From the NCBI GenBank assembly GCA_947503285.1, contig CANNDD010000009.1, forward strand, positions 1-64,000: a stretch of 64,000 bases of DNA, read 5' to 3'. The stretch comes from an uncultured Croceitalea sp. GTDB lineage: Bacteria; Bacteroidota; Bacteroidia; Flavobacteriales; Flavobacteriaceae. Under the pieces are notes generated by a model. The model was not told where the DNA came from, ran no database searches, and was given only the letters and a program-made list of their open reading frames with translations. This document shows positions 1-64,000 of this stretch, in pieces; the stretch's first letter is position 1; each line of letters opens with the position of its first letter. A program made the position numbers and the translations under genes.

Positions 1-45
1 ATGTCCGTAGCCGAGCGGTACTAATTGTCCGTATGCTTGCGCGGT
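1..45 (+). rRNA. 3' end of 23S ribosomal RNA
   Basis: The first bases match the extreme 3' end of bacterial 23S rRNA: the GCGGTACTAATTGTCC segment corresponds to the conserved CCGGUACUAAU stretch that ends about 20 bases before the mature terminus in E. coli. The rest of the gene lies left of the window. The 3' boundary is estimated from that spacing. A 5S gene follows on the same strand, as expected for an rRNA operon. Confidence 0.85.
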
Positions 46-171
46 GCCCCTCGGAAGTTCTTAGTGCCATCGGCACATCATAGTATAGTACTTACCGGTA
101 TACTTAAATACAGCTTAAGCCCCTTCTTTTACCAAGTCCCATATGTTAAGATACAAGTGCCCTTTTAGGCA

Positions 172-188
172 TTCCCCCTTTGGGGGAA
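172..188 (+). other. Hairpin in the 23S-5S spacer
   Basis: TTCCCCC and GGGGGAA form a perfect 7-bp stem around a TTT loop just upstream of 5S rRNA. It is probably part of the folded spacer of the rRNA precursor and could be an RNase processing landmark; that role is inference. No tRNA is visible in the 46-203 spacer. Confidence 0.5.
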
Positions 189-203
189 CCGAAGGGGCCA
201 AGA

Positions 204-313
204 TCCAGGTGGCCATGGCAACGGGGCCCACCCCTTTCCATTCCGAACAGGGAAGTTAAGCCCGTTAGCGCCGATGGTACTGCTACACCAAGTGGGAGAG
301 TAGGTCGCCGCCT
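204..313 (+). rRNA. 5S ribosomal RNA
   Basis: About 110 bases with the hallmarks of 5S rRNA: the internal CATTCCGAACAGGGAAGTTAAGC block, the GATGGTACTGC segment, and complementary ends (CCAGGTGGC against GTCGCCGCCT). It follows the 23S end by about 160 bases and precedes a strong terminator, so it is the distal gene of an rRNA operon. The ends may be off by one or two bases. Confidence 0.93.
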
Positions 314-319
314 CCTTTG

Positions 320-351
320 AAACCCCCGTCTGAAAAGATGGGGGTTTTTTT
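320..351 (+). terminator. rRNA operon terminator
   Basis: An 11-bp stem, AAACCCCCGTC with GATGGGGGTTT (one G-T wobble), encloses the loop TGAAAA and is followed by a T run. It lies a few bases after 5S rRNA and is a textbook intrinsic terminator. Confidence 0.9.
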
Positions 352-394
352 ATACCCATACATTTAGCTATTTTTAGAGAAACTTTGAAAATAG

Positions 395-1732
395 ATGAAA
401 AAATACCTTTTCACTTTAGTTACGTTGACCCTTACCTCTTTTTTGTTTTCGCAAGATGCGCATATAAAAGCACTGGTTGGGGGTACCTTGATTGACGGTT
501 TTGGATCTGAACCTATTAAAAATAGTGTTGTTATAATTGAGGGAGAACGAATAAAGGAAGTAGGCACTATTGAAACGCTTAAGATCCCAGCCAATGCTAG
601 CATAATATCTACGGAGGGAATGACGGTTTTACCCGGTCTTTGGGATATGCATGTGCATACCATGATTAATGGCCATGCTGACTATACGTATTGGGATAAA
701 ACATATCCACCATTATTTGAAGATGTTATTATGCCTGCATCAGCTCGCCAATTGTTAATGGCAGGAGTGACAAGTGCACGGGATTTAGGGGGGCCGTTGA
801 AGGAAAGCATAGCTGTGAGGGATGCTATCAATAATAATGAAATGCCTGGTGCAACTTTATACGTGTCCGGTCCTTTTATACAGCATAAGCCCTATCCTGG
901 TACAGAAGCATTTCGATGGGGGGTAAATGGAGCTGATGACGGACGTAAGAAAATAAGAAAACTAGCAAAAGCCGGAGTCAACTTTATAAAATTGGTCGAT
1001 CAAGATAAAATGACGATAGAAGAATTAAAGGCAGTTGTTGATGAAGCACATCAAAACGGATTAAAGGTAGTTGCCCATGGTCATCGACCTGAAGAAATAC
1101 GACTTGGACTAGAAGTTGGGGTAGATTGTTTTGAACATACGGGCCTGTCATCGGCACCAAAGTATCCTGACGATATTATGGAGATGATTAAAGAACGTAC
1201 TGCCGATATGAGTTCAGGACCACTATTTTGGTGTCCGACAGTCGAGGGTTTATATAACTATGAATATGTGCGCGACAATAGTGAAAAATTGGACAATACC
1301 TCTTGGCACTTGGGGCTACCGGATAGTATAATCGCAGATATTAAGAATAGTATTAAACATCCTGATAGACTGCCTTATTTTCAATTGACCCCTTCACGAA
1401 GACCAACCCTAAAAACTAAAATTCAGCAACTTTTGGATGCTGGGGTTGTTTTATTGGTGGGAACGGATAGTGGTATTCCGATGAAGTTTCACAGTCAATC
1501 AACATGGAACGAATTGGATGTTTGGGTCAACGAGTTTGGCATTGATTCTATGTATGCTATTAGGGCGGCTACCTACTGGCCAGCACTGTGGACAGGGGTT
1601 GCAGATGACGTCGGAACGGTTACACCTGGTAAATATGCAGATATCATCGCGGTTAAGGGAGATGTGCTACGCTATATCAGTTTGCTTCAAGATGTGGATA
1701 TGGTTATAAAGCATGGTAATCGCTATAAATAA
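395..1732 (+). CDS. Exported imidazolonepropionase-like amidohydrolase
   Basis: The 445-residue protein starts with a signal peptide (MKKYLFTLVTL..., likely cut near residue 19). It then shows the amidohydrolase-superfamily metal ligands in order: HxH at H86/H88 (DMHVHT), K199 (FIKLVD), H228 in VVAHGH, H248 (FEHTG) and D358 (VGTDSG). A small beta-sandwich of the composite type flanks the barrel. Members of this group hydrolyse cyclic amides or peptides ending in proline; the substrate here is unknown. Export suggests periplasmic action. A TATTTTTA box at 369-376 could be its -10-like element. The TTG-initiated next gene begins only six bases after the stop, so the two are probably cotranscribed. 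Confidence 0.88.
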   Translation: MKKYLFTLVTLTLTSFLFSQDAHIKALVGGTLIDGFGSEPIKNSVVIIEGERIKEVGTIETLKIPANASIISTEGMTVLPGLWDMHVHTMINGHADYTYWDKTYPPLFEDVIMPASARQLLMAGVTSARDLGGPLKESIAVRDAINNNEMPGATLYVSGPFIQHKPYPGTEAFRWGVNGADDGRKKIRKLAKAGVNFIKLVDQDKMTIEELKAVVDEAHQNGLKVVAHGHRPEEIRLGLEVGVDCFEHTGLSSAPKYPDDIMEMIKERTADMSSGPLFWCPTVEGLYNYEYVRDNSEKLDNTSWHLGLPDSIIADIKNSIKHPDRLPYFQLTPSRRPTLKTKIQQLLDAGVVLLVGTDSGIPMKFHSQSTWNELDVWVNEFGIDSMYAIRAATYWPALWTGVADDVGTVTPGKYADIIAVKGDVLRYISLLQDVDMVIKHGNRYK

Positions 1733-1738
1733 TCAATC

Positions 1739-2368
1739 TTGTTTTTTGATAAACCCGAGGCTTTAGTAGAAGAAAAACTTAATACCTATTCGCATGGAAT
1801 AGGTGTTGTCTTCTCAATCATTGGTCTTTTATTTTTTTTGGAATTGACTGATGAAAATCCGTTAAAAGCGCCTGTTTTTATTTATAGCTTCTCATTGATT
1901 TTCCTTTTTACGGCATCTACCATATATCATGGGGTTTCCAATTCAAAAATGAAACGTAAGCTTAGGGTTATAGATCACATCAGTATCTATTATTTGATTG
2001 CAGCGACCTATACTCCAGTGTGTTATACAATTTTGGCCGATTCTAAGGGCATATTATTGCTATGGCTGGTTTGGGGAATCGCAATTTTTGGAACGGTGTT
2101 GAAACTTTTTTTTACCGGAAAATTTGAAGCTTTCTCTTTGGTCTTATATGGGGTTATGGGTTGGTTAATCGTAATTGACCTCCCATTTTTAATCGAAAAT
2201 GTATCTAGTACCCTACTTTTTTATTTAGGGATTGGAGGGGCCTTTTATACTATCGGAATTTTTTTTTATGCCACTAAAAAAATCCCTTTTAATCATTTTA
2301 TTTGGCATCTTTTTGTATTAGCGGGTGCTTTGGCCCATTGGTTAATGATCAAGGAAGTCATTTCATGA
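1739..2368 (+). CDS. trhA: Hemolysin III / TrhA-like (PAQR superfamily) membrane protein
   Basis: The 209-residue protein has seven predicted membrane helices and the hallmark residues of the hemolysin III (YqfA/TrhA) branch of PAQR proteins: SHGIG near residue 20, the STIYHG motif, the DH of IDHISIYY followed by TYTP, and a C-terminal WHLFVLAGALAHW. The histidines probably bind a metal. Despite the family name, bacterial members are mainly linked to membrane-lipid homeostasis, and no toxin role should be assumed. The start is TTG directly after the upstream stop; no ATG lies at a better place. It converges on the ZIP transporter gene with a 15-base gap. Confidence 0.85.
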   Translation: MFFDKPEALVEEKLNTYSHGIGVVFSIIGLLFFLELTDENPLKAPVFIYSFSLIFLFTASTIYHGVSNSKMKRKLRVIDHISIYYLIAATYTPVCYTILADSKGILLLWLVWGIAIFGTVLKLFFTGKFEAFSLVLYGVMGWLIVIDLPFLIENVSSTLLFYLGIGGAFYTIGIFFYATKKIPFNHFIWHLFVLAGALAHWLMIKEVIS

Positions 2369-2383
2369 CCATTCTTCAAAAAG

Positions 2384-3055
2384 TCAAAGAAAATAGGCAA
2401 TTACGATGCCTAAAACAATAACTACCAGTTTTCTTAGGTTAAAGGCATGTCCTTGAGCACTTTCAAATAACACTACAGTTGAAATATGAAGAAATACCCC
2501 TATAGCCAAGGCCGTTAACTGTCCACTATAAGCCGAAATAAAAGATGACTCTATAGCCAATAAACTACCTAGAGGAGTCATCAAAGCAAACAATCCTATG
2601 AATAATACAGAAAGACCAAGTTTGAGATTTGAATTCAATAAGAAAATTGATAAAATTATCGCTACAGGAATTTTGTGCACCAAGATACCATAGATAATCG
2701 TATCGCCATGTGTTATGGGAACACCTTCAACCAATGCATGTAACGAAAGACTCAGGAATAATACGACAGGAAAACGATTTTTCTTAGTGGCCATATGAAC
2801 ATGCCCGTGTTCAGCCCCTTTTGAAAAAAATTCTAAAAAGATTTGTAGAAGAATTCCGGCCAAGATAAAAATCGCAGCTGATTTAGGACTCAAATCCTCA
2901 TACACATCGGGCAATAGTTCAAAGAAAGTAAGTGCCAAAAGAAAAGCGCCACTAAAAGCCAATAGTAGTTTTATACTTTTCTCACTTTTTGGTTTTGTAA
3001 AATATACAAATATGAAACTTAATATTACTGCTAAAATTGGCAGTAGATACACCAT
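2384..3055 (-). CDS. ZIP family metal transporter
   Basis: The 223-residue integral membrane protein has about eight hydrophobic segments. It carries the ZIP signature in the middle of the sequence: HALVEGVPI (H-x3-E-G) and, one helix later, VHKIPVAI, which together build the binuclear metal site. A short His-containing loop (EHGHVHM) between helices 3 and 4 fits the variable metal-sensing loop. ZIP proteins bring divalent metals, usually zinc or iron, into the cytoplasm. The gene is monocistronic and diverges from the rRNA methyltransferase gene. No metal-regulator site was recognised. Confidence 0.87.
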   Translation of the reverse strand: MVYLLPILAVILSFIFVYFTKPKSEKSIKLLLAFSGAFLLALTFFELLPDVYEDLSPKSAAIFILAGILLQIFLEFFSKGAEHGHVHMATKKNRFPVVLFLSLSLHALVEGVPITHGDTIIYGILVHKIPVAIILSIFLLNSNLKLGLSVLFIGLFALMTPLGSLLAIESSFISAYSGQLTALAIGVFLHISTVVLFESAQGHAFNLRKLVVIVLGIVIAYFL

Positions 3056-3102
3056 CTGGTTTGATATTTATTGGTTCAAGGGTATAAGCTGCTAAATTAG
3101 CC

Positions 3103-3110
3103 TATTTTTG
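3103..3110 (+). promoter_or_regulatory. TAnnTTTG promoter box of the THUMP methyltransferase gene
   Basis: TATTTTTG is an exact match to the Bacteroidota -7 consensus TAnnTTTG, 19 bases before the ATG of the downstream gene. No TTTG -33 box stands at ideal spacing. Confidence 0.5.
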
Positions 3111-3129
3111 ACGAACTGTTTTACTTGTT

Positions 3130-4284
3130 ATGGAGTCAAATTTTAAAATGCTGGCCAAAACACTCTACGGTTTTGAATCGATTCTTGCAAAGGAATTGCG
3201 AAATTTGGGGGCAAGTCATGTAAAAGAAGGGGTGAGAAATGTATCTTTTGAAGGGGATACGGGTTTTATGTATAAAGCAAATCTTTCATTACGAACGGCT
3301 TTGAAGATATTAAAGCCTATTAAAACCTTTAAGGTGTTCAATGAAAAACAGCTTTATCGTGAGCTGTATAATATAGATTGGGCATCATGCTTTAATAGTA
3401 GTCAGACCTTTGCTTTTGACACTACCATGCATTCTGATGTATTTAATAATTCACTTTTTGTCTCGCAACGCTCGAAAGACGCTTTGGTGGATAAATTTCG
3501 GGACACGGAGCGCCAAAGACCCTCTGTGAACACTGGTAACCCAGATGTTCGTATTAACATCCATATTTACAATAATGATTGTACGGTATCATTGGATAGT
3601 TCAGGTGCTTCATTGCATCAACGTGGATATCGTATTGCAACGAATATTGCACCAATAAATGAAGTCTTGGCCGCTGGTTTATTGCTTCATAGTGGTTGGG
3701 ATGGAAGAACTGATTTTTTAGATCCTATGTGCGGTAGTGGTACTTTTTTGATTGAGGCGGCAATGATCGCATGTAATATACCGGCAAATATTAATAGGGC
3801 CACTTTTGCATTTCAAAATTGGCATGATTTTGACGATACACTTTATCAGAAAATAATAACATCTAGATTAAATCAAACCCGCGAGTTTGAACACCAAATC
3901 GTGGGCTATGACAAAGCCCCCTCAGCAACTCGCAAAGCAGAGGAAAATGTTGTGAATGCCAACCTTTCTGAATATATAAAGGTGGAGCGAAAGGACTTCT
4001 TTAGAACTGAAAAAGAATCTGAAGCAAAACTTCATCTCGTTTTTAATCCACCTTATGGCGAGCGGTTGAATATTGATGAAGAAACCTTTTATGGAAAAAT
4101 CGGTGATACCTTAAAAAAGGGGTATTCTGCAACTGATGCATGGATGATAACCTCGAACTTACCGGCACTTAAATACGTTGGTCTACGACCCAGTCGAAAA
4201 ATAAAGACATTTAATGGTAAATTGGAATCCCGTTTGGTGCGATATGAAATGTATTCCGGTAGTAAAAAGGCCAAGTTTAATTAG
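3130..4284 (+). CDS. rlmL: THUMP-domain 23S rRNA guanine-N2 methyltransferase (RlmL N-half type)
   Basis: The 384-residue protein has an N-terminal THUMP/ferredoxin-like RNA-binding part (residues 1-160) and a C-terminal class I methyltransferase domain. The SAM-binding motif DPMCGSGTFLIEAA lies near residue 200 and the catalytic FNPPYGER motif near 305, typical of N2-guanine RNA methyltransferases. It matches the N-terminal half of E. coli RlmL (m2G2445) and stand-alone YpsC-type proteins. The RlmK half is absent, which is normal for this group. The exact target base is not decided by the sequence. Confidence 0.88.
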   Translation: MESNFKMLAKTLYGFESILAKELRNLGASHVKEGVRNVSFEGDTGFMYKANLSLRTALKILKPIKTFKVFNEKQLYRELYNIDWASCFNSSQTFAFDTTMHSDVFNNSLFVSQRSKDALVDKFRDTERQRPSVNTGNPDVRINIHIYNNDCTVSLDSSGASLHQRGYRIATNIAPINEVLAAGLLLHSGWDGRTDFLDPMCGSGTFLIEAAMIACNIPANINRATFAFQNWHDFDDTLYQKIITSRLNQTREFEHQIVGYDKAPSATRKAEENVVNANLSEYIKVERKDFFRTEKESEAKLHLVFNPPYGERLNIDEETFYGKIGDTLKKGYSATDAWMITSNLPALKYVGLRPSRKIKTFNGKLESRLVRYEMYSGSKKAKFN

Positions 4285-4313
4285 TCAGCTCAAAAAGAAG
4301 AAGGGGCAACGTA

Positions 4314-5081
4314 TTAGTTGCTATTAGGTATTTCTTTTTTCTTTTTTTTGGCTTTTTTATAAAGGGGTAAAAAATAAGATATCGTATAGTTATAACCGAC
4401 ACCAAAATTACTTCCATCCGTTACTTTATTGAAACCGGGTATCCAAAGGTTTGGAAAGCCTTCTTCATCACTATTACTGACGAGATATGCTAACCGAATA
4501 CTAACACCACCATAAAGATTACCGAATAATCTTGCCTTGTAGCCCAAAACGAATTCAAGCCATGCCGCCGTTCGACCACTAAACTCTTGAGGTTCGGTAC
4601 CCAATTGAAAAAACGTCTCTTCATTGAAATCGCGATTTGTCTCATAAATACGGAAATTGTTCAAGGTCTGACTAAAACTACTAAATGCAAGGCGTCCCCC
4701 AATAGTAACCAAGTTTTGCTCACCAAACCAGTTTTTATAGGTGTTATGATCAACACCTAGTTTTATATAACTTCCATTGGTGGTATAATTATATAAATCG
4801 ATTCCATCTAAGTCTTCGGTCTGTGTTCTTTCTTCGTTTCCGATTTCTGCGGCGATATACAGTTTGTCCTTCAACCTATAGTCGCCCACAAATTCTAAAC
4901 CGGTGTAATTATCATCTACAAAAGACAGTATAGGTCTGCTTAAGTCAAAACCAACACGTAGACCATATTTTTCTGTTCGCTGAATGGTATCTTTTGATTG
5001 TAGGTCAATAGGTTTACTTTCTTGCGAAATGCCCAAGGTAAAAAGCATACCAAAAAAAAGACTAATGAAATATCTTAACAT
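4314..5081 (-). CDS. DUF6048 outer-membrane-like protein
   Basis: About 255 residues with an N-terminal signal peptide (MLRYFISLFFGMLF...SQ). The rest is rich in alternating aromatic and polar strands (for example GLRVGFDLSRP, GVDHNTYKNWFG) and ends with a Lys-rich tail, so it looks like a small outer-membrane beta barrel. I recognise the DUF6048 family, whose function is unknown. An upstream ATG at 5090 would add three residues; 5081 places the signal peptide first. It overlaps the 3' end of the DUF6452 gene by about 20 bases and forms an operon with it and rlmD. Confidence 0.8.
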   Translation of the reverse strand: MLRYFISLFFGMLFTLGISQESKPIDLQSKDTIQRTEKYGLRVGFDLSRPILSFVDDNYTGLEFVGDYRLKDKLYIAAEIGNEERTQTEDLDGIDLYNYTTNGSYIKLGVDHNTYKNWFGEQNLVTIGGRLAFSSFSQTLNNFRIYETNRDFNEETFFQLGTEPQEFSGRTAAWLEFVLGYKARLFGNLYGGVSIRLAYLVSNSDEEGFPNLWIPGFNKVTDGSNFGVGYNYTISYFLPLYKKAKKKKKEIPNSN

Positions 5082-5568
5082 GTATGGCATTTGATCTTGT
5101 TACATCTGGTTCAATAATCTCAATTTTTTGGATCCAATTTTCTGAAGACACCTGTCTTATCGTATCGATTGCATTGTAATTGGCAATAAACCCGCATGCC
5201 CTTGATATAAATTCTTCATTTACCTCATAATTGAATGTCAGGGTATCTATATTTCCGGTTTCCATGCCATCTTCGTCATCAGCCGAGTTCGTAATGAGCA
5301 GAAAGCTGGTAGCGTTGGTATCAATCCTTAAAGGTACCCCAATCGAATCTACGTTGGTTCTGTCATTGAATGAAGAAATGGTAGTAATGGGTTCAAATGC
5401 CAGAATCCTTAAGGAAGGAACGTTTTTTTCATTTTCGGGATCCTCTTGGTCAAAGAAACCAAGAACTAAAAGCGGGGTATCCCCCTCAACACAAATATCA
5501 TCTTTTTCACAAGATGAAAAATGGAAGACCATTAAGGTTAATATTGCGATGGCAAGAATTCTCTTCAT
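5062..5568 (-). CDS. DUF6452 lipoprotein
   Basis: A 168-residue protein with a lipoprotein signal peptide (lipobox around FSSC, residues 17-20). The mature part has a predicted beta-rich fold, including the TPLLVLGFFD and TLTFNYEVN segments and a CGF motif near residue 138. It matches the DUF6452 family, of unknown function, usually found beside rlmD in Flavobacteriaceae. The start lies four bases after the rlmD stop and the end overlaps the DUF6048 gene, so the three genes are translationally close. A structural partnership between the lipoprotein and the DUF6048 barrel is inference. Confidence 0.8.
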   Translation of the reverse strand: MKRILAIAILTLMVFHFSSCEKDDICVEGDTPLLVLGFFDQEDPENEKNVPSLRILAFEPITTISSFNDRTNVDSIGVPLRIDTNATSFLLITNSADDEDGMETGNIDTLTFNYEVNEEFISRACGFIANYNAIDTIRQVSSENWIQKIEIIEPDVTRSNAIHVKIFH

Positions 5569-5572
5569 AATT

Positions 5573-6991
5573 TTATAAAGAAGTTCTTTTGCGTAAAAGC
5601 ACCACGTTTTCGACGTGATGTGTTTGGGGAAACATATCTACTGTTTGCATTTTTTCCACTTTATAATATGCTTTCATCAAAGCCAGGTCCCTTGCTTGTG
5701 TTGCGCTATTGCAACTTACATAAACTATTTTTTCTGGCATCACTTTTAACAATTGTTCAACAACTAATTTATGCATACCATCTCTAGGGGGGTCGGTTAT
5801 GATTACATCTGGAACCCCGTGTAGGGCTATAAAATCATCGGTAAAAACGTTTTTCATATCACCGACAATGAAGGTGGTATTGGTAATACCATTAAGCGTG
5901 GCATTTGAGTTGGCATCTGCAATTGCCTCAGGCACCGACTCAATACCAATCACTGTTTTAGCTTTTTTTGAGATGAATTGTGCTATCGTACCCGTACCTG
6001 TGTAAAGGTCATATACCAATTCATTACCGGTTAACCCTGCAAAATCCCTAGTGATTTTGTAAAGCTCGTAGGCCTGTTCAGAATTGGTTTGATAGAATGA
6101 TTTTGCATTAATCTTGAACCGAAGCCCTTCCATTTCCTCAAAAATATGGTCCCTGCCGGCGTAGCAGATAATATCTTGGTCATAAATGGTGTCGTTTGGT
6201 TTTCTATTGATAAGGTATTGCAACGATGTAATTTCTGGAAAAGTGTTTTGTAAATGGTTTAACAATAATTCCCTTTTTTCCTCAATATCATCATAAAACT
6301 GAATTATGACCATTAGCTCACCGATTGAAGAGGTTCTAATAATCATGGTGCGCAGCAGTCCCTCTTGTTTTCTTGGGTTGAAGAATTGCATGTCATTTTG
6401 TTCTGCGAATAATTTGGTTGCCAGCCTTATCGCATTCGATGGGTCCTGCTGTAGGTGACACTTCTTGATATCCAAGATTTTATCCCACATACCGGGAATA
6501 TGAAAACCAAGGGCGTTTTTGTCTTTTATATCAACATTCGAATTTATTTCCTCTAAGGTCAACCATCGGCTATCTGAAAAAGAGAACTCCATTTTGTTGC
6601 GATAGAAGTACTGTTTTTCAGAACCCAATATAGGTGCCGGTTTGGGTAATTCGATATGACCGATACGAAGCAGATTATTCTCAACTTCCTTTTGTTTGTA
6701 GAATAATTGGTGTTGGTAACCCATATGCTGCCACTTACAACCTCCACAGACCCCAAAGTGCTCGCAAACCGATTCCGTTCTTTTGTCGGAGTATTCATGA
6801 AAATGAATAGCAACCCCTTCGAAAAATGCCTTACGCTTTTTAGTGGTTTGAACATCGACCACATCGCCTGGCACCGTATTTGACAAAAATATCACCCTTC
6901 CATCTGGTGCTTTTGCAACGGTTTTTCCCTTCGCGCCGGCATCAACGACCTCTATTTTTTCAAATACTTGCCTTTTGTTCTTTTTTCGCAT
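5573..6991 (-). CDS. rlmD: 23S rRNA (uracil-1939-C5)-methyltransferase RlmD
   Basis: The 472-residue protein has an N-terminal TRAM domain (residues 10-65). A [4Fe-4S] cysteine set follows (C76, C82, C85 in VCEHFGVCGGC, plus the Cys of KKCHLQQ). The C-terminal methyltransferase domain carries the VYDLYTGTGTI SAM motif, DPPRDGM, and the catalytic cysteine in YVSCNSATQARDL. This is the full RumA/RlmD architecture. The ATG at 6991 sits four bases after an exact TATTTTTG promoter box. It leads the operon with DUF6452 and DUF6048 genes. Confidence 0.93.
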   Translation of the reverse strand: MRKKNKRQVFEKIEVVDAGAKGKTVAKAPDGRVIFLSNTVPGDVVDVQTTKKRKAFFEGVAIHFHEYSDKRTESVCEHFGVCGGCKWQHMGYQHQLFYKQKEVENNLLRIGHIELPKPAPILGSEKQYFYRNKMEFSFSDSRWLTLEEINSNVDIKDKNALGFHIPGMWDKILDIKKCHLQQDPSNAIRLATKLFAEQNDMQFFNPRKQEGLLRTMIIRTSSIGELMVIIQFYDDIEEKRELLLNHLQNTFPEITSLQYLINRKPNDTIYDQDIICYAGRDHIFEEMEGLRFKINAKSFYQTNSEQAYELYKITRDFAGLTGNELVYDLYTGTGTIAQFISKKAKTVIGIESVPEAIADANSNATLNGITNTTFIVGDMKNVFTDDFIALHGVPDVIITDPPRDGMHKLVVEQLLKVMPEKIVYVSCNSATQARDLALMKAYYKVEKMQTVDMFPQTHHVENVVLLRKRTSL

Positions 6992-6995
6992 TCCG

Positions 6996-7003
6996 CAAAA
7001 ATA
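6996..7003 (-). promoter_or_regulatory. TAnnTTTG promoter box abutting the rlmD start
   Basis: On the minus strand the sequence reads TATTTTTG-CGGA-ATG. The exact TAnnTTTG match ends four bases before the rlmD start codon, so the transcript should have almost no 5' leader. A TTGG lies about 24 bases further upstream, a little far for a -33 box. Confidence 0.5.
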
Positions 7004-7095
7004 AGCAGTTTTTGAGCTGTTTCCATTCCAATCAAAATAGGATTTTCAAAATAGGGGAACCTTTTTGGGTTCAGATGGTCTATATTATATGGACT

Positions 7096-7638
7096 ATGGG
7101 AAATCCCGCTAAAATATTGGATTCATTATTGGTGATTTCGTATCAATCAGGGGATAAGAAAGCTTTAGCTCTTTTGTTTGAAAGGTGGAACAAAAAATTA
7201 TGTGTTCAAGCCTATCGCTACACCCACGATTGGGGATTGGCAGAGGATATCACCCAAGATACCTGGCGCACCGTAATGGCTAAAATCCATCTATTAAGGG
7301 ATGCCGACAGTTTTGGCAGTTGGGTTTTGACCATTATTAGCCGAAAGGCCCTAGATAGTATTAAAAGAAGAAAAAGGTTTACAAAAGGTCTAGATGAAAA
7401 CCATTGGGTGAATAACGTAGTTGATTTAAATGAAGCAGCTACCCGAGAAGAACAAATTCAAATCGTTCTGAATGCCCTAATCGTTTTACCCGCTGACCAA
7501 CGAATAGTGCTTAAACTGTTTTATTTGGAAGAATATAGTCTAAAAGAAATAAGCGCGATTACAAAAGTAAGTGTAAACACTGTTAAGACACGTCTTTTCA
7601 GGGCAAGGGAAAAAATGAAATTATTAATTAAAAAATAG
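7096..7638 (+). CDS. ECF-type RNA polymerase sigma factor
   Basis: The 180-residue protein has a sigma-70 region 2 (ALLFERWNKKLCVQAYRYT followed by AEDITQDTW) and a region 4 (LPADQRIVLKLFYLEEYSLKEISAITKVSVNTVKTRL). These are the two domains of ECF sigma factors. The open frame continues upstream to 6880 over rlmD, but that part has no sigma homology, so I place the start at the ATG at 7096 (an ATG at 7075 is possible). It is followed after four bases by a small membrane protein, probably its partner or anti-sigma factor. The signal and regulon are unknown. Confidence 0.85.
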   Translation: MGNPAKILDSLLVISYQSGDKKALALLFERWNKKLCVQAYRYTHDWGLAEDITQDTWRTVMAKIHLLRDADSFGSWVLTIISRKALDSIKRRKRFTKGLDENHWVNNVVDLNEAATREEQIQIVLNALIVLPADQRIVLKLFYLEEYSLKEISAITKVSVNTVKTRLFRAREKMKLLIKK

Positions 7639-7642
7639 GATT

Positions 7643-8020
7643 ATGAATAAAAAATCAGAGAAAATAGATGATTTGATAAAAGAGGCGCTTTCTAAAGAAG
7701 AAGCGGAGTTTTATGATACACTTGAAGAGCAAGACCTTTTTCAAAAGATCGGTGAGACGTTTAAAGGTAAAACAGGGTGGTTGGTTATCTTTATGAACCT
7801 CATGAACTTGATCTTTTTTGTACTATTTGTGTATTGTTGTATCCAATTTTTTAAGACTGATGAAACCAACGCGCTTATTAAATGGACGGCAGCTGGGTTT
7901 TTATGCTGGTCATTTATGGCATTTATCAAACTTTATGTTTGGATGCAAATGAATAAAAATGATATTTTAAGGGAACTAAAACGTCTAGAATTACAGGTTT
8001 CTATTTTAAGTAAAAAATAA
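7643..8020 (+). CDS. Two-helix membrane protein beside a sigma factor (DUF6768-like)
   Basis: A 125-residue protein with a polar N-terminal 45 residues, two membrane helices (about residues 46-68 and 80-100) and a short coiled-coil-like C-terminus (LRELKRLELQVSIL). The layout fits the DUF6768 family, which commonly follows ECF sigma genes in Bacteroidota. It has no recognisable zinc-binding anti-sigma motif (HxxxCxxC). An anti-sigma role is inferred only from the four-base spacing to the sigma gene. It does not resemble any transporter I know. Confidence 0.7.
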   Translation: MNKKSEKIDDLIKEALSKEEAEFYDTLEEQDLFQKIGETFKGKTGWLVIFMNLMNLIFFVLFVYCCIQFFKTDETNALIKWTAAGFLCWSFMAFIKLYVWMQMNKNDILRELKRLELQVSILSKK

Positions 8021-8034
8021 AATACAACTCGAAA

Positions 8035-8106
8035 ATGACGATTAGGTATTTGAAAATATTGATTATTTTAGCGATTCTACTAGGGATGATTTCTCTCCCA
8101 CGCTGA
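8035..8106 (+). CDS. Possible 23-residue hydrophobic peptide
   Basis: ATG at 8035 opens a 23-codon frame, MTIRYLKILIILAILLGMIS then LPR, ending in TGA. Two basic residues precede a single strongly hydrophobic stretch, as in membrane micro-proteins or a bare signal peptide. It starts 14 bases after the DUF6768-like gene and could share its transcript. It may equally be the remnant of a larger gene or chance. No translation signal supports it. Confidence 0.25.
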   Translation: MTIRYLKILIILAILLGMISLPR

Positions 8107-8190
8107 ATTTTCGCCCCGACACTTTCGGGATTCGAAAGGATAAAGGTATTGCAGGAATGGTTATTTTATAAATTTTAAACACTATTTAAA

Positions 8191-9468
8191 ATGGCTGTTT
8201 TAGAACAACTTACATCGCAACAGGCGATGGATTTAGAAAACAAGTACGGAGCACACAATTACCATCCACTACCAGTGGTATTAAGTAGGGGAGAGGGTGT
8301 GTATGTTTGGGATGTGGAAGGAAAAAAATACTATGATTTTTTGTCCGCTTATTCAGCGGTCAATCAAGGACATTGTCATCCGAAAATCATTACCGCGCTA
8401 AAGGATCAAGCCGAAAAATTGACGCTTACCTCTAGGGCATTTTACAACGACATGCTTGGTAAGTTTGAAAAGTATGCGACCGAATTCTTTGGTTACGACA
8501 AACTGTTACCCATGAACACGGGTGCTGAGGCTGTTGAAACTGCCTTGAAATTGGCAAGAAAATGGGGATATGAGAAAAAGGGAATACCTGCTAATAAAGC
8601 AAGTATTGTGGTTTGCCAGAACAATTTCCATGGCCGTACCATATCCATAATCTCCGCTTCAAATGATCCGGTTGCCACCGAAAATTTTGGGCCCTTTACC
8701 CCAGGTATCGTATCGATACGGTATAATGATATCAATGCGCTCTCAGAAGTTCTAAAAGATGAAAATGTAGCTGCATTCTTGGTAGAGCCCATTCAAGGTG
8801 AAGCAGGTGTTTATGTGCCAGATGGGAACTATATCAAAGAAGCATTTGAACTATGTAAATCAAAAAATGTGCTTTTTATTGCTGATGAAGTTCAAACAGG
8901 TATTGCAAGAACCGGTCGTTTGTTGGCAACTTGCGGTAACTGTTCTTGTACCGATAAAAATTGTTCGGGTACGCCAGATGTCAAACCAGATGTATTGATT
9001 TTGGGTAAAGCTATTTCTGGGGGAGTTTTTCCCGTATCGGCGGTATTGGCAAATGACGATCTTATGGAAGTGATTCGGCCAGGCAACCATGGTTCTACTT
9101 TTGGCGGGAATCCCTTGGCTTGCTCGGTAGCTATGGCGGCCCTTGAAGTCGTAAAAGAAGAACGACTTGCTGAAAATGCTTATGAATTAGGTGAATTGTT
9201 CCGTAGTGAAATGGAAAAGTTGATTCAAGAGACACCATTGGTACGCCTAGTGCGTGGAAGGGGACTTTTGAATGCGATTGTTATCAACGATACCGAAGAC
9301 AGTTCTACGGCTTGGAATATTTGTATGGCACTTAAAGAAAATGGCCTGTTGGCCAAGCCCACCCATGGTAATATCATTCGTTTTGCGCCACCTTTGGTAA
9401 TGACCAAAGAACAATTGCTCGAGTGTGTGCAAATCATTAGAAATACAATTATCGCTTACGAAGTGTAA
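8191..9468 (+). CDS. rocD: Ornithine--oxo-acid aminotransferase with a four-Cys insert
   Basis: The 425-residue PLP enzyme is a class III aminotransferase of the ornithine aminotransferase type. The N-terminal [16 protein letters not shown], the [10 protein letters not shown] loop, the [12 protein letters not shown] Asp-containing motif and the PLP-lysine motif ILGKAISGG are all present. It converts ornithine and 2-oxoglutarate to glutamate semialdehyde and glutamate. Between the Asp motif and the PLP lysine there is a cysteine-rich piece, C248-x2-C251-x-C253-x4-C258, which the well-known human and Bacillus enzymes lack as far as I recall. A GAAA-loop terminator follows directly, so the gene is probably monocistronic. 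Confidence 0.92.
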
Positions 9469-9472
9469 AAAA

Positions 9473-9493
9473 AATCCCCGAAAGGGGATTTTT
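9473..9493 (+). terminator. Terminator after rocD
   Basis: AATCCCC and GGGGATT pair around a GAAA tetraloop and are followed by TTT, starting five bases after the rocD stop. The A run before the stem also allows weak function on the opposite strand. Confidence 0.85.
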
Positions 9494-9594
9494 AGTTTCA
9501 TGAGTCGTGTCATTGAAATAAAAAGTAATGGCCATGCTTTTTTAATACGCTCGTTTTCGTTAGGATATGTTTTTGAAAAATGATTAAAACCCAC

Positions 9595-10878
9595 TTATTT
9601 AGAACTACCTCGTTCTGGTTTAGCACGTTTTAATTGCCTTTGAATCTTTCTAATTGCGGACTCTATAGACTTTTCGGGTTCAATGATATTGTATTCACCC
9701 CAAAAATCAGCGTCTGAAAATCCGATGGCCTCATCGTTGAGAATAATTGATTTTTTGATACGCTCTTTTGATTTTGGAGTAGCACCGTCTGTATTTAGTT
9801 TCCAATCGGTCACCGCCATTTCAGCGGTCATGCTATAAACGGAGTTGAACAATTTATCATCCCAATCCACTTTGAACTCCAAGAGCACGTTGCTGTACCC
9901 ATAATACCATTTTCCATTTTTACTTCTATAATCTACCCGATACGCGACCTCTGTGGGCCAAACATCCACATTGGCAGGTTTTTTACGAACAAACAATCTT
10001 GAGGCCAAGGCCCTATTCGTGATATTAAGTTTGTAAACCGCGCTTGAGAGTGTTTTGTTTTCTACATCGACATAGAGTTTTCCTGCATACAGGGGGTTAG
10101 GTATGTTTTCATGTTGTTCGAAGTCAATAATATATATAAGACGATCGTTGATTACCGTTGAACGGTCAAAACTGAATTTATATTCGTCTACCTGTTCTTC
10201 GGCAAAGATATACTCAGGGTACTTCATGATATCTACATAAAGGGTATTGAAGGGTCCTCCCTGTAGCTTTAACGCCACAGTGTCAAGTTTGCTGTAATCA
10301 GTACTTTTTCGGGCCTTGTACAATTGCACTGCATCTTTTTTATTCGAGGCGTAAGGAGCTTTGTAAATATTGACCACAGCTTCAGATAACGATACGTTAC
10401 GTCTCCTTTTCTTGATGGTTTCCCTGTAGAATGCGGTCATCAAAGTCGGTTTATCGAAATAATGGTCTCCCTTTTTACGCAATACTTCGACGATTAAGGC
10501 TTTTACGTCTTTGGGTACTTCAATATTTACTTCCTCTAACTCGGATATTAAAACTTCAAGTGCGATTTTGTTGTTCCCTTTTTTGAGTTCTTGCAATGGG
10601 ATTTTTCTGGTAGCATGTCCTAAAAAAGAAAATATAACTGCCCCTTCATCAATAGTTGCAGGTACTTTTAATAAAAATTCACCTTCGGTATTCGAAATGG
10701 TTGAAATGTTGGTGCCTTCAAGGGCTATGGTAGCAAAAACAAGTTTTTTGTTCGTGCCCTTTTCAAGAATCTTGCCTTTGTAAGACTTGAAGTTGTTTTC
10801 CAATTGTTGAAAACCATAGGTATTGCCGCTTATCAGAATTGCGGCACAGGTTGCTATTAAAAATTGTAATGTTTTCAT
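9595..10878 (-). CDS. CarboxypepD_reg-like domain secreted protein
   Basis: The 427-residue protein begins with a signal peptide (MKTLQFLIATCAAILIS). A carboxypeptidase-regulatory-like beta sandwich follows at about residues 34-115 (YKGKILEKGTNKKLVFATI...GEFLLKVP). The remaining 300 residues resemble the extra domain seen in many stand-alone Bacteroidota proteins of this class (TAFYRET..., KLYVDVENKTLSSAVYKLN). It has no TonB plug or barrel, so it is not a SusC-type receptor. The function is unknown; a cell-envelope role is likely. No neighbour is close enough to be cotranscribed. The 252 bases upstream hold no gene I can support. Confidence 0.78.
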   Translation of the reverse strand: MKTLQFLIATCAAILISGNTYGFQQLENNFKSYKGKILEKGTNKKLVFATIALEGTNISTISNTEGEFLLKVPATIDEGAVIFSFLGHATRKIPLQELKKGNNKIALEVLISELEEVNIEVPKDVKALIVEVLRKKGDHYFDKPTLMTAFYRETIKKRRRNVSLSEAVVNIYKAPYASNKKDAVQLYKARKSTDYSKLDTVALKLQGGPFNTLYVDIMKYPEYIFAEEQVDEYKFSFDRSTVINDRLIYIIDFEQHENIPNPLYAGKLYVDVENKTLSSAVYKLNITNRALASRLFVRKKPANVDVWPTEVAYRVDYRSKNGKWYYGYSNVLLEFKVDWDDKLFNSVYSMTAEMAVTDWKLNTDGATPKSKERIKKSIILNDEAIGFSDADFWGEYNIIEPEKSIESAIRKIQRQLKRAKPERGSSK

Positions 10879-11130
10879 GGCAGTATTTTTTTTAAAAAAC
10901 TGGGTTAAACTAAGTTAGTCATTTTTCAAATTGACCATTGTTAATGTTTTAATATTTTGGTTTTCAAACACTTGATATTTAAAGCTACATAAAATTGGGC
11001 TTTATGAATTTTTAGGAGAATATGTAAAATGAAATCTTGGTTTTAGTATCTACTTCATTCATAATATGCGATGACATTGGTATTTTGATGCGTGTGGTAT
11101 TCAAATAACATCGTTCTTTAAAAAAAGGAA

Positions 11131-11514
11131 TCAACCTTCATAAAGTTCTATTGGTAAATCATCGGGATCTGCGAAAAAAGTGAATTTTTTACCGGTATGC
11201 TCGTCTACTCTAATGGGTTCTGTTTTGACTCCTTGCTTTTTTAAGTGAGACACTTCTTGTTCAATGTTGGTGACTTCAAAAGCGAGATGTCGCAACCCAC
11301 AACTTTCAGGTCTAGAGGTTCTTTTTGGCGGATTTGGGAAAGAGAACAGTTCGATAAGGTAGTGTCCATTTAACGCTAGGTCCAGTTTATAAGAATCCCT
11401 ATGTTCTCGATAAACTTCCCTAATAATATCCAAACCTAAGACCTCGGTATAAAACTGCTTTGACTTTTTATAATTCGAACAGATTACAGCGATATGATGT
11501 ATGCTCTTGAGCAT
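11131..11514 (-). CDS. gloA2: VOC family protein (GloA2/YaeR type)
   Basis: A 127-residue single-module VOC (glyoxalase/dioxygenase fold) protein. It has the paired beta-alpha-beta3 units and the metal-ligand pattern of the SMU1112c/YaeR group: H8 in IHHIAVIC, the E of IELFSFP, H95 in LRHLAFEV and E125 in PIELYEG. Related proteins are called lactoylglutathione-lyase-like, but this organism appears to use bacillithiol, so glutathione is not a safe substrate. It follows the M14 peptidase gene on the same strand by 16 bases. Confidence 0.82.
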   Translation of the reverse strand: MLKSIHHIAVICSNYKKSKQFYTEVLGLDIIREVYREHRDSYKLDLALNGHYLIELFSFPNPPKRTSRPESCGLRHLAFEVTNIEQEVSHLKKQGVKTEPIRVDEHTGKKFTFFADPDDLPIELYEG

Positions 11515-11530
11515 TTGAATAAATAAAAGG

Positions 11531-13984
11531 TTAATTCACCATAAAGAGTGCGTTGGCAAAGAATAACTTCCCATTTTCCCAAAACCCTCTGAACAATGGG
11601 TTGTCAACCATATATACCACATTTCCACGACCATAATCCTCCACCCCGAACACCAAGCTATTCGTGATTCTCTTCTGAGCATCACTACCGGCAAAACCAG
11701 ATACAGGGTCGGTGTTTTTTTCAAGGTACGCTACGGTACCATTTTTTAAATAATCATAGGCAGAGCTACCAAGTTTCAAGGTAAAATACTCCGTACCATA
11801 CCCATAGGCCAATGGATGTGTATTGTCAATCTTGGTTTTGAAAATAGCCCCCGTAATTGCGTTTTTCATCTGCTCACGCTCTTGTTCTTCATGGGCCATA
11901 GGTTTAACGCTAGCGGTATCTTTTTCAGTTTTTTTCTTCTTGATTGAAAAACCATGCTCACCGTCGATACCATCGATGGCCCTGCCCATAGCAATGAGTT
12001 TACCGCCATTTCGAACCCATTCTTTCAGTGCCTTTAGTTTATCTTCATTAAAGTATTGGTTGTAATAACCACCTGGTAGTATAAGTACATCGTAGGCGTC
12101 CATGTCTACCCTATCCACATACTCGGTATCAAGGACCGTTACTGGATAATTCAATTGTTTTTCAAAGAAATGCCAGATTTCGCCAAATCGTAACGTCGAT
12201 GTGGGGCTGCCTGAGAGAACCGCTACCTTCGGATTCTGAATTTGTTGTACATATCCAGACCCGAAATCTTTGCCAGTGTCAACAAATCCTGAATTGGTTG
12301 CATGCAAGTTAATGGCGGTATGTTTTGATACGATCCTTTTTAAGGTTTGCGTAAAATCGGTATGGTTATCATTATCGGCGGACGTAATAATAAGGCTACC
12401 TCTTTTAAAAGACGTTCCATCAACGGAGAATGGGGCATAGGCGGTCCTTACCTTAATTTTTGATTGTAGCAATTCAGCCAAAAAACGGGCATCTTCCATG
12501 CTGTCCCAATCAGCGATATAGGCATAGGTTGATTTTGCTATTTCAGTTTTGGTAGTTGCCGATTTTGGGTTTGGGTCAATTTGATTTACCAAACTTGTTG
12601 ATGCCAATGTGTTTAGGCCGTAAGCGTATGGCAACGACCATGCAGTAATGTCGTAGGTCAATGAGTCACTTAGTTTGGCGTTGGGTTCGAATAATACCTT
12701 TACCATGGTTCCCTTAGGTTGGTTTGTTGAAACCACCATGGTATGTTCATCCGTTTTAAGGCTGCCATTTGTGCCTGTGTTATAGTTAAACCCTTTTAAG
12801 GTAGTTAATGGAGCCTTCCCATATTTGATTTTGTGGGCGTCCAACAAGTTGCTTAAGGCCTTGAGGTTGTCTTTTTTACCTTTCAACACATAACTTTTGT
12901 ATTTAAAGCTCCTATTTTGATAGAATTTTTGAAATTCGGCATTGATTTTTTCTGCATTTTTAGCGGCTACTTCAACCGTCGAAAGCCCAGTAGTAAGATG
13001 ATGCGCGATTCTATCCTTTAACGTTAAAGTGTCTCCATTTCTAGTAAGTATTCCAAGTCCGGCCCTTCCACTGCCACCTTGTTCGTAAGTCATACCGATT
13101 GCACCGTTATAGGTAGGGTAGGTATCACCGTAACTTGGGTAAAACAAATCAAACACTTCTTTGGTAAAATAAAACCATCCATTTGCATCAAAATATTTAG
13201 CGTGGTTTTTACCTATGGTTTCTTGAAAATCACGTTGAAACTTGGTTATGACTTCGTGATAGGGTTCTGCGGCAGGTGCGAAAAAATAGGGACTGTTCAC
13301 ACCCTGTTCATGAAAATCAACATGTACATGCGGCAGCCATTTATTGTACACTTTTAGCCGTTGTTGGCTCTCTACCTGGGTGAGCCATGCCCAATCGCGA
13401 TTCAAATCGAACATATAGTGATTACTTCTGCCGGTCCACCAACCTTCGTGGTGTTCTTTACTATTGGGATCTACTTGATAAGGGGTGTTTTTATATTGGT
13501 TGTACCAATTGCTATAACGATCACGGCCATCCGGATTGATGCAGGGGTCTATAATCACTATAGTGTTTTCTAAATAAGAACTCTTTGACGTAAGCAGTTC
13601 ATAAATGGTTTGCATAGAGGCCTCGGTGCTGACACTTTCATTACCGTGCACGTTATAGCTCATCCAAACAATGGCCTTCTCCGCTTTGTTGCCTCCGGTG
13701 GTCGCCTTCAAATGTGCTTCGCGTATGGCCTCTAGGTTTTGTAAATTTTTTGCGGTTGATACGAATGCCAGTATCAAGGGCCTTCTTTCGTTGGTTTGGC
13801 CATACTCGATTAATTTTACCCGTGCGGCATCCGTATCAGCCAAATATTCATAATAGTCCACGACCTCATGATGTCTTGTGAATTGGGTGCCTAACTCATA
13901 ACCATGAAAATCAGAAGGTGATTTTAAGTTTTGAGCAGTGCCAAAAAAGCCTACTGAAAGGCAGATAAAAAGAATGAATCGCAT
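11531..13984 (-). CDS. Exported M14 family zinc carboxypeptidase with C-terminal GATase-like domain
   Basis: The 817-residue protein has a signal peptide (cut near FFGTAQ, residue 18). An M14 peptidase domain follows, with zinc ligands H113 and E116 (VHGNE), the substrate residues N195/R196 (DLNRDW), H225 (DFHEQG) and the catalytic-Glu motif TYEQGGSG near residue 300. The second half includes a stretch resembling a class I glutamine-amidotransferase-like fold (VAVLSGSPTSTL..., VLILPGGYY). This layout is usual for large Bacteroidota M14 proteins. It probably trims peptides outside the cytoplasm. The VOC gene is cotranscribed downstream. Confidence 0.9.
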   Translation of the reverse strand: MRFILFICLSVGFFGTAQNLKSPSDFHGYELGTQFTRHHEVVDYYEYLADTDAARVKLIEYGQTNERRPLILAFVSTAKNLQNLEAIREAHLKATTGGNKAEKAIVWMSYNVHGNESVSTEASMQTIYELLTSKSSYLENTIVIIDPCINPDGRDRYSNWYNQYKNTPYQVDPNSKEHHEGWWTGRSNHYMFDLNRDWAWLTQVESQQRLKVYNKWLPHVHVDFHEQGVNSPYFFAPAAEPYHEVITKFQRDFQETIGKNHAKYFDANGWFYFTKEVFDLFYPSYGDTYPTYNGAIGMTYEQGGSGRAGLGILTRNGDTLTLKDRIAHHLTTGLSTVEVAAKNAEKINAEFQKFYQNRSFKYKSYVLKGKKDNLKALSNLLDAHKIKYGKAPLTTLKGFNYNTGTNGSLKTDEHTMVVSTNQPKGTMVKVLFEPNAKLSDSLTYDITAWSLPYAYGLNTLASTSLVNQIDPNPKSATTKTEIAKSTYAYIADWDSMEDARFLAELLQSKIKVRTAYAPFSVDGTSFKRGSLIITSADNDNHTDFTQTLKRIVSKHTAINLHATNSGFVDTGKDFGSGYVQQIQNPKVAVLSGSPTSTLRFGEIWHFFEKQLNYPVTVLDTEYVDRVDMDAYDVLILPGGYYNQYFNEDKLKALKEWVRNGGKLIAMGRAIDGIDGEHGFSIKKKKTEKDTASVKPMAHEEQEREQMKNAITGAIFKTKIDNTHPLAYGYGTEYFTLKLGSSAYDYLKNGTVAYLEKNTDPVSGFAGSDAQKRITNSLVFGVEDYGRGNVVYMVDNPLFRGFWENGKLFFANALFMVN

Positions 13985-14012
13985 TTTGAAAAGTTTGGTT
14001 TAAGCTTGATTT

Positions 14013-14044
14013 CAAAGCTAACGATAAAATTTGTGTTTAGGCAA
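14013..14044 (-). promoter_or_regulatory. Bacteroidota-type promoter of the M14 peptidase gene
   Basis: Read on the minus strand: TTG, a 21-base spacer, then TAGCTTTG (exact TAnnTTTG), 28 bases before the start codon at 13984. Spacing fits the known TTG-N17-23-TAnnTTTG pattern. Confidence 0.6.
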
Positions 14045-14108
14045 TTAACGAATTTTTAGGGATTGAAATTTTGAAGTAGCTTATCTTTAAAGCCATATTT
14101 TAGTGTTA

Positions 14109-15710
14109 ATGAAAGTAAACTGTATACCATTTCAAGAAACCGGATACTTCTCCAAATTAATTTGTGATTATCTGAATGAAGATCAGCATCTAGAACCATT
14201 TTTCAATCGTTTACCAATTCTTCAAAATTTTGATGCTCAAATAGCGGAAAAACAGGCAAATTATGATTCCGCCCATAGAAATGTCCTGACCAGCGCTATC
14301 GAAAGGCAATATGTCGGTTTTAATTGCAGCGAGCCAACCCGAAAAAATATCGAAAGCTTAAGTTCGAATACGACATTTACGATTACTACCGGGCATCAGT
14401 TGAATTTGTTCACGGGACCACTTTACTTTTTGTATAAGATCATCTCTACGATCAACCTTACCAAAAAGTTAAGACAAGAACACCCCAATTACAATTTTGT
14501 TCCCGTTTATTGGATGGCTACTGAAGATCATGACTTTGATGAAATCAACTATTTCAACTATCGTGGAAAGAAAATCAAGTGGAATATAAATGCTAATGGT
14601 GCCGTTGGGAGATTGCGTACGGATGGGCTTGACAAAGTCTTTGAGGTTATCTCACAACAATTTGGGGTAACAACCAATGCCAATGAACTCAAAAGCCTCT
14701 TTGAAAAATCGTATCTAGAACATACCAACCTTACCGATGCCACCCGATATCTCGCGAACGAATTATTCGGCGATTTCGGTCTGGTCATCGTAGATGGCGA
14801 TGATTCCCAATTAAAACGATTACTGGTTCCCTTTGCCAAAAAGGATATTTTTGACAATATACCCCATGAACAAGTTACGAAATCCATCTCGGCACTCTCT
14901 TCTGTATCAGAAACCTATAAGATCCAGGTAAATCCCCGTGAAATCAATTATTTCTATTTAAAGGATGATCTGCGTGAGCGTATCATTGAAAAATCGGGCA
15001 GTTATTACATCAATACTACCGATTTGAAATTTTCAAAAAGCGGGCTTGAGAATGAATTGGAAACTTTTCCCGAACGATTTTCCCCTAACGTCATAGCGAG
15101 ACCCTTGTACCAAGAAGTGATTTTACCCAACTTATGCTATATTGGCGGGGGTGGCGAATTGGCTTATTGGTTAGAGCTAAAGGCTTATTTCGATAACTTG
15201 GGAGTTACTTTCCCTATGCTCTTGTTGCGTAACTCGGCCTTGGTTATTACAGAGAAACAATACGAAAAGATGGAACGCTTAGATTTGGATAGTTCTGACT
15301 TGTTTCTTACCCAAACAAGTCTGGTCAATAAAAAGATTCGAAAAATCTCTAATATAGAAATCGACTTTTCTTCCCAAAAAAGGTACTTAGAGAAGCAGTT
15401 TCAAGAGCTTTACCAAATTGCAGAAGAGACCGATAAGTCTTTTTTAGGGGCTGTAAAAGCACAAGAGGTCAAACAGAAAAAAGGATTGGACAAGTTGGAA
15501 AAGCGACTCCTAAAGGCCCAAAAAAGAAAACTCAAAGACCATGTTATCAGATTGACCGAACTTCAAAATGTACTTTTTCCGAACCAATCCTTACAAGAGC
15601 GGCAACTCAATTTTTCAGAGTTATATCTGCAATATGGAAAAGATCTGATTCCACAACTAATGGAAACCCTAGACCCTTTGGCAAATGGTTTTTTGATTTT
15701 AAGGCACTAG
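14109..15710 (+). CDS. bshC: Bacillithiol biosynthesis cysteine-adding enzyme BshC
   Basis: The 533-residue protein matches BshC throughout. It has the N-terminal PFQETGYFS, the Rossmann-like core with TTGHQLNLFTGPLYFLYK near residue 100, the WMATEDHDFDEI motif near 140, the nucleotide-binding YIGGGGELAYWLELK near 350, and the long C-terminal coiled coil (KKGLDKLEKRLLKAQKRKL). It ligates cysteine to glucosaminyl-malate in the last step of bacillithiol synthesis. A GTG at 14103 is in frame, but the ATG at 14109 starts the family-like sequence. It converges with and overlaps the next gene by 12 bases. Confidence 0.93.
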   Translation: MKVNCIPFQETGYFSKLICDYLNEDQHLEPFFNRLPILQNFDAQIAEKQANYDSAHRNVLTSAIERQYVGFNCSEPTRKNIESLSSNTTFTITTGHQLNLFTGPLYFLYKIISTINLTKKLRQEHPNYNFVPVYWMATEDHDFDEINYFNYRGKKIKWNINANGAVGRLRTDGLDKVFEVISQQFGVTTNANELKSLFEKSYLEHTNLTDATRYLANELFGDFGLVIVDGDDSQLKRLLVPFAKKDIFDNIPHEQVTKSISALSSVSETYKIQVNPREINYFYLKDDLRERIIEKSGSYYINTTDLKFSKSGLENELETFPERFSPNVIARPLYQEVILPNLCYIGGGGELAYWLELKAYFDNLGVTFPMLLLRNSALVITEKQYEKMERLDLDSSDLFLTQTSLVNKKIRKISNIEIDFSSQKRYLEKQFQELYQIAEETDKSFLGAVKAQEVKQKKGLDKLEKRLLKAQKRKLKDHVIRLTELQNVLFPNQSLQERQLNFSELYLQYGKDLIPQLMETLDPLANGFLILRH

Positions 15711-16244
15711 AAATTGCCCCGACCATTCTTGATTTTTCCTAGTGAAATCCATACGGATATGATGTGGTCTTTTCAATCTAAGATATTCAATCGAACTCGG
15801 AATTATCTTTACAACACAAAAGTGATTCCCATCCGTCAGGTAATCGACCTGGTCTGGATTGTTCAGCAGACTGCCAGGGGCGTCGGCTGTGGTATAGTCT
15901 TTTCTTGAATTTAAAGGGATGCCGTTCCAAATGGATTTTAAAGTCTGTTCATCATTGATGAATGTCGTTTTTCCGGTAATCTGTAATTGCAATAGTTTTT
16001 TTGGATGGTAAAAAAGTGCGGCAATATTATTATTGGTAGCCAATTGGTCAACTTTGTTTGAACGCCGATCTGTATAAAAAAACAGTTCTAGGTCTGTTGT
16101 TACTTTCCGCAAAACGACCGTACGCAATCGTGGTTCGTTATTTGGGGAAACGGTTGCCAAAGAAAAATATCGGAATGGATGCCCTTTTTTAACGGCCCCA
16201 TTGACCAACTCATTTTTAAGCTGTTCAAATATCAATTTCTCCAT
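15699..16244 (-). CDS. Pyridoxamine 5'-phosphate oxidase-family FMN-binding protein
   Basis: The 181-residue split-barrel protein resembles the Alr4036-type FMN-binding group of the PNPOx superfamily. It has RLRTVVLRKVT (FMN phosphate contacts), FFYTDRRSNKVDQL, and a Trp in the C-terminal tail. It lacks the canonical PdxH C-terminal motif, so I do not call it PdxH. Its substrate is unknown. Its end overlaps bshC tail to tail. Confidence 0.8.
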   Translation of the reverse strand: MEKLIFEQLKNELVNGAVKKGHPFRYFSLATVSPNNEPRLRTVVLRKVTTDLELFFYTDRRSNKVDQLATNNNIAALFYHPKKLLQLQITGKTTFINDEQTLKSIWNGIPLNSRKDYTTADAPGSLLNNPDQVDYLTDGNHFCVVKIIPSSIEYLRLKRPHHIRMDFTRKNQEWSGQFLVP

Positions 16245-16393
16245 TTGTCATTTTTTTCAAAAATAATTGAAAAAGGGGGTAGGGTTTTTTTAAAGATGGT
16301 TGTTTACTATACAAATTGTTATGAAAAGGTATTTTACCTTTTTAACTATGAATTAATAAATTCATGTGTTTAGGTTGGTTTTGATTTTATTTT

Positions 16394-16423
16394 AAAAGCC
16401 CCGGAGTGGTTCCTGGGGCTTTT
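16394..16423 (-). terminator. Terminator of pgmB
   Basis: AAAAGCCCC and GGGGCTTTT form a perfect 9-bp stem around a 12-base loop, 16 bases downstream of the pgmB stop on the minus strand. The flanking A/T tracts allow it to work in both directions. Confidence 0.8.
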
Positions 16424-16438
16424 GTATTTAAGGTATGT

Positions 16439-17098
16439 TTAAAACAACTCTTTAAAATGCGATTTAACCGCAAACAGGGTGGCCTCGGCCATTGAATCAA
16501 AGCGAACATCTGCATGGCCGACCCTATCATCAGGGCCAATACCTACTGCATAAAACCCTCCGGCCTTTGCGGCATCAATGCCCGCTTCCGCATCTTCATA
16601 AACGATGCATTCTTCTGCCTTAAGTTCTAATTTTTCCGCACCGTACAAAAAGATATCCGGTTCGGGTTTACTTTTCGAAACACTATTGCCGTCACCGATA
16701 ATATCAAAATAACCAATGGCCTCAAGCTGTTCTAAAACCTTTGTGGCATTTTTACTTGCGCTGCCCAAGGCTACCCTAAAGCCTTCTTGCCTCAGGTGGG
16801 TCAGTAACTCTTTTGCCCCAGGTAAATAATCATTGGGTGTCAAGGTATCGAGACTTGCAACGTAAATATCATTTTTCATAGTGGCCAGTTCCAATAATCG
16901 GTCTTCCGCCACTGTTGCATTATTATGGTCTTTAATGATATTGATGGAGTCCATTCGAGAGACCCCACGCAGTCTTTCGTTGACGTCCCTGTCAAACTGC
17001 CAGTTCATTTCTTCTGCCAGTCTTTTCCAAGCTAAATAATGAAGTTCAGCAGTATCGGTGATGACACCGTCCAAATCGAAAATAAATCCTTTAATCAT
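16439..17098 (-). CDS. pgmB: Beta-phosphoglucomutase
   Basis: A 219-residue HAD-superfamily protein. Motif I is FDLDGVITDTAELH with the nucleophile and acid/base aspartates of the phosphomutase type (D8, D10), followed by a helical cap with RLRGVSR. Motif II is the LGSASKN serine, motif III the KSKPEPDIF lysine, and motif IV YEDAEAGIDAA. This pattern is specific for beta-phosphoglucomutase, which turns beta-glucose-1-phosphate, made by maltose or trehalose phosphorylases, into glucose-6-phosphate. No phosphorylase gene lies next to it here, but alpha-glucan genes occur at 51.7-53.4 and 60.9-64 kb. Confidence 0.92.
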   Translation of the reverse strand: MIKGFIFDLDGVITDTAELHYLAWKRLAEEMNWQFDRDVNERLRGVSRMDSINIIKDHNNATVAEDRLLELATMKNDIYVASLDTLTPNDYLPGAKELLTHLRQEGFRVALGSASKNATKVLEQLEAIGYFDIIGDGNSVSKSKPEPDIFLYGAEKLELKAEECIVYEDAEAGIDAAKAGGFYAVGIGPDDRVGHADVRFDSMAEATLFAVKSHFKELF

Positions 17099-17122
17099 GG
17101 TTAAAGTTTAGCGGTTTTTGCA

Positions 17123-17154
17123 CAAAGGTATGATTTCGGTTGTTTTTTGTGCAA
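17123..17154 (-). promoter_or_regulatory. Bacteroidota-type promoter of pgmB
   Basis: On the minus strand TTG is followed by a 21-base spacer and TACCTTTG, an exact TAnnTTTG, 24 bases before the pgmB ATG. Confidence 0.6.
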
Positions 17155-17272
17155 TTTATCCCACATTCTGTTTGTGATTTTAATTGCCCGCTAAAAACCT
17201 AAAAGTCAAAACTTTTCGATGTTTGGCATAAATTTAAACGAAAAACATCCTTTTTCAACTCGTTCAAATTGC

Positions 17273-17280
17273 TATTTTTG
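17273..17280 (+). promoter_or_regulatory. TAnnTTTG promoter box abutting the guaA start
   Basis: TATTTTTG-CCC-ATG: the exact consensus ends three bases before the guaA start codon. Transcription would begin at or within a few bases of the ATG, so the message should be leaderless or nearly so. No clear -33 TTTG is seen at 17-23 bases upstream, only a T run at 17251-17255. Confidence 0.5.
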
Positions 17281-17283
17281 CCC

Positions 17284-18816
17284 ATGCAAAACCAAGTTCT
17301 CATTCTTGATTTTGGTTCCCAATATACCCAATTGATAGCGCGACGCGTTCGGGAACTGAATATCTATTCTGAAATCAAACCATACAACAAGCTGCCTGAA
17401 GACCTTTCACCGTTTCAGGCGGTCATACTTTCAGGTTCGCCTTTCTCGGTGCGGGCAGATGATGCCCCACATCCTAATCTAAAGGATATAAAAGGGAAAA
17501 AACCATTGCTTGCCATCTGCTACGGGGCACAATATTTGGCACATTTCAATGGTGGAAACGTAGCGCCCTCGGCAACCCGTGAATATGGTCGGGCCAATCT
17601 TTCCGAGGTTAAAGGTGGAGAGGCATTTTTAAAGAATGTCCATTTGGGCAGTCAAGTATGGATGAGCCATAGTGATACCATAAAGCAATTGCCTGAAAAT
17701 GGGGTTTTACTTGCCAGTACGCATGATGTTGAAAATGCTGCTTTTAGAATCGAAGGGGAAGAGACCTACGGAATTCAATTTCACCCAGAAGTATACCATT
17801 CAAAAGATGGCAAACAGCTTTTGGAGAACTTTCTGGTCGACATAGCGGGCCTGAAACAAAATTGGACCCCAGATGCGTTTGTTGAAACAACCGTTGCGGA
17901 ACTAAAGGAAACAATCGGTAGTGAAAAGGTCATTCTTGGTCTTTCGGGCGGGGTCGATTCGAGCGTTGCCGCGATGTTACTTCATAAAGCAGTTGGAAAA
18001 CAATTACATTGTATTTTCGTTAATAATGGACTATTGCGCAAGAATGAATTTCATGATGTTCTAGAACAGTATAAGGGCATGGGCTTGAACGTCAAGGGGG
18101 TTGATGCTTCGGCACGTTTCTTGAAAGCACTCAAGGGGGAATCAGACCCTGAAACCAAAAGAAAAATAATCGGAAGGGTCTTTATAGAGGTTTTTGATGA
18201 TGAATCACAACAAGTTGAAAATGCGACTTGGTTGGCCCAAGGAACGATTTACCCCGATCGGATTGAGTCCGTCTCTGCAAGTGGTGGACCCTCTGCCGTG
18301 ATAAAAAGCCATCATAATGTCGGTGGGTTGCCCGATTATATGAAGTTGAAAATTGTGGAACCACTTCATCTGTTATTTAAAGACGAGGTTCGACGTGTGG
18401 GCAAAAATATGGGTATGGATGCTTCCATTCTAGGTCGGCACCCTTTTCCCGGTCCTGGATTGGGAATCCGTATTTTAGGTGACATTACACCAGAAAAGGT
18501 GTCTATATTACAAGAGGTAGATGCTATTTTTATTGATGGATTGAAAAAAAATGGACTTTACGACACTGTTTGGCAGGCCGGAGCCATGCTTTTACCCGTA
18601 AATAGTGTAGGGGTAATGGGTGATGAAAGAACTTACGAAAAATGCGTGGCGTTGAGAGCCGTTGAAAGTACCGATGGTATGACCGCCGATTGGGTGAATT
18701 TGCCTTACGGGTTTTTGCAAAAGGTGTCTAACGATATTATCAATAAAGTAAAAGGTGTCAATAGGGTAGTTTATGATATTAGCTCAAAACCACCGGCCAC
18801 TATAGAATGGGAATAA
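17284..18816 (+). CDS. guaA: GMP synthase (glutamine-hydrolysing)
   Basis: The 510-residue enzyme has an N-terminal class I glutamine amidotransferase domain (catalytic C in [11 protein letters not shown], and H/E in FHPEVYHS) and an ATP-pyrophosphatase domain with the P-loop [12 protein letters not shown] near residue 220. The dimerisation domain at the end has the [13 protein letters not shown] motif. It makes GMP from XMP. An in-frame ATG-like start five codons earlier is possible, but [13 protein letters not shown] is the family start. The stop codon overlaps the start of the next gene (TAATG). Confidence 0.96.
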
Positions 18817-20960
18817 TGAAACGTCAATTTTTAAAAGGTATTTGTTTTGTTGCGATGCTATTGGCCTCGACCTTGGCTTTTGGGCAACAAAAATTCACAA
18901 CGCACCAAGTTAAAGAAGGGGAGACCATTTACAGTATTGCCAAGCAATATCGGGTCACCCCCTATGCGATACTTCAACAAAACACCGAGATAAAGAACTC
19001 TGAAGAGATAAGACCGAATACCATTTTGGTGATTCCCTTGGCCGGTGTCGTTGTTGACAAAAAGCCTACTGAACCGGAAATTCAAGAAACACAAATAGAA
19101 CCAACGGGTTTTAAAAGACATCGGGTAAAAAAGCGTGAAACCCTATTCAGTCTAACCCAGAAGTATGCGATTACCGAAGAACAGCTAAAACGCTATAACA
19201 AAGAATTGTACGCCGAACCCCTGAAAAAGGGAATGGTATTACAAATTCCCAAATACCCCGAAATCACAGAAGAAGACGAAAAAGATATTGAATACGAAAC
19301 GTATACCGTATTACCAAAAGAGACACGATGGAGCATTGCCAATAAATATGGTATCACTATTGATAGTCTTTTGCTTTTGAACCCTGAATTGCCAAAAAGC
19401 ACGAATTACCTCGCTATTGGTCAAGAATTGAGGCTGCCGCGACCGAAGGGGGATAGCCTTGAAAAACAGGAAGTGGTCTTGTTTGAATCGTATACGGTAC
19501 CGAAGGCAATAGGTCTTTTTCGAATAAGCCAGAACTATGGTATAGCCGTTGACTCCATTATCAAGTTAAATCCTGAGATCAATGAAACAGGTGGCCTAAA
19601 AGAAGGAATGGTACTTCGCTTGCCAAAACAAAAACCAAAAAGTGAGTTGGTCAATACCGAGAATTATATTTTTTATCAGGTAAGGCCCAAACAGAACATA
19701 TTTAGATTGACCCAGAATTTAAAGATTTCTAGGGATTCTTTATTTGCTTTGAATCCTGAGCTTGAAAATGGTTTGAAAGCGGGCATGGTCTTGAAACTAC
19801 CGAAACAGAAAGAGTCACAGCTTGATGTCAAAAATGCCTTGGTGCTTGATAAAATCAACTTGATCGATAGTATCAATATTGAAAACAGGCCAAGTGTAAT
19901 GTTCTTATTGCCTTTTAGATTAGATCGCATCAATTTTAGGGATAAAGAAAAAACCGAGGGACAAGTAAGTACGCGCAATGATATCAAATACGCCATGGGA
20001 TTGTATACTGGCGCATTGGTAGCCTTTGATTCTATTAAAAAACTTGGGGTCTCGGTCGATGTTAAAGTCTTCGATACCCAATTGAATTTAGAGGCCTTAA
20101 AAACGGTGTTGGCCCAAAATCCCTTGATGGGTATAGATGCCATAGTTGGGCCGGTAAATCCTAATTTATTGGGGGAAGTTGCCGTTCAAGCTGCCAATTT
20201 CAATGTACCCGTTATTGCCCCCTACGCGGCCCAGAGTGAGTTGAGTTTGAACAATGTGTTTTTCTCCATACCCAATGATGCCCTATTGCGAAATAAAATC
20301 TTATCCTATATTGAAAAAATCAGGGATAATGAGAATTTGATTATCATTGCAGATGATGCCCACCAGGCTGCGAAAGATTCCATATTACGTGCTTTTCCAA
20401 TGGCACGTGTGGCAAAAATGAGTGAAGATGGATCTTTGCATTTGGTAGATTTTCAAGCCATGCTCTCTGAACGTCAAGAGAATTGGGTATTTGTAGAGAC
20501 CGACAAACCTAATTTGGTCGCGAGTATCAGTTCAATACTAAACGCCTCTATGGGTTCGGCTGAAGGGGGTGACGATGTAAAGGTCAAAATGTTCACGACG
20601 AATTATAACAATGCCTTTGAAGCTGATGCGGTTTCAAGACCCCATTTATCGAATTTGAAGTTTATGTTTCCTTCATCTTATAAAGAAGTAGATGCAAATT
20701 CATTTACGAAGGCCTATCGAAAAAAGTTTGGGCATGCCCCTGATCGCTTTGCCGTGCGTGGGTTCGATATCACATTTGACTTGCTTCTTAAACTTGCCCA
20801 TAAGAAAAACTTGTATGAAACTTCTAAAATCATCGGAAGTACAGAATATAATGGCAATCGGTTTAACTATCTCAATGATTGGACCTCTGGTTTTTTTAAC
20901 CAAGCATCTTACTTGATGCAATACGATGAATTACGAATAAAACAAATTGATAGTAAATGA
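18816..20960 (+). CDS. Exported protein with five LysM repeats and a periplasmic-binding-like domain
   Basis: About 714 residues. A signal peptide (FLKGICFVAMLLASTLAFGQ) is followed by five LysM peptidoglycan-binding repeats at about residues 25-74, 95-140, 160-208, 225-272 and 285-332; several carry the NPEL box. A type I periplasmic-binding (LppC/LivJ-like) domain follows from about 365 (VMFLLPFRLD..., IDAIVGPVNPN, VPVIAPYA). I recognise this protein from its usual place after guaA in Flavobacteriaceae. Its job is not known; cell-wall sensing is a guess. Another ATG at 18807 is possible, but the TAATG overlap favours 18816. Confidence 0.85.
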   Translation: MKRQFLKGICFVAMLLASTLAFGQQKFTTHQVKEGETIYSIAKQYRVTPYAILQQNTEIKNSEEIRPNTILVIPLAGVVVDKKPTEPEIQETQIEPTGFKRHRVKKRETLFSLTQKYAITEEQLKRYNKELYAEPLKKGMVLQIPKYPEITEEDEKDIEYETYTVLPKETRWSIANKYGITIDSLLLLNPELPKSTNYLAIGQELRLPRPKGDSLEKQEVVLFESYTVPKAIGLFRISQNYGIAVDSIIKLNPEINETGGLKEGMVLRLPKQKPKSELVNTENYIFYQVRPKQNIFRLTQNLKISRDSLFALNPELENGLKAGMVLKLPKQKESQLDVKNALVLDKINLIDSINIENRPSVMFLLPFRLDRINFRDKEKTEGQVSTRNDIKYAMGLYTGALVAFDSIKKLGVSVDVKVFDTQLNLEALKTVLAQNPLMGIDAIVGPVNPNLLGEVAVQAANFNVPVIAPYAAQSELSLNNVFFSIPNDALLRNKILSYIEKIRDNENLIIIADDAHQAAKDSILRAFPMARVAKMSEDGSLHLVDFQAMLSERQENWVFVETDKPNLVASISSILNASMGSAEGGDDVKVKMFTTNYNNAFEADAVSRPHLSNLKFMFPSSYKEVDANSFTKAYRKKFGHAPDRFAVRGFDITFDLLLKLAHKKNLYETSKIIGSTEYNGNRFNYLNDWTSGFFNQASYLMQYDELRIKQIDSK

Positions 20961-21364
20961 CATCAAAAGTCACCTATAACGGCGAATTAAGAACCACGTG
21001 CACCCATATACGTTCAGGTAACGAAATGATTACCGATGCACCTACCGATAATCACGGATTAGGGCAAGCCTTCTCACCAACAGATACCGTTGCCACGGGT
21101 TTGGCTAGTTGCATGATGACCGTGATGGGTATAAAAGCTGCCGACCTTGATATCGATCTTGTAGGTGCTACCGCTGAGGTCACCAAACATATGGCATCAG
21201 ACCCTCGCAGGATTTCTAAAATAGAAGTACATCTAGAATTACCCGCGGTTGTTTCGCAAAAACACAGAACGATTTTAGAACGCACTGCGAATACATGCCC
21301 CGTGCATTACAGTTTACACCCAGATATCGAAAAAGTAATTACCTTCAATTGGTCCGTAAAGTAA
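20957..21364 (+). CDS. OsmC/Ohr family protein
   Basis: The 135-residue protein has the two redox cysteines of OsmC-type thiol peroxidases, in GLASCMMTVMG (about residue 54) and in NTCPVHYSL (about 115), and the conserved Arg region is present. It probably reduces organic hydroperoxides, and in this organism may draw electrons through a dithiol or bacillithiol route. The ATG overlaps the stop of the LysM gene (ATGA), so translation is probably coupled. The next gene starts inside its 3' end. Confidence 0.88.
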   Translation: MTSKVTYNGELRTTCTHIRSGNEMITDAPTDNHGLGQAFSPTDTVATGLASCMMTVMGIKAADLDIDLVGATAEVTKHMASDPRRISKIEVHLELPAVVSQKHRTILERTANTCPVHYSLHPDIEKVITFNWSVK

Positions 21365-21888
21365 GTCTTACTATTTGCCTACTGCTAACGGGGTTTTCCA
21401 TGGTTTCACAAAAACTTGAAGAAACGTTGGCATGGAGCTGGGAGCGAAGGTTGACCTGGAATGATTTTAAGGGTCGGGTACCTCCCGATGCTGTGCCTGC
21501 CGCAACTACGGCAAGTGGGATCAGTTACAAATATTCCGCCAATCTTTTGCATCATGAAGTTGACCTTGATTTTACCGTAGATGCTTTTTTCTATCCTGAT
21601 GAATCATGGTACAAACCAGAAGTCTGTGATGATTTGATATTAAGTCACGAACAATTACACTTTGATATTTCAGAGCTTTTTGCCCGTAAAATGCGTTTAA
21701 AATTGGAACGTACCGCTTTTACGGAAAACGTGAAAAGTGAGATTCGAAAAATCTATAAAGAAACCTTGAAAGAACTTTCCGATTTTCAAGATCAGTACGA
21801 TTGGGAAACCAATTTTTCTAGAAATACCAAGGCCCAGCTAGAATGGAATTCCAGAATTGCAGAAGCACTATCCCGTTTGGAGGATTAG
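21349..21888 (+). CDS. DUF922-like secreted putative zinc protease
   Basis: About 179 residues from the TTG at 21349: a signal peptide (VRKVSLTICLLLTGFSMVSQ) and a domain with WNDFKGRVP, TTASGISYKY and the metal-like motif SHEQLHFDISELFARK (HEQLH resembles HExxH). This matches the DUF922 type, proposed as peptidases. The frame also opens at 21295 and an ATG exists at 21403; TTG 21349 is chosen because it gives a complete signal peptide. It overlaps the OsmC gene by 16 bases. Activity is unproven. Confidence 0.7.
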   Translation: MVRKVSLTICLLLTGFSMVSQKLEETLAWSWERRLTWNDFKGRVPPDAVPAATTASGISYKYSANLLHHEVDLDFTVDAFFYPDESWYKPEVCDDLILSHEQLHFDISELFARKMRLKLERTAFTENVKSEIRKIYKETLKELSDFQDQYDWETNFSRNTKAQLEWNSRIAEALSRLED

Positions 21889-21908
21889 TTTTGGATCAGT
21901 TCATAACC

Positions 21909-22772
21909 TTAAACATCACACCGCACCAAACCATCTTTTAACGCTGCGATCTTATCATCCCAAGTTGGAATGAATTCTTGGGCAACGTAACCGGTATATC
22001 CTGTTTTCAAGATGGCGTTCATAACCGCTGGATAATACATTTCTTGGGTTTCATCGATTTCATGGCGACCTGGCACCCCGGCCGTATGATAATGGCCAAA
22101 ATACGGATGGTAATTTTGAATGCTTCTTATGATGTCCCCCTCTTGGATCTGCATATGATAAATGTCGAACAACAGTTTAAAGTTATCACTGCCTATTCGT
22201 CTGCAAAGCTCTACCCCCCAAAGGGTATTGTCACACATATAGTCAGGATGGTTTACTTGGTTGAAAAGTTCCATTTGTAGGGTAACGCCTAGTTTTTCGG
22301 CCATAGGCATTATTTTTGACAAACCTTCCACACAATTTTGCAGTCCTACATAATCGTTCATCCCATTCCGGTTTCCGCTAAAACAAATCAAATTGCGATA
22401 TCCGGCATCTGCTACTTTGGGAATCATTTCCGTATAATTCTTAATCAATTGCTCGTGATGTTTCGGATTGTTCCAACCCTCCATTAGGCTTATTTCAGCT
22501 CCCCAGCACATCGAACATTCGATATTGTATTTTTTAAGCAAGGGCCATTCTTCAGGTCCGGTCAGATCAATGGCCTTAACGTCAAGATCTACCAAGATTT
22601 TTAAAAAGTCTTCAAGCTCATAGTCTTGAAAACACCATCTACAAACACTGTGGTTGATATTGTGCTTTAGTTTGAAGTCTTGGTTTTTTGGAACGGATTG
22701 TCCGTTTAGGCTGCTTATAGCCATGCCGGCAACGGCAGCTGTAGAGGAAGCCATGAAATTTCTTCTTTTCAT
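21909..22772 (-). CDS. Tat-type exported hydroxypyruvate isomerase-like TIM barrel protein
   Basis: The 287-residue protein starts with a Tat-like signal (MKRRNFMASSTAAVAGMAIS). The mature part is an AP-endonuclease-2-like TIM barrel of the hydroxypyruvate isomerase family, with metal ligands in TLQMELFNQ (E), LLFDIYHMQ (D, H) and the final GYVAQEFIPTWD (E). The family isomerises hydroxypyruvate and other keto sugars. The Tat signal and lone position are common for Bacteroidota paralogues of unknown substrate. A TATCTTTC near 22798 might be part of its promoter, but it is not an exact match. Confidence 0.8.
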   Translation of the reverse strand: MKRRNFMASSTAAVAGMAISSLNGQSVPKNQDFKLKHNINHSVCRWCFQDYELEDFLKILVDLDVKAIDLTGPEEWPLLKKYNIECSMCWGAEISLMEGWNNPKHHEQLIKNYTEMIPKVADAGYRNLICFSGNRNGMNDYVGLQNCVEGLSKIMPMAEKLGVTLQMELFNQVNHPDYMCDNTLWGVELCRRIGSDNFKLLFDIYHMQIQEGDIIRSIQNYHPYFGHYHTAGVPGRHEIDETQEMYYPAVMNAILKTGYTGYVAQEFIPTWDDKIAALKDGLVRCDV

Positions 22773-22875
22773 ATCGGGATATTTTCCATAGAAAGATAGT
22801 ACTTTAGAATGAGTATTGCCATGATGGGTGATATGACACTTTCTTCATTAACCCAAACGGATTTTATCGTATCTA

Positions 22876-23109
22876 ATGGAAATTGGTCCTGACAAACAAA
22901 AACTTCTTGAATTAGTTCATTATAAAATGCCTTTCGGAAAATACAAAGACCGTCATTTGATTGATCTGCCCATCGCGTATTTGGTATGGTTCAGGCAAAA
23001 AGGTTTTCCGAAGGGAAAGCTAGGGGAGTATTTAGAAACCACCTTAGATATCAAATCAAATGGATTAGAGCCTATGATGCGCCGATTAAGGCAACAATTT
23101 CCTAAATAA
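22876..23109 (+). CDS. DUF3820 family protein
   Basis: A 77-residue protein with the signature MPFGKYKDRHLIDLPIAYLVWF, characteristic of DUF3820. This family is sometimes annotated as a putative quorum-sensing-regulated virulence factor, without good evidence. The N-terminus is mildly acidic and the C-terminus basic. It is 58 bases upstream of pyrG on the same strand. The role is unknown. Confidence 0.85.
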   Translation: MEIGPDKQKLLELVHYKMPFGKYKDRHLIDLPIAYLVWFRQKGFPKGKLGEYLETTLDIKSNGLEPMMRRLRQQFPK

Positions 23110-23131
23110 CCGCCCTGATTTCTGACGATAA

Positions 23132-24805
<1,674 letters not shown>

Positions 24806-24831
24806 ACCGCACAATTGGATATATATTTGCG

Positions 24832-24839
24832 AGCTGGTT
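24832..24839 (+). promoter_or_regulatory. TAnnTTTG promoter box of yidC
   Basis: TATATTTG is an exact TAnnTTTG match 29 bases before the yidC ATG, in the 63-base gap after pyrG. A partial TTGG lies too close for a -33 box, so strength is uncertain. Confidence 0.45.
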
Positions 24840-24868
24840 ACGCGGATAGTGAACGCTAAATAACTTTC

Positions 24869-26734
24869 ATGGAAGAAAAGAAACTGGATATTAACTCCAT
24901 CATAGGCTTTGTATTGATTTTTGGCATTTTATTAGGTTGGATGTACCTCAGACAACCGTCGCCAGAAGAGCTTGAGGCCCAGAAGGCACAACAAGAACAG
25001 CTCGAAGCTGAGGTGCAGGCAGCTGAACAACCAATTGAAAACGAAGTTACAGAAGCACCAAAATTAGACCTTCAAGATTCAACCACCCTAGCCAAATATA
25101 AAAGCAGTATCGGTGCATTTGGGTTCACAAGAACACAAGATGGCACATCGATTTTAGAGAACGAACTACTCTATCTAGAAGTGGCCAATAAGGGAGCTCA
25201 GATTTTAACTGCGAAAATGAAGGATTTCGTCACCTACGATTCCATTCCGGTCTATTTGGTGAAAGATGGTAATGCCAATTTTGAGTTGTCGTTTACAACC
25301 AATGACAATAGGGTTCTAAGTACCAAAGACCTCTATTTTGAGCCTTCGCTCACCAAAAGTGGTGACAATCAGGTTTTGTCGATGAAAGCCAAGATTTCTG
25401 CGAACCAATTTTTAGAGTATCGCTATGAAATGAAACCCAATGATTACCTGGTGGACTTCACTATTCGTTCGCAGGGATTGAACGGAGTCTTTAATTCATC
25501 AAAACCCGTAACCCTAGAATGGGACTTAAAGGGTATTCGACACAACAAAAGTGTTCAGTATGAGAACAGGTATACTAGACTGACCTATAATCATGATGGC
25601 GATAAGATAAGCAAGCTTTCTGAAAGTAGCGATTTAGACGAAGAGACGGAGGTTGACGTAAAATGGTTATCATACCGGCAACATTTTTTCAGTTCTATAT
25701 TGGCAACCAAAGAGCATTTTAAAAGCGTGGATATCTCTTCTGAAAACTTAGTGGAAGAAGAAGATAAACAACAAAAGTTTACGAAGGCCTATACCACCCA
25801 GACGGAACTGGAATTGCAAGGCGGTGAACTATCACAGAATATGCACTGGTATTACGGCCCGACCGATGTGGCGGTTTTGGATAATTATAAAGAATTGGGC
25901 CTGGTTGAATCCATTCCTTTTGGATGGGGAATTTTCGGTTGGATCAATAGATTTGTATTTACACCATTCTATACCTTTTTAAGTTCTTTTCTACCCTATG
26001 GAATTGCTATCATTATCATGACCATCATTGTGCGTTTGGCCTTATCGCCAGTTACTTATAAGTCATATTTATCCCAGGCGAAGATGAAGGTCTTAAAGCC
26101 AGAGCTTACAGAGCTGAACGAAAAGTACAAGGACAATGCGATGAAAAAGCAACAAGAAACAATGAAATTGTACAATAAGGCAGGGGTGAGCCCTATGAGC
26201 GGTTGTATTCCCGCCCTATTACAGCTTCCTATTTTTTACTCATTGTTCATGTTTTTCCCGACGTCATTCGCTTTAAGGCAAAAACCGTTTTTATGGGCTG
26301 AAGATTTGAGTTCATATGATACCATTTTCAACCTTCCTTTCAATATTCCATTTTATGGTGACCACGTGAGTTTGTTTCCGATATTGGCATCCATAGCCAT
26401 CTTCTTTTATATGATGATGACTACGGGCCAGAGCATGCAAATGCAACAACAACCGGGCATGCCCAATATGAAATTCATCATGTACCTATCCCCAATATTC
26501 ATGTTGGTGTTCTTTAATAATTACGCCAGTGGTTTGAGTCTCTATTATTTTGTATCGAACTTGATTACCATCTTTATTATGTTGGCCATCAAGAATTATA
26601 TTTTGGATGAGGATAAAATCCATGCCCAGATTCAAGAAAACAAGAAGAAGCCCAAAAAAGAAAATAAGTTTCAAAAAAAGATGCGTGAGATGATGGAACA
26701 GGCTGAAGAACAGAAAAAGGCCGGAAGACGCTAG
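24869..26734 (+). CDS. yidC: Membrane protein insertase YidC
   Basis: The 621-residue protein has an N-terminal anchor helix (residues 8-24), an acidic Gln/Glu-rich linker, a large periplasmic P1 domain (about 60-350), and the conserved five-helix insertase core at about 375-590 (FTPFYTFLSSFLPYG, LSQAKMKVLKPEL, SPMSGCIPALLQLPIFYSLF). The tail is Lys-rich (KKKPKKENKFQKK), as in ribosome-binding insertases. It inserts and folds inner-membrane proteins with or without Sec. Gram-negative YidC with a P1 domain is as expected. Confidence 0.95.
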   Translation: MEEKKLDINSIIGFVLIFGILLGWMYLRQPSPEELEAQKAQQEQLEAEVQAAEQPIENEVTEAPKLDLQDSTTLAKYKSSIGAFGFTRTQDGTSILENELLYLEVANKGAQILTAKMKDFVTYDSIPVYLVKDGNANFELSFTTNDNRVLSTKDLYFEPSLTKSGDNQVLSMKAKISANQFLEYRYEMKPNDYLVDFTIRSQGLNGVFNSSKPVTLEWDLKGIRHNKSVQYENRYTRLTYNHDGDKISKLSESSDLDEETEVDVKWLSYRQHFFSSILATKEHFKSVDISSENLVEEEDKQQKFTKAYTTQTELELQGGELSQNMHWYYGPTDVAVLDNYKELGLVESIPFGWGIFGWINRFVFTPFYTFLSSFLPYGIAIIIMTIIVRLALSPVTYKSYLSQAKMKVLKPELTELNEKYKDNAMKKQQETMKLYNKAGVSPMSGCIPALLQLPIFYSLFMFFPTSFALRQKPFLWAEDLSSYDTIFNLPFNIPFYGDHVSLFPILASIAIFFYMMMTTGQSMQMQQQPGMPNMKFIMYLSPIFMLVFFNNYASGLSLYYFVSNLITIFIMLAIKNYILDEDKIHAQIQENKKKPKKENKFQKKMREMMEQAEEQKKAGRR

Positions 26735-26800
26735 AAAACTATATTAAACCTTTTTGATCTAAAAACGTCTTACCACTGTAATCATATAAATACGATACAT

Positions 26801-27361
26801 ATGAAAAGCTTTAGGTTGTTAGTAGCATTGTTCTCATTTTCATTTTTATTGTCTGCTGAATATATAGAAGCCCAAGTGGTGCGGCGCCCTGTCACGAATA
26901 CCATTCGTCAAAAAAGAAAAATAAAAAGAAAAGTACGCAGACAGAACCGAAGGGTCTTTCGCCGAACTCTACGTCGTTTACCGGCGAATACAAGACCGTT
27001 GGTTTTTAGGAATGTATCGTACTACCCAGTACGTGGAATGTACTTTGTAAGAAGACAAGGGCTTTATGTCCGTACATTTCCGCCAAGGGGTTTTCGCTTG
27101 CGGGCACTACCTGCCACAGCAATAGCCCTGACCGTAAATGGCAATCGCTATAATTATGCGGATGGAATCTTCTACCAGAAATCGAATGAAGAGGATTATG
27201 AAATCACCGAGCCCCCTATTGGTGCTGTTGTTAAAGAACTGCCCGAAGATGCAACTGAACTTGATTTTGACGGCTTAACGGCTTACGAACTGAACAAGGC
27301 GGTTTATAAGGTTGTGGAAGACGGATATGAGATTATCGATGTCTTAGAAGAAGAAGACTGA
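26801..27361 (+). CDS. DUF6515-like exported protein with opposed charge
   Basis: A 186-residue protein with a signal peptide (cut near residue 24). A very basic tract follows (RQKRKIKRKVRRQNRRVFRR, about residues 37-56), then the RY/YYPVRGMYFVRRQGLYV segment, and an acidic C-terminus rich in Glu. I recognise the DUF6515 family, unknown function, with repeated short beta-type units (for example LPATAIALTVNGNRYNYADG). The basic tract may bind polyanions such as lipopolysaccharide or DNA; that is inference. It is separate from yidC, 66 bases upstream. Confidence 0.75.
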   Translation: MKSFRLLVALFSFSFLLSAEYIEAQVVRRPVTNTIRQKRKIKRKVRRQNRRVFRRTLRRLPANTRPLVFRNVSYYPVRGMYFVRRQGLYVRTFPPRGFRLRALPATAIALTVNGNRYNYADGIFYQKSNEEDYEITEPPIGAVVKELPEDATELDFDGLTAYELNKAVYKVVEDGYEIIDVLEEED

Positions 27362-27419
27362 ACCCTTTTTTCTGTTTCGTTTCTTCAAGGATTCCTTTTC
27401 GGTGACCCTTAAAATAAAA

Positions 27420-27439
27420 CTTCCCCCTTGCGGGGGAAG
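27420..27439. other. GC-rich hairpin between convergent genes
   Basis: CTTCCCCC and GGGGGAAG pair with a TTGC loop. The T-rich flank (TTTTATTTT) lies on the minus-strand side, so it may stop transcription arriving from the fasciclin gene, or act as a backstop for the DUF6515 gene on the plus strand. The 27440-27599 stretch that follows shows nothing further. Confidence 0.5.
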
Positions 27440-27599
27440 CTTCAACCATTATAGGTATAGTTTGGAAAGATTCGGGACTCCAAAGATGCGACCTATTTCC
27501 CTCCAAAAAAATTAATAGTTGTCAAGTACCCTTTTTTGTATGGAAATAGAACGTCTTTTGATGTGTCATCGATGAACTGCATTTAGCGCTATAAAAATA

Positions 27600-27632
27600 A
27601 AGTGCCGAAGGATCGACCAACGGCACTTTTTC
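27600..27632 (-). terminator. Terminator of the fasciclin gene, possibly bidirectional
   Basis: AAGTGCCG and CGGCACTT pair around a 12-to-13-base loop, with A- and T-rich flanks on both sides, 24 bases downstream of the fasciclin stop on the minus strand. Confidence 0.75.
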
Positions 27633-27655
27633 ATGTCAAACGGGGTTGTTAAAAC

Positions 27656-29065
27656 CTAGTTCATCGTATCTGGAAGCATGACTTGGTTCAATACGTGAAT
27701 GACGCCATTGTCGGCTTGCACATCGACAACGATGATTCCGATACCGGTGTTACCGGCTCCATCGGTTACATCGGCTATATTGTCACCAGTACCGGGCAAG
27801 TTGATGGTAATGATATCACCTTCTAAAGTTTCAGGCATGATACCATCGGTTAAATCAGTAGAACGTATGTTCTGATTGGCATTGGCGCCTCCTAGAACAT
27901 GATGCTGAAGCACACTGGTCAATAATCCGGCATCAATGTCGGTTACCTCATTCCATTCCATATTCGTATCCAATAAGGCTTGAAAGGCATCAGCAGTAGG
28001 GGCAAAAACCGTGAATGGCCCTTCACCACTTAATATCGATACAAAATCAGTATCAGGGGTACCGTCCGTCAAGGCTGTCACCAATGGGGCAAACGTAGGG
28101 TCTGCAACAGCAAAAGTAACGACTGTTGGTAGATCGATTACGGCGTCCACGGCATGAACCACACCATTTACGGCTACTACGTCTGCGATGGCCACATTAC
28201 TACTTGCATTGATGCTAACACCACTATCAACGCTGATATATTGACTTAGATTATCTCCGTCGGCATTCGTTGCCGCTGTTGAAACGTACATGTTCATTAA
28301 TTCATCTGAGAATGCTGCGGTACCAGGAATTACGTGATATGCCAATACGGAATTGATATCGTTACCGTTCGGGTTTGTAAAGGCTGAAAACGCGTCATTT
28401 ATAGGTGCAAATACGGTGAAATCGGTAGTGGTATCCGATAGTAGGGTTGTAAACGTGGTATTGTCGTCAGCAGTCAATGCACCCACCAGGCTCGACAACG
28501 CGCCATTGGCCACAGCATGGTCTACGATGGTAGGTAGGCCAATAACGCCATCTACAATATGTACGACACCATTGTCGGCTTCATTATCGGCACTGGTAAC
28601 AGTGGCCACACCATTGATTTCAACGCCAGAGGAAGTATCGACATACAAACTTAGGTTTCTGCCATCTGCACCGGCAGTGGATAGGCTTGAGATATAGCCC
28701 GTAGTCAAGTTAGTGGATAAATTTGTGCCACTTACGACATGGTTCAATAATACTTGGGTTAGTACATCGTTGGGAATATCATCTAAAGAACTGAAGTTAT
28801 TTGCTGCTAAAAAAGCGGCAAAGGCCTCGTCGGTCGGGGCAAACACGGTAAAAGGTCCATCGCCCTCTAGGGTTTCCACTAGGTTTGCTGCTGTCAAGGC
28901 CTGTGCCAAAACGTTCAAATTGGCACTGGCAGCCAAGTCAATAATGGTGGTGGTCTCCTCTTCAGGGGGATTCGTTGGGCCATTGTCATCGTCATCAGAA
29001 CATGAGATGAACAAGAACACGGCAAATAGGGTACTAAATTTTAAAAAATTCGATACGATTTTCAT
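27656..29065 (-). CDS. Three-fasciclin-domain lipoprotein
   Basis: The 469-residue protein has a lipoprotein signal (lipobox at FISC, residues 19-22) and an Asp/Glu/Pro-rich linker. Three FAS1 domains follow at about residues 42-175, 176-310 and 311-465. Each carries the H1 FTVFAP motif and the closing H2 motif (GVVHIVDGVI, GVVHAVDAVI, GVIHVLNQVM). FAS1 domains mediate adhesion or matrix binding; the protein is probably exposed on the outer membrane. The acidic, Asn/Asp/Thr-rich composition is usual for secreted marine proteins. Upstream lie several copies of TGTTTAACA, suggesting regulation. Confidence 0.87.
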   Translation of the reverse strand: MKIVSNFLKFSTLFAVFLFISCSDDDDNGPTNPPEEETTTIIDLAASANLNVLAQALTAANLVETLEGDGPFTVFAPTDEAFAAFLAANNFSSLDDIPNDVLTQVLLNHVVSGTNLSTNLTTGYISSLSTAGADGRNLSLYVDTSSGVEINGVATVTSADNEADNGVVHIVDGVIGLPTIVDHAVANGALSSLVGALTADDNTTFTTLLSDTTTDFTVFAPINDAFSAFTNPNGNDINSVLAYHVIPGTAAFSDELMNMYVSTAATNADGDNLSQYISVDSGVSINASSNVAIADVVAVNGVVHAVDAVIDLPTVVTFAVADPTFAPLVTALTDGTPDTDFVSILSGEGPFTVFAPTADAFQALLDTNMEWNEVTDIDAGLLTSVLQHHVLGGANANQNIRSTDLTDGIMPETLEGDIITINLPGTGDNIADVTDGAGNTGIGIIVVDVQADNGVIHVLNQVMLPDTMN

Positions 29066-29083
29066 AATAATGATTTAATTAAT

Positions 29084-29254
29084 TGTTTAACAAAAAGCTG
29101 AATTGTTTGAACTTTTTAAATACTGATATTCAATTACTTAACTTAAATCTTAATGTAAATGATTGATATACAGTTTTATAAAAAATACAATAGAAAGATA
29201 TCTTGTTTAATAATAGGTTGCTTTTGTTAAACATTATTTAATAAATGTTTAACA
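29084..29254. promoter_or_regulatory. Three TGTTTAACA/TGTTAAACA motifs upstream of the fasciclin gene
   Basis: TGTTTAACA at 29084-29092 lies 18 bases upstream of the fasciclin ATG. A second copy in inverted order forms a perfect palindrome at 29225-29254: TGTTAAACATT, 8-base centre, AATGTTTAACA. TGTTAAACA is the reverse complement of TGTTTAACA, so all three are the same 9-mer. Such repeated motifs suggest binding by an unidentified regulator. The rest of the 29066-29441 gap is AT-rich and holds no gene I can support. Confidence 0.4.
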
Positions 29255-29441
29255 TTTCATGTCAAAAGAAAAACAAAATAGCAACCACTTTTAGTATGAA
29301 CAAACGGCCATATGATATTGGTTTTCAGTGCAAATACCCGCTGTTGGGTTTATTCCACCATGGTCGGTAAACATTTCGATAAAGTATCTTAATTAGTATT
29401 TTGTTAAGTAATCTTCGATGTATGCTACACAACGCTTTTTG

Positions 29442-29449
29442 TATTTTTG
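29442..29449 (+). promoter_or_regulatory. TAnnTTTG promoter box of mnmA
   Basis: TATTTTTG is an exact TAnnTTTG, 19 bases before the mnmA ATG. A TTCG at 29414-29417 stands 24 bases upstream; it is a poor -33 box. Confidence 0.45.
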
Positions 29450-29468
29450 CGGTATATTTTATAGAATC

Positions 29469-30662
29469 ATGGGAAAGAAAGTAGTAGTAGGGCTTTCTGG
29501 GGGAGTAGACTCCAGTGTTACCGCATATTTGCTGAAAGAGCAGGGATATGACGTGATAGGCCTTTTTATGAAAAATTGGCATGATGACTCTGTAACCATT
29601 TCTGACGAGTGCCCTTGGTTGGAAGATAGTAATGACGCGCTAATAGTGGCCGAGAAATTGGGTATTCCCTTTCAAACGGTGGATTTAAGTACGGAATACA
29701 AGGAACGAATCGTTGATTATATGTTCAACGAATACGAGCGTGGACGTACGCCAAATCCTGATGTGCTCTGTAATCGGGAAATCAAGTTTGATGTTTTTTT
29801 AAAAATAGCATTGGATTTGGGTGCCGATTATGTTGCTACGGGCCATTATTGTAGAAAAGGGGTATTGAAAAACGATGATGGTACTGAAACGTACCAGTTA
29901 TTGGCCGGGGTGGATGGTACCAAAGACCAGTCTTATTTTTTGTGCCAATTGTCACAAGAACAATTGGGGAAGACTCTTTTTCCTATTGGGGGATTGCTAA
30001 AATCTGAAGTTCGAAAAATAGCCGCTGAGAACGATTTGGTCACTGCCGATAAAAAAGACTCCCAAGGGCTATGTTTTATAGGCAAGGTTCGATTACCCGA
30101 TTTTTTACAGCAAAAGTTGAAACCTAGATTAGGTTCAATAGTTGAAATTCCGGCTGATGCACCCCAATATGATACTGGCGTGCCCCTATTTAACGACAAA
30201 TTACATGAGCTTGAACATCATGCTACCAAATACTCCTATGCGCTTTCAGATGGAAAGGTCGTAGGTAAACATCAGGGTGCCCACTACTTTACGACGGGTC
30301 AGCGAAAGGGTTTGGACGTTGGGGGAACCCCAGAACCTTTATTTGTGATAAGTACCGATGTCGATGAAAATATTATTTACACGGGTCAGGGCAAATCACA
30401 TCCAGGTCTGTTACGACGTACCTTGTTCATAACGGATAATGACTTACATTGGGTACGAAGGGACTTGGAATTGGAGGTGGACGGTACTATGGAAGTGCAA
30501 GCAAGGATACGATATCGACAACCCTTGCAAAAAGCCGTCTTGTATAGAATAGAAGGTGGACTGTATGTTGATTTTGAAGAAAAACAATCCGCAATCACGG
30601 AAGGTCAGTTTGCTGCATGGTATATTGGTGAGGAATTGATTGGTTCGGGAGTCATATCTTAG
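29469..30662 (+). CDS. mnmA: tRNA-specific 2-thiouridylase MnmA
   Basis: A 397-residue enzyme with the PP-loop motif [15 protein letters not shown] at its N-terminus, the first catalytic cysteine in [12 protein letters not shown] and the second in [10 protein letters not shown], and the C-terminal beta-barrel and ribose-binding domains. It thiolates uridine-34 of tRNA-Lys, Glu and Gln with ATP. The frame opens at 29418, but the ATG at 29469 begins the canonical sequence. It is probably cotranscribed with the nitronate monooxygenase-like gene four bases downstream. Confidence 0.95.
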
Positions 30663-30666
30663 CGAA

Positions 30667-31599
30667 ATGCAAAATAGAATCACCACCCTTTTCGGAATAC
30701 GCTATCCCATTGTCCAAGCAGGAATGATATGGGCAAGTGGCTGGCGATTGGCGTCTGCCGTTTCAAATGCCGGGGGGCTAGGACTACTGGGCGCCGGAAG
30801 CATGTATCCCGAAGTTTTACGCGAACATATTCAAAAATGTAAACAAGCTACTGACAAACCCTTTGGAGTCAATGTTCCGATGCTCTATCCTGATATCGAA
30901 AAATTAATGGGGATTATCATAGATGAGGGGGTTAAAATTGTTTTTACCTCCGCTGGTAACCCAAAAACCTGGACTTCCCATTTAAAAGAAAAAGGAATTA
31001 CGGTGGTTCATGTGGTCAGTAGTGTGAAGTTTGCGTTGAAAGCACAAGAGGCCGGTGTCGATGCCATTGTTGCCGAAGGTTTTGAAGCTGGTGGCCATAA
31101 TGGCCGTGACGAGACCACCACTTTGGTTTTGATTCCGGCAGTAAAAGAAAAAGTGAGCATTCCTTTAATCGCTGCTGGTGGCATTGCCACTGGGCGCCAA
31201 ATGTTGGCCGCGATGGTGTTAGGGGCAGATGGTGTTCAGGTTGGTAGTAGGTTTGTGGCGAGTGAAGAAGCCTCATCACACCCTTCGTTCAAAAATGAGG
31301 TTGTCAATGCCAAAGAAGGTGATACCCAGCTCACTTTAAAGGAATTGGCGCCGGTACGATTGCTTAAGAACAAGTTTTACCATGAGGTACAACAAGCCTA
31401 TGCCGAAGGTGCCTCTGTAGCACAGTTAAAAGAAGTCTTGGGCCGCGCAAGGGCCAAAAAAGGGATGTTCGAAGGTGATCTTGATGAGGGTGAACTTGAA
31501 ATTGGCCAGGTTTCCGCATTAATCCATAAGATTAAACCGGCAGAAACCATTGTAAAGGAACTTATCGCTGATTTTGAAAAAGCGAAGGAAACAGTTTGA
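30667..31599 (+). CDS. Nitronate monooxygenase-like FMN enzyme (NPD family)
   Basis: A 310-residue TIM barrel. Signatures include PIVQAGMIWASGWRLASAVSNAGGLG (FMN site) in the first 50 residues, PFGVNVPML, the VAEGFEAGGHNG block that holds the His of the nitronate monooxygenase group, and IAAGGIATGRQML...DGVQVGSRF binding the FMN phosphate. The family includes nitronate monooxygenases and FabK-like enoyl-ACP reductases, and the two cannot be separated safely by eye. The start ATG at 30667 is four bases after mnmA. Confidence 0.8.
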   Translation: MQNRITTLFGIRYPIVQAGMIWASGWRLASAVSNAGGLGLLGAGSMYPEVLREHIQKCKQATDKPFGVNVPMLYPDIEKLMGIIIDEGVKIVFTSAGNPKTWTSHLKEKGITVVHVVSSVKFALKAQEAGVDAIVAEGFEAGGHNGRDETTTLVLIPAVKEKVSIPLIAAGGIATGRQMLAAMVLGADGVQVGSRFVASEEASSHPSFKNEVVNAKEGDTQLTLKELAPVRLLKNKFYHEVQQAYAEGASVAQLKEVLGRARAKKGMFEGDLDEGELEIGQVSALIHKIKPAETIVKELIADFEKAKETV

Positions 31600-31746
31600 G
31601 TGCCTTTTTGGATTTATGGCTCAACCCTTATGTTTTTAGTCACAATCTACGCTGATTTTAACATCATCATAAAATCTAAAAGTTATGCTTAAAATGTTTT
31701 TGGGGTACTACCAAATAAAACGATTTTTATAGTTCATTGAAAATGA

Positions 31747-32853
31747 CTATTTCTTTTTTCCTACCGATTCTTGAAGGAAGATAAGCAGGTTTTCAGCAAA
31801 ACCAGAAGAAAACAACGTATCCCCATTTGTCAAAATCACCATTCCAAATCCTTTTTCTGGATAAAAGTGTGTCCAAGCCTGAAAATCACCATTATCCCCG
31901 GTATGGAAAAACCTCAATCCGTCCGGTGTTTGCTTTGTAAAAGAAAGTAAACTTCTGTGTGTATTGGTATCAGGAAATAGCGGCATTTCAATTTGTGGTC
32001 TTAACAATTCGTCAAAAGTCTTTCCATCTAAAATCTCCCTTTGATTTAATGCCATTAAAAACCGTGCATAAGCATCAGAGGTTGAATACAAAGAGTAGGA
32101 AGAGGCAAAAAGATTCGGACCTTGTTCAACGAAAAAGGGAAATGCGTTTTGATATGTATTATTGGTCGGTTTACCATCTATATGTCCATAAGCCTTTTTA
32201 TGTTCATATCTTTTTGACCATGTAAAGCTGAAATTGGTTAGTCCTAATGGTTCAGCTACTTCTTTTTTAAAAATACGGTCTAAGCCCTTATCATCAGTTT
32301 CAAGTAAGTGCAAAAGTACATTCTTTAGATACTCATAGCCTTCGCCCGAATAGCCATATTCACTTCCTGGTTCGAATTTTAACTTAAGACTATCATTTGC
32401 CTTAGGGCGCCAATTCGGAAATCCTGTTGAATGGCAAAGCACCATCCTAGCGGTGATTTTTTTGTATCTATCGTCGTAACTTATATCGGGGTTTGGTAGA
32501 TAGGTGTAGAGGGGGCGATCTAAATCTAAAATACCTTTTTGTACCTGATGAAGCACAAAAAATGAAAACACGGGCTTTGATAATGACGCTACCTCATAAA
32601 CCGTTTCATTGTCAACTTTTTGGGCATCGTTTGCATTTTTCTTTCCGAAATGCCCGCTATAGACAATACTGTGATCATTTATAATTGATATAGAAACACC
32701 TATGATATTGGAAGAATCTAGCGCTGAGCGAATGAATCCGTCAATTTGATCAGCGTTTAATACTGTGTTTTTAATCGTTCTGATCGTTTCTTTATCCTGT
32801 TGACACGAAGAAAATCCAATAAGTGCAAAGACTAGGCATACCTTTAAGTTCAT
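31747..32853 (-). CDS. Serine hydrolase lipoprotein (beta-lactamase/class C fold)
   Basis: The 368-residue protein has a lipoprotein signal (lipobox near FSSC, residues 14-17). It carries the three motifs of class C beta-lactamase-like enzymes: SxxK as SLSK (EVASLSKPVFSF), the Tyr motif as YSG (GYSGEGYEYL, where the usual Asn is Gly) and the third motif HTG (FFHTGDNG). Such proteins include D-aminopeptidases and esterases, so activity on antibiotics cannot be claimed. It is one of two related genes in the 31.7-37.2 kb region. No promoter match was found. Confidence 0.83.
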   Translation of the reverse strand: MNLKVCLVFALIGFSSCQQDKETIRTIKNTVLNADQIDGFIRSALDSSNIIGVSISIINDHSIVYSGHFGKKNANDAQKVDNETVYEVASLSKPVFSFFVLHQVQKGILDLDRPLYTYLPNPDISYDDRYKKITARMVLCHSTGFPNWRPKANDSLKLKFEPGSEYGYSGEGYEYLKNVLLHLLETDDKGLDRIFKKEVAEPLGLTNFSFTWSKRYEHKKAYGHIDGKPTNNTYQNAFPFFVEQGPNLFASSYSLYSTSDAYARFLMALNQREILDGKTFDELLRPQIEMPLFPDTNTHRSLLSFTKQTPDGLRFFHTGDNGDFQAWTHFYPEKGFGMVILTNGDTLFSSGFAENLLIFLQESVGKKK

Positions 32854-32993
32854 TCATATTCTTTTTAAGGTAGATTTAATTGTAGACGATTAAGCCCCAT
32901 AAATGTTACTTACTTTTAATAAGGTTGTAACAATTATTTGATTTTCTCCAATGCATTGATTTTTATAGGGGATACATGCTGCACCTTTCTTTT

Positions 32994-34451
32994 TTACCTT
33001 TTCACGTCTTTAATCAGCTTCGTGATATATTCTAGCTCAACATCCTTTTTGTCCATCCAATCTTCCAATGTTGGCCTAATACGAATATCTGGTATGGTAC
33101 CCCTACCAAAATTGGTGTTTGGATCCACGGCATTGGTGTACTTGTTTAGGGGTATGGTAATTTGCATATCGTCGTTTATGGTTGATGTTGGCATTAGGCC
33201 ACTCGTATTGCCTTGATAACCGCCTCCTGTTTCCGTACCGATTACTTTAGCTTTTTTGTTATAAGACAATATTGCCACAACGTCGGCACATGAAGACATA
33301 CAAAACCCATTGGTAATCAGATACACATTTCCCTTATAATTGTGCTTGGCAGGTTTTTGAATTTTATAATAGTTAAATTCTTTTGTAAGCCACCACCGAC
33401 TTCCCCTCCAATGATATGAAGAATCTTTTAAGACGGGCTTTTTATAGAATAAACGTGAAAAACCTTTGACTTGCGCTGCGATGTCCTTGGTTGTCTCAAT
33501 TTTTTCCCAATACCGAAAGGGCTGTTCAAAAAAATAGGAAGCAAGTTTTACTGCATTCCCATCTGTTCCACCGGTGTTGTTTCTTAAGTCGATGATTACA
33601 TGTTCTATTTGTTTCTGATTGAGTTGTTTAAAGGTGTTTTTAATAAACTTGTCAAAATTTTGATCGTTCTTCTTTATGGTCGATTTTGCAAAAGAGCGTA
33701 CTGTGAGCAATCCTATATTATTAGTAATCTTTAGGTTAAGTTGATTTTCGTTTTCCCTCTCGAGTGTTTCGAACGTAGGAAATACATCGTTCGACACGCC
33801 CGTTAAATTATATACCTTTCTTAATCCTTTAGTGCGGGCCTCTATTTCAAACCGGTTTGTAGTGCTTATCATACTTCGATACCAAAGTGCAAATCGATAA
33901 TTCAGCAATAAGGTCTTTAAGGTTTGATTGTATCCATCAGAGGGTATGGCATTATAAAGCGTTTCAAGAATCGCAGCGATGGATTGGCCATTAATGGCAA
34001 GAATTTCACTCTTTAACGGAATTGTTTCATTTTTGGCGTAATTCTTTGTTACAAAAGCCCGTTTTTCATCATCTATAAAGACTTCAATAGGAATTAGTTT
34101 CAAAGAATCATTTAGGGTGTTCTGATTCGCTTCAGATAACTCGATGGATGTATGTAAGCAGCCAATTTTAGCGAATAGGGGCTTTAATAACCGGTAATAT
34201 GTTAAGGGGTTAATGGAGTCTGTAACCGTTGTAAATGTTGAATCGATCAAAAAATCGAATTCTCGTTTATCCGTATAGCGATACATGCCTGGGTGCCCCG
34301 AACCTATTCCTTCCATAAGTTCTTTTACCTGTATGTTTAGACTATCTGGGGCGTATTTTTTTTGGAATACATCTACTTTTGCGTCTTGCGCAACAGTGTA
34401 TAAGGGCATTGTGAGGGCAAAAAAACCAAAAATCAGTATTATTTTTTTCAT
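32994..34451 (-). CDS. S41 family peptidase (C-terminal processing peptidase-like)
   Basis: About 485 residues with a signal peptide (MKKIILIFGFFALTMPL), an N-terminal helical part, and an S41 core: VIIDLRNNTGGTDGNAVKLA, then TNGFCMSSCADVVAILSY with the putative nucleophile Ser, and ETGGGYQGNTSG and PDIRIRPT near the end. No canonical PDZ domain is evident. The catalytic lysine position cannot be assigned by eye. The group is exported and digests peptides. The ATG at 34466 gives five extra residues; the ATG at 34451 suits the signal peptide. Confidence 0.82.
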   Translation of the reverse strand: MKKIILIFGFFALTMPLYTVAQDAKVDVFQKKYAPDSLNIQVKELMEGIGSGHPGMYRYTDKREFDFLIDSTFTTVTDSINPLTYYRLLKPLFAKIGCLHTSIELSEANQNTLNDSLKLIPIEVFIDDEKRAFVTKNYAKNETIPLKSEILAINGQSIAAILETLYNAIPSDGYNQTLKTLLLNYRFALWYRSMISTTNRFEIEARTKGLRKVYNLTGVSNDVFPTFETLERENENQLNLKITNNIGLLTVRSFAKSTIKKNDQNFDKFIKNTFKQLNQKQIEHVIIDLRNNTGGTDGNAVKLASYFFEQPFRYWEKIETTKDIAAQVKGFSRLFYKKPVLKDSSYHWRGSRWWLTKEFNYYKIQKPAKHNYKGNVYLITNGFCMSSCADVVAILSYNKKAKVIGTETGGGYQGNTSGLMPTSTINDDMQITIPLNKYTNAVDPNTNFGRGTIPDIRIRPTLEDWMDKKDVELEYITKLIKDVKR

Positions 34452-34532
34452 GTCAGGTGATGTCATAAATTCTTTAGCACTTCTCGCGACAAAGAAATTA
34501 CTTCCATCCTGCTTTGTTTTGTCAATAATTGC

Positions 34533-35456
34533 CTATTTGGTATGATGTCTAAATGTCGAAGGCGTGATTCCCTCTATTTTTTTAAACGTTTTGCTGAGTA
34601 CAAAAACGTCGTTGAAACCACATAAATCGGCAATTTCCACTAAAGAGTGTTGTTTTTTTTCAATGTAGTGTTTTACCAAGTTTACTTTACAAATAAGATA
34701 GTATTGGTAAGGAGATTGAAAAAAAGTGGACTTAAAAATGCGAATAAGATGATACTTCGAAAGTCCCACATTGTTTGAAAGCAGGTCTAGGTTGAAATCA
34801 GAGCGTAGGTTACTGTGAATGTATTCTTTTGCCAATAGTGCTTTTTTATATAATTCTTCTCGCGTACTTCTTTTAACACGCATGATTTGATTGATATCGG
34901 TGTCAATATTTTTCTGCGATTGGATTAATTTTTCAGCAATCAGGTAATAGACTTCCTTCCGCAGGGGTTGTCCTTCTTCAACACTCGTTTTGATGGTGCC
35001 GGACAACTTTTGAAGTAATAGGCCCAAAGTATCACGATGATAAAAATTATTTTCAAAAAATTCAGGGCAAGCCATTGAATTCACGACCAAGCCTTTATCT
35101 AACAATTCTTCCGCTCCTGAGTTAAGTGTTTGATAGACCTCGGTAATCAATTTTTTCTCCAAAAAAATGGAAATGCCCTCTGATCCCTTTATGGGTTTTG
35201 TTTCAATCTCCCGTCCATCATTGATGATTAAATATTGTCCGGCCTTGGGCGCATATCTTTTCCCATCCAGAAAATAGAGTTCCTTTCCATCAAGAACATA
35301 TTTGATTGAAAAATTAGAGGTGTATGAAATGGATTCATTTGATTCATAGGCTACCGTGGAATAATAGATTTCGTTTAAGAAGCTTTCAGGAAAAAATGAC
35401 CTGTTGACCTTTTTATCGAAGCGCTTGACATTTTTTTGAAACAATGAATCAATCAT
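34533..35456 (-). CDS. AraC family transcriptional regulator
   Basis: A 307-residue protein with an N-terminal beta-rich sensor part and a C-terminal AraC double helix-turn-helix at about residues 205-305 (LDLLSNNVGLSKYHLIRIFKST..., then LVEIADLCGFNDVFVLSKTFKKIEG). It is 14 bases downstream of the broken serine hydrolase on the same strand and may have regulated that gene or the S41 peptidase. A near-consensus TAACTTTA lies on the minus strand at 35466-35473. Confidence 0.85.
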   Translation of the reverse strand: MIDSLFQKNVKRFDKKVNRSFFPESFLNEIYYSTVAYESNESISYTSNFSIKYVLDGKELYFLDGKRYAPKAGQYLIINDGREIETKPIKGSEGISIFLEKKLITEVYQTLNSGAEELLDKGLVVNSMACPEFFENNFYHRDTLGLLLQKLSGTIKTSVEEGQPLRKEVYYLIAEKLIQSQKNIDTDINQIMRVKRSTREELYKKALLAKEYIHSNLRSDFNLDLLSNNVGLSKYHLIRIFKSTFFQSPYQYYLICKVNLVKHYIEKKQHSLVEIADLCGFNDVFVLSKTFKKIEGITPSTFRHHTK

Positions 35457-35470
35457 TTTTAAATGTAAAG

Positions 35471-36718
35471 TTACTGATTAGCTTTATAGCTGTTCAACTC
35501 CGTTTCAAAGGCAATTAACGAATTCCAAATTGATTGGACCTCTGGCCAAAAGTTATCATCAAAATCTGAATCGGTATTGACCAATACAATTTTACCGGTT
35601 TCAGTTTTGGGATTGAAGTACATAGCGGTCACTACTCCGGGATCTGAACCATTATGTCCAATGACCTCATCTTTGATTTTAATGAATTCATTTGTGTATT
35701 CCATAAAAATTCCGAACCCTTCTTCAGTTTCCATATTTGAAAATTTATGTTTTTCAAATAATTTTTCATACCCATCTTGACTTAAAAGTGTACCGGTTCC
35801 CTTGTAACCTTTTATCAATTCGCTCAAAAACAGGCTTAAATCATTACATGACGTAATAAATCCGCCGTCTGCATAGGTTATCAAATCGTACTTGGCGATG
35901 ATCAATTCTTTATGGGCAAATAATCTAGAACGGTTTGTAGAATCAATATCTTCTGAAGACCAGCCGGAAGAAGTCATCTTCAGGGGGTTCAAGATATATT
36001 CTTTAGTAAAGGATTGGTAGTTTTGCTCCGTGGCAAACTCGATGACCAGTGCGCAAAGGGCAGAGGCGATATTGGAATATTCTCGTGCTTTACCTGGTTC
36101 TGCCGTTGAGAAAATTTCTTTTTTGTACCATTTCCCACTTTCGGTCAAGCTATTTTTTATAAAATCGATTAATGAAATTCTGACCTCTGGTTTGCTGAAC
36201 CAATCATATACCCCCTCGTTGTCATCATGTTCTGATTTTTCAAAAACATAAGATTTTGAATAAATCTCATCTAGATCACGAATTGATGAGGTGTCATAAG
36301 CGAGATGCTATATTAGTATTGGTTTTTTGGGATGATTGGGGTTATGAATTTCAAAAGGTAGGTAATCGTTAATGGGGTCATAAATAGTGAGCTTTCCCAA
36401 TTCTTGGGCTTTCATTAAAGCGATACCAATTAAGGTTTTTGAAATGGAAGCGATATTTTGGGTAGTATTTGAGGTATATCCCTTTTTTTGTTCAATATCG
36501 ATATATCCAAAACCCCTATTGTAAATTAATTCTGAATCATCGACCACGGCTGCACTAAACCCTACAATGGTGCCTTTATCAAAAGCAGATTGTAATTTTT
36601 GGGTCAAAGTGTCTTTTAGCATGAAAGGATCTTTTTCTAGATTTTTTATCGTTTCTTTTTTTTGATTGCAACCTAGTAGTATCGTAGAGAACAAAAGAAC
36701 TAGTAAAAGATTTTTCAT
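35471..36718 (-). pseudogene. Serine hydrolase lipoprotein interrupted by one in-frame TAG
   Basis: Two fragments lie in the same reading frame: codons 1-136, then an amber TAG at codon 137 (36308-36310), then the rest to codon 415. The first part has a lipobox (LLGC) and the SxxK motif SISK (S91, K94). The second has the YSN motif (AREYSNIAS) and the HNG motif (GHNGSDPG). All three active-site motifs of the beta-lactamase fold remain. The stop sits just before HLAYDTSSIRD, where relatives have HLLTHTSG-type sequence, so an Arg-to-stop change is likely. It is a pseudogene by a single substitution, a sequencing error, or a readthrough gene. Confidence 0.8.
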
Positions 36719-37175
36719 TTAAAGGCCAAACATAAGATTAGTTTTCTAAGTAACTTGCATACTCTTGTTCGGTGTTTTTGGGAATATAGTAATTACTTTT
36801 AAGAATGCTATGAAAGATGATCTTCGATAGCCCAGATGCTTTGATTGATTTAAAATTTATAGGTAGAAATCAATTCTTCGGGAGTAAGACTAATATAAGA
36901 ACATATGTGGTGATATATGTTTCTCTACAACGTTTTTCTCGTTGACTTTAAGCAAGTTATTTCTGCACACTACAACAAAGAATCTAAAAACGGATTTGAT
37001 TCAGGCGCAAAACCAATTTTAACCTTACGGTTGATGTAGATTAACTTATATAACTGTTAGTACGATGGAGAATTCTTGAAATATATTCTAACATCGGGCT
37101 ATGAGTAAGATAAGTAAGTGTTTTCTTTGACAAAGTCCGCGTTGTACGACAATTATCTTTTTTAGCTTGAATGCT
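36719..37175. other. Gene-poor stretch between the serine hydrolase pseudogene and a membrane-protein gene
   Basis: No complete gene is evident here. It is AT-rich, with no strong terminator hairpin or RNA gene visible. One short minus-strand frame within it (36850-36924) looks like the end of a Crp/Fnr-type regulator and is listed separately. The stretch lies at the right edge of the accessory-looking region. Confidence 0.6.
36850..36924 (-). pseudogene. Possible remnant of a Crp/Fnr-type regulator C-terminus
   Basis: On the minus strand, 24 codons end in TAA and read HICSYISLTPEELISTYKF at the end. This resembles the recognition-helix region of Bacteroidota Crp/Fnr regulators, which ends in the pattern I-x-S-Y-L-x-I-T-P-E-x-L. 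A TAG stop lies just upstream in this frame; the sequence upstream continues as VVEKHI in another frame. The rest of the gene cannot be traced. This is weak evidence and may be chance. Confidence 0.3.
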
Positions 37176-37204
37176 TTTGACTTCTACTGCTTTTTTTACC
37201 TTTA
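37176..37204 (+). promoter_or_regulatory. Near-consensus promoter of the small membrane-protein gene
   Basis: TTTG, a 17-base spacer, then TACCTTTA (one mismatch to TAnnTTTG), eight bases before the ATG at 37213. Both boxes and the spacing agree with the Bacteroidota pattern. Confidence 0.55.
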
Positions 37205-37212
37205 CGGCCATC

Positions 37213-37692
37213 ATGAAGAATACAATACTTGTTTTTTTATTGCTGTTTTTAGCGCATACTATTCAAGGGCAAATAGAGAACGATAAAGTGCTGCATTATG
37301 TTGGCGGAAATCTTTATGGTCTGGCCGGTGCCGGAATTGCAAAACAAATATCAAAGGGAAATCGTTGGTGGACCTTTGCCGGGGCAATTGGCGGAAGTAC
37401 GCTGATCGGACTTGGAAAAGAGGCAGTAGATGCCAGTCAGCGTGAAAATGGTTGGGACAATGCTGACCTGTTAGCAACAATCTTAGGGGGTGCCACTGTT
37501 GGTTTTACCATAGATATCTTTACCGACCATAAAAAGAAAGCCCCTCGTAATCTAGCACACGTTACCACTATTGGAAAGGAAACGACTTCATGGTCGGTGC
37601 TGGATGAAGACCATTTCAATAAGTCGGGCCGAATACCGACTTTAACGATACTTGGGCTTTCTGAAGGTTTTTTTGAAATTCAGACGGATTAA
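37213..37692 (+). CDS. Small exported membrane protein, YfiM/DUF2279-like
   Basis: A 159-residue protein with an N-terminal hydrophobic segment (MKNTILVFLLLFLAHTIQGQ). It continues with DKVLHYVGGNLYGLAGAGI, GAIGGSTLIGLGKEAVDA and ATILGGATVGFTIDIF, which together resemble the YfiM/DUF2279 lipoprotein group whose motif begins DKxLHF. Function unknown. The ATG at 37213 is preferred over an earlier in-frame start at 37171. It converges with the DUF58 gene, and the two stops overlap by four bases. Confidence 0.65.
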   Translation: MKNTILVFLLLFLAHTIQGQIENDKVLHYVGGNLYGLAGAGIAKQISKGNRWWTFAGAIGGSTLIGLGKEAVDASQRENGWDNADLLATILGGATVGFTIDIFTDHKKKAPRNLAHVTTIGKETTSWSVLDEDHFNKSGRIPTLTILGLSEGFFEIQTD

Positions 37693-39020
37693 AGGATTCC
37701 TCGGGCTTTTATTTCCAAATACTTATTAATGGTATTTATGGTCAAGGCTTCGGGTTTGGTCAAAATGGTTTGAATACCGTACTGCCTTAAGGCTTTTTGC
37801 ATTAACCTTTTTTCCATCGAAAACTTCTCGGCGATGGTTTTGTGGTAAATGGCCTGTAAATCTTCTGCATTGGTATGAATCAATTTTTCCAATTCGGTGT
37901 TCTCAAAGAAGATGACTACTAAAACGTGCTTTTTGGCCATGGCCGTTAAGTAAGGCAATTGACGTTTCAGTGCCGACATATGTTCAAAGTTGGTATATAG
38001 CAACAGCAGACTTCGCTGGTTTACTTTTCGTTTGAGATGGGCATAGAGTAGTCCAAAATCAGAATCCGTGAAGGCGGTATCGATATTGTATAAGCTTTCA
38101 AGAATGCTGTTGAGATGCGTTATTTTTTGTGCCGCTGGTAGAAAAGTCCCAATTTTTTTTGAGAATGATACCATGCCTGTCTTATCATTTCGTTTTAAGG
38201 CGACATTGGAAAAGGCCAAGGTCGAATTGATTGCATAATCAAGAAGCTTGAGCCCACCAAAAGGCATTTTCATTACACGACCCGTATCGATAATGGAATA
38301 AATTGGCTGTGATTTTTCATCTTGATATTGGTTGACCATCAACTGATTTTTTTTGGCGGTGGCTTTCCAATTTAGGGTCCTGATGTCATCGCCCTCTATA
38401 TATTCCTTGATTTGTTCAAACTCTTGGGTATGGCCTATTCGTCGTATCTTTTTTAGACCGATTTGGGTCAATTTATTGCTAATGGCCAAAAAATCATATT
38501 GCTGCATTTGAATAATTGAAGGATATACCGGTACCATTTGATCTTTTTGAAAAGTATAACGTCGTTTTACCAATTGCAATGGAGTAGAGGCGTATACATT
38601 CAAGTTGCCAAAAACATATTCACCACGATCGGTAGGCCTAAGTGTATAACTATGCCGCCATGTTTCATTTTTTTGGAGTTTTGAGTCTAATGAAAAATCA
38701 CGTTTCTGAAATTGTTGGGGAAGCTCATCAATTACGGTAATCCCTGCCTTGAAACCATACGTTGATGTAATTTTTACTTGCAAATCATTGTAGTCACCGT
38801 TAGAGAGTTTTTGGGGTAATTCGCGTTCGGCTTTTATAGCATAGGTAGCATACAACAGATAAGAATCAAGTAAAAAGAGTGTTATTAAAACATAAAACAA
38901 CAGCCATGAAATGGGGTATAACCATGTTACCCAATACGATAGTATAAAACTCGCGACGAGTATGGCGATGTACCAAAAAAAGGTCTGATGTATATAGAAT
39001 GATTTGAAGAACCTTAGCAT
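37689..39020 (-). CDS. DUF58 domain protein of a MoxR operon
   Basis: A 443-residue protein: two N-terminal membrane helices (about residues 14-52), then the DUF58 domain with the typical QEFEQIKEYIEGDDIRTLNWKATAKKNQLMVNQYQDE region, and a VWA-like C-terminus (IYSIIDTGRVMK). DUF58 proteins almost always accompany MoxR ATPases. It starts directly after the MoxR stop with no gap. It is the last gene of the six-gene operon running down from 43782. Confidence 0.87.
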   Translation of the reverse strand: MLRFFKSFYIHQTFFWYIAILVASFILSYWVTWLYPISWLLFYVLITLFLLDSYLLYATYAIKAERELPQKLSNGDYNDLQVKITSTYGFKAGITVIDELPQQFQKRDFSLDSKLQKNETWRHSYTLRPTDRGEYVFGNLNVYASTPLQLVKRRYTFQKDQMVPVYPSIIQMQQYDFLAISNKLTQIGLKKIRRIGHTQEFEQIKEYIEGDDIRTLNWKATAKKNQLMVNQYQDEKSQPIYSIIDTGRVMKMPFGGLKLLDYAINSTLAFSNVALKRNDKTGMVSFSKKIGTFLPAAQKITHLNSILESLYNIDTAFTDSDFGLLYAHLKRKVNQRSLLLLYTNFEHMSALKRQLPYLTAMAKKHVLVVIFFENTELEKLIHTNAEDLQAIYHKTIAEKFSMEKRLMQKALRQYGIQTILTKPEALTINTINKYLEIKARGIL

Positions 39021-40004
39021 TTACCTCGGAATTTCCACTGATTCGGTAATCATCTTGATGACACTTTCGGTTGTTATTCCTTCCATTTCACGTTCTGGGG
39101 TAAGAATAATCCTGTGGTTTAAGATAGGTGCCAAGGCCTTTTTTACGTCTTCAGGGGTTACAAAATCACGCCCCTTCATAGCAGCAAAAGCCTTTGAACA
39201 CTGCATCGTTGCAATTGAAGCCCTTGGTGAGGCACCTAGATAAAGATGGGGGTGGTTTCTTGTTTTTGCGATAATTTCAGCAATGTATTTAAAGATTTTT
39301 TCTTCGATGACTACCTCATGGATGATATTCTTATACTCCATCAATTTTTTTGGAAGTAGTACAGGTTGAATACTGTCTTCGGGATTTCTTGATTTTCTGT
39401 CATGATGGGTTTGAATGATCTTCACTTCTTCATCTACCGAAGGGTAATCTACTTTGACCTTAAATAAAAATCGATCTAATTGCGCCTCGGGCAAAGCATA
39501 GGTACCTTCTTGTTCAATGGGGTTTTGCGTTGCCAATACCATGAAAGGAGCCGTCATTTTATAGGTTTTTCCATCAACCGTGGCTTGACGCTCTTCCATC
39601 GTCTCAAATAATGCCGCCTGGGTTTTTGCGGGTGCGCGATTGATCTCGTCAATCAAAATGACATTTGAAAAGATAGGCCCTTTCTTAAACTCAAATTCTG
39701 ATTCTTTTACATTGAAAATGGAAGTGCCCAAAATATCACTTGGCATGAGATCGGGGGTGAATTGAATACGGCTAAAACCGGTTTTTAAGGTTTTCGCGAA
39801 AAGTTTGGCGGTTATGGTCTTGGCAATACCAGGTACACCTTCAATCAGTACATGCCCATCAACAAATAAGGCGACGATCAGTAACTCAATAAAGTTTTGT
39901 TGCCCTACGATAACCTTTGACAATTCTTCTCTAATCTCGATAACAGCTGTCTTTAACTCTTCAAGGGGAATTCTATTGTCAAAGTTTAAATCGTTATTTT
40001 CCAT
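39021..40004 (-). CDS. MoxR family AAA+ ATPase
   Basis: A 327-residue AAA+ protein with Walker A (EGVPGIAKTITAK, where the usual GKT reads AKT), Walker B (VILIDEINRAP), the sensor I ATQNPIEQEGTYALPEAQLDRF, and a C-terminal helical lid (GASPRASIATM). This is the MoxR subfamily, a chaperone that helps assemble enzyme complexes or regulates envelope stress. The A-for-G in the P-loop motif GxxGxxKT is common in this family. It shares a compact operon with a DUF58, DUF4350, DUF4129 and SpoIIM gene. Confidence 0.93.
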   Translation of the reverse strand: MENNDLNFDNRIPLEELKTAVIEIREELSKVIVGQQNFIELLIVALFVDGHVLIEGVPGIAKTITAKLFAKTLKTGFSRIQFTPDLMPSDILGTSIFNVKESEFEFKKGPIFSNVILIDEINRAPAKTQAALFETMEERQATVDGKTYKMTAPFMVLATQNPIEQEGTYALPEAQLDRFLFKVKVDYPSVDEEVKIIQTHHDRKSRNPEDSIQPVLLPKKLMEYKNIIHEVVIEEKIFKYIAEIIAKTRNHPHLYLGASPRASIATMQCSKAFAAMKGRDFVTPEDVKKALAPILNHRIILTPEREMEGITTESVIKMITESVEIPR

Positions 40005-41214
40005 CTACTTTTATTTTAAAGTTTTCTATTTTTTTGTTTAGCGACCCTAATTGGTCATCTGACAGTTTTGGCTGTTTTTGAACTTGACCGATCAATTGAA
40101 ACAAAGCCCTGATATCGTCAATAGTATGATTGCTTCTGGCCGCTAGATTTTTGTGGAATTGGTCATCCAAAGATTCTGTATTGAGATAAAACCTGTTTCT
40201 TATGTAATCTAGAAAATTGGCAATTTGGTGTTTTGCAATTTCTTCTCGTTGTCCAGTTTCATAATACATATCGGCAATCGTCTTTGTAAATGCCAAAGTC
40301 TGGTTCTTTAGGGGTTTGATTACCGCTATTGGGCGTTGTTTCCTTTTTCCCTCAAAGATGACATAGATCAAACTACCGATAAGAACCATATAGTATGCCC
40401 ATTTGAACTCTTTGGTGTTTAGAAAAATATACATGGGCGAGGTATAAAAAGACTTTCCTGATTTATGGTGGTTGTCCATATATAATGCACCTTCGGCATT
40501 CAAGTATGAGAGAAGTCCAGCGGTGTATTCCCGATTTTCATCCTTCAAGATGAAATAATTGGTAAAAGCCTGCGGAAATGTAGAGAGGATAATGGAGCCC
40601 TTACCAAAAGGATGTTTGATTACATTTACTTTTCTTTCAATTTCATCGGGATTATCGGCCGTCGTATGGACTTCGCCCAGAACAACGGTATTCAAGGTGT
40701 CAATTGTGCTAAAAATGAGACTGTAGTATTCTTTTGTAAAAGGTGTTGGCGGCCTTTTGATTTGAGTATTCACCAATTGATGGTAAAACATAGGGGTCAC
40801 CTCCGCACTAGAGTACAGACTGGTTTGATTTAAGTTCAAGGTGTCCAATAATTTAGTTTCAAATCCACTTGAAGCCACGAATAGTGTATTTCCCTTTGAA
40901 GTCCAATTCAGCAGTACTTCCAATTCGGTTTCCCCAAAGTCTACCCTATCATTTACAATCAAATACGTTCCTGAGGCACTTTCATTTTGTCGCAGAAACT
41001 CGAAAGGAGGTTTATATACCTGTTGTAAACGGTCTTTAAAAGTTTTTTGCACTAGCTCATTTACAACAAAGGTGCCGTAGGGAATTTTATGTTGCGCCAC
41101 ATAAGAAGGGAACCAATTTACCTTTTTTGGTTTGTTGTATTGCAACACCAAAATAAGGCCAACGGTCAATATGGAAATAACGATATAGACGCCACCCTTT
41201 TTAACCATTGTCAA
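39994..41214 (-). CDS. DUF4350 domain membrane protein
   Basis: A 406-residue protein with an N-terminal helix (about 8-25) and a second helix near residue 290 (WAYYMVLIGSLIYVIFEGKRK). The periplasmic part shows a DUF4350 (GATase1-like) domain with LLNWTSKGNTLFVASSG and GKGSIILSTFPQAFTNYF. A cytoplasmic helical tail follows. It is typically encoded beside MoxR. Its ends overlap both neighbours by 11-14 bases, a mark of a tight operon. Confidence 0.8.
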   Translation of the reverse strand: MTMVKKGGVYIVISILTVGLILVLQYNKPKKVNWFPSYVAQHKIPYGTFVVNELVQKTFKDRLQQVYKPPFEFLRQNESASGTYLIVNDRVDFGETELEVLLNWTSKGNTLFVASSGFETKLLDTLNLNQTSLYSSAEVTPMFYHQLVNTQIKRPPTPFTKEYYSLIFSTIDTLNTVVLGEVHTTADNPDEIERKVNVIKHPFGKGSIILSTFPQAFTNYFILKDENREYTAGLLSYLNAEGALYMDNHHKSGKSFYTSPMYIFLNTKEFKWAYYMVLIGSLIYVIFEGKRKQRPIAVIKPLKNQTLAFTKTIADMYYETGQREEIAKHQIANFLDYIRNRFYLNTESLDDQFHKNLAARSNHTIDDIRALFQLIGQVQKQPKLSDDQLGSLNKKIENFKIKVDGK

Positions 41215-41938
41215 TCACATTTTTTTGAAGGTTTAAAAACAGCGTCGAGGCTTTTCCGTAATCATCTTCTTTAATTTCAAACCCGCCATACCAAATATAA
41301 TCATAGAGCAAGGTGGCTTTTGCAAATGAAGCTTTGAGGGTAGCACTTTTAAGTTCGCCAAGGTAATCGTCGTTTGTTTTTTGCAATTGCCAATTTATCA
41401 ATTGCTTGTCGCTCATCAGTTTCAAAATAAAAAGATAATAATAGCGAATGGCCAAACGAAAGTTTTTCGTAGCTACGGCATCTTTTATTAATTGTTCAAT
41501 GTCCTCTGACCGAATAATACGTTCATCTTCAGATAAGCGCACCAAGTTGTTGTTCTTATTGGCTTGGATCAAGGCCCTTGTATTGGCATTGATAAAGAAT
41601 CGAATGATCAAGTATAATAACAATGCCAAAAGTAAGTATGGTACCATGCGTAAGAAAACGGCAAGATAGGCCGGTGCATTCCCTACCCCGAACAACCACT
41701 CAAAAAAACGCCGGAATACATTGTAAAACCAGTTTTTCAAGGCGTCCCACCAAGTATGCTCCTTCTCTTTGATTTCATAATTGAATTTTTCGTTATCGGC
41801 ATACTCTTTTAAATCCGCTTCAGAAATGGTTATTGGTCGTAATTCAGAATCATCATAGTTGATACCAATGGAGTCCTTTTGCGCCACGATCGTACTACAA
41901 AACAGAAGAAAGCATAAAACGAGGCTGTTTTTCAACAT
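41201..41938 (-). CDS. DUF4129 domain membrane protein
   Basis: A 245-residue protein: signal-like N-terminus (LVLCFLLFCSTIVAQ), a membrane helix near residues 90-112, and the C-terminal DUF4129 domain (AVATKNFRLAIRYYYLFILKLMSDKQLINWQLQKTNDDYL). DUF4129 is a regular companion of MoxR systems and transglutaminase-like genes. The sequence has no transglutaminase triad. It overlaps the DUF4350 gene by 14 bases and lies seven bases after the gene above it. Confidence 0.8.
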   Translation of the reverse strand: MLKNSLVLCFLLFCSTIVAQKDSIGINYDDSELRPITISEADLKEYADNEKFNYEIKEKEHTWWDALKNWFYNVFRRFFEWLFGVGNAPAYLAVFLRMVPYLLLALLLYLIIRFFINANTRALIQANKNNNLVRLSEDERIIRSEDIEQLIKDAVATKNFRLAIRYYYLFILKLMSDKQLINWQLQKTNDDYLGELKSATLKASFAKATLLYDYIWYGGFEIKEDDYGKASTLFLNLQKNVIDNG

Positions 41939-41945
41939 GAACCGA

Positions 41946-42827
41946 CTAGTCTGAAGATTTACCTATGTTTCCGATACGTTCGTAAGTACCGGTGAAATTT
42001 TTCTTTTCGTTCAAATTAAAATAAATCAATGCCGTTGCAACAAGCAAAATGATATTCATTAAAAATTGAATCATTTGACTGAGTATATTCAATGCCAAAT
42101 AGATGGGGTCGGCGAAGGCATTCATGCTCGTGGCATCCATTTCGCCAGAGAATATGCCCATTTTTGCCCAAGTATAAATCACCGCGGGCAGACTGAATGC
42201 CAATGAGGCCACATAGATTATAATATAAACTACGAATAAGGTCGCAAAGGTAATCCACCAGTTGTCTTTTACTAAGCTGAAACTCCCTGAATAGGCATCG
42301 GAAGTATTTTTATTTTGAAAAATCAATATAGAAAATGAAATGGACAAGGGTACCGCAAGGTAAATGCCAGGTATAAAACAAAAGAGTAGACCGACAAATA
42401 CCGACAAAAATACAAGAAACCCTAAACCAACGATTGGCCAAAATTTAGCGTAAACCTGTTTTTTAATAGCATTAAAGTCGGTTTCACCTTTATTTTCAAC
42501 GTACGACTGAATGTAACTCAATACACTACCGTAAGAAACGGCATAAACCAAAACAGAACTTATCACAAAGGCGAATAGCGCAAAAATCATTATGAGAGGT
42601 GAGAAAACTTGGCTTTCGGCGGTTATTGTGGCAAAATTCAAAATGTCACCAAAAGCATAAAAATAAAAGCCCAGCGAAACCAGCATCACCAGTAAGTAGG
42701 GACCGACGATTTTTAAGAGCGCGCTAAAAAAAGGCTTGAACTCGTTTCGTATGAAACCAAAGGTATCCGTAAGAATATCACCAAGTTCGCGCTGTTTTTT
42801 GAATTCAATGTATTGTGACGCTGCCAT
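41946..42827 (-). CDS. Multi-helix membrane protein of the MoxR operon
   Basis: A 293-residue protein with about six hydrophobic helices starting at residue 34 (FFSALLKIVGPYLLVML). It resembles the glycerophosphodiesterase-type membrane domain (DUF975/DUF4013-like) found in MoxR clusters, but I do not recognise a firm family. The N-terminal motif ELGDILTDTFGFIRNEF is characteristic of this neighbour group. It overlaps the SpoIIM gene upstream by 23 bases. Confidence 0.65.
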   Translation of the reverse strand: MAASQYIEFKKQRELGDILTDTFGFIRNEFKPFFSALLKIVGPYLLVMLVSLGFYFYAFGDILNFATITAESQVFSPLIMIFALFAFVISSVLVYAVSYGSVLSYIQSYVENKGETDFNAIKKQVYAKFWPIVGLGFLVFLSVFVGLLFCFIPGIYLAVPLSISFSILIFQNKNTSDAYSGSFSLVKDNWWITFATLFVVYIIIYVASLAFSLPAVIYTWAKMGIFSGEMDATSMNAFADPIYLALNILSQMIQFLMNIILLVATALIYFNLNEKKNFTGTYERIGNIGKSSD

Positions 42828-43782
42828 TCTTAAGTCTTTTATGTAGTTGGTATGGATAAATTATGTAGTAGTAAATAATCAAGCTGAGTGAGCCGAGGAT
42901 AATTAGAATAGCAAGCCAGTCGGGCATTTCGGTATGTCTGGTCACAAAACCTTCTAGAAAACCGGCTACAATGAAAAAAGGTACCGTACTCACCATAATT
43001 TTGAGCCCATTTTTGACCCCTCTTTTAAACGATTCCAATCGGGTATACGTTCCTGGAAAGAGAATTCCATTGGCCAAGACGAGTCCGGCACAACCGGCTA
43101 TGATGATTACCGCTATTTCAATGGTACCATGTATCCAAATCGTTCGAACCGATTCCCATAGCAAGCCCTTATCGTAAAAAAAGTATTGAAAACTTCCAAG
43201 CATGATCCCGTTACGTAACATGATGTATAGCGTGCCAATGCCTAAGAATATACCAAAAGCAAAAGCAAATACCGCTACTTTAATATTATTTATCGTAATG
43301 CCCAAGAACATATTGAATTCCCCTTGTTGTTTGTAAACGGCCATGGGGTCGTTGTTTTTGATATTTTCCAAGGTCATGTTAACATAGGCATCCCCTAAAA
43401 TGGATCGCACAAAATCCCCTTCATTCGCAGCTGAAAAAGCGCCGACTACCGAGAAGAAGACAAAGGCCAAAAATGCTATGAGCAATTCTCGCCGATGTTG
43501 ATAGAACATCGTAGGAAATTCCGTTTTCCAAAAAGTCACAATACGGTTCTTGGATTCCCGTTTTGTTTTATAGATTTTTTGATGTGCTTGAGATGCTAAG
43601 GCGTTTAGATAAAATTCGGTGTTGCTCCCTCGATAGAAGGTCTTGGCGTAGCTGAGGTGATCTGTGATTTCGATGTAAAGGTCTGAGAGTGCATCGGGGT
43701 CTGATAATCCTTTTCCCTTAAGGGCGTTTTCGAAAGTAACCCATTTGTCCTTATTTTGTTTTACAAAAGCAGCCTCTCGCAT
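42805..43782 (-). CDS. Stage II sporulation protein M family membrane protein
   Basis: A 325-residue membrane protein whose C-terminal part matches SpoIIM (DUF95): LGITINNIKVAVFAFAFGIFLGIGTLY, GSFQYFF and the GTIEIAVIIIAGCAGLVLANGILFPG motif. Bacteroidota do not sporulate, so the name is historical; in MoxR loci these proteins are thought to sit in the inner membrane with RDD proteins. It leads the six-gene minus-strand operon, and a divergent RDD gene starts 35 bases upstream. Confidence 0.85.
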   Translation of the reverse strand: MREAAFVKQNKDKWVTFENALKGKGLSDPDALSDLYIEITDHLSYAKTFYRGSNTEFYLNALASQAHQKIYKTKRESKNRIVTFWKTEFPTMFYQHRRELLIAFLAFVFFSVVGAFSAANEGDFVRSILGDAYVNMTLENIKNNDPMAVYKQQGEFNMFLGITINNIKVAVFAFAFGIFLGIGTLYIMLRNGIMLGSFQYFFYDKGLLWESVRTIWIHGTIEIAVIIIAGCAGLVLANGILFPGTYTRLESFKRGVKNGLKIMVSTVPFFIVAGFLEGFVTRHTEMPDWLAILIILGSLSLIIYYYIIYPYQLHKRLKNGSVTIH

Positions 43783-43790
43783 TAAATTTG
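43783..43790 (+). promoter_or_regulatory. TAnnTTTG promoter box of the RDD gene
   Basis: TAAATTTG is an exact TAnnTTTG, 27 bases before the ATG at 43818, with a TTTG at 43755-43758 24 bases upstream (long spacer). It overlaps the start codon region of the divergent SpoIIM gene. Confidence 0.5.
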
Positions 43791-43817
43791 CGGGTTTACT
43801 TGTAAAGAAACTAAAAT

Positions 43818-44534
43818 ATGAATCAATTTCAAATAGAAACGGCCCAAAATATAAGTATTACGCAGAATACTGCCAACCTTGGCGAGCGCATGCTGGCCTA
43901 TCTTATTGACGGCTTCGTGATTATAGCCTATACTATTTTGGTAGTATTGCTTTTGATATCCCTTGACATTGAGTTTGGCGATATGTGGGCACTTTATCTT
44001 GTGGCTACATTGCCCGCTTTTTTATACTACTTATTATTTGAGACGTTTACCGATGGAAAAACGATTGGCAAAGGTCTGATGAAATTACGGGTGGTGAAAT
44101 TGGACGGTTCAAAACCAAATTTTGGCAACTATTTCGTTCGTTGGATGTTACGTATCATTGATGTGACACTTACATCAGGCGGTGCCGCAGTATTGACGAT
44201 ATTGATTCGGGGCAATGGGCAGCGCATCGGCGATATCGCGGCAGGGACCACGGTAATAAGTGAGAAACAGCGATTTTCGCTCCGTGATACTTTATTACGT
44301 GATATACCTGAGGATTATAAACCGACATTTTCACAGGTTACCGTATTTGATGATAGGGAGATACAGACTATTAAAGAATTATATGATTCCGCTAGGCGCA
44401 ATGGGCATCATAACGTTATTCTTTCCCTCGACAAAAAAATAAAGGAAGTCACCGATATCACAACGCATTTAAGCCCGATAGAGTTTGTTGACCTCGTTAT
44501 TAAGGATTATAACTACTATACCCAACGACTTTAG
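43818..44534 (+). CDS. RDD family membrane protein
   Basis: A 238-residue protein with an RDD domain: GERMLAYLIDGFVIIAYTI (containing the R and D), a second helix pair ending in ETFTDGKTIGKGLMKLRVV, and the third GNGQRIGDIAAGTTVI (R, D). A cytoplasmic tail follows. RDD proteins are of unknown function, sometimes linked to transport. In this locus it diverges from the SpoIIM gene and belongs to the MoxR neighbourhood. The TRIC-like gene starts nine bases downstream on the same strand. Confidence 0.88.
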   Translation: MNQFQIETAQNISITQNTANLGERMLAYLIDGFVIIAYTILVVLLLISLDIEFGDMWALYLVATLPAFLYYLLFETFTDGKTIGKGLMKLRVVKLDGSKPNFGNYFVRWMLRIIDVTLTSGGAAVLTILIRGNGQRIGDIAAGTTVISEKQRFSLRDTLLRDIPEDYKPTFSQVTVFDDREIQTIKELYDSARRNGHHNVILSLDKKIKEVTDITTHLSPIEFVDLVIKDYNYYTQRL

Positions 44535-44543
44535 ACCGATTTC

Positions 44544-45152
44544 ATGTTCTACCTTATCATTGATATTTTAGGAACGATAGCCTTTGCCATTTCGGGGGTA
44601 TTGGTCGCCATGGAAAAGAAACTCGACCTTTTCGGTGTGCTGATTATTGCTTTCGTAACCGCAATTGGTGGCGGTACCTTACGTGATTTGCTCATAGGAA
44701 ATACCCCTGTGGTCTGGATGCGTGATGCCACTTATGTCATTACCATTGTTATCACCGTTGCCGTGGCCATCGTGTTCGTCAATCAGCTAAAGTACTTGCG
44801 AAAATCACTATTTCTATTCGATACCATTGGTATCGGTCTATACACCCTTATTGGTGTTGAAAAAGGAGTTGAAGCTGGCCTATTACCCATAATGTGTATC
44901 GCCTTAGGAACGATTACGGCGAGTTTTGGGGGTGTAATACGTGATATACTCTGTAATGAAATTCCTGTAATATTCAGAAAAGAAATTTATGCAACGGCCT
45001 GTATTCTGGGTGGTGTAAGCTATTTTTTGCTGACAAGGCTCCCCATAGCCCAAAGTTACGCGTATTCGGGCGCTATCTTAGTGGTCATCGGTTTACGATT
45101 GCTTGCGGTCAAGTTCAAAATTCGGTTGCCCAATATTTACGGCAGCCAGTAA
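44544..45152 (+). CDS. Trimeric intracellular cation channel (TRIC/YicG) family protein
   Basis: A 202-residue protein with about seven helices. Two inverted halves carry the repeated motif: AIGGGTLRDLLIGNTPVVWMRD in the first and SFGGVIRDILCNEIPVIFRKE in the second, the signature of UPF0126/TRIC-type channels. These form homotrimeric cation pores. It probably shares a transcript with the RDD gene. Downstream, at 45153-45279, nothing was recognised. Confidence 0.87.
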   Translation: MFYLIIDILGTIAFAISGVLVAMEKKLDLFGVLIIAFVTAIGGGTLRDLLIGNTPVVWMRDATYVITIVITVAVAIVFVNQLKYLRKSLFLFDTIGIGLYTLIGVEKGVEAGLLPIMCIALGTITASFGGVIRDILCNEIPVIFRKEIYATACILGGVSYFLLTRLPIAQSYAYSGAILVVIGLRLLAVKFKIRLPNIYGSQ

Positions 45153-45279
45153 CCGGTAGTCAGTATTTTCAATATCCAGTCTTATATAGGATTGTCGTAA
45201 ATTGTTAATACGATGAAGAAGGAAACCAATAAGAATACGCTTAGATAATTGGGTTTTAGGGTTAAAAGAAGTTCTTTCA

Positions 45280-45360
45280 CTAACCACTAACCACTAACCA
45301 CTAACCACTAACCACTAACCACTAACCACTAACCACTAACCACTAACCACTAACCACTAA
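45280..45360. repeat. Tandem array of 11 CTAACCA heptamers
   Basis: Eleven perfect copies of CTAACCA run from 45280 to 45356, followed by a partial CTAA to 45360. It is TGGTTAG on the other strand and abuts the stop codon of the cyclophilin gene on the minus strand, in the gap between two convergent genes. There is no base variation between copies. Each unit carries a stop codon (TAA on plus, TAG on minus), so every frame closes within 21 bases on both strands. The minus strand has GG every seven bases. Confidence 0.97.
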
Positions 45361-46092
45361 TTACAATACTTCCGCCCTTAAGATATATACATTTTGCATA
45401 GGCCAATCCCCTTCATCCACTTCAACCTGATTGATTTTATCAACAATATCCATACCTTCTATTACACGACCAAAAGGGGTATAGTTGCCATCTAAATGAT
45501 ATGATCCGGGTTTGGTGACCACTATAAAGAATTCGTACGGGGAAGCCAATTTATGTGGATTGTCCCTTTCACTACTGGGCATTGAAATGGTTCCCCTATG
45601 GTGTTTATGTCCTTTTCGGGTGTCGGGCGGTAACAGATACCTTCCTATTTGGCCTCTCTTTTTGCCGGTTTCCCTGTTGTCTGAATTGCCGCCTTGAATG
45701 ATAAAATCTTTGACCACACGATGGAACATGGTATTTTCGAAGTAGCCTTTTTTTGCCAAATAAATAAAGTTCGCCTTGTGATATGGTACGTTATCATAGA
45801 GCTGTATGGTAAAGCTTCCCATGGTTGTGGTCAATTTTACTTTATCCTCTTTCAGGGTTTTCGCATATTCAAAGAAAAAATCAATAGCGTTTTCTTCGGT
45901 CAGGACAAATTCTTCCTCTTCTTTAGTTACGGGCAAAGAATCAATTTCTTTTACTTGAACCCCTTGTTCGGTCGATGGGGGCGCGCCTTTGGTTGAATTA
46001 ACGTCTTTGTTCGCCTTATCCGCCTTATCCCCACATGAGATCAAAAAAAATAGTGTTATACTTGTCATTAATGAAATCGTAGCTCTAAGCAT
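45361..46092 (-). CDS. Cyclophilin-type peptidyl-prolyl isomerase lipoprotein
   Basis: About 243 residues with a lipoprotein signal (lipobox LISC). The core has the active-site FHRVVKDFIIQGG, the conserved Phe and Gln, and an insert (GKKRGQIGRYLLPPD) before GHKHHRGTISM. The usual QFFI reads EFFIVV (YEFFI). A Bacteroidota cyclophilin with this insert is expected to keep isomerase activity. The start codon overlaps the divergent Nudix gene's start (both inside CATG, 46090-46093). The stop abuts the heptamer array. Confidence 0.87.
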   Translation of the reverse strand: MLRATISLMTSITLFFLISCGDKADKANKDVNSTKGAPPSTEQGVQVKEIDSLPVTKEEEEFVLTEENAIDFFFEYAKTLKEDKVKLTTTMGSFTIQLYDNVPYHKANFIYLAKKGYFENTMFHRVVKDFIIQGGNSDNRETGKKRGQIGRYLLPPDTRKGHKHHRGTISMPSSERDNPHKLASPYEFFIVVTKPGSYHLDGNYTPFGRVIEGMDIVDKINQVEVDEGDWPMQNVYILRAEVL

Positions 46093-46732
46093 GAATTTTG
46101 AAGATTTTTGCGAACAGGTCATAAAAATAAAAAATCTGCCCTTGCCCGGTAACGAATCGCACTATAAAATGGAACCCGCTGTTCGAAAAAAGTGGCGTGA
46201 GTCTAAGAATACATTAGGTCAAAATCCTAAAAAGGCTGCTGTGATGGCATTATTCTACCCAGATGCAAATCAGCTGACCAAGCTTTTATTAATTCTCAGA
46301 AAAACCTATCAGGGGGTACATTCGAATCAAATTGGTTTTCCGGGGGGTAAGGTTGAGGAATCGGATAGCGATCTATTGTTTACCGCCAAACGTGAGACTT
46401 ATGAAGAGGTAGGCGTATTCCAAGAAGAAGTAGAGGTCATTAAAGAATTGACGGAGGTGTATATTCCACCGAGCAATTTTTTGGTAAAACCTTTCGTGGG
46501 TCTATATAAAAAACCGAAACCTTTTAAGATCCAAGAAGAAGAAGTGGAAGCATTGGTTGAGGTGCCGTTGGTCGATTTTCTAGATAAAACGAATGAAATC
46601 GAACAACGAATGACTACTTCTTACGCCACCGATATTCTTGTACCAGCCTTTAAATTAAATGGTTATACGGTTTGGGGGGCTACGGCCATGATGTTAAACG
46701 AAATCAAAATGCTTTTGCGTAGAGTGCTTTAG
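46091..46732 (+). CDS. CoA pyrophosphatase-like Nudix hydrolase
   Basis: A 213-residue protein. The coenzyme A pyrophosphatase motif LLLILRKTYQGVHSNQIGFPGGK precedes the Nudix box, which ends in RETYEEVGV; the box has Asp where the first Glu usually stands. Such enzymes cleave CoA or related acyl-CoA to 4'-phosphopantetheine and adenosine bisphosphate. The ATG at 46091 gives the family N-terminus; an upstream in-frame start at 45989 would add an implausible 34 residues. A TATACTTG at 46057-46064 could be its promoter box. Confidence 0.85.
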   Translation: MNFEDFCEQVIKIKNLPLPGNESHYKMEPAVRKKWRESKNTLGQNPKKAAVMALFYPDANQLTKLLLILRKTYQGVHSNQIGFPGGKVEESDSDLLFTAKRETYEEVGVFQEEVEVIKELTEVYIPPSNFLVKPFVGLYKKPKPFKIQEEEVEALVEVPLVDFLDKTNEIEQRMTTSYATDILVPAFKLNGYTVWGATAMMLNEIKMLLRRVL

Positions 46733-46767
46733 TGCTATTTCGTAAATTAGCCAAGCAATAGTTGAAT

Positions 46768-47583
46768 ATGGGTATTTTTAAAGAGAATCCTTTCGGACAC
46801 ATTTTGTTCTTAAAAAAGTGGCTTATCCGTATTTTGGGTCTTATTACGCACCAGCGCTATAAACAATTCAACAAACTACAGATAGAGGGTTCTGAAATTA
46901 TCAGGAATCTACCAGATCAAAACGTTTTGTTCGTAAGCAACCACCAAACCTATTTTGCCGATGTTGTAGCGATGTTCCATGTTTTCAATGCCAGTTTAAA
47001 AGGGCGTGACGACAATATCAAGAATATCGGTTATCTGTGGAACCCTAAATTGAATTTCTACTATGTGGCCGCCAAAGAAACCATGGGCAAAAGCTTATTG
47101 ACAAAAGTCTTGGCCTATGCGGGTTCCATAAGCATAGAACGTACCTGGCGTGCCGATGGCCAAGATGTGAACAGGCAAGTGAAATTCAGTGATATCTCGA
47201 ATATAGGTATAGCTTTAGATGATGGATGGGTCATCACTTTCCCCCAAGGGACTACGAAGCCTTGGAAACCAATCCGTAAGGGAACCGCACATATCATCAA
47301 ACGTTACAAACCCATCGTGGTTCCTGTGGTTATCGATGGTTTTAGAAGATCTTTTGATAAGAAGGGACTGTACATCAAAAAGAAGGGAATTCTACAATCA
47401 ATGCAAATCAAGGAGCCTTTGCAAATTGATTATGACAATGAATCCATTGAACAGGTCATCGAAAAATTGGAGTATGCCATTGAGCAACATCCTTCTTTTC
47501 TACATGTCATTCCTGAATCTGAACTGGCAGCATATGAAGCTGACCATCAGAAAAGAAGGTATAGCCATAAGGAAAAAAGTTAG
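46768..47583 (+). CDS. 1-acyl-sn-glycerol-3-phosphate acyltransferase-like protein (PlsC type)
   Basis: A 271-residue PlsC-family acyltransferase. The catalytic motif reads NHQTYFAD, with five residues between His and Asp instead of the usual four, and the phosphate-binding motif reads FPQGTT instead of FPEGTR. The core is otherwise typical, including VAAKETMGKSLL and GTAHIIKRY. It may acylate a phospholipid precursor or an ornithine-lipid-like substrate. The start ATG at 46768 follows a TTG at 46762. It ends tail to tail with the next gene, sharing four bases. Confidence 0.78.
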   Translation: MGIFKENPFGHILFLKKWLIRILGLITHQRYKQFNKLQIEGSEIIRNLPDQNVLFVSNHQTYFADVVAMFHVFNASLKGRDDNIKNIGYLWNPKLNFYYVAAKETMGKSLLTKVLAYAGSISIERTWRADGQDVNRQVKFSDISNIGIALDDGWVITFPQGTTKPWKPIRKGTAHIIKRYKPIVVPVVIDGFRRSFDKKGLYIKKKGILQSMQIKEPLQIDYDNESIEQVIEKLEYAIEQHPSFLHVIPESELAAYEADHQKRRYSHKEKS

Positions 47584-48221
47584 ACCTCCAACTTTTTCAG
47601 TTCGCGATAATTTTGGTTCAATCTTTTAAGTAGAATGCCGTACAATACCCTATAGAATAGCCAGAACAATACCCCAAAAAAGGCAATTGCTACCGCAAAA
47701 AACACGCCGATGAGTAACCATGCGAGAATTCCCGAACTTGCTGAAGAAACCTTTTCAGTAAGCTCGACGGGCGGATCATATATGAGTATTTCAACAAGAA
47801 GTACGATTATGGATGTGGCGAACAACCCTACATTGAACCATACGTATTGCATCACGGTCTTTCTGGTCTTTATGATTTTTTTCATCAAATCACGTGATGA
47901 ATCCGTTACCGAGATTTTTTTATAATTCTGATAAAACTTGTAAATAAAGAAGAGGATAACCAGCAATGATATGATTTGTATGGCCCATTCGGTAAAAAGT
48001 ATAAGCTTAGCGCCATCCCCATTTCTTACCTCACTTTTAATAGGTAGAAAAGCGAGTACGATCCAAAAGGCGAATTCCATGATGCTGATATAAAAAATCC
48101 ATTTTACAATGGAAGATGATTTTTTCCATATCATTTTATATATCTGATCATATGAAAGCTTCGGAAGCTGCTGTTCCTGCTTTTGCCAGTCTTTTTTCAA
48201 TAATTCTAATTCATCCATCAT
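47580..48221 (-). CDS. Membrane protein paired with a sigma factor (putative anti-sigma)
   Basis: A 213-residue protein: a polar N-terminus (MMDELELLKKDWQKQEQQLPKLSYDQIYKMI) followed by four membrane helices (at about 40-60, 70-92, 120-142, 155-185). The N-terminus is typical of a family in Flavobacteriaceae that follows an ECF sigma gene. No zinc-binding anti-sigma domain is visible. The start is six bases after the sigma stop, so coexpression is likely. Anti-sigma function is inference. Confidence 0.65.
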   Translation of the reverse strand: MMDELELLKKDWQKQEQQLPKLSYDQIYKMIWKKSSSIVKWIFYISIMEFAFWIVLAFLPIKSEVRNGDGAKLILFTEWAIQIISLLVILFFIYKFYQNYKKISVTDSSRDLMKKIIKTRKTVMQYVWFNVGLFATSIIVLLVEILIYDPPVELTEKVSSASSGILAWLLIGVFFAVAIAFFGVLFWLFYRVLYGILLKRLNQNYRELKKLEV

Positions 48222-48227
48222 AACTTT

Positions 48228-48722
48228 TTACGGATTTAAGATGGTTCTTAGTTTGTTTTTTATCCTGTTCATTTTAACCCTGGCATTTACTTCTGAAATA
48301 CCCAAAGTTTCGGCAATTTCACTATAGTCTTTATCTTCAAGGTACAAGAACACCAATGCCTTGTCAATATCGCCTAGCTGTTTTACCGCATTGTACATCA
48401 ACTTCAGTTGTCGTTCTTGGGTGTCATCATATTCGTCGGCCTTTATCTTAAAAATTACGGATTCGTAATCTTGGGTCTTTACCCTCTTTTTTGATTTTCG
48501 ATAAAGGGTGATGGCCGTATTTAGGGCAACCCTGTACATCCATGTGCTGAACTTGGCATCGCCCCTAAATTTCGGGTATGCCTTCCATAGTTGAATGGTA
48601 ATTTCTTGAAAGAGGTCATTATGCGAGTCCCTATCATTGGTGTACAGGCTACAGACCTTGTGAACAATATTTTGGTTGTTCTCAAGTTCGGTAACAAACT
48701 TATGTTCAAGTTCTTTGTTCAC
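48228..48722 (-). CDS. ECF-type RNA polymerase sigma factor
   Basis: A 164-residue sigma factor with region 2 (DRDSHNDLFQEITIQLWKAYPKFRG...FSTWMYRVALNTAI) and region 4 (LGDIDKALVFLYLEDKDYSEIAETLGISEVNARVKMNRIKNKL). It is the second such gene in the window; the first is at 7096-7638. A membrane protein follows immediately. The signal and target promoters are not shown by the sequence. Confidence 0.87.
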   Translation of the reverse strand: MNKELEHKFVTELENNQNIVHKVCSLYTNDRDSHNDLFQEITIQLWKAYPKFRGDAKFSTWMYRVALNTAITLYRKSKKRVKTQDYESVIFKIKADEYDDTQERQLKLMYNAVKQLGDIDKALVFLYLEDKDYSEIAETLGISEVNARVKMNRIKNKLRTILNP

Positions 48723-48807
48723 TAATTGGTTGGAGAGTGATTTACTATTGGTAGCAGATTCGTGTTCTTTGTTACAATATTGGGTAAATATCCCAATTTA
48801 AGTTGTA

Positions 48808-50235
48808 TTACTTGCGATAGTCCAAAGCAGGCGGTCTGTCGCCAATCAAAGGTTCATAAACAAAGTCCGTACCCCTTCTTTCCGTGAATTCGACCTTGGC
48901 CTCTTTGATGAGGGATTGATCATTGAACAGATCAATAGCGGTAGCCGTTAGCGTTTTGGCGGCCACCATCATACCCTTTTTGCCAATGGTAGTGCCACCG
49001 GCTGCTACTGCTTGCCAGCTGTGTGCTGGGGTGCCTGGTACCCAAGTTGCCGTACCGAAACCTACGGTTGGAACTACGAAACTGACATCACCAACATCGG
49101 TAGAACCGTAGGCCCTAGCAGTTTCGCGATAAGGTTGAACCTCCATGGCCACTTTTTCGTTCAATTGCTCTTGGCCCAAGCTCTGGGCAATTTTGGTCCC
49201 AAAGGTTTTTTCCTCTTCCGTGTATTGGATTCCCCCGATTGCTGAGAGATTTTTGTGCACTAGTTTTTGCAGTGTCAGGTTTGGTAATAATTCGTGAACA
49301 CCATTCACCAGTTCATATTCCATTTTGGTGCCGGTACCTAAAGCCGCACCTTCACCCGCCTTTACGATCCTATCAAAAATGCCCCTTAACACATCCCTAC
49401 GATTGTGACGGGCATAATAGTAGACTTCCGCATAATCGGGAACTACATTTGGGGCCTTGCCACCGTCAGTGATGACGTAATGGATTCTAGCTTCTTGCGG
49501 TATATGCTCGCGCATCATATTGACCATCATATTCATGGCTTCGACACCGTCTAAAGAGGATCTTCCCATGTGGGGGGCACCGGCGGCATGGGCCGAAACC
49601 CCGTAAAATCGAAATTTAGCGGAAATGTTGGCCAAGGCTGCCGCCGCGCTAGCCGCATTTTGTGAGCTTGGATGCCAATGCAGGGCAACATCAACATCTT
49701 TAAAGAGGCCTTCACGGGCCATAAAAACCTTTGCCCCACCACCTTCTTCGGCAGGACATCCGTAGAATCGGATAGTGCCTGTTCTTTTATTGGCTTTCAT
49801 CCAGTCTTTTACCGCTATTGCGGCCGCTGATGAGGCCGTACCGAACAAATGATGGCCACAGGCATGACCAGCGACCCCACCGGCAGATTTTTTCTCTGGG
49901 GTCGCTTGTTGCGACAATCCCGGTAAGGCATCAAACTCGCCTAAAACCGCAATTACGGGGAGCCCTGAACCATACTCTGCCACAAATGCGGTTGGAATGC
50001 CCGCGACCCCGCTTTTGACGGTAAAACCTTCATCGGCTAATGTCTTTTGCAAAAGTGCGGAACTCTTTTCTTCTTGGTAGCCCATTTCTGCCAGGTTCCA
50101 AATTTCCATGGCGATTTCACCATATTTTTCGCTTGTAGCATCCAATTTCCGCAAAATGGTTTCTTTACTTACTTGCGCAGCAAGTAAAATGGGGCCAAAA
50201 ATAGTGACCGTTAAAAAAAAGAGTCTTTTTTTCAT
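48808..50235 (-). CDS. Exported M20 family amidohydrolase (AbgB-like)
   Basis: A 475-residue M20-type hydrolase with a signal peptide (RLFFLTVTIFGPILLAAQ). Metal ligands are visible in GHACGHHLFGTASSAA (HH), AEEGGGAKVFMARE (EE) and HWHPSSQNAA. The layout matches AbgB, the catalytic subunit of p-aminobenzoyl-glutamate hydrolase; AbgB itself is cytoplasmic, so the leader marks a periplasmic variant. The substrate is likely a small N-acyl amino acid. No AbgA or transporter partner lies next to it. Confidence 0.82.
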   Translation of the reverse strand: MKKRLFFLTVTIFGPILLAAQVSKETILRKLDATSEKYGEIAMEIWNLAEMGYQEEKSSALLQKTLADEGFTVKSGVAGIPTAFVAEYGSGLPVIAVLGEFDALPGLSQQATPEKKSAGGVAGHACGHHLFGTASSAAAIAVKDWMKANKRTGTIRFYGCPAEEGGGAKVFMAREGLFKDVDVALHWHPSSQNAASAAAALANISAKFRFYGVSAHAAGAPHMGRSSLDGVEAMNMMVNMMREHIPQEARIHYVITDGGKAPNVVPDYAEVYYYARHNRRDVLRGIFDRIVKAGEGAALGTGTKMEYELVNGVHELLPNLTLQKLVHKNLSAIGGIQYTEEEKTFGTKIAQSLGQEQLNEKVAMEVQPYRETARAYGSTDVGDVSFVVPTVGFGTATWVPGTPAHSWQAVAAGGTTIGKKGMMVAAKTLTATAIDLFNDQSLIKEAKVEFTERRGTDFVYEPLIGDRPPALDYRK

Positions 50236-50293
50236 TATGTTTCATTGTTATTGAACGACATAAATATACTAAAAAGCCTATCGAGAACTTCAC

Positions 50294-50320
50294 TTGGTAA
50301 AAATGCTATTGTTAACTTTG
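50294..50320 (+). promoter_or_regulatory. Bacteroidota-type promoter of the NADH dehydrogenase gene
   Basis: TTG, a 16-base spacer and TAACTTTG (exact TAnnTTTG) end 16 bases before the ATG at 50337. The spacer is one base under the usual 17-23. Confidence 0.55.
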
Positions 50321-50336
50321 TAATTAATACCGAAGT

Positions 50337-51611
50337 ATGAATATTCCACAGTCAAGTTTCCCTAGAATTATTATCATCGGTGGTGGTTTCGGGGGAATTT
50401 CTTTAGCCAGAAAATTACGGAAGAAAGAGTTTCAAGTAGTTTTGTTGGATAAACACAATTACCATACTTTTCAACCCTTGCTTTACCAGGTCTCTACCGG
50501 TGGGTTGGAACCTGACTCCATTGCCTATCCCATTCGAAAGGTTATCCATAACTACCCAAATACCTATTTTAGGCTTGCCGAGGTATTGCAGATCGATACG
50601 GAAAACAGCTGTATCAAAACCGATATCGGTATTCTGAAGTTCGACTATCTGGTGGTTGCCACTGGTTCAAAGACCAATTTTTTCGGAAATGAATCCCTTA
50701 TGGCCAACAGTATGGCAATGAAGTCGATTCCGCAGTCATTGAATTTAAGAAGCTTGATCTTAGAAAATTTTGAACAAGCCTTATTGACCGATGACCTTCA
50801 CGAACGGGAAGCCCTAATGAATTTCGTCATTGTCGGGGGAGGGCCGACCGGGGTAGAGTTGGCTGGTGCGCTAGCTGAAATCAAGAAGGGAATCTTACCT
50901 AAGGATTACCCTGATCTGGATACACGCAGGGTTCAGATCAACCTTGTTCAGGGTAGTGACAGAATACTTCCTGCGATGAGTGAGATCGCCTCTAAAAAGG
51001 CAGAGCAGTTTCTTGAAAGTCTTGGCGTAAATGTTTGGAAGAATATTAGGGTCAATGAGTATGACGGTAAGCTCGCTACCACCAATACCGATACTAAATT
51101 TGAGACCGAAACGCTGATTTGGGCCGCAGGGGTACAGGCAGTGAGTATCAAAGGATTGGATGCCAAAGAATTATTGAGTAGGGGCAATCGATTAAAGGTC
51201 AACGAATATCATCAGGTTGCCGGTTTTGAACATATTTTTGCCTTAGGTGATGTTGCCCAAATGGAGTCTGAGGACTACCCAAATGGGCATCCTATGATGG
51301 CCCAACCGGCCATGCAACAAGGGGAAAATTTAGGTAAGAACTTGATACGTCTATCTGAAGGTAAGTCTTTTCGCCCATTCCGTTATTTTGATAAAGGTAG
51401 TATGGCAACCATAGGAAGGAATAAAGCCGTTGCCGACTTACCGAAATTTAAGTTTCAGGGCGTTTTCGCATGGTTCGTTTGGATGTTCGTACACCTGTAT
51501 TTTTTGATAGGCTTTCGAAATCGTGTCGTGGTTTTTATCAACTGGGTGTATAATTACATCAGATTCGATCGTGAGGCACGTTTGATCATCAGGCCTTATA
51601 AAAAGCAATAG
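50337..51611 (+). CDS. ndh: Type II NADH dehydrogenase (NAD(P)/FAD-dependent oxidoreductase)
   Basis: A 424-residue flavoprotein. The FAD-binding GxGxxG is IIIGGGFGGISLARKL, the NAD(P)-binding one is FVIVGGGPTGVELAGALAE, and the ATG...FALGD motif (HIFALGDVAQ) contacts the flavin. The C-terminus has a hydrophobic, membrane-associating segment (VFAWFVWMFVHLYFLIG). It transfers electrons from NADH to quinone without proton pumping. Confidence 0.9.
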   Translation: MNIPQSSFPRIIIIGGGFGGISLARKLRKKEFQVVLLDKHNYHTFQPLLYQVSTGGLEPDSIAYPIRKVIHNYPNTYFRLAEVLQIDTENSCIKTDIGILKFDYLVVATGSKTNFFGNESLMANSMAMKSIPQSLNLRSLILENFEQALLTDDLHEREALMNFVIVGGGPTGVELAGALAEIKKGILPKDYPDLDTRRVQINLVQGSDRILPAMSEIASKKAEQFLESLGVNVWKNIRVNEYDGKLATTNTDTKFETETLIWAAGVQAVSIKGLDAKELLSRGNRLKVNEYHQVAGFEHIFALGDVAQMESEDYPNGHPMMAQPAMQQGENLGKNLIRLSEGKSFRPFRYFDKGSMATIGRNKAVADLPKFKFQGVFAWFVWMFVHLYFLIGFRNRVVVFINWVYNYIRFDREARLIIRPYKKQ

Positions 51612-51658
51612 GCCCCATTCAGGTCAAGCTATTTTCGGTGACTTCAAATGGCGGGGCA

Positions 51659-53350
51659 TTAATGCAATTGGTAGACCACAGCTTGGTAGGGCTTGAGGGT
51701 AAATTGGTGATTTGTTTTTTCCGTTTGGCACTCGTCATTAGAGATTAACAAGTCCGCCTTTGAAAATTCGATATCATCTATCGCTACTTGCGTGCTTTCT
51801 TCAGAAAAGCTGAGCAATATAAGGTATCGTTCTGTGTCAAGGCTGCGGGTGTAGGCATATACCTGTTCATTTTCAGGCAAGACCAATTGATAGCCACCAT
51901 AAATCAACCCAAGATGTGATTTTCTGATCTTTACCATTTTCCTAAAATAATTCAGCACGGAATCTGATTGCTTTTCTTGTTCTTCAACGTTGATTCCTGT
52001 TTTGTAATTTGAATTTACCTTAATCCACGGAGTGTTGTTTGTAAAACCCGCGTGGGTATCCAAACTCCATTGCATTGGGGTTCTGGCGTTGTCCCTTGAG
52101 GCCTTCTTTTCGTTCTCAATAAAATCCTCTAAATCGATATTTTGCTGCTGTAGCAGTTTGTATCGGTTTAAAGTATTGATATCCTTATAATCATCCAAAC
52201 GCTCAAAATTTGCGTTGGTCATTCCGATTTCCTCCCCAAAATAAAAGAATGGGGTACCACGCATGGTCAACAGAAAAGTCTGCAGCATGGTCGCTGAATT
52301 TCGCCAATGTTCTTTTGAGTCATTGCCCCAACGACTGACCGCACGTGGAAAATCATGGTTATTTAAGTACATTGTTCCCCATCCTTTTTCAGAAAAAACA
52401 GCGTCCCATTTAGAGTGTATTTCTTTAAACTCCGTCAATTTCCACCGGTCACTTCGCATCCAAAAAGCTTCATTACCATCCCTGTCTAAAGACATCAGGT
52501 CAAAATGAAAGAACATGTTCAGCTCTTTACGATCTTCATCCACAAAATTCAAGGCTTGGTCAATCGTAACACCAAGTGCTTCACCAACGGTCATGATATC
52601 ATATTTTGATAGCACTTCGTTGTTCATTTCGTTCAAAAACTCATGTAATCTTGGCCCGTTGGAATAAAAAGGTATAAAATCACCCTTAAATTCCTTAGGT
52701 AATTCCGGATAGGTGGTATCTTTTGAGATAAAAGGTATTACATCCATTCGAAACCCGTCCACACCCTTGTCAAACCAGAATCTTAGCATATCATAAACCT
52801 CTTTTCTAACAGCCCGATTCTCCCATTTCAAGTCGGGTTGTTTCACGGAAAAGTAGTGAAGGTAATACGAATCGGTTTGTTCGTCATATTTCCAGGCGTT
52901 CGCGTCAACATCGAAATAACTCCATCGTTTTGGGGGAATCCCTTTTTCTGCTGGCCACCAATGGTAATAATCACGGTATTTATTATCCCGTGATTTTCGT
53001 GATTCTTGAAACCAAAAATGTTCATCACTGGTATGATTGGCAACCAGGTCCATGACCAATTTTAATCCCCTCACCTTCATTTGCGCCAATAAGTCATCAA
53101 AATCATCCATGGTGCCAAATTCGGCCATGATCTTACGGTAATCCGAGATATCGTAACCGTTATCATCATTTGGTGATTCATAAACGGGGCATAGCCAAAT
53201 AATGTCCACACCAAGACTTTTTATGTAGTCCAATCGTTCGGTAATACCCTTGAGGTCACCAATTCCGTTACCACTGGTATCTTGAAAACTACGCGGATAT
53301 ATTTGATAGACCACGCCTTCTTTCCACCACCGTCTTTTAAGTTGCGCCAT
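51659..53350 (-). CDS. Alpha-glucosidase (GH13, oligo-1,6-glucosidase type)
   Basis: A 563-residue TIM barrel with all GH13 regions: region I DLVANHTS, region II GFRMDVIPF with the nucleophile Asp followed by Val, region III VGEALGV with the acid/base Glu, and region IV NNHDFPR. The QPDLKW motif (usually QPDLNW) and the Val after the nucleophile favour alpha-1,6 over alpha-1,4 cleavage. No signal peptide is present, so the enzyme is cytoplasmic. A TATCTTTA at 53369-53376 on the minus strand may be its promoter box. Confidence 0.92.
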   Translation of the reverse strand: MAQLKRRWWKEGVVYQIYPRSFQDTSGNGIGDLKGITERLDYIKSLGVDIIWLCPVYESPNDDNGYDISDYRKIMAEFGTMDDFDDLLAQMKVRGLKLVMDLVANHTSDEHFWFQESRKSRDNKYRDYYHWWPAEKGIPPKRWSYFDVDANAWKYDEQTDSYYLHYFSVKQPDLKWENRAVRKEVYDMLRFWFDKGVDGFRMDVIPFISKDTTYPELPKEFKGDFIPFYSNGPRLHEFLNEMNNEVLSKYDIMTVGEALGVTIDQALNFVDEDRKELNMFFHFDLMSLDRDGNEAFWMRSDRWKLTEFKEIHSKWDAVFSEKGWGTMYLNNHDFPRAVSRWGNDSKEHWRNSATMLQTFLLTMRGTPFFYFGEEIGMTNANFERLDDYKDINTLNRYKLLQQQNIDLEDFIENEKKASRDNARTPMQWSLDTHAGFTNNTPWIKVNSNYKTGINVEEQEKQSDSVLNYFRKMVKIRKSHLGLIYGGYQLVLPENEQVYAYTRSLDTERYLILLSFSEESTQVAIDDIEFSKADLLISNDECQTEKTNHQFTLKPYQAVVYQLH

Positions 53351-53448
53351 GCTTTAAAATTGAAGTGCTAAAGATATCTTTTTTTGGTTTTTTCGGTTCA
53401 GGATAAAAAAAAGTCTTCGTTTAAAAAATGATCATAAAAGGAATTCGA

Positions 53449-54348
53449 TTATGGGTTTCTAGGATGGAACTTATTCAAGACCTGTGCTAAATGTGTTCTG
53501 TTCACATGTACATAAACTTCGGTGGTCGTGATACTTTCATGACCTAACATCTGTTGAATGGCCCTTAAATCAGCACCATTTTCAAGCAGATGGGTGGCAA
53601 AAGAATGACGAAAGGTATGCGGGCTTATGTTTTTCCGTAACCCCGTAATTGCACATAACCTTTTGATAATGGTGAAAATCATCGCCCTGGTCAACTGCTT
53701 TCCCCTTCTGTTCAAGAATACGAAATCTTCATGCCCCTCTTTTATGTCTAAATGGATTCTAACTTCATTTCGATAAAGATCGATGTATTTTTTAGTGATA
53801 GGGCTGATAGGCACAAACCGTTGTTTACTGCCCTTCCCGGTAACTTTGATAAAGTCTTCATCAAAATAAAGGTCCGATAGCTTCAGATTGATAAGTTCAG
53901 ATACACGCAGGCCACAGCCATAAAGGGTCTCTAGAATGGCTCTATTGCGTTCTCCTTCTGGTTTTGAAAGATCGATGGCAGCAATGAGTTTATCGATTTC
54001 AGCGGTGGAAAGTGTATCGGGTAGCTTGCGGCCAATTTTCGGTGATTCAATTAAGTCCATAGGATTATCGGTTCTATAATCTTCAAAAACCAAATAATTG
54101 AAAAAGCCCTTAAGGCCTGAAAGTATTCTAGCCTGAGATCTTGCGTTTACCGTCTTTGGAAGCTCATAGACAAACTGCTGTAATACCTCTTTCGAAATAG
54201 TCTCGGGTTTTTCTATGGTTTGCAACGTTTCCACAAATTCTTGTAACTTTTTAAGATCAAGTGCATAACTTTTGATGGAATTCTCAGACAAGCCACGTTC
54301 AATTTTTAAGTAATGCTCATAATCCCTTAAAGCCAGGCTCCATTCCAT
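53449..54348 (-). CDS. xerD: Site-specific tyrosine recombinase XerD
   Basis: About 299 residues with the SAM-like N-terminal DNA-binding domain and the catalytic domain: R in GCGLRVSEL, K in TGKGSKQRFVP, HxxR in SPHTFRHSFATH, H in LGHES and the nucleophile Y in TTEVYVHV. Together with XerC it resolves chromosome dimers at dif. The ATG at 54348 gives MEWSLALRDYEHYL; a further ATG at 54366 adds six residues. It is a housekeeping gene, not part of a mobile element. Confidence 0.92.
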   Translation of the reverse strand: MEWSLALRDYEHYLKIERGLSENSIKSYALDLKKLQEFVETLQTIEKPETISKEVLQQFVYELPKTVNARSQARILSGLKGFFNYLVFEDYRTDNPMDLIESPKIGRKLPDTLSTAEIDKLIAAIDLSKPEGERNRAILETLYGCGLRVSELINLKLSDLYFDEDFIKVTGKGSKQRFVPISPITKKYIDLYRNEVRIHLDIKEGHEDFVFLNRRGKQLTRAMIFTIIKRLCAITGLRKNISPHTFRHSFATHLLENGADLRAIQQMLGHESITTTEVYVHVNRTHLAQVLNKFHPRNP

Positions 54349-54491
54349 ACTGTAAATATAAGTCAAGCCGTGGCGATTTAAAGTGCTTTAAACCTTGTTG
54401 GCAACATAATTGATTGAAATCACAACTTTTAATTAGGGAAGCATTGTGCATATGGTAATTTCATATCCCTAACAACCAAACAATTTTTGAC

Positions 54492-55004
54492 ATGAAAACA
54501 GTTTTGACTGCGATTTTAGTATTGTTCATATCAATTTCAACATACGGTCAAGTGGATAGAAGTAATTTTCGAGCAGGTCTTAATGCAGGTATCGTTGTCG
54601 GTGATTTTGCAGATTTTTCCAGTTTTTCCATTGGTGTTGATATAGTGCACCACTGGGGCATTTCAAGAGAAATTGATTTAGGCTTTGCGACAGGTTTTTC
54701 AAATGCTTTTGGCGAAGATCAAACCGTGACCGTACCTGATATCACATTGAATGTTGAGGTTGACGACATCCAATTCGTGCCAATGGCCGGATCGATTCGC
54801 ATATATCCGAGTAAGGGATTTAAGGTTGGTGGTGATTTAGGCTACGCCATTGGTATCAATAGTGGAAATGGGGGAGGATTGTATTACAGACCGGTTCTTG
54901 GTGTCGATGTGAATGGGGTCACCGAATTGAATATTTCCTACTTTAACGTATCAGACGATATCAATTATTCGTCACTATTATTCGGATTATTATTTTTATT
55001 CTAA
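54492..55004 (+). CDS. Small outer-membrane beta-barrel protein
   Basis: A 170-residue protein with a signal peptide (MKTVLTAILVLFISISTYGQ) and an alternating hydrophobic strand pattern ending in an aromatic residue (SLLFGLLFLF). It is an 8-strand-type barrel of the outer-membrane beta-barrel family (OmpW/OmpX-like). It has no catalytic residues. A second, different barrel follows at 55069. Confidence 0.75.
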   Translation: MKTVLTAILVLFISISTYGQVDRSNFRAGLNAGIVVGDFADFSSFSIGVDIVHHWGISREIDLGFATGFSNAFGEDQTVTVPDITLNVEVDDIQFVPMAGSIRIYPSKGFKVGGDLGYAIGINSGNGGGLYYRPVLGVDVNGVTELNISYFNVSDDINYSSLLFGLLFLF

Positions 55005-55038
55005 ACCATTTTTTTAAGGTAATGAATAGCCTCCTTTG

Positions 55039-55046
55039 TATATTTG
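55039..55046 (+). promoter_or_regulatory. TAnnTTTG promoter box of the second barrel gene
   Basis: TATATTTG, an exact TAnnTTTG, lies 22 bases before the ATG at 55069; no clear -33 TTTG. Confidence 0.45.
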
Positions 55047-55068
55047 TAACACAACTAAAAACAAGAAT

Positions 55069-55572
55069 ATGAAAAAAATTAGTATTGTATTTGCATTTGT
55101 ACTGTGCGTGACTATTTCTACTTATGCACAAGAGGGCTTCGCGATTAAAGCTGGTTTGAACAACGTTTCGGTTGATCTCGATCTCGGCGAATTTGGCAGT
55201 GATTCTGACAGTGAGCTTGGTTTTTACATTGGTGGGGGCTACAATTTTGAAATTGATGACCAGTGGGATATTGAACCGTCACTTTTATTAAGCTTTGTAG
55301 ATGATTTAAACTCATTGTACATTCCAGTAATGGTGAAATATGAAGTGGCCACTAATTTTAATGTTCAAGCTGGACCACAAGTCAATTACCTTTTGGAAGA
55401 TACTGATGATGGTGCCTTCGGTCTTGATTTGGCATTTGGTGCCGGTTATCAAATTGATGCCAACTGGTTTGTCGAAGGCAGATACGGTTTTGAAGTTAGT
55501 CGTGGAGGTGATTTTGGGGATGCTGTTAGCTTTAATACCTTGACTATAGGAGCAGGCTACCGTTTCAACTAG
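55069..55572 (+). CDS. Small outer-membrane beta-barrel protein
   Basis: A 167-residue protein with a signal peptide (MKKISIVFAFVLCVTISTYAQ) and Gly/Asp/Glu-rich strands ending in an aromatic-Asn C-terminus (LTIGAGYRFN), typical of a small outer-membrane barrel. It is only distantly similar to the preceding gene. An in-frame ATG at 55036 would prepend an unlikely MYICNTTKNKN, so the ATG at 55069 is used. A strong terminator follows, so it probably is not cotranscribed with aroQ. Confidence 0.75.
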   Translation: MKKISIVFAFVLCVTISTYAQEGFAIKAGLNNVSVDLDLGEFGSDSDSELGFYIGGGYNFEIDDQWDIEPSLLLSFVDDLNSLYIPVMVKYEVATNFNVQAGPQVNYLLEDTDDGAFGLDLAFGAGYQIDANWFVEGRYGFEVSRGGDFGDAVSFNTLTIGAGYRFN

Positions 55573-55590
55573 TGGGTAATACGACTCAAT

Positions 55591-55622
55591 AAAAAGCGGA
55601 AACCACGGTTTCCGCTTTTTTT
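55591..55622 (+). terminator. Terminator after the second barrel gene
   Basis: AAAAAGCGGAAACC and GGTTTCCGCTTTTT pair perfectly with a two-base centre (AC) and lead into a T run, between the barrel gene and aroQ. Confidence 0.85.
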
Positions 55623-55652
55623 ATGACTTTAAATTTTGCTTACATTTACTTT

Positions 55653-56069
55653 ATGAAGTTGATTATTATTAACGGTCCCAACCTGAATCTTTTAGGAAGA
55701 CGCGAACCAGAAGTCTATGGTAACCAAAGCTTTGAAGATTATTTCGCTACGTTACAATTCAAGTTCAAAACCACCCAACTCGAATATTTTCAATCGAATA
55801 TAGAAGGTGGTATCATTGATAAACTTCATGAAGTCGGTTTCTCTTACGATGGCATTATCTTAAACGCAGCCGCTTATACGCATACTTCGGTCGGCATAGG
55901 TGATGCAGTCAAGGCTATTGAGGCCCCGGTAGTTGAGGTGCATATTTCGAATACTTTTAAAAGAGAGGATTATCGACATCATTCGTATATCTCTGCCGGC
56001 GCCAAAGGGGTTATTATTGGTTTCGGCTTACAGAGTTACGACCTTGCCATTCAAAGTTTGATTGCTTGA
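55653..56069 (+). CDS. aroQ: 3-Dehydroquinate dehydratase, type II
   Basis: A 138-residue small flavodoxin-like enzyme with the N-terminal NGPNLNLLGRREPEVYG (catalytic Tyr in EVYG) and the other active-site parts SNIEGGIIDKLHE, NAAAYTHTSVGI and the catalytic-His EVHISNTFKREDYRHHSY. It removes water from 3-dehydroquinate in the shikimate pathway. The ATG at 55653 opens the canonical sequence; an upstream start at 55623 adds ten residues. Confidence 0.94.
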   Translation: MKLIIINGPNLNLLGRREPEVYGNQSFEDYFATLQFKFKTTQLEYFQSNIEGGIIDKLHEVGFSYDGIILNAAAYTHTSVGIGDAVKAIEAPVVEVHISNTFKREDYRHHSYISAGAKGVIIGFGLQSYDLAIQSLIA

Positions 56070-56144
56070 TTTCTTTGTCCAGAACATGTACTTCAAAATC
56101 CATTTGGTGTAATTTTTGCGTACTTAAAAGAAACCCCCGCTACT

Positions 56145-57320
56145 ATGAAAATCGTCAAACTGGTTTCAGTATTTCTATTGTTATGTGTTTTATCGTGTAA
56201 TGAAGAGGACAACGAATTTGATGTTCTAGATGAAAATGGGGAAGAAATGGATGAAACCGCCGTTTCGATTTCATTGGTGAACGCCTTTCCAAACCTTTCT
56301 TTTAGCCAACCCTTAGATTTACAATCCCCCAAAGATGGAACCAATCGTTTGTTTGTGGTGGAAAAAAGGGGGCGTATAATCGTTTTTGAAAATAATGAAG
56401 AGGCATCCGCGTCCAATGAGTTTTTGAATCTTTCCACGATATCCACTGTAAGTGAACAGGGGTTGTTGGGTCTGGCATTTCACCCCAATTACGAAAACAA
56501 CGGCTACTTTTATGTGTTTTATACCCCTTCGGAAGAACTTGCGGTCATCTCAAGATTTTCGACTTCAGCTGATACAAATAGTGCTGATTCAACCAGTGAA
56601 GTAGTCTTATTGGAAATTCCGCAGCCGCAGACCAACCATAATGGTGGGCAAATCGCATTTGGCCCCGATGGTTACCTCTACATTGCCGTAGGTGATGGGG
56701 GCGGGGCGGGAGACCCACAAAATAATGCTCAAAATACGACCAACCTGCTAGGGAATATACTTCGAATTGATGTTGACAACACTAGTAATGGATTAAATTA
56801 CGCGATTCCTTCAAGTAATCCTTTTTTAAGTGAAAGTACGGTACTTGATGAGATCTATGCCTATGGCTTTCGAAATCCTTGGCGCATGAGCTTTGACTCT
56901 CAGACCGGAGCTTTATGGACCGGCGATGTTGGTCAGGGTACTTTGGAAGAAATTGATATTGTTGAATCTGGGGGCAATTACGGCTGGAAGCTATTCGAGG
57001 GTACTTCTTGTTTCTCAGGGGAGTGTGATCGCAAAGGATTGATGGGCCCAATCTACGAATATGGACATAGCAATGGAGATTGATCTATAACAGGCGGTTT
57101 TGTGTATCGCGGTGATGCATTGAGCCTCATAACCGGCCGCTATATTTATGGTGATTTCGTAAGTGGAAGAATATGGGCCTTAGCGCCAGATGGAAGCACC
57201 AACGAATTGATTTTGGAATCTCGGTTAAGCATTGCCTCTTTTGGGGTCGATGCTAGTAATGAACTCTATGTTTGTGCCTTTGATGGCGTTATTTACAAGT
57301 TCGTTGAAACTACGAATTGA
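56145..57320 (+). pseudogene. PQQ-dependent sugar dehydrogenase-like gene interrupted by one in-frame TGA
   Basis: The first 312 codons encode a lipoprotein (lipobox LSC, residues 17-19) with the soluble glucose dehydrogenase/HHIP-like beta propeller: RLFVVEKRGRI, GLLGLAFHPNYENNGYFYV, TNHNGGQIAFGPDGYLYIAVGDGGG (His as the expected base) and YGFRNPWRMSFD. A TGA follows at 57081-57083, and the frame continues unbroken for 78 more codons (SITGGFVYRGD...), which completes the last blade. No base is gained or lost. One substitution or a sequencing error is the simplest explanation; readthrough is possible. Confidence 0.8.
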
Positions 57321-57373
57321 TGCGAGTACGATGTAACCGTCGATTCAAAAGGGAACAAATATCAAAAAAGACA

Positions 57374-57452
57374 GACTTGACCTGACATAAGTATGTAGAT
57401 TGTGGGAAACCAAATAAATGAAATGATGGGTTTCTTATGTCGCACTCAAGTC
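57374..57452. repeat. Long imperfect inverted repeat between convergent genes
   Basis: GACTTGA-cct-GACATAAG pairs with CTTATGTC-gcac-TCAAGTC, with an inner pair GAAACC/GGTTTC inside the loop. The whole 79-base structure lies between the sugar dehydrogenase remnant and the DUF3817 gene and reaches into the latter's stop codon. It may be a two-way terminator; a T run is lacking on the plus side. Confidence 0.5.
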
Positions 57453-57732
57453 AATTAACGTTTTGCAGGTATTTTTTATCGACATAAAATGTGGCGAAGG
57501 GCAATAAGGATGCGATCATTAAAATAAAAAGCCTTTTAATGCCCCACTTTTTTTGCCACCAAAAAAGTAAGGCCAACACCACATATGCAATAAAGAGCAC
57601 GCCGTGGGCATACCCTACGATTTTATTGGGTTCCAACATTTCGCCCCAATATTTTAGGGGCATGGTAAGACCAAATAACAACAAATAGGAAATGCCCTCT
57701 AAGATTGCCGTTGTTCTGAACAGTTTTAACAA
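57451..57732 (-). CDS. DUF3817 family small membrane protein
   Basis: A 93-residue protein with three helices, matching DUF3817: EGISYLLLFGLTMPLKYWGEM, the HGVLFIAYVVLALL segment and a Lys-rich end. The function is unknown. It starts 11 bases after the lpdA stop on the same strand and is probably its cotranscribed neighbour. Confidence 0.8.
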   Translation of the reverse strand: MLKLFRTTAILEGISYLLLFGLTMPLKYWGEMLEPNKIVGYAHGVLFIAYVVLALLFWWQKKWGIKRLFILMIASLLPFATFYVDKKYLQNVN

Positions 57733-57743
57733 AATTGTCTTTT

Positions 57744-59135
57744 TTATAGGTGGATTACCTCGTCGTACGCAGCAGCAACAGCTTCCATAACGGCCTCGCT
57801 CATTGTTGGATGGGGATGCACCGCTTTTAAGACTTCATGGCCTGTGGTTTCCAATTTTCTGGCCACGACCGCTTCTGCGATCATATCGGTAACACCGGCA
57901 CCGATCATATGGCAACCCAACCATTCGCCGTACTTGGCATCAAAGATGACCTTTACGAAACCATCGGAAGCTCCAGAGGCTTTTGCCTTTCCACTTGCAG
58001 AAAAGGGAAATTTGCCTACTTTGATATCATACCCTTTTTCTTTGGCCTGTTTTTCGGTGAGGCCGACAGAGGCAACCTCAGGAGTGCAATAGGTACAACC
58101 GGGAATGTTTCCATAATCCAAAGGTTCTACATGCATTCCGGCAATTTTTTCCACACAGAGAATACCCTCTGCCGAAGCTACATGGGCCAGGGCCTGACCA
58201 GGGGTTATATCACCAATGGCATAATAACCGGGAATGTTGGTTTGGTAGTAATCGTTGACCAAGATCTTATCACGATCGGTAGCGATACCAACTTCTTCTA
58301 GACCTATATTCTCTATATTGGTTTTGATGCCGACTGCAGAAAGTACGATATCCGCTTCCAAAACTTCCTCACCTTTTGCGGTTTTCACGGTTGCTTTAAC
58401 GCCATCACCTGAGGTATCCACTTTGGTAACCTCAGCAGAGGTCTTTATTTTGACACCAGACTTTTTAAAGGAACGTTCCAGTTGTTTTGAGATATCTTCA
58501 TCTTCAACAGGTACGATATTCGGTAAATACTCGACAACGGTAACTTCGGTTCCCATGCTGTTATAGAAGTAAGCGAATTCGATACCGATGGCGCCACTAC
58601 CGACCACGATTATTTTTTTAGGCTGTTTTTCAAGGGTCATTGCCTCACGGTAACCAATTACTTTTTTGCCGTCTTGGGGTAGGCTAGGTAATTCACGACT
58701 ACGTGCCCCAGTGGCAATAATGATATGATTGGCGGTATATTCGGCCGGTTCTCCATGTTCCCCCTTAACAATTACTTTTTTACCAGGCATCAGTCTGCCA
58801 AAACCGTTCAAAACCTCAATTTTATTTTTTTTCATCAAAAATTGGACTCCTTTGCTCATGCCATCGGCGACACCCCTGCTTCTTTTAACAACGGCATCGA
58901 AGTCATGTTCCACTTTTTTGGCACTTAGACCATAGTCTTCTGCATGTTTTAAGTATTCGAATACCTGAGCGGATTTTAATAATGCCTTTGTAGGTATGCA
59001 GCCCCAATTCAAACAAACGCCACCAAGGTTTTCCTTTTCAACGATTGCCGTTTTCATACCTAGTTGAGAGGCCCTAATGGCCGTAACATATCCACCTGGT
59101 CCGCTTCCTAAAACGATTACATCAAAATTGCTCAT
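57744..59135 (-). CDS. lpdA: Dihydrolipoyl dehydrogenase
   Basis: A 463-residue flavoprotein: FAD motif VIVLGSGPGGYVTAIRA, redox-active disulfide in GGVCLNWGCIPTKALL, NAD-binding IIVVGSGAIGIEFAYF, and the catalytic HPHPTMSEAVMEA near the C-terminus. It is the E3 component of 2-oxo acid dehydrogenase complexes. No E1/E2 genes lie beside it, so it may serve several complexes. Confidence 0.95.
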   Translation of the reverse strand: MSNFDVIVLGSGPGGYVTAIRASQLGMKTAIVEKENLGGVCLNWGCIPTKALLKSAQVFEYLKHAEDYGLSAKKVEHDFDAVVKRSRGVADGMSKGVQFLMKKNKIEVLNGFGRLMPGKKVIVKGEHGEPAEYTANHIIIATGARSRELPSLPQDGKKVIGYREAMTLEKQPKKIIVVGSGAIGIEFAYFYNSMGTEVTVVEYLPNIVPVEDEDISKQLERSFKKSGVKIKTSAEVTKVDTSGDGVKATVKTAKGEEVLEADIVLSAVGIKTNIENIGLEEVGIATDRDKILVNDYYQTNIPGYYAIGDITPGQALAHVASAEGILCVEKIAGMHVEPLDYGNIPGCTYCTPEVASVGLTEKQAKEKGYDIKVGKFPFSASGKAKASGASDGFVKVIFDAKYGEWLGCHMIGAGVTDMIAEAVVARKLETTGHEVLKAVHPHPTMSEAVMEAVAAAYDEVIHL

Positions 59136-59168
59136 TCACTTACTATTTTAGTTGTTAAAATGGAGGTG

Positions 59169-59198
59169 CAAAGATAGTGAACAAGGCTAAGTTTTCAA
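59169..59198 (-). promoter_or_regulatory. Bacteroidota-type promoter of lpdA
   Basis: On the minus strand TTG is followed by a 19-base spacer and an exact TATCTTTG (TAnnTTTG), 33 bases upstream of the lpdA ATG. Boxes and spacing are ideal. Confidence 0.7.
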
Positions 59199-59411
59199 TG
59201 CTTGGTCTTAAGATTAACGCGATAATGGAAATTTATAAGCCTCGATACCCATGTTGAAATTGAATTTGATTTTCCCTTTTTAGGGTTCGCAGACTTGACC
59301 TGAGGTAGTTGGTATCGCCTAACTTAAAAAGCGATTTGACCTTCGCATGTTACTAAACCTTCAACAGTGTTTAAAGAACCATAAAGGTCTTTATAAAAAG
59401 CCATAATGAAA
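59199..59411. other. Gene-free stretch upstream of lpdA
   Basis: Together with the flanking promoter and terminator this fills the 59136-59507 gap. I see no gene, RNA gene or clear repeat here. It contains a second copy of a 14-base string found at 57372-57385, judged to be chance. Confidence 0.6.
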
Positions 59412-59449
59412 AAATGGGCACCATTACATCGAGGCAATGGCACCCATTT
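59412..59449 (-). terminator. Terminator of msrB
   Basis: AAATGGGCACCATT and AATGGCACCCATTT pair over 14 bases with a 2x2 mismatch, with a T run on the minus-strand side. It is 59 bases past the msrB stop. Confidence 0.65.
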
Positions 59450-59507
59450 AAAAATTACTTGGGTAATGACCGTTAACCAAGTAGTGTTACGATTTACTTA
59501 ATACCCA

Positions 59508-60011
59508 CTATTTTTCATCAGGAACAAAATCCAAGGCGATCCCGTTGATACAATGCCTTTTTCCGGTAGTATTGCTAGGGCCGTCATTAAAAACGTGGCC
59601 TAAATGTCCGCCACATGAGGCACAATGCTCCTCTGTTCTTGCATAGCCTATCTTGTAATCGACATCATAGGCAACCATACCTTCGATTTCCCGGTCAAAC
59701 GAAGGCCATCCCGTGCCGCTTTTGAACTTATGTTCGCTTCTAAATAATGCCGCACCACAGCCCGCGCAGGTATATGTACCCTTTTCTTTGTTGTTCAAAA
59801 GGTCACTGCTAAATGAATTTTCGGTTGCGGCCTTACGTAAAACGTAATATTCCATATCCGTTAACTCAGCTCTCCATTCCGCATCCGTTTTTTCAACAGG
59901 ATATGTTGTTTCCGCTTTTTTGTTTTCCGCAAGTTCTTCCTTTTCCGTTTGTGACGTACCAATGCATGAAGCGAATAATACGGCGATCAGTGCAATTTTC
60001 TTTCCCATCAT
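59508..60011 (-). CDS. msrB: Peptide-methionine (R)-S-oxide reductase, lipoprotein form
   Basis: A 167-residue protein with a lipoprotein leader (lipobox FASC) and the MsrB domain: zinc pairs CAGC and CASC, the GTGWPSF substrate motif, DHVFNDGP-type GHLGHVFNDGP, and the catalytic Cys in RHCINGIAL. It repairs oxidised methionine in exported proteins. The leader implies a periplasmic or outer-membrane location, where such a repair enzyme is common. Confidence 0.92.
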   Translation of the reverse strand: MMGKKIALIAVLFASCIGTSQTEKEELAENKKAETTYPVEKTDAEWRAELTDMEYYVLRKAATENSFSSDLLNNKEKGTYTCAGCGAALFRSEHKFKSGTGWPSFDREIEGMVAYDVDYKIGYARTEEHCASCGGHLGHVFNDGPSNTTGKRHCINGIALDFVPDEK

Positions 60012-60073
60012 TTTCTTTTTTTTTAAATAAGACGATTAAAATCCATAAAACTTTCATGGTGGTATTTAGAAGC

Positions 60074-60101
60074 AAAACCCCATTTTTCGAAATGGGATTT
60101 T
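60074..60101 (-). terminator. Terminator of the collagen-like lipoprotein gene
   Basis: AAAACCCCATTT and AAATGGGATTTT pair with one mismatch around TTCG, 17 bases past the stop at 60119 and ending in T's on the minus strand. Confidence 0.7.
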
Positions 60102-60118
60102 GAAGTTTATAAATGAAC

Positions 60119-60688
60119 TTAGTCCAAATTGATTTTTTCAATCCCGCTAGGGTCAAATTTCAGGGCATCAATAACCGCATTGAAATCTGACGTATCAATG
60201 CTATTGTCCAACCCGAATTCGGCGGGCACCACGGCAATTCTAAAGACTTGATTGTCAGTGTCACCCGAGGGTAAGCTACTAAGGTCAAAATCAGACTCTA
60301 AAAAGATGTTCACATCAAAAAAGGTATGGTCATAATTATACTGTAAGAGTCCTTGATCCAGTATTCTTGTCTGTGGTAATAGGCGCCATACGTCAATTGG
60401 GTCGCCACCATCAGGATCATCAAGTTGTTCAAACAGCAAATACACCAGAACAAGGTCTGATTCAAAAACTTCGATGTCTTGTGGAAATTCAAAGAAGATC
60501 GAAAAATCGTTGGCGGCATTGAAGGTACCTTCGATTTCTACTACGTTGCCCAAGATATTTACCCCATCGAGTCCGTCAAGTCCATCCAAACCATCAAATC
60601 CTGGGGGGCCCGGAGGTCCTTCAGGTCCTTCGCAAGACACTGCGAATGCAATAAAAAGTATTCCAAACAATAACTTAACCTTATTCAT
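60119..60688 (-). CDS. Lipoprotein with a short collagen-like Gly-X-Y tract
   Basis: A 189-residue protein: lipobox (VSC) then eight Gly-X-Y triplets (GPE GPP GPP GFD GLD GLD GLD GVN) and a globular beta-rich, acidic domain of about 150 residues. Short collagen-like stretches after the lipid anchor occur in many surface lipoproteins. The domain resembles no family I can name. The role is unknown; the triplets could support trimerisation of the surface part. Confidence 0.75.
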   Translation of the reverse strand: MNKVKLLFGILFIAFAVSCEGPEGPPGPPGFDGLDGLDGLDGVNILGNVVEIEGTFNAANDFSIFFEFPQDIEVFESDLVLVYLLFEQLDDPDGGDPIDVWRLLPQTRILDQGLLQYNYDHTFFDVNIFLESDFDLSSLPSGDTDNQVFRIAVVPAEFGLDNSIDTSDFNAVIDALKFDPSGIEKINLD

Positions 60689-60855
60689 AATTCTAGATTT
60701 TAATTTCAGTTGATGATCTTTTTTTTCGTTTCATGTTGTTAAAATCAAAAAGCGTTCCATTTTTGATTTCATCAAATTTATTCAAAAGAGACGGAAACAT
60801 TTTTAGTATCTTGGGGAAAGATGATTAATATTGCAACACTTATCAAATAATACGT

Positions 60856-62751
60856 ATGTCTCCAGTAATTCCGCATAGTTTGTTTACCGAATTTGATATC
60901 AACCTTTTTAAATCTGGCAAGCACTTTAGATTATATGATAAATTAGGTTCGCACCTCACCGAGGTTTCCGATACTAAAGGAACGTATTTTGCAGTTTGGG
61001 CACCATCGGCCAAATCGGTTTCGGTCATCGGTAATTTCAATGGATGGAGAAAGGGTGATCATCAGCTCAATGTGCGATGGGACTCGAGTGGAATTTGGGA
61101 GGGTTTCATTGCTGGGGTAGGAAAAGGCGAGGTATACAAATACAGTATCGAATCACATAATAACGGTATGGTGACCGAAAAGGTAGATCCCTTTGCGCGC
61201 TATTGTGAACATCCCCCAAAAACGGCTTCAATCGTATGGGATTCAGCATATCGTTGGAACGATGCAGATTGGATGGAGACCAGGGAAGCCCACAACGGAC
61301 TTGATAAACCATATTCGGTCTATGAAGTACATTTGGGATCATGGAAACGGAAAAATGGAAATGATTTTTTGTCTTATAAGGATTTTTCTAAAGAGCTGGT
61401 TGCATATGTTAAGGAAATGGGCTTTACCCACGTAGAGTTCATGCCGGTTATGGAGTATCCATTCGATCCTTCATGGGGCTATCAGTTGACGGGGTATTTT
61501 GCCCCGACATCGCGTTTCGGTGAGCCAGAAGGTTTTAAGTTGTTGGTCGATGAAATGCATAAGGCGGGTATTGGCGTGATATTGGATTGGGTTCCTTCGC
61601 ATTTTCCTGAAGATGCCCATGGTCTTGGCTTTTTTGACGGATCCCACTTATACGAACACCCTGATAGGAGGAAGGGGTACCATCCTGATTGGAAAAGTTT
61701 GATATTCAATTACGGCAGAAATGAAGTTCGCGCCTTTTTGATTAGCAATGCGGTATTTTGGTTAGACCAGTACCATGTTGATGGCCTTCGTGTAGACGCC
61801 GTTGCTTCAATGCTCTATTTGGATTATTCGCGGGAAGATGGTGAATGGGAACCCAATATGTATGGCAATAATGAGAACTTAGAGGCGATGTCCTTTATTC
61901 GTGAAATGAACCAAGAGGTTTATGCCAGTTTTAAGGGCGTTCAAACCATAGCTGAGGAATCTACTGCATTTTCAGGGGTTTCCAAACCGGTTCACTATGG
62001 CGGATTAGGTTTCGGAATGAAATGGATGATGGGATGGATGCATGATACTTTAGAATATTTTAAAAAGGAACCCGTCTATAGAAAACACCATCAGAACGAC
62101 TTGACCTTCAGTATGACGTATGCGTTCACTGAAAATTTCATGCTCCCATTTTCACATGATGAAGTGGTTTATGGCAAACAATCGCTGGTTTATCGTATGC
62201 CTGGTGATGAGTGGCAACGATTCGCAAATTTGAGGCTTCTGTTCGGCTATATGTTCACCCACCCCGGTGCAAACCTAATTTTTATGGGGGGCGAGTTCGG
62301 CCAAACAGGGGAGTGGAATTTTCAACAGAGCCTTGATTGGCATTTAACGGAATACGATTTTCATTCTGGTATACAAAAGGTGATTCAAGATTTAAACAAG
62401 ATATACAAAGAACAACCTGCCTTACATGAAAAACAGTTTAGTGCTGAGGGATTTGAGTGGATAGATTACAATGACCATGAAAATTCGGTACTCTCCTATA
62501 TCAGAAAAGGGCACCATATCAAAGAGGATGTCATTATTGTAGGCAATTTTACCCCGGTACCTCGTGAAAAATATAGGGTTGGTGTACCGAAAAACAAGCA
62601 ATTGAAATTATTGTTCAATAGTGACGACAGCAAATATGGAGGTAGTGGCCTTGGTAAAAAAACGGTGAAGCCTTCTAACAAAACATGGAATGGAAGGGAA
62701 CATTCCGTTGAACTCACAATCCCACCGTTAAGTGTACTTATTTATAAATGA
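60856..62751 (+). CDS. glgB: 1,4-Alpha-glucan branching enzyme
   Basis: A 631-residue GH13 branching enzyme with an N-terminal CBM48 (FAVWAPSAKSVSVIGNFNGW near residue 45-70), region I DWVPSHF, region II GLRVDAVASM with the nucleophile Asp, region III IAEEST with the catalytic Glu, and region IV LPFSHDEVV. It introduces alpha-1,6 branches into glycogen. A GH31 gene follows in the same direction; no other glycogen-synthesis gene (glgC/glgA) is in view. Confidence 0.94.
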   Translation: MSPVIPHSLFTEFDINLFKSGKHFRLYDKLGSHLTEVSDTKGTYFAVWAPSAKSVSVIGNFNGWRKGDHQLNVRWDSSGIWEGFIAGVGKGEVYKYSIESHNNGMVTEKVDPFARYCEHPPKTASIVWDSAYRWNDADWMETREAHNGLDKPYSVYEVHLGSWKRKNGNDFLSYKDFSKELVAYVKEMGFTHVEFMPVMEYPFDPSWGYQLTGYFAPTSRFGEPEGFKLLVDEMHKAGIGVILDWVPSHFPEDAHGLGFFDGSHLYEHPDRRKGYHPDWKSLIFNYGRNEVRAFLISNAVFWLDQYHVDGLRVDAVASMLYLDYSREDGEWEPNMYGNNENLEAMSFIREMNQEVYASFKGVQTIAEESTAFSGVSKPVHYGGLGFGMKWMMGWMHDTLEYFKKEPVYRKHHQNDLTFSMTYAFTENFMLPFSHDEVVYGKQSLVYRMPGDEWQRFANLRLLFGYMFTHPGANLIFMGGEFGQTGEWNFQQSLDWHLTEYDFHSGIQKVIQDLNKIYKEQPALHEKQFSAEGFEWIDYNDHENSVLSYIRKGHHIKEDVIIVGNFTPVPREKYRVGVPKNKQLKLLFNSDDSKYGGSGLGKKTVKPSNKTWNGREHSVELTIPPLSVLIYK

Positions 62752-62780
62752 GAATGATACTACAACGTTATAGTTTGTAG

Positions 62781-62826
62781 TTAGTCTCAAGAACTTTTTT
62801 TAATCTCAGACTAATGTGCTTTTTTT
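62781..62826 (+). terminator. Possible terminator between glgB and the GH31 gene
   Basis: TTAGTCT and AGACTAA pair with a 20-base loop and precede a T run six bases later. The stem is weak, so readthrough into the next gene is possible. Confidence 0.45.
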
Positions 62827-62848
62827 GTTGGTCTGAAAATCATCTATC

Positions 62849-64000
62849 ATGATTACGAATACTGATATTGAGAAGAGGGGTAATCTATATCCCAACCGTA
62901 TTATTGAATATAAAAAAGATAACGATAAGCTTTATTTTACCACGGATAATGGTGTAATTCTAGAAATTACCGTATTAAGGGATAGCGCCATTCGATTCAG
63001 GTATGCCACGGAGCACTCTTTTGAGCCTGATTTTTCATACGCGATAAGTGATGATGTCAACACAGGTTATAACGAGTTGGAGGTAATCGAGGAAACGTCT
63101 GATTATGTAATTCAGACCTCTAAGATCAAAATCTATATCAGCAAGGGCAATATGAAAATCCAGATCGTTGATTTAGACGATTTGGTTATCAATGAAGATG
63201 AGGTCGGCTTTCATTGGGAGGAGAACTATGACTATGGCGGTAACATCGTAAAAATGACCAAGGTCACCCAATCGGGCGAAAGTTATTATGGCATGGGTGA
63301 TAAAGCATCCCATACCAACCTGAAAGGAAAAAGGGTAAACAACTGGGTAACCGATTCGTATGCCTATGGAAAAGACCAAGAGCCTTTGTATAAATCGATT
63401 CCTTTCTATGTTGGCCTTCATAACGATGCTGCCTATGGTATTTTCTTCGATAATTCATTCAGCACCTATTTTGATTTTGCCCATGAGCGGAGAAACGTAA
63501 CCAGCTTTTGGGCCGATGGGGGTGAAATGAATTATTACTTTTTCTATGGCCCAAAAATATCACAGGTAGTTGAAGCGTATACCGATTTGACCGGTGTGCC
63601 TGAATTACCACCGCTTTGGGCTCTGGGTTTTCACCAGTCGAAATGGAGTTATTATCCTGAAAAAAAAGTAAAGAAGATTGCGGCAACTTTTAGGGAATTG
63701 AAGATACCTTGCGACGCCATTTATCTGGATATTGATTATATGGAGGGTTTTAGGTGCTTTACTTGGAACAACCGCCGTTTTCCCAACCCTAAAAAAATGG
63801 TCGATGATTTATATGAAGACGGTTTCAAAACTGTGACCATGATCGATCCAGGTATCAAAATAGACCGTGATTATTGGGTCTATCAAGAAGCCATGGAGAA
63901 AGGATATTTTTGCCGAAGGGCCGATGGACCACATTTTAAGGGGAAAGTATGGCCCGGAGAATGTAAATTCCCTGATTTTACCAATCCTGAAGTCCGTGAG
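62849..64000 (+). CDS. Glycoside hydrolase family 31 alpha-glucosidase, truncated by the window
   Basis: Reading from ATG 62849 the frame stays open for exactly 384 codons and runs off the right end, so the C-terminal half is missing. The N-terminal beta-sandwich is followed by the catalytic barrel start: PPLWALGFHQSKWSYYPE, AIYLDIDYM with the active-site Asp pair of GH31, and KTVTMIDPGIK. The nucleophile Asp of the WxDM(N)E motif lies beyond the window. No signal peptide is evident (MITNTDIEKRGNLYPN). The role is probably intracellular alpha-glucoside hydrolysis next to glgB. Confidence 0.9.
   Translation, partial: MITNTDIEKRGNLYPNRIIEYKKDNDKLYFTTDNGVILEITVLRDSAIRFRYATEHSFEPDFSYAISDDVNTGYNELEVIEETSDYVIQTSKIKIYISKGNMKIQIVDLDDLVINEDEVGFHWEENYDYGGNIVKMTKVTQSGESYYGMGDKASHTNLKGKRVNNWVTDSYAYGKDQEPLYKSIPFYVGLHNDAAYGIFFDNSFSTYFDFAHERRNVTSFWADGGEMNYYFFYGPKISQVVEAYTDLTGVPELPPLWALGFHQSKWSYYPEKKVKKIAATFRELKIPCDAIYLDIDYMEGFRCFTWNNRRFPNPKKMVDDLYEDGFKTVTMIDPGIKIDRDYWVYQEAMEKGYFCRRADGPHFKGKVWPGECKFPDFTNPEVRE

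Follow-up and report, generated by a model that had tools for sequence, protein, structure and literature searches.

Heptamer arrays at coding edges: a perfect CTAACCA repeat beside a cyclophilin gene in an uncultured Croceitalea sp.

Why would a long, perfect tandem array start on the very next base after a stop codon, and how might it have come to lie there? The question is raised by a locus in the genome of an uncultured Croceitalea sp., within a stretch of 64,000 nucleotides that we refer to as the window. At 45278-45360, Tandem Repeats Finder reports a perfect period-7 array of 11.9 copies with 100% identity. Its score of 166 is the highest of any tandem array in the window, the runner-up reaching 63. 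The array reads (CTAACCA)n on the plus strand and (TTAGTGG)11.9 on the minus strand, which is the sense strand of a 253-aa ORF at 45361-46122. Based on a preliminary description of this DNA and on the sequence, we take this ORF to encode a cyclophilin-type peptidyl-prolyl isomerase. Its TAA stop codon is the complement of 45361-45363, and the minus strand reads TAA(TTAGTGG)n, with the array following the stop immediately (0 nt). The preliminary description correctly recognized a perfect CTAACCA array touching the cyclophilin stop, although its start position, 45280 instead of 45278, was off by two. It was also right that each unit carries stop codons in both directions, TAA on the plus strand and TAG on the minus strand.

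The array occupies one side of a 208-bp gap between convergent genes. On the other side is a membrane-protein ORF (44544-45152, plus strand, 202 aa) that, judged by eye, presumably belongs near the TRIC/UPF0126 family, which it resembles. The remaining 125 bp of the gap (45153-45277), which we call the core, is ordinary sequence. A telomere-like GGGTTTTAGGG lies at 45251-45261, upstream of the array and exactly where it had been placed before; it is a single short match, and we attach no significance to it. Three degenerate 7-base steps, CCAGTAA CCGGTAG TCAGTAT, can be read by eye on the plus strand at 45146-45166, where they span the stop codon of the convergent gene. They are weak as a repeat and are possibly the remains of a decayed second array.

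A chance origin of the window array is excluded. When up to two mismatches are allowed, the window contains 11 matches to two CTAACCA units, compared with 0.37 in shuffles of the window. A sample of 152 kb of intergenic DNA, drawn from this species and two congeners, contained 12 period-7 runs of at least three copies, compared with 0.1 in dinucleotide shuffles. Within the same sample, periods 4 to 6 were near or below expectation, there were no runs of at least three copies at periods 8 to 13, and the rows at period 14 were the period-7 arrays again. Seven is the sole long period enriched between genes.

The window array has many relatives in its own genome. Across the 4.34-Mb genome we read some two dozen period-7 arrays between genes, their units differing and none of them inside a called ORF, which bears out the earlier suggestion of a genome-wide intergenic repeat. 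The preliminary description had proposed counting CTAACCA arrays elsewhere in the genome, and that count found them at C1:193717-193796 and also where contigs C3 and C14 begin (the latter two are possibly one locus). A pattern search, together with a genome sample chosen by location (800 kb of this genome plus the window, and 800 kb of two congeners), gave the other units of this genome: TTAGGTG, TTAGGAG, TTATGGT, TTAGGGT, TTAAAGG, TTACTGA, TTACTCC, TTAATGG, TTCGTTG, GTTTCTA and CAGTAGA. Units vary between loci, and some recur. We considered TTA as a universal unit core and rejected it. The pattern search at first returned 127 matches against 9 for the control, but the reversed control then often gave equal numbers across 120 family genomes, and TTA is absent from three of nine arrays in the location-chosen sample.

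Gene names used for loci outside the window (DnaK, RuvA-type, DAHP-synthase-type, prephenate-dehydrogenase, LytTR and gamma-carbonic-anhydrase) were read by eye from translations and are presumptive. One array, at C1:230146-230217, consists of ten TTTAGGG copies lying 4 nt upstream of a RuvA-type start codon. The plant-type telomere repeat has a period of 7 and the G-rich strand TTTAGGG. This array has exactly that unit, yet it is internal to its contig beside the RuvA-type start, and there is no sign of an end function. At its start (C1:1-241), the same contig carries a 97-bp tandem repeat in 2.5 copies. The genome also has 16 matches to the 23S rRNA-IVP family (PF05635), compared with 1-7 in congeners. 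A heptamer run lies within 1.5 kb of a 23S rRNA-IVP gene at four of 30 loci fetched, all four in congeners. A link between arrays and these four-helix-bundle genes was rejected because the loci fetched from this genome had no array within 1.5 kb.

The draft assembly has six contig ends that fall within heptamer arrays. Judging from these ends, arrays longer than roughly 80-100 bp seem to break this assembly, as would be expected if it was made from short reads, so longer arrays are probably under-represented and the length distribution cut off.

Comparison with congeners indicates how such gaps change. The cyclophilin and membrane-protein stops lie 9-13 nt apart, with no array between them, in four of seven congeners, as against 208 bp here, and (CTAACCA)3 was not found in any of the seven. 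The junction between the LytTR regulator and gamma-carbonic-anhydrase genes is about 15-30 nt long in four congeners; here it reads stop, (AAGGAGT)7, about 80 bp, (CTAACCA)11, ATG. Between the DAHP-synthase and prephenate-dehydrogenase genes (C1:56698-56744), this genome has about 7 (6.7) perfect TTCGTTG copies, and the orthologous gap in a congener (C9:42015-42180) has a mixed TTSGTTG array of about 26 copies by visual count. The arrays present in this gap in both species, together with the LytTR junction, indicate that arrays are heritable, that they change by whole units and that they can be gained together with flanking DNA. The expectation that copy number would prove labile therefore holds in part, namely between species, as seen in the two copy numbers at the orthologous gap and in the absence of the window array from the congeners examined.

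It is common for arrays to reach a coding edge, both in this genome, where other units do so too, and in the family and across phyla. Among the matches listed, exact (CTAACCA)5 arrays occur in Bacteroidota, Cyanobacteria, Planctomycetota, Victivallales, Clostridia, Gammaproteobacteria, Chloroflexota and others; these comprise 130 arrays in 115 stretches, and none of the arrays is inside a called ORF. In this set, where genes are longest ORFs and several stretches come from the same genomes, the orientation at gene edges is strikingly uniform. Within 10 nt after stops, 41 arrays of the matches listed read TTAGTGG in the sense direction and three read CTAACCA; within 10 nt before an ATG, 14 read CTAACCA and one reads the opposite. 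The two results follow one rule among the matches listed: the 3' end of the C-rich strand points toward the adjacent coding edge, whether start or stop, in 55 of 59 cases (p = 1.7e-12, a value that assumes independent arrays). For that end, a gene is no more than 10 nt away in 58 of 116 arrays, compared with 8 of 103 for the opposite end, and 24 of the 55 CTAACCA arrays that face a stop extend into the end of the ORF (both among the matches listed). The preliminary description had named many genomic copies between convergent genes as the sign of a repeat family; the arrays are not specific to convergent genes, since they sit before starts too and not just after stops.

The rule is not confined to CTAACCA. 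The phyla set was picked by that one heptamer, so its other units are chance neighbours, lying near CTAACCA arrays; among the matches listed they show the same polarity by 14 to 1. In this genome the count is 18 to 2, with both exceptions touching genes at both ends, and at family loci it is 11 to 3. We considered several possible sources of the polarity. Base composition at gene edges was rejected as its cause, because C and G are equal after stops and the skew is insufficient. Growth polarity, with young copies at the gene end, was also rejected: degenerate copies are as common at one end as at the other (p = 0.10), and no growing end emerges from them. A fixed phase at the gene end, such as a template would produce, was looked for and not found, and two-copy duplications that might represent nascent arrays were too few to judge. 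In a viral contig collection, (CTAACCA)4 arrays are present in fourteen stretches, the contigs being viral by collection label. Compared with 6 and 0 for two permutations, these 14 stretches are too few to conclude that viral contigs prefer CTAACCA.

The window array is probably a heptameric microsatellite, that is, a long simple sequence repeat, lying in a stretch of about 200 bp between genes that nearly touch in congeners. Replication slippage would add and remove copies in intergenic DNA, and whole-unit change between species is seen at one locus. An array that reaches a coding edge would be halted there by selection, and stop codons within the unit would make overlap with a gene end harmless. 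Next to the cyclophilin gene, the array would most likely be no more than a 3' untranslated spacer of variable length, without a dedicated regulator. However, slippage by itself accounts for neither period seven nor the single orientation at coding edges. It also leaves unaccounted for the presence of a 125-bp core where congeners have a gap of about 10 nt, and the existence of two cores that are each shared between unrelated loci.

The first of these shared cores is an 80-bp sequence beside CTAACCA arrays at C1:193797-193879 and C3:70-147, with 88% identity over 52 nt. A search of 58 other genomes did not find it, and weak matches to the C1 copy at C4 and C3 turned out to be ordinary DNA. The second is found at C2:145426-145596 and C14:44519-44712, again unrelated loci, with 88% identity over 50 nt. 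At both loci it enters a CATAAAC array at the same base. It ends in TATTTTTG, which we take to fit the Bacteroidota -7 promoter consensus TAnnTTTG. Two cores, each at two loci, provide a concrete lead on the origin of arrays, and some array gaps thus resemble, in their behaviour, a small dispersed element whose ends are heptamers.

By extension, the whole gap in the window could be a small dispersed insertion element consisting of a G-rich array, a core and a C-rich array, with the second array of the window copy decayed. We regard this as unlikely. Among the matches listed, gaps with several arrays are ordered from G-rich to C-rich in 23 cases and in reverse in none, whatever the gene directions, and 27 have equal polarity at both ends. 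A second heptamer run lies on the far side in 29 of 68 gaps of the matches listed, compared with 1 after shuffling. The array-core-array arrangement at the LytTR/gamma-carbonic-anhydrase junction, where congeners have so little DNA, is also as expected of an insertion, as are the two locus pairs whose shared cores run into the same heptamer array. However, none of the other array gaps read in this genome contains a partner of the window core, and each shared core is known from only two loci. Neither a terminal signature nor a target duplication or transposase came to light, and the far-side arrays of the C2/C14 pair differ (TTAGGTG and TTAGGAG), which fits local array growth. The array gaps of four further stretches, L183, L187 and L219 (all three from Pseudoalteromonas) and L279, share array-adjacent sequence, up to 97% over 74 bp, which may reflect orthology or dispersal. 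A more general proposal seems doubtful to us: small intergenic elements would be dispersed in many phyla, with heptamer arrays as their outward-facing ends and not as slippage accidents, and a putative machinery would spread and lengthen the arrays and fix both period seven and polarity.

The preliminary description had raised a two-tier G-quadruplex and a role in termination or mRNA stability. Such a regulatory 3' element, whether a quadruplex or another structured RNA, would terminate transcription or stabilise the cyclophilin mRNA. The minus strand does have GG every seven bases and is in contact with the stop codon, and quadruplex-forming G-rich heptamers in Xanthomonas sit near stop codons (PMC4692102). 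However, the window array has GG runs only, and quadruplex-aware folding selects no quadruplex. Shuffled sequences fold as well as the gap RNA does (z = 0.35), a hairpin formed by the whole gap was rejected on the same grounds, no terminator-like site was found, and Rfam gave no match. Arrays are found equally upstream of starts. Units without GG follow the placement rule equally (11 to 1), so the rule cannot in general be due to quadruplexes. We therefore consider a regulatory 3' element improbable at this locus.

Even less probable is a phase-variable contingency locus, in which copy number would tune expression of cyclophilin or of the convergent gene. Instability is to be expected of pure arrays this long, and copy number does vary between species at the DAHP-synthase gap, but the window array is 3' of both genes' stop codons, and other arrays adjoin housekeeping genes (DnaK, RuvA-type, DAHP-synthase-type) and not surface genes. 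An assembly artefact or collapsed repeat might be suspected in a draft assembly with contig ends inside such arrays, but it is hardly credible because the same array type is present in single-chromosome finished genomes such as Maribacter halichondriae NZ_CP107030, and the 83-bp array is resolved within a contig.

The microsatellite reading places the window array in a known class of intergenic heptameric simple sequence repeats without demonstrated function: it has a 7-bp tandem unit in at least three copies, arrays of its kind occupy many intergenic loci, and its strand placement is the published one. Prokaryotic long simple sequence repeats of 5-11 nt were surveyed by Mrazek et al. (2007), who, as cited in PMC4679880 and PMC4692102, found heptamers to be the most abundant long unit in most genomes and proposed slippage as the cause. 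As relayed in those two papers, this is a statistical class, described without polarity or shared cores. This genome shows the preference of long bacterial microsatellites for heptamers in pure form, for period 7 alone.

Closest in placement are the GGGAATC heptamers of Xanthomonas and GGGGA(C/T)T heptamers of Nostoc (Rehm et al. 2015, PMC4692102), which are tandem, intergenic and present at many loci per genome. Immediately upstream of starts their G-rich strand runs antisense, and immediately downstream of stops it runs in the sense direction, with cases that overlap the stop codon (PMC4692102). The window array is similar, with its G-rich strand in the sense direction 0 nt after a stop. However, those units contain GGG or GGGG and form G-quadruplexes, whereas TTAGTGG has GG only and no run of at least three G. 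In addition, units vary between loci in this genome, while papers of that type report a single consensus unit for each genome.

TAACTGA direct repeats, reported from Beggiatoaceae, Cyanobacteria and five Bacteroidetes (MacGregor 2015, PMC4679880), are likewise intergenic tandem heptamers. They have stop codons in all three frames and are mostly directed at the start codon. Contigs break at these arrays, and related strains differ in copy number by steps of 7 nt (PMC4679880). The arrays described here resemble them in being tandem heptamers between genes at which contigs break. The window array differs in its unit, CTAACCA, in its 11.9 copies and in its position 3' of a stop, since TAACTGA sets mostly have 2-6 copies and lie mainly upstream of starts (PMC4679880). 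Much of the placement reported for TAACTGA fits the polarity rule, although orientations are mixed in a Microcystis sample (PMC4679880).

What is new here, relative to these systems, is that the placement rule extends to units without GG and that reversed array pairs were not seen among the matches listed. A rule that reaches beyond quadruplex-formers shifts the explanation toward the origin of arrays or their tolerance at gene edges. The main interest of the window array and its relatives is that, in many unrelated bacteria, an array has a fixed direction relative to the neighbouring gene.
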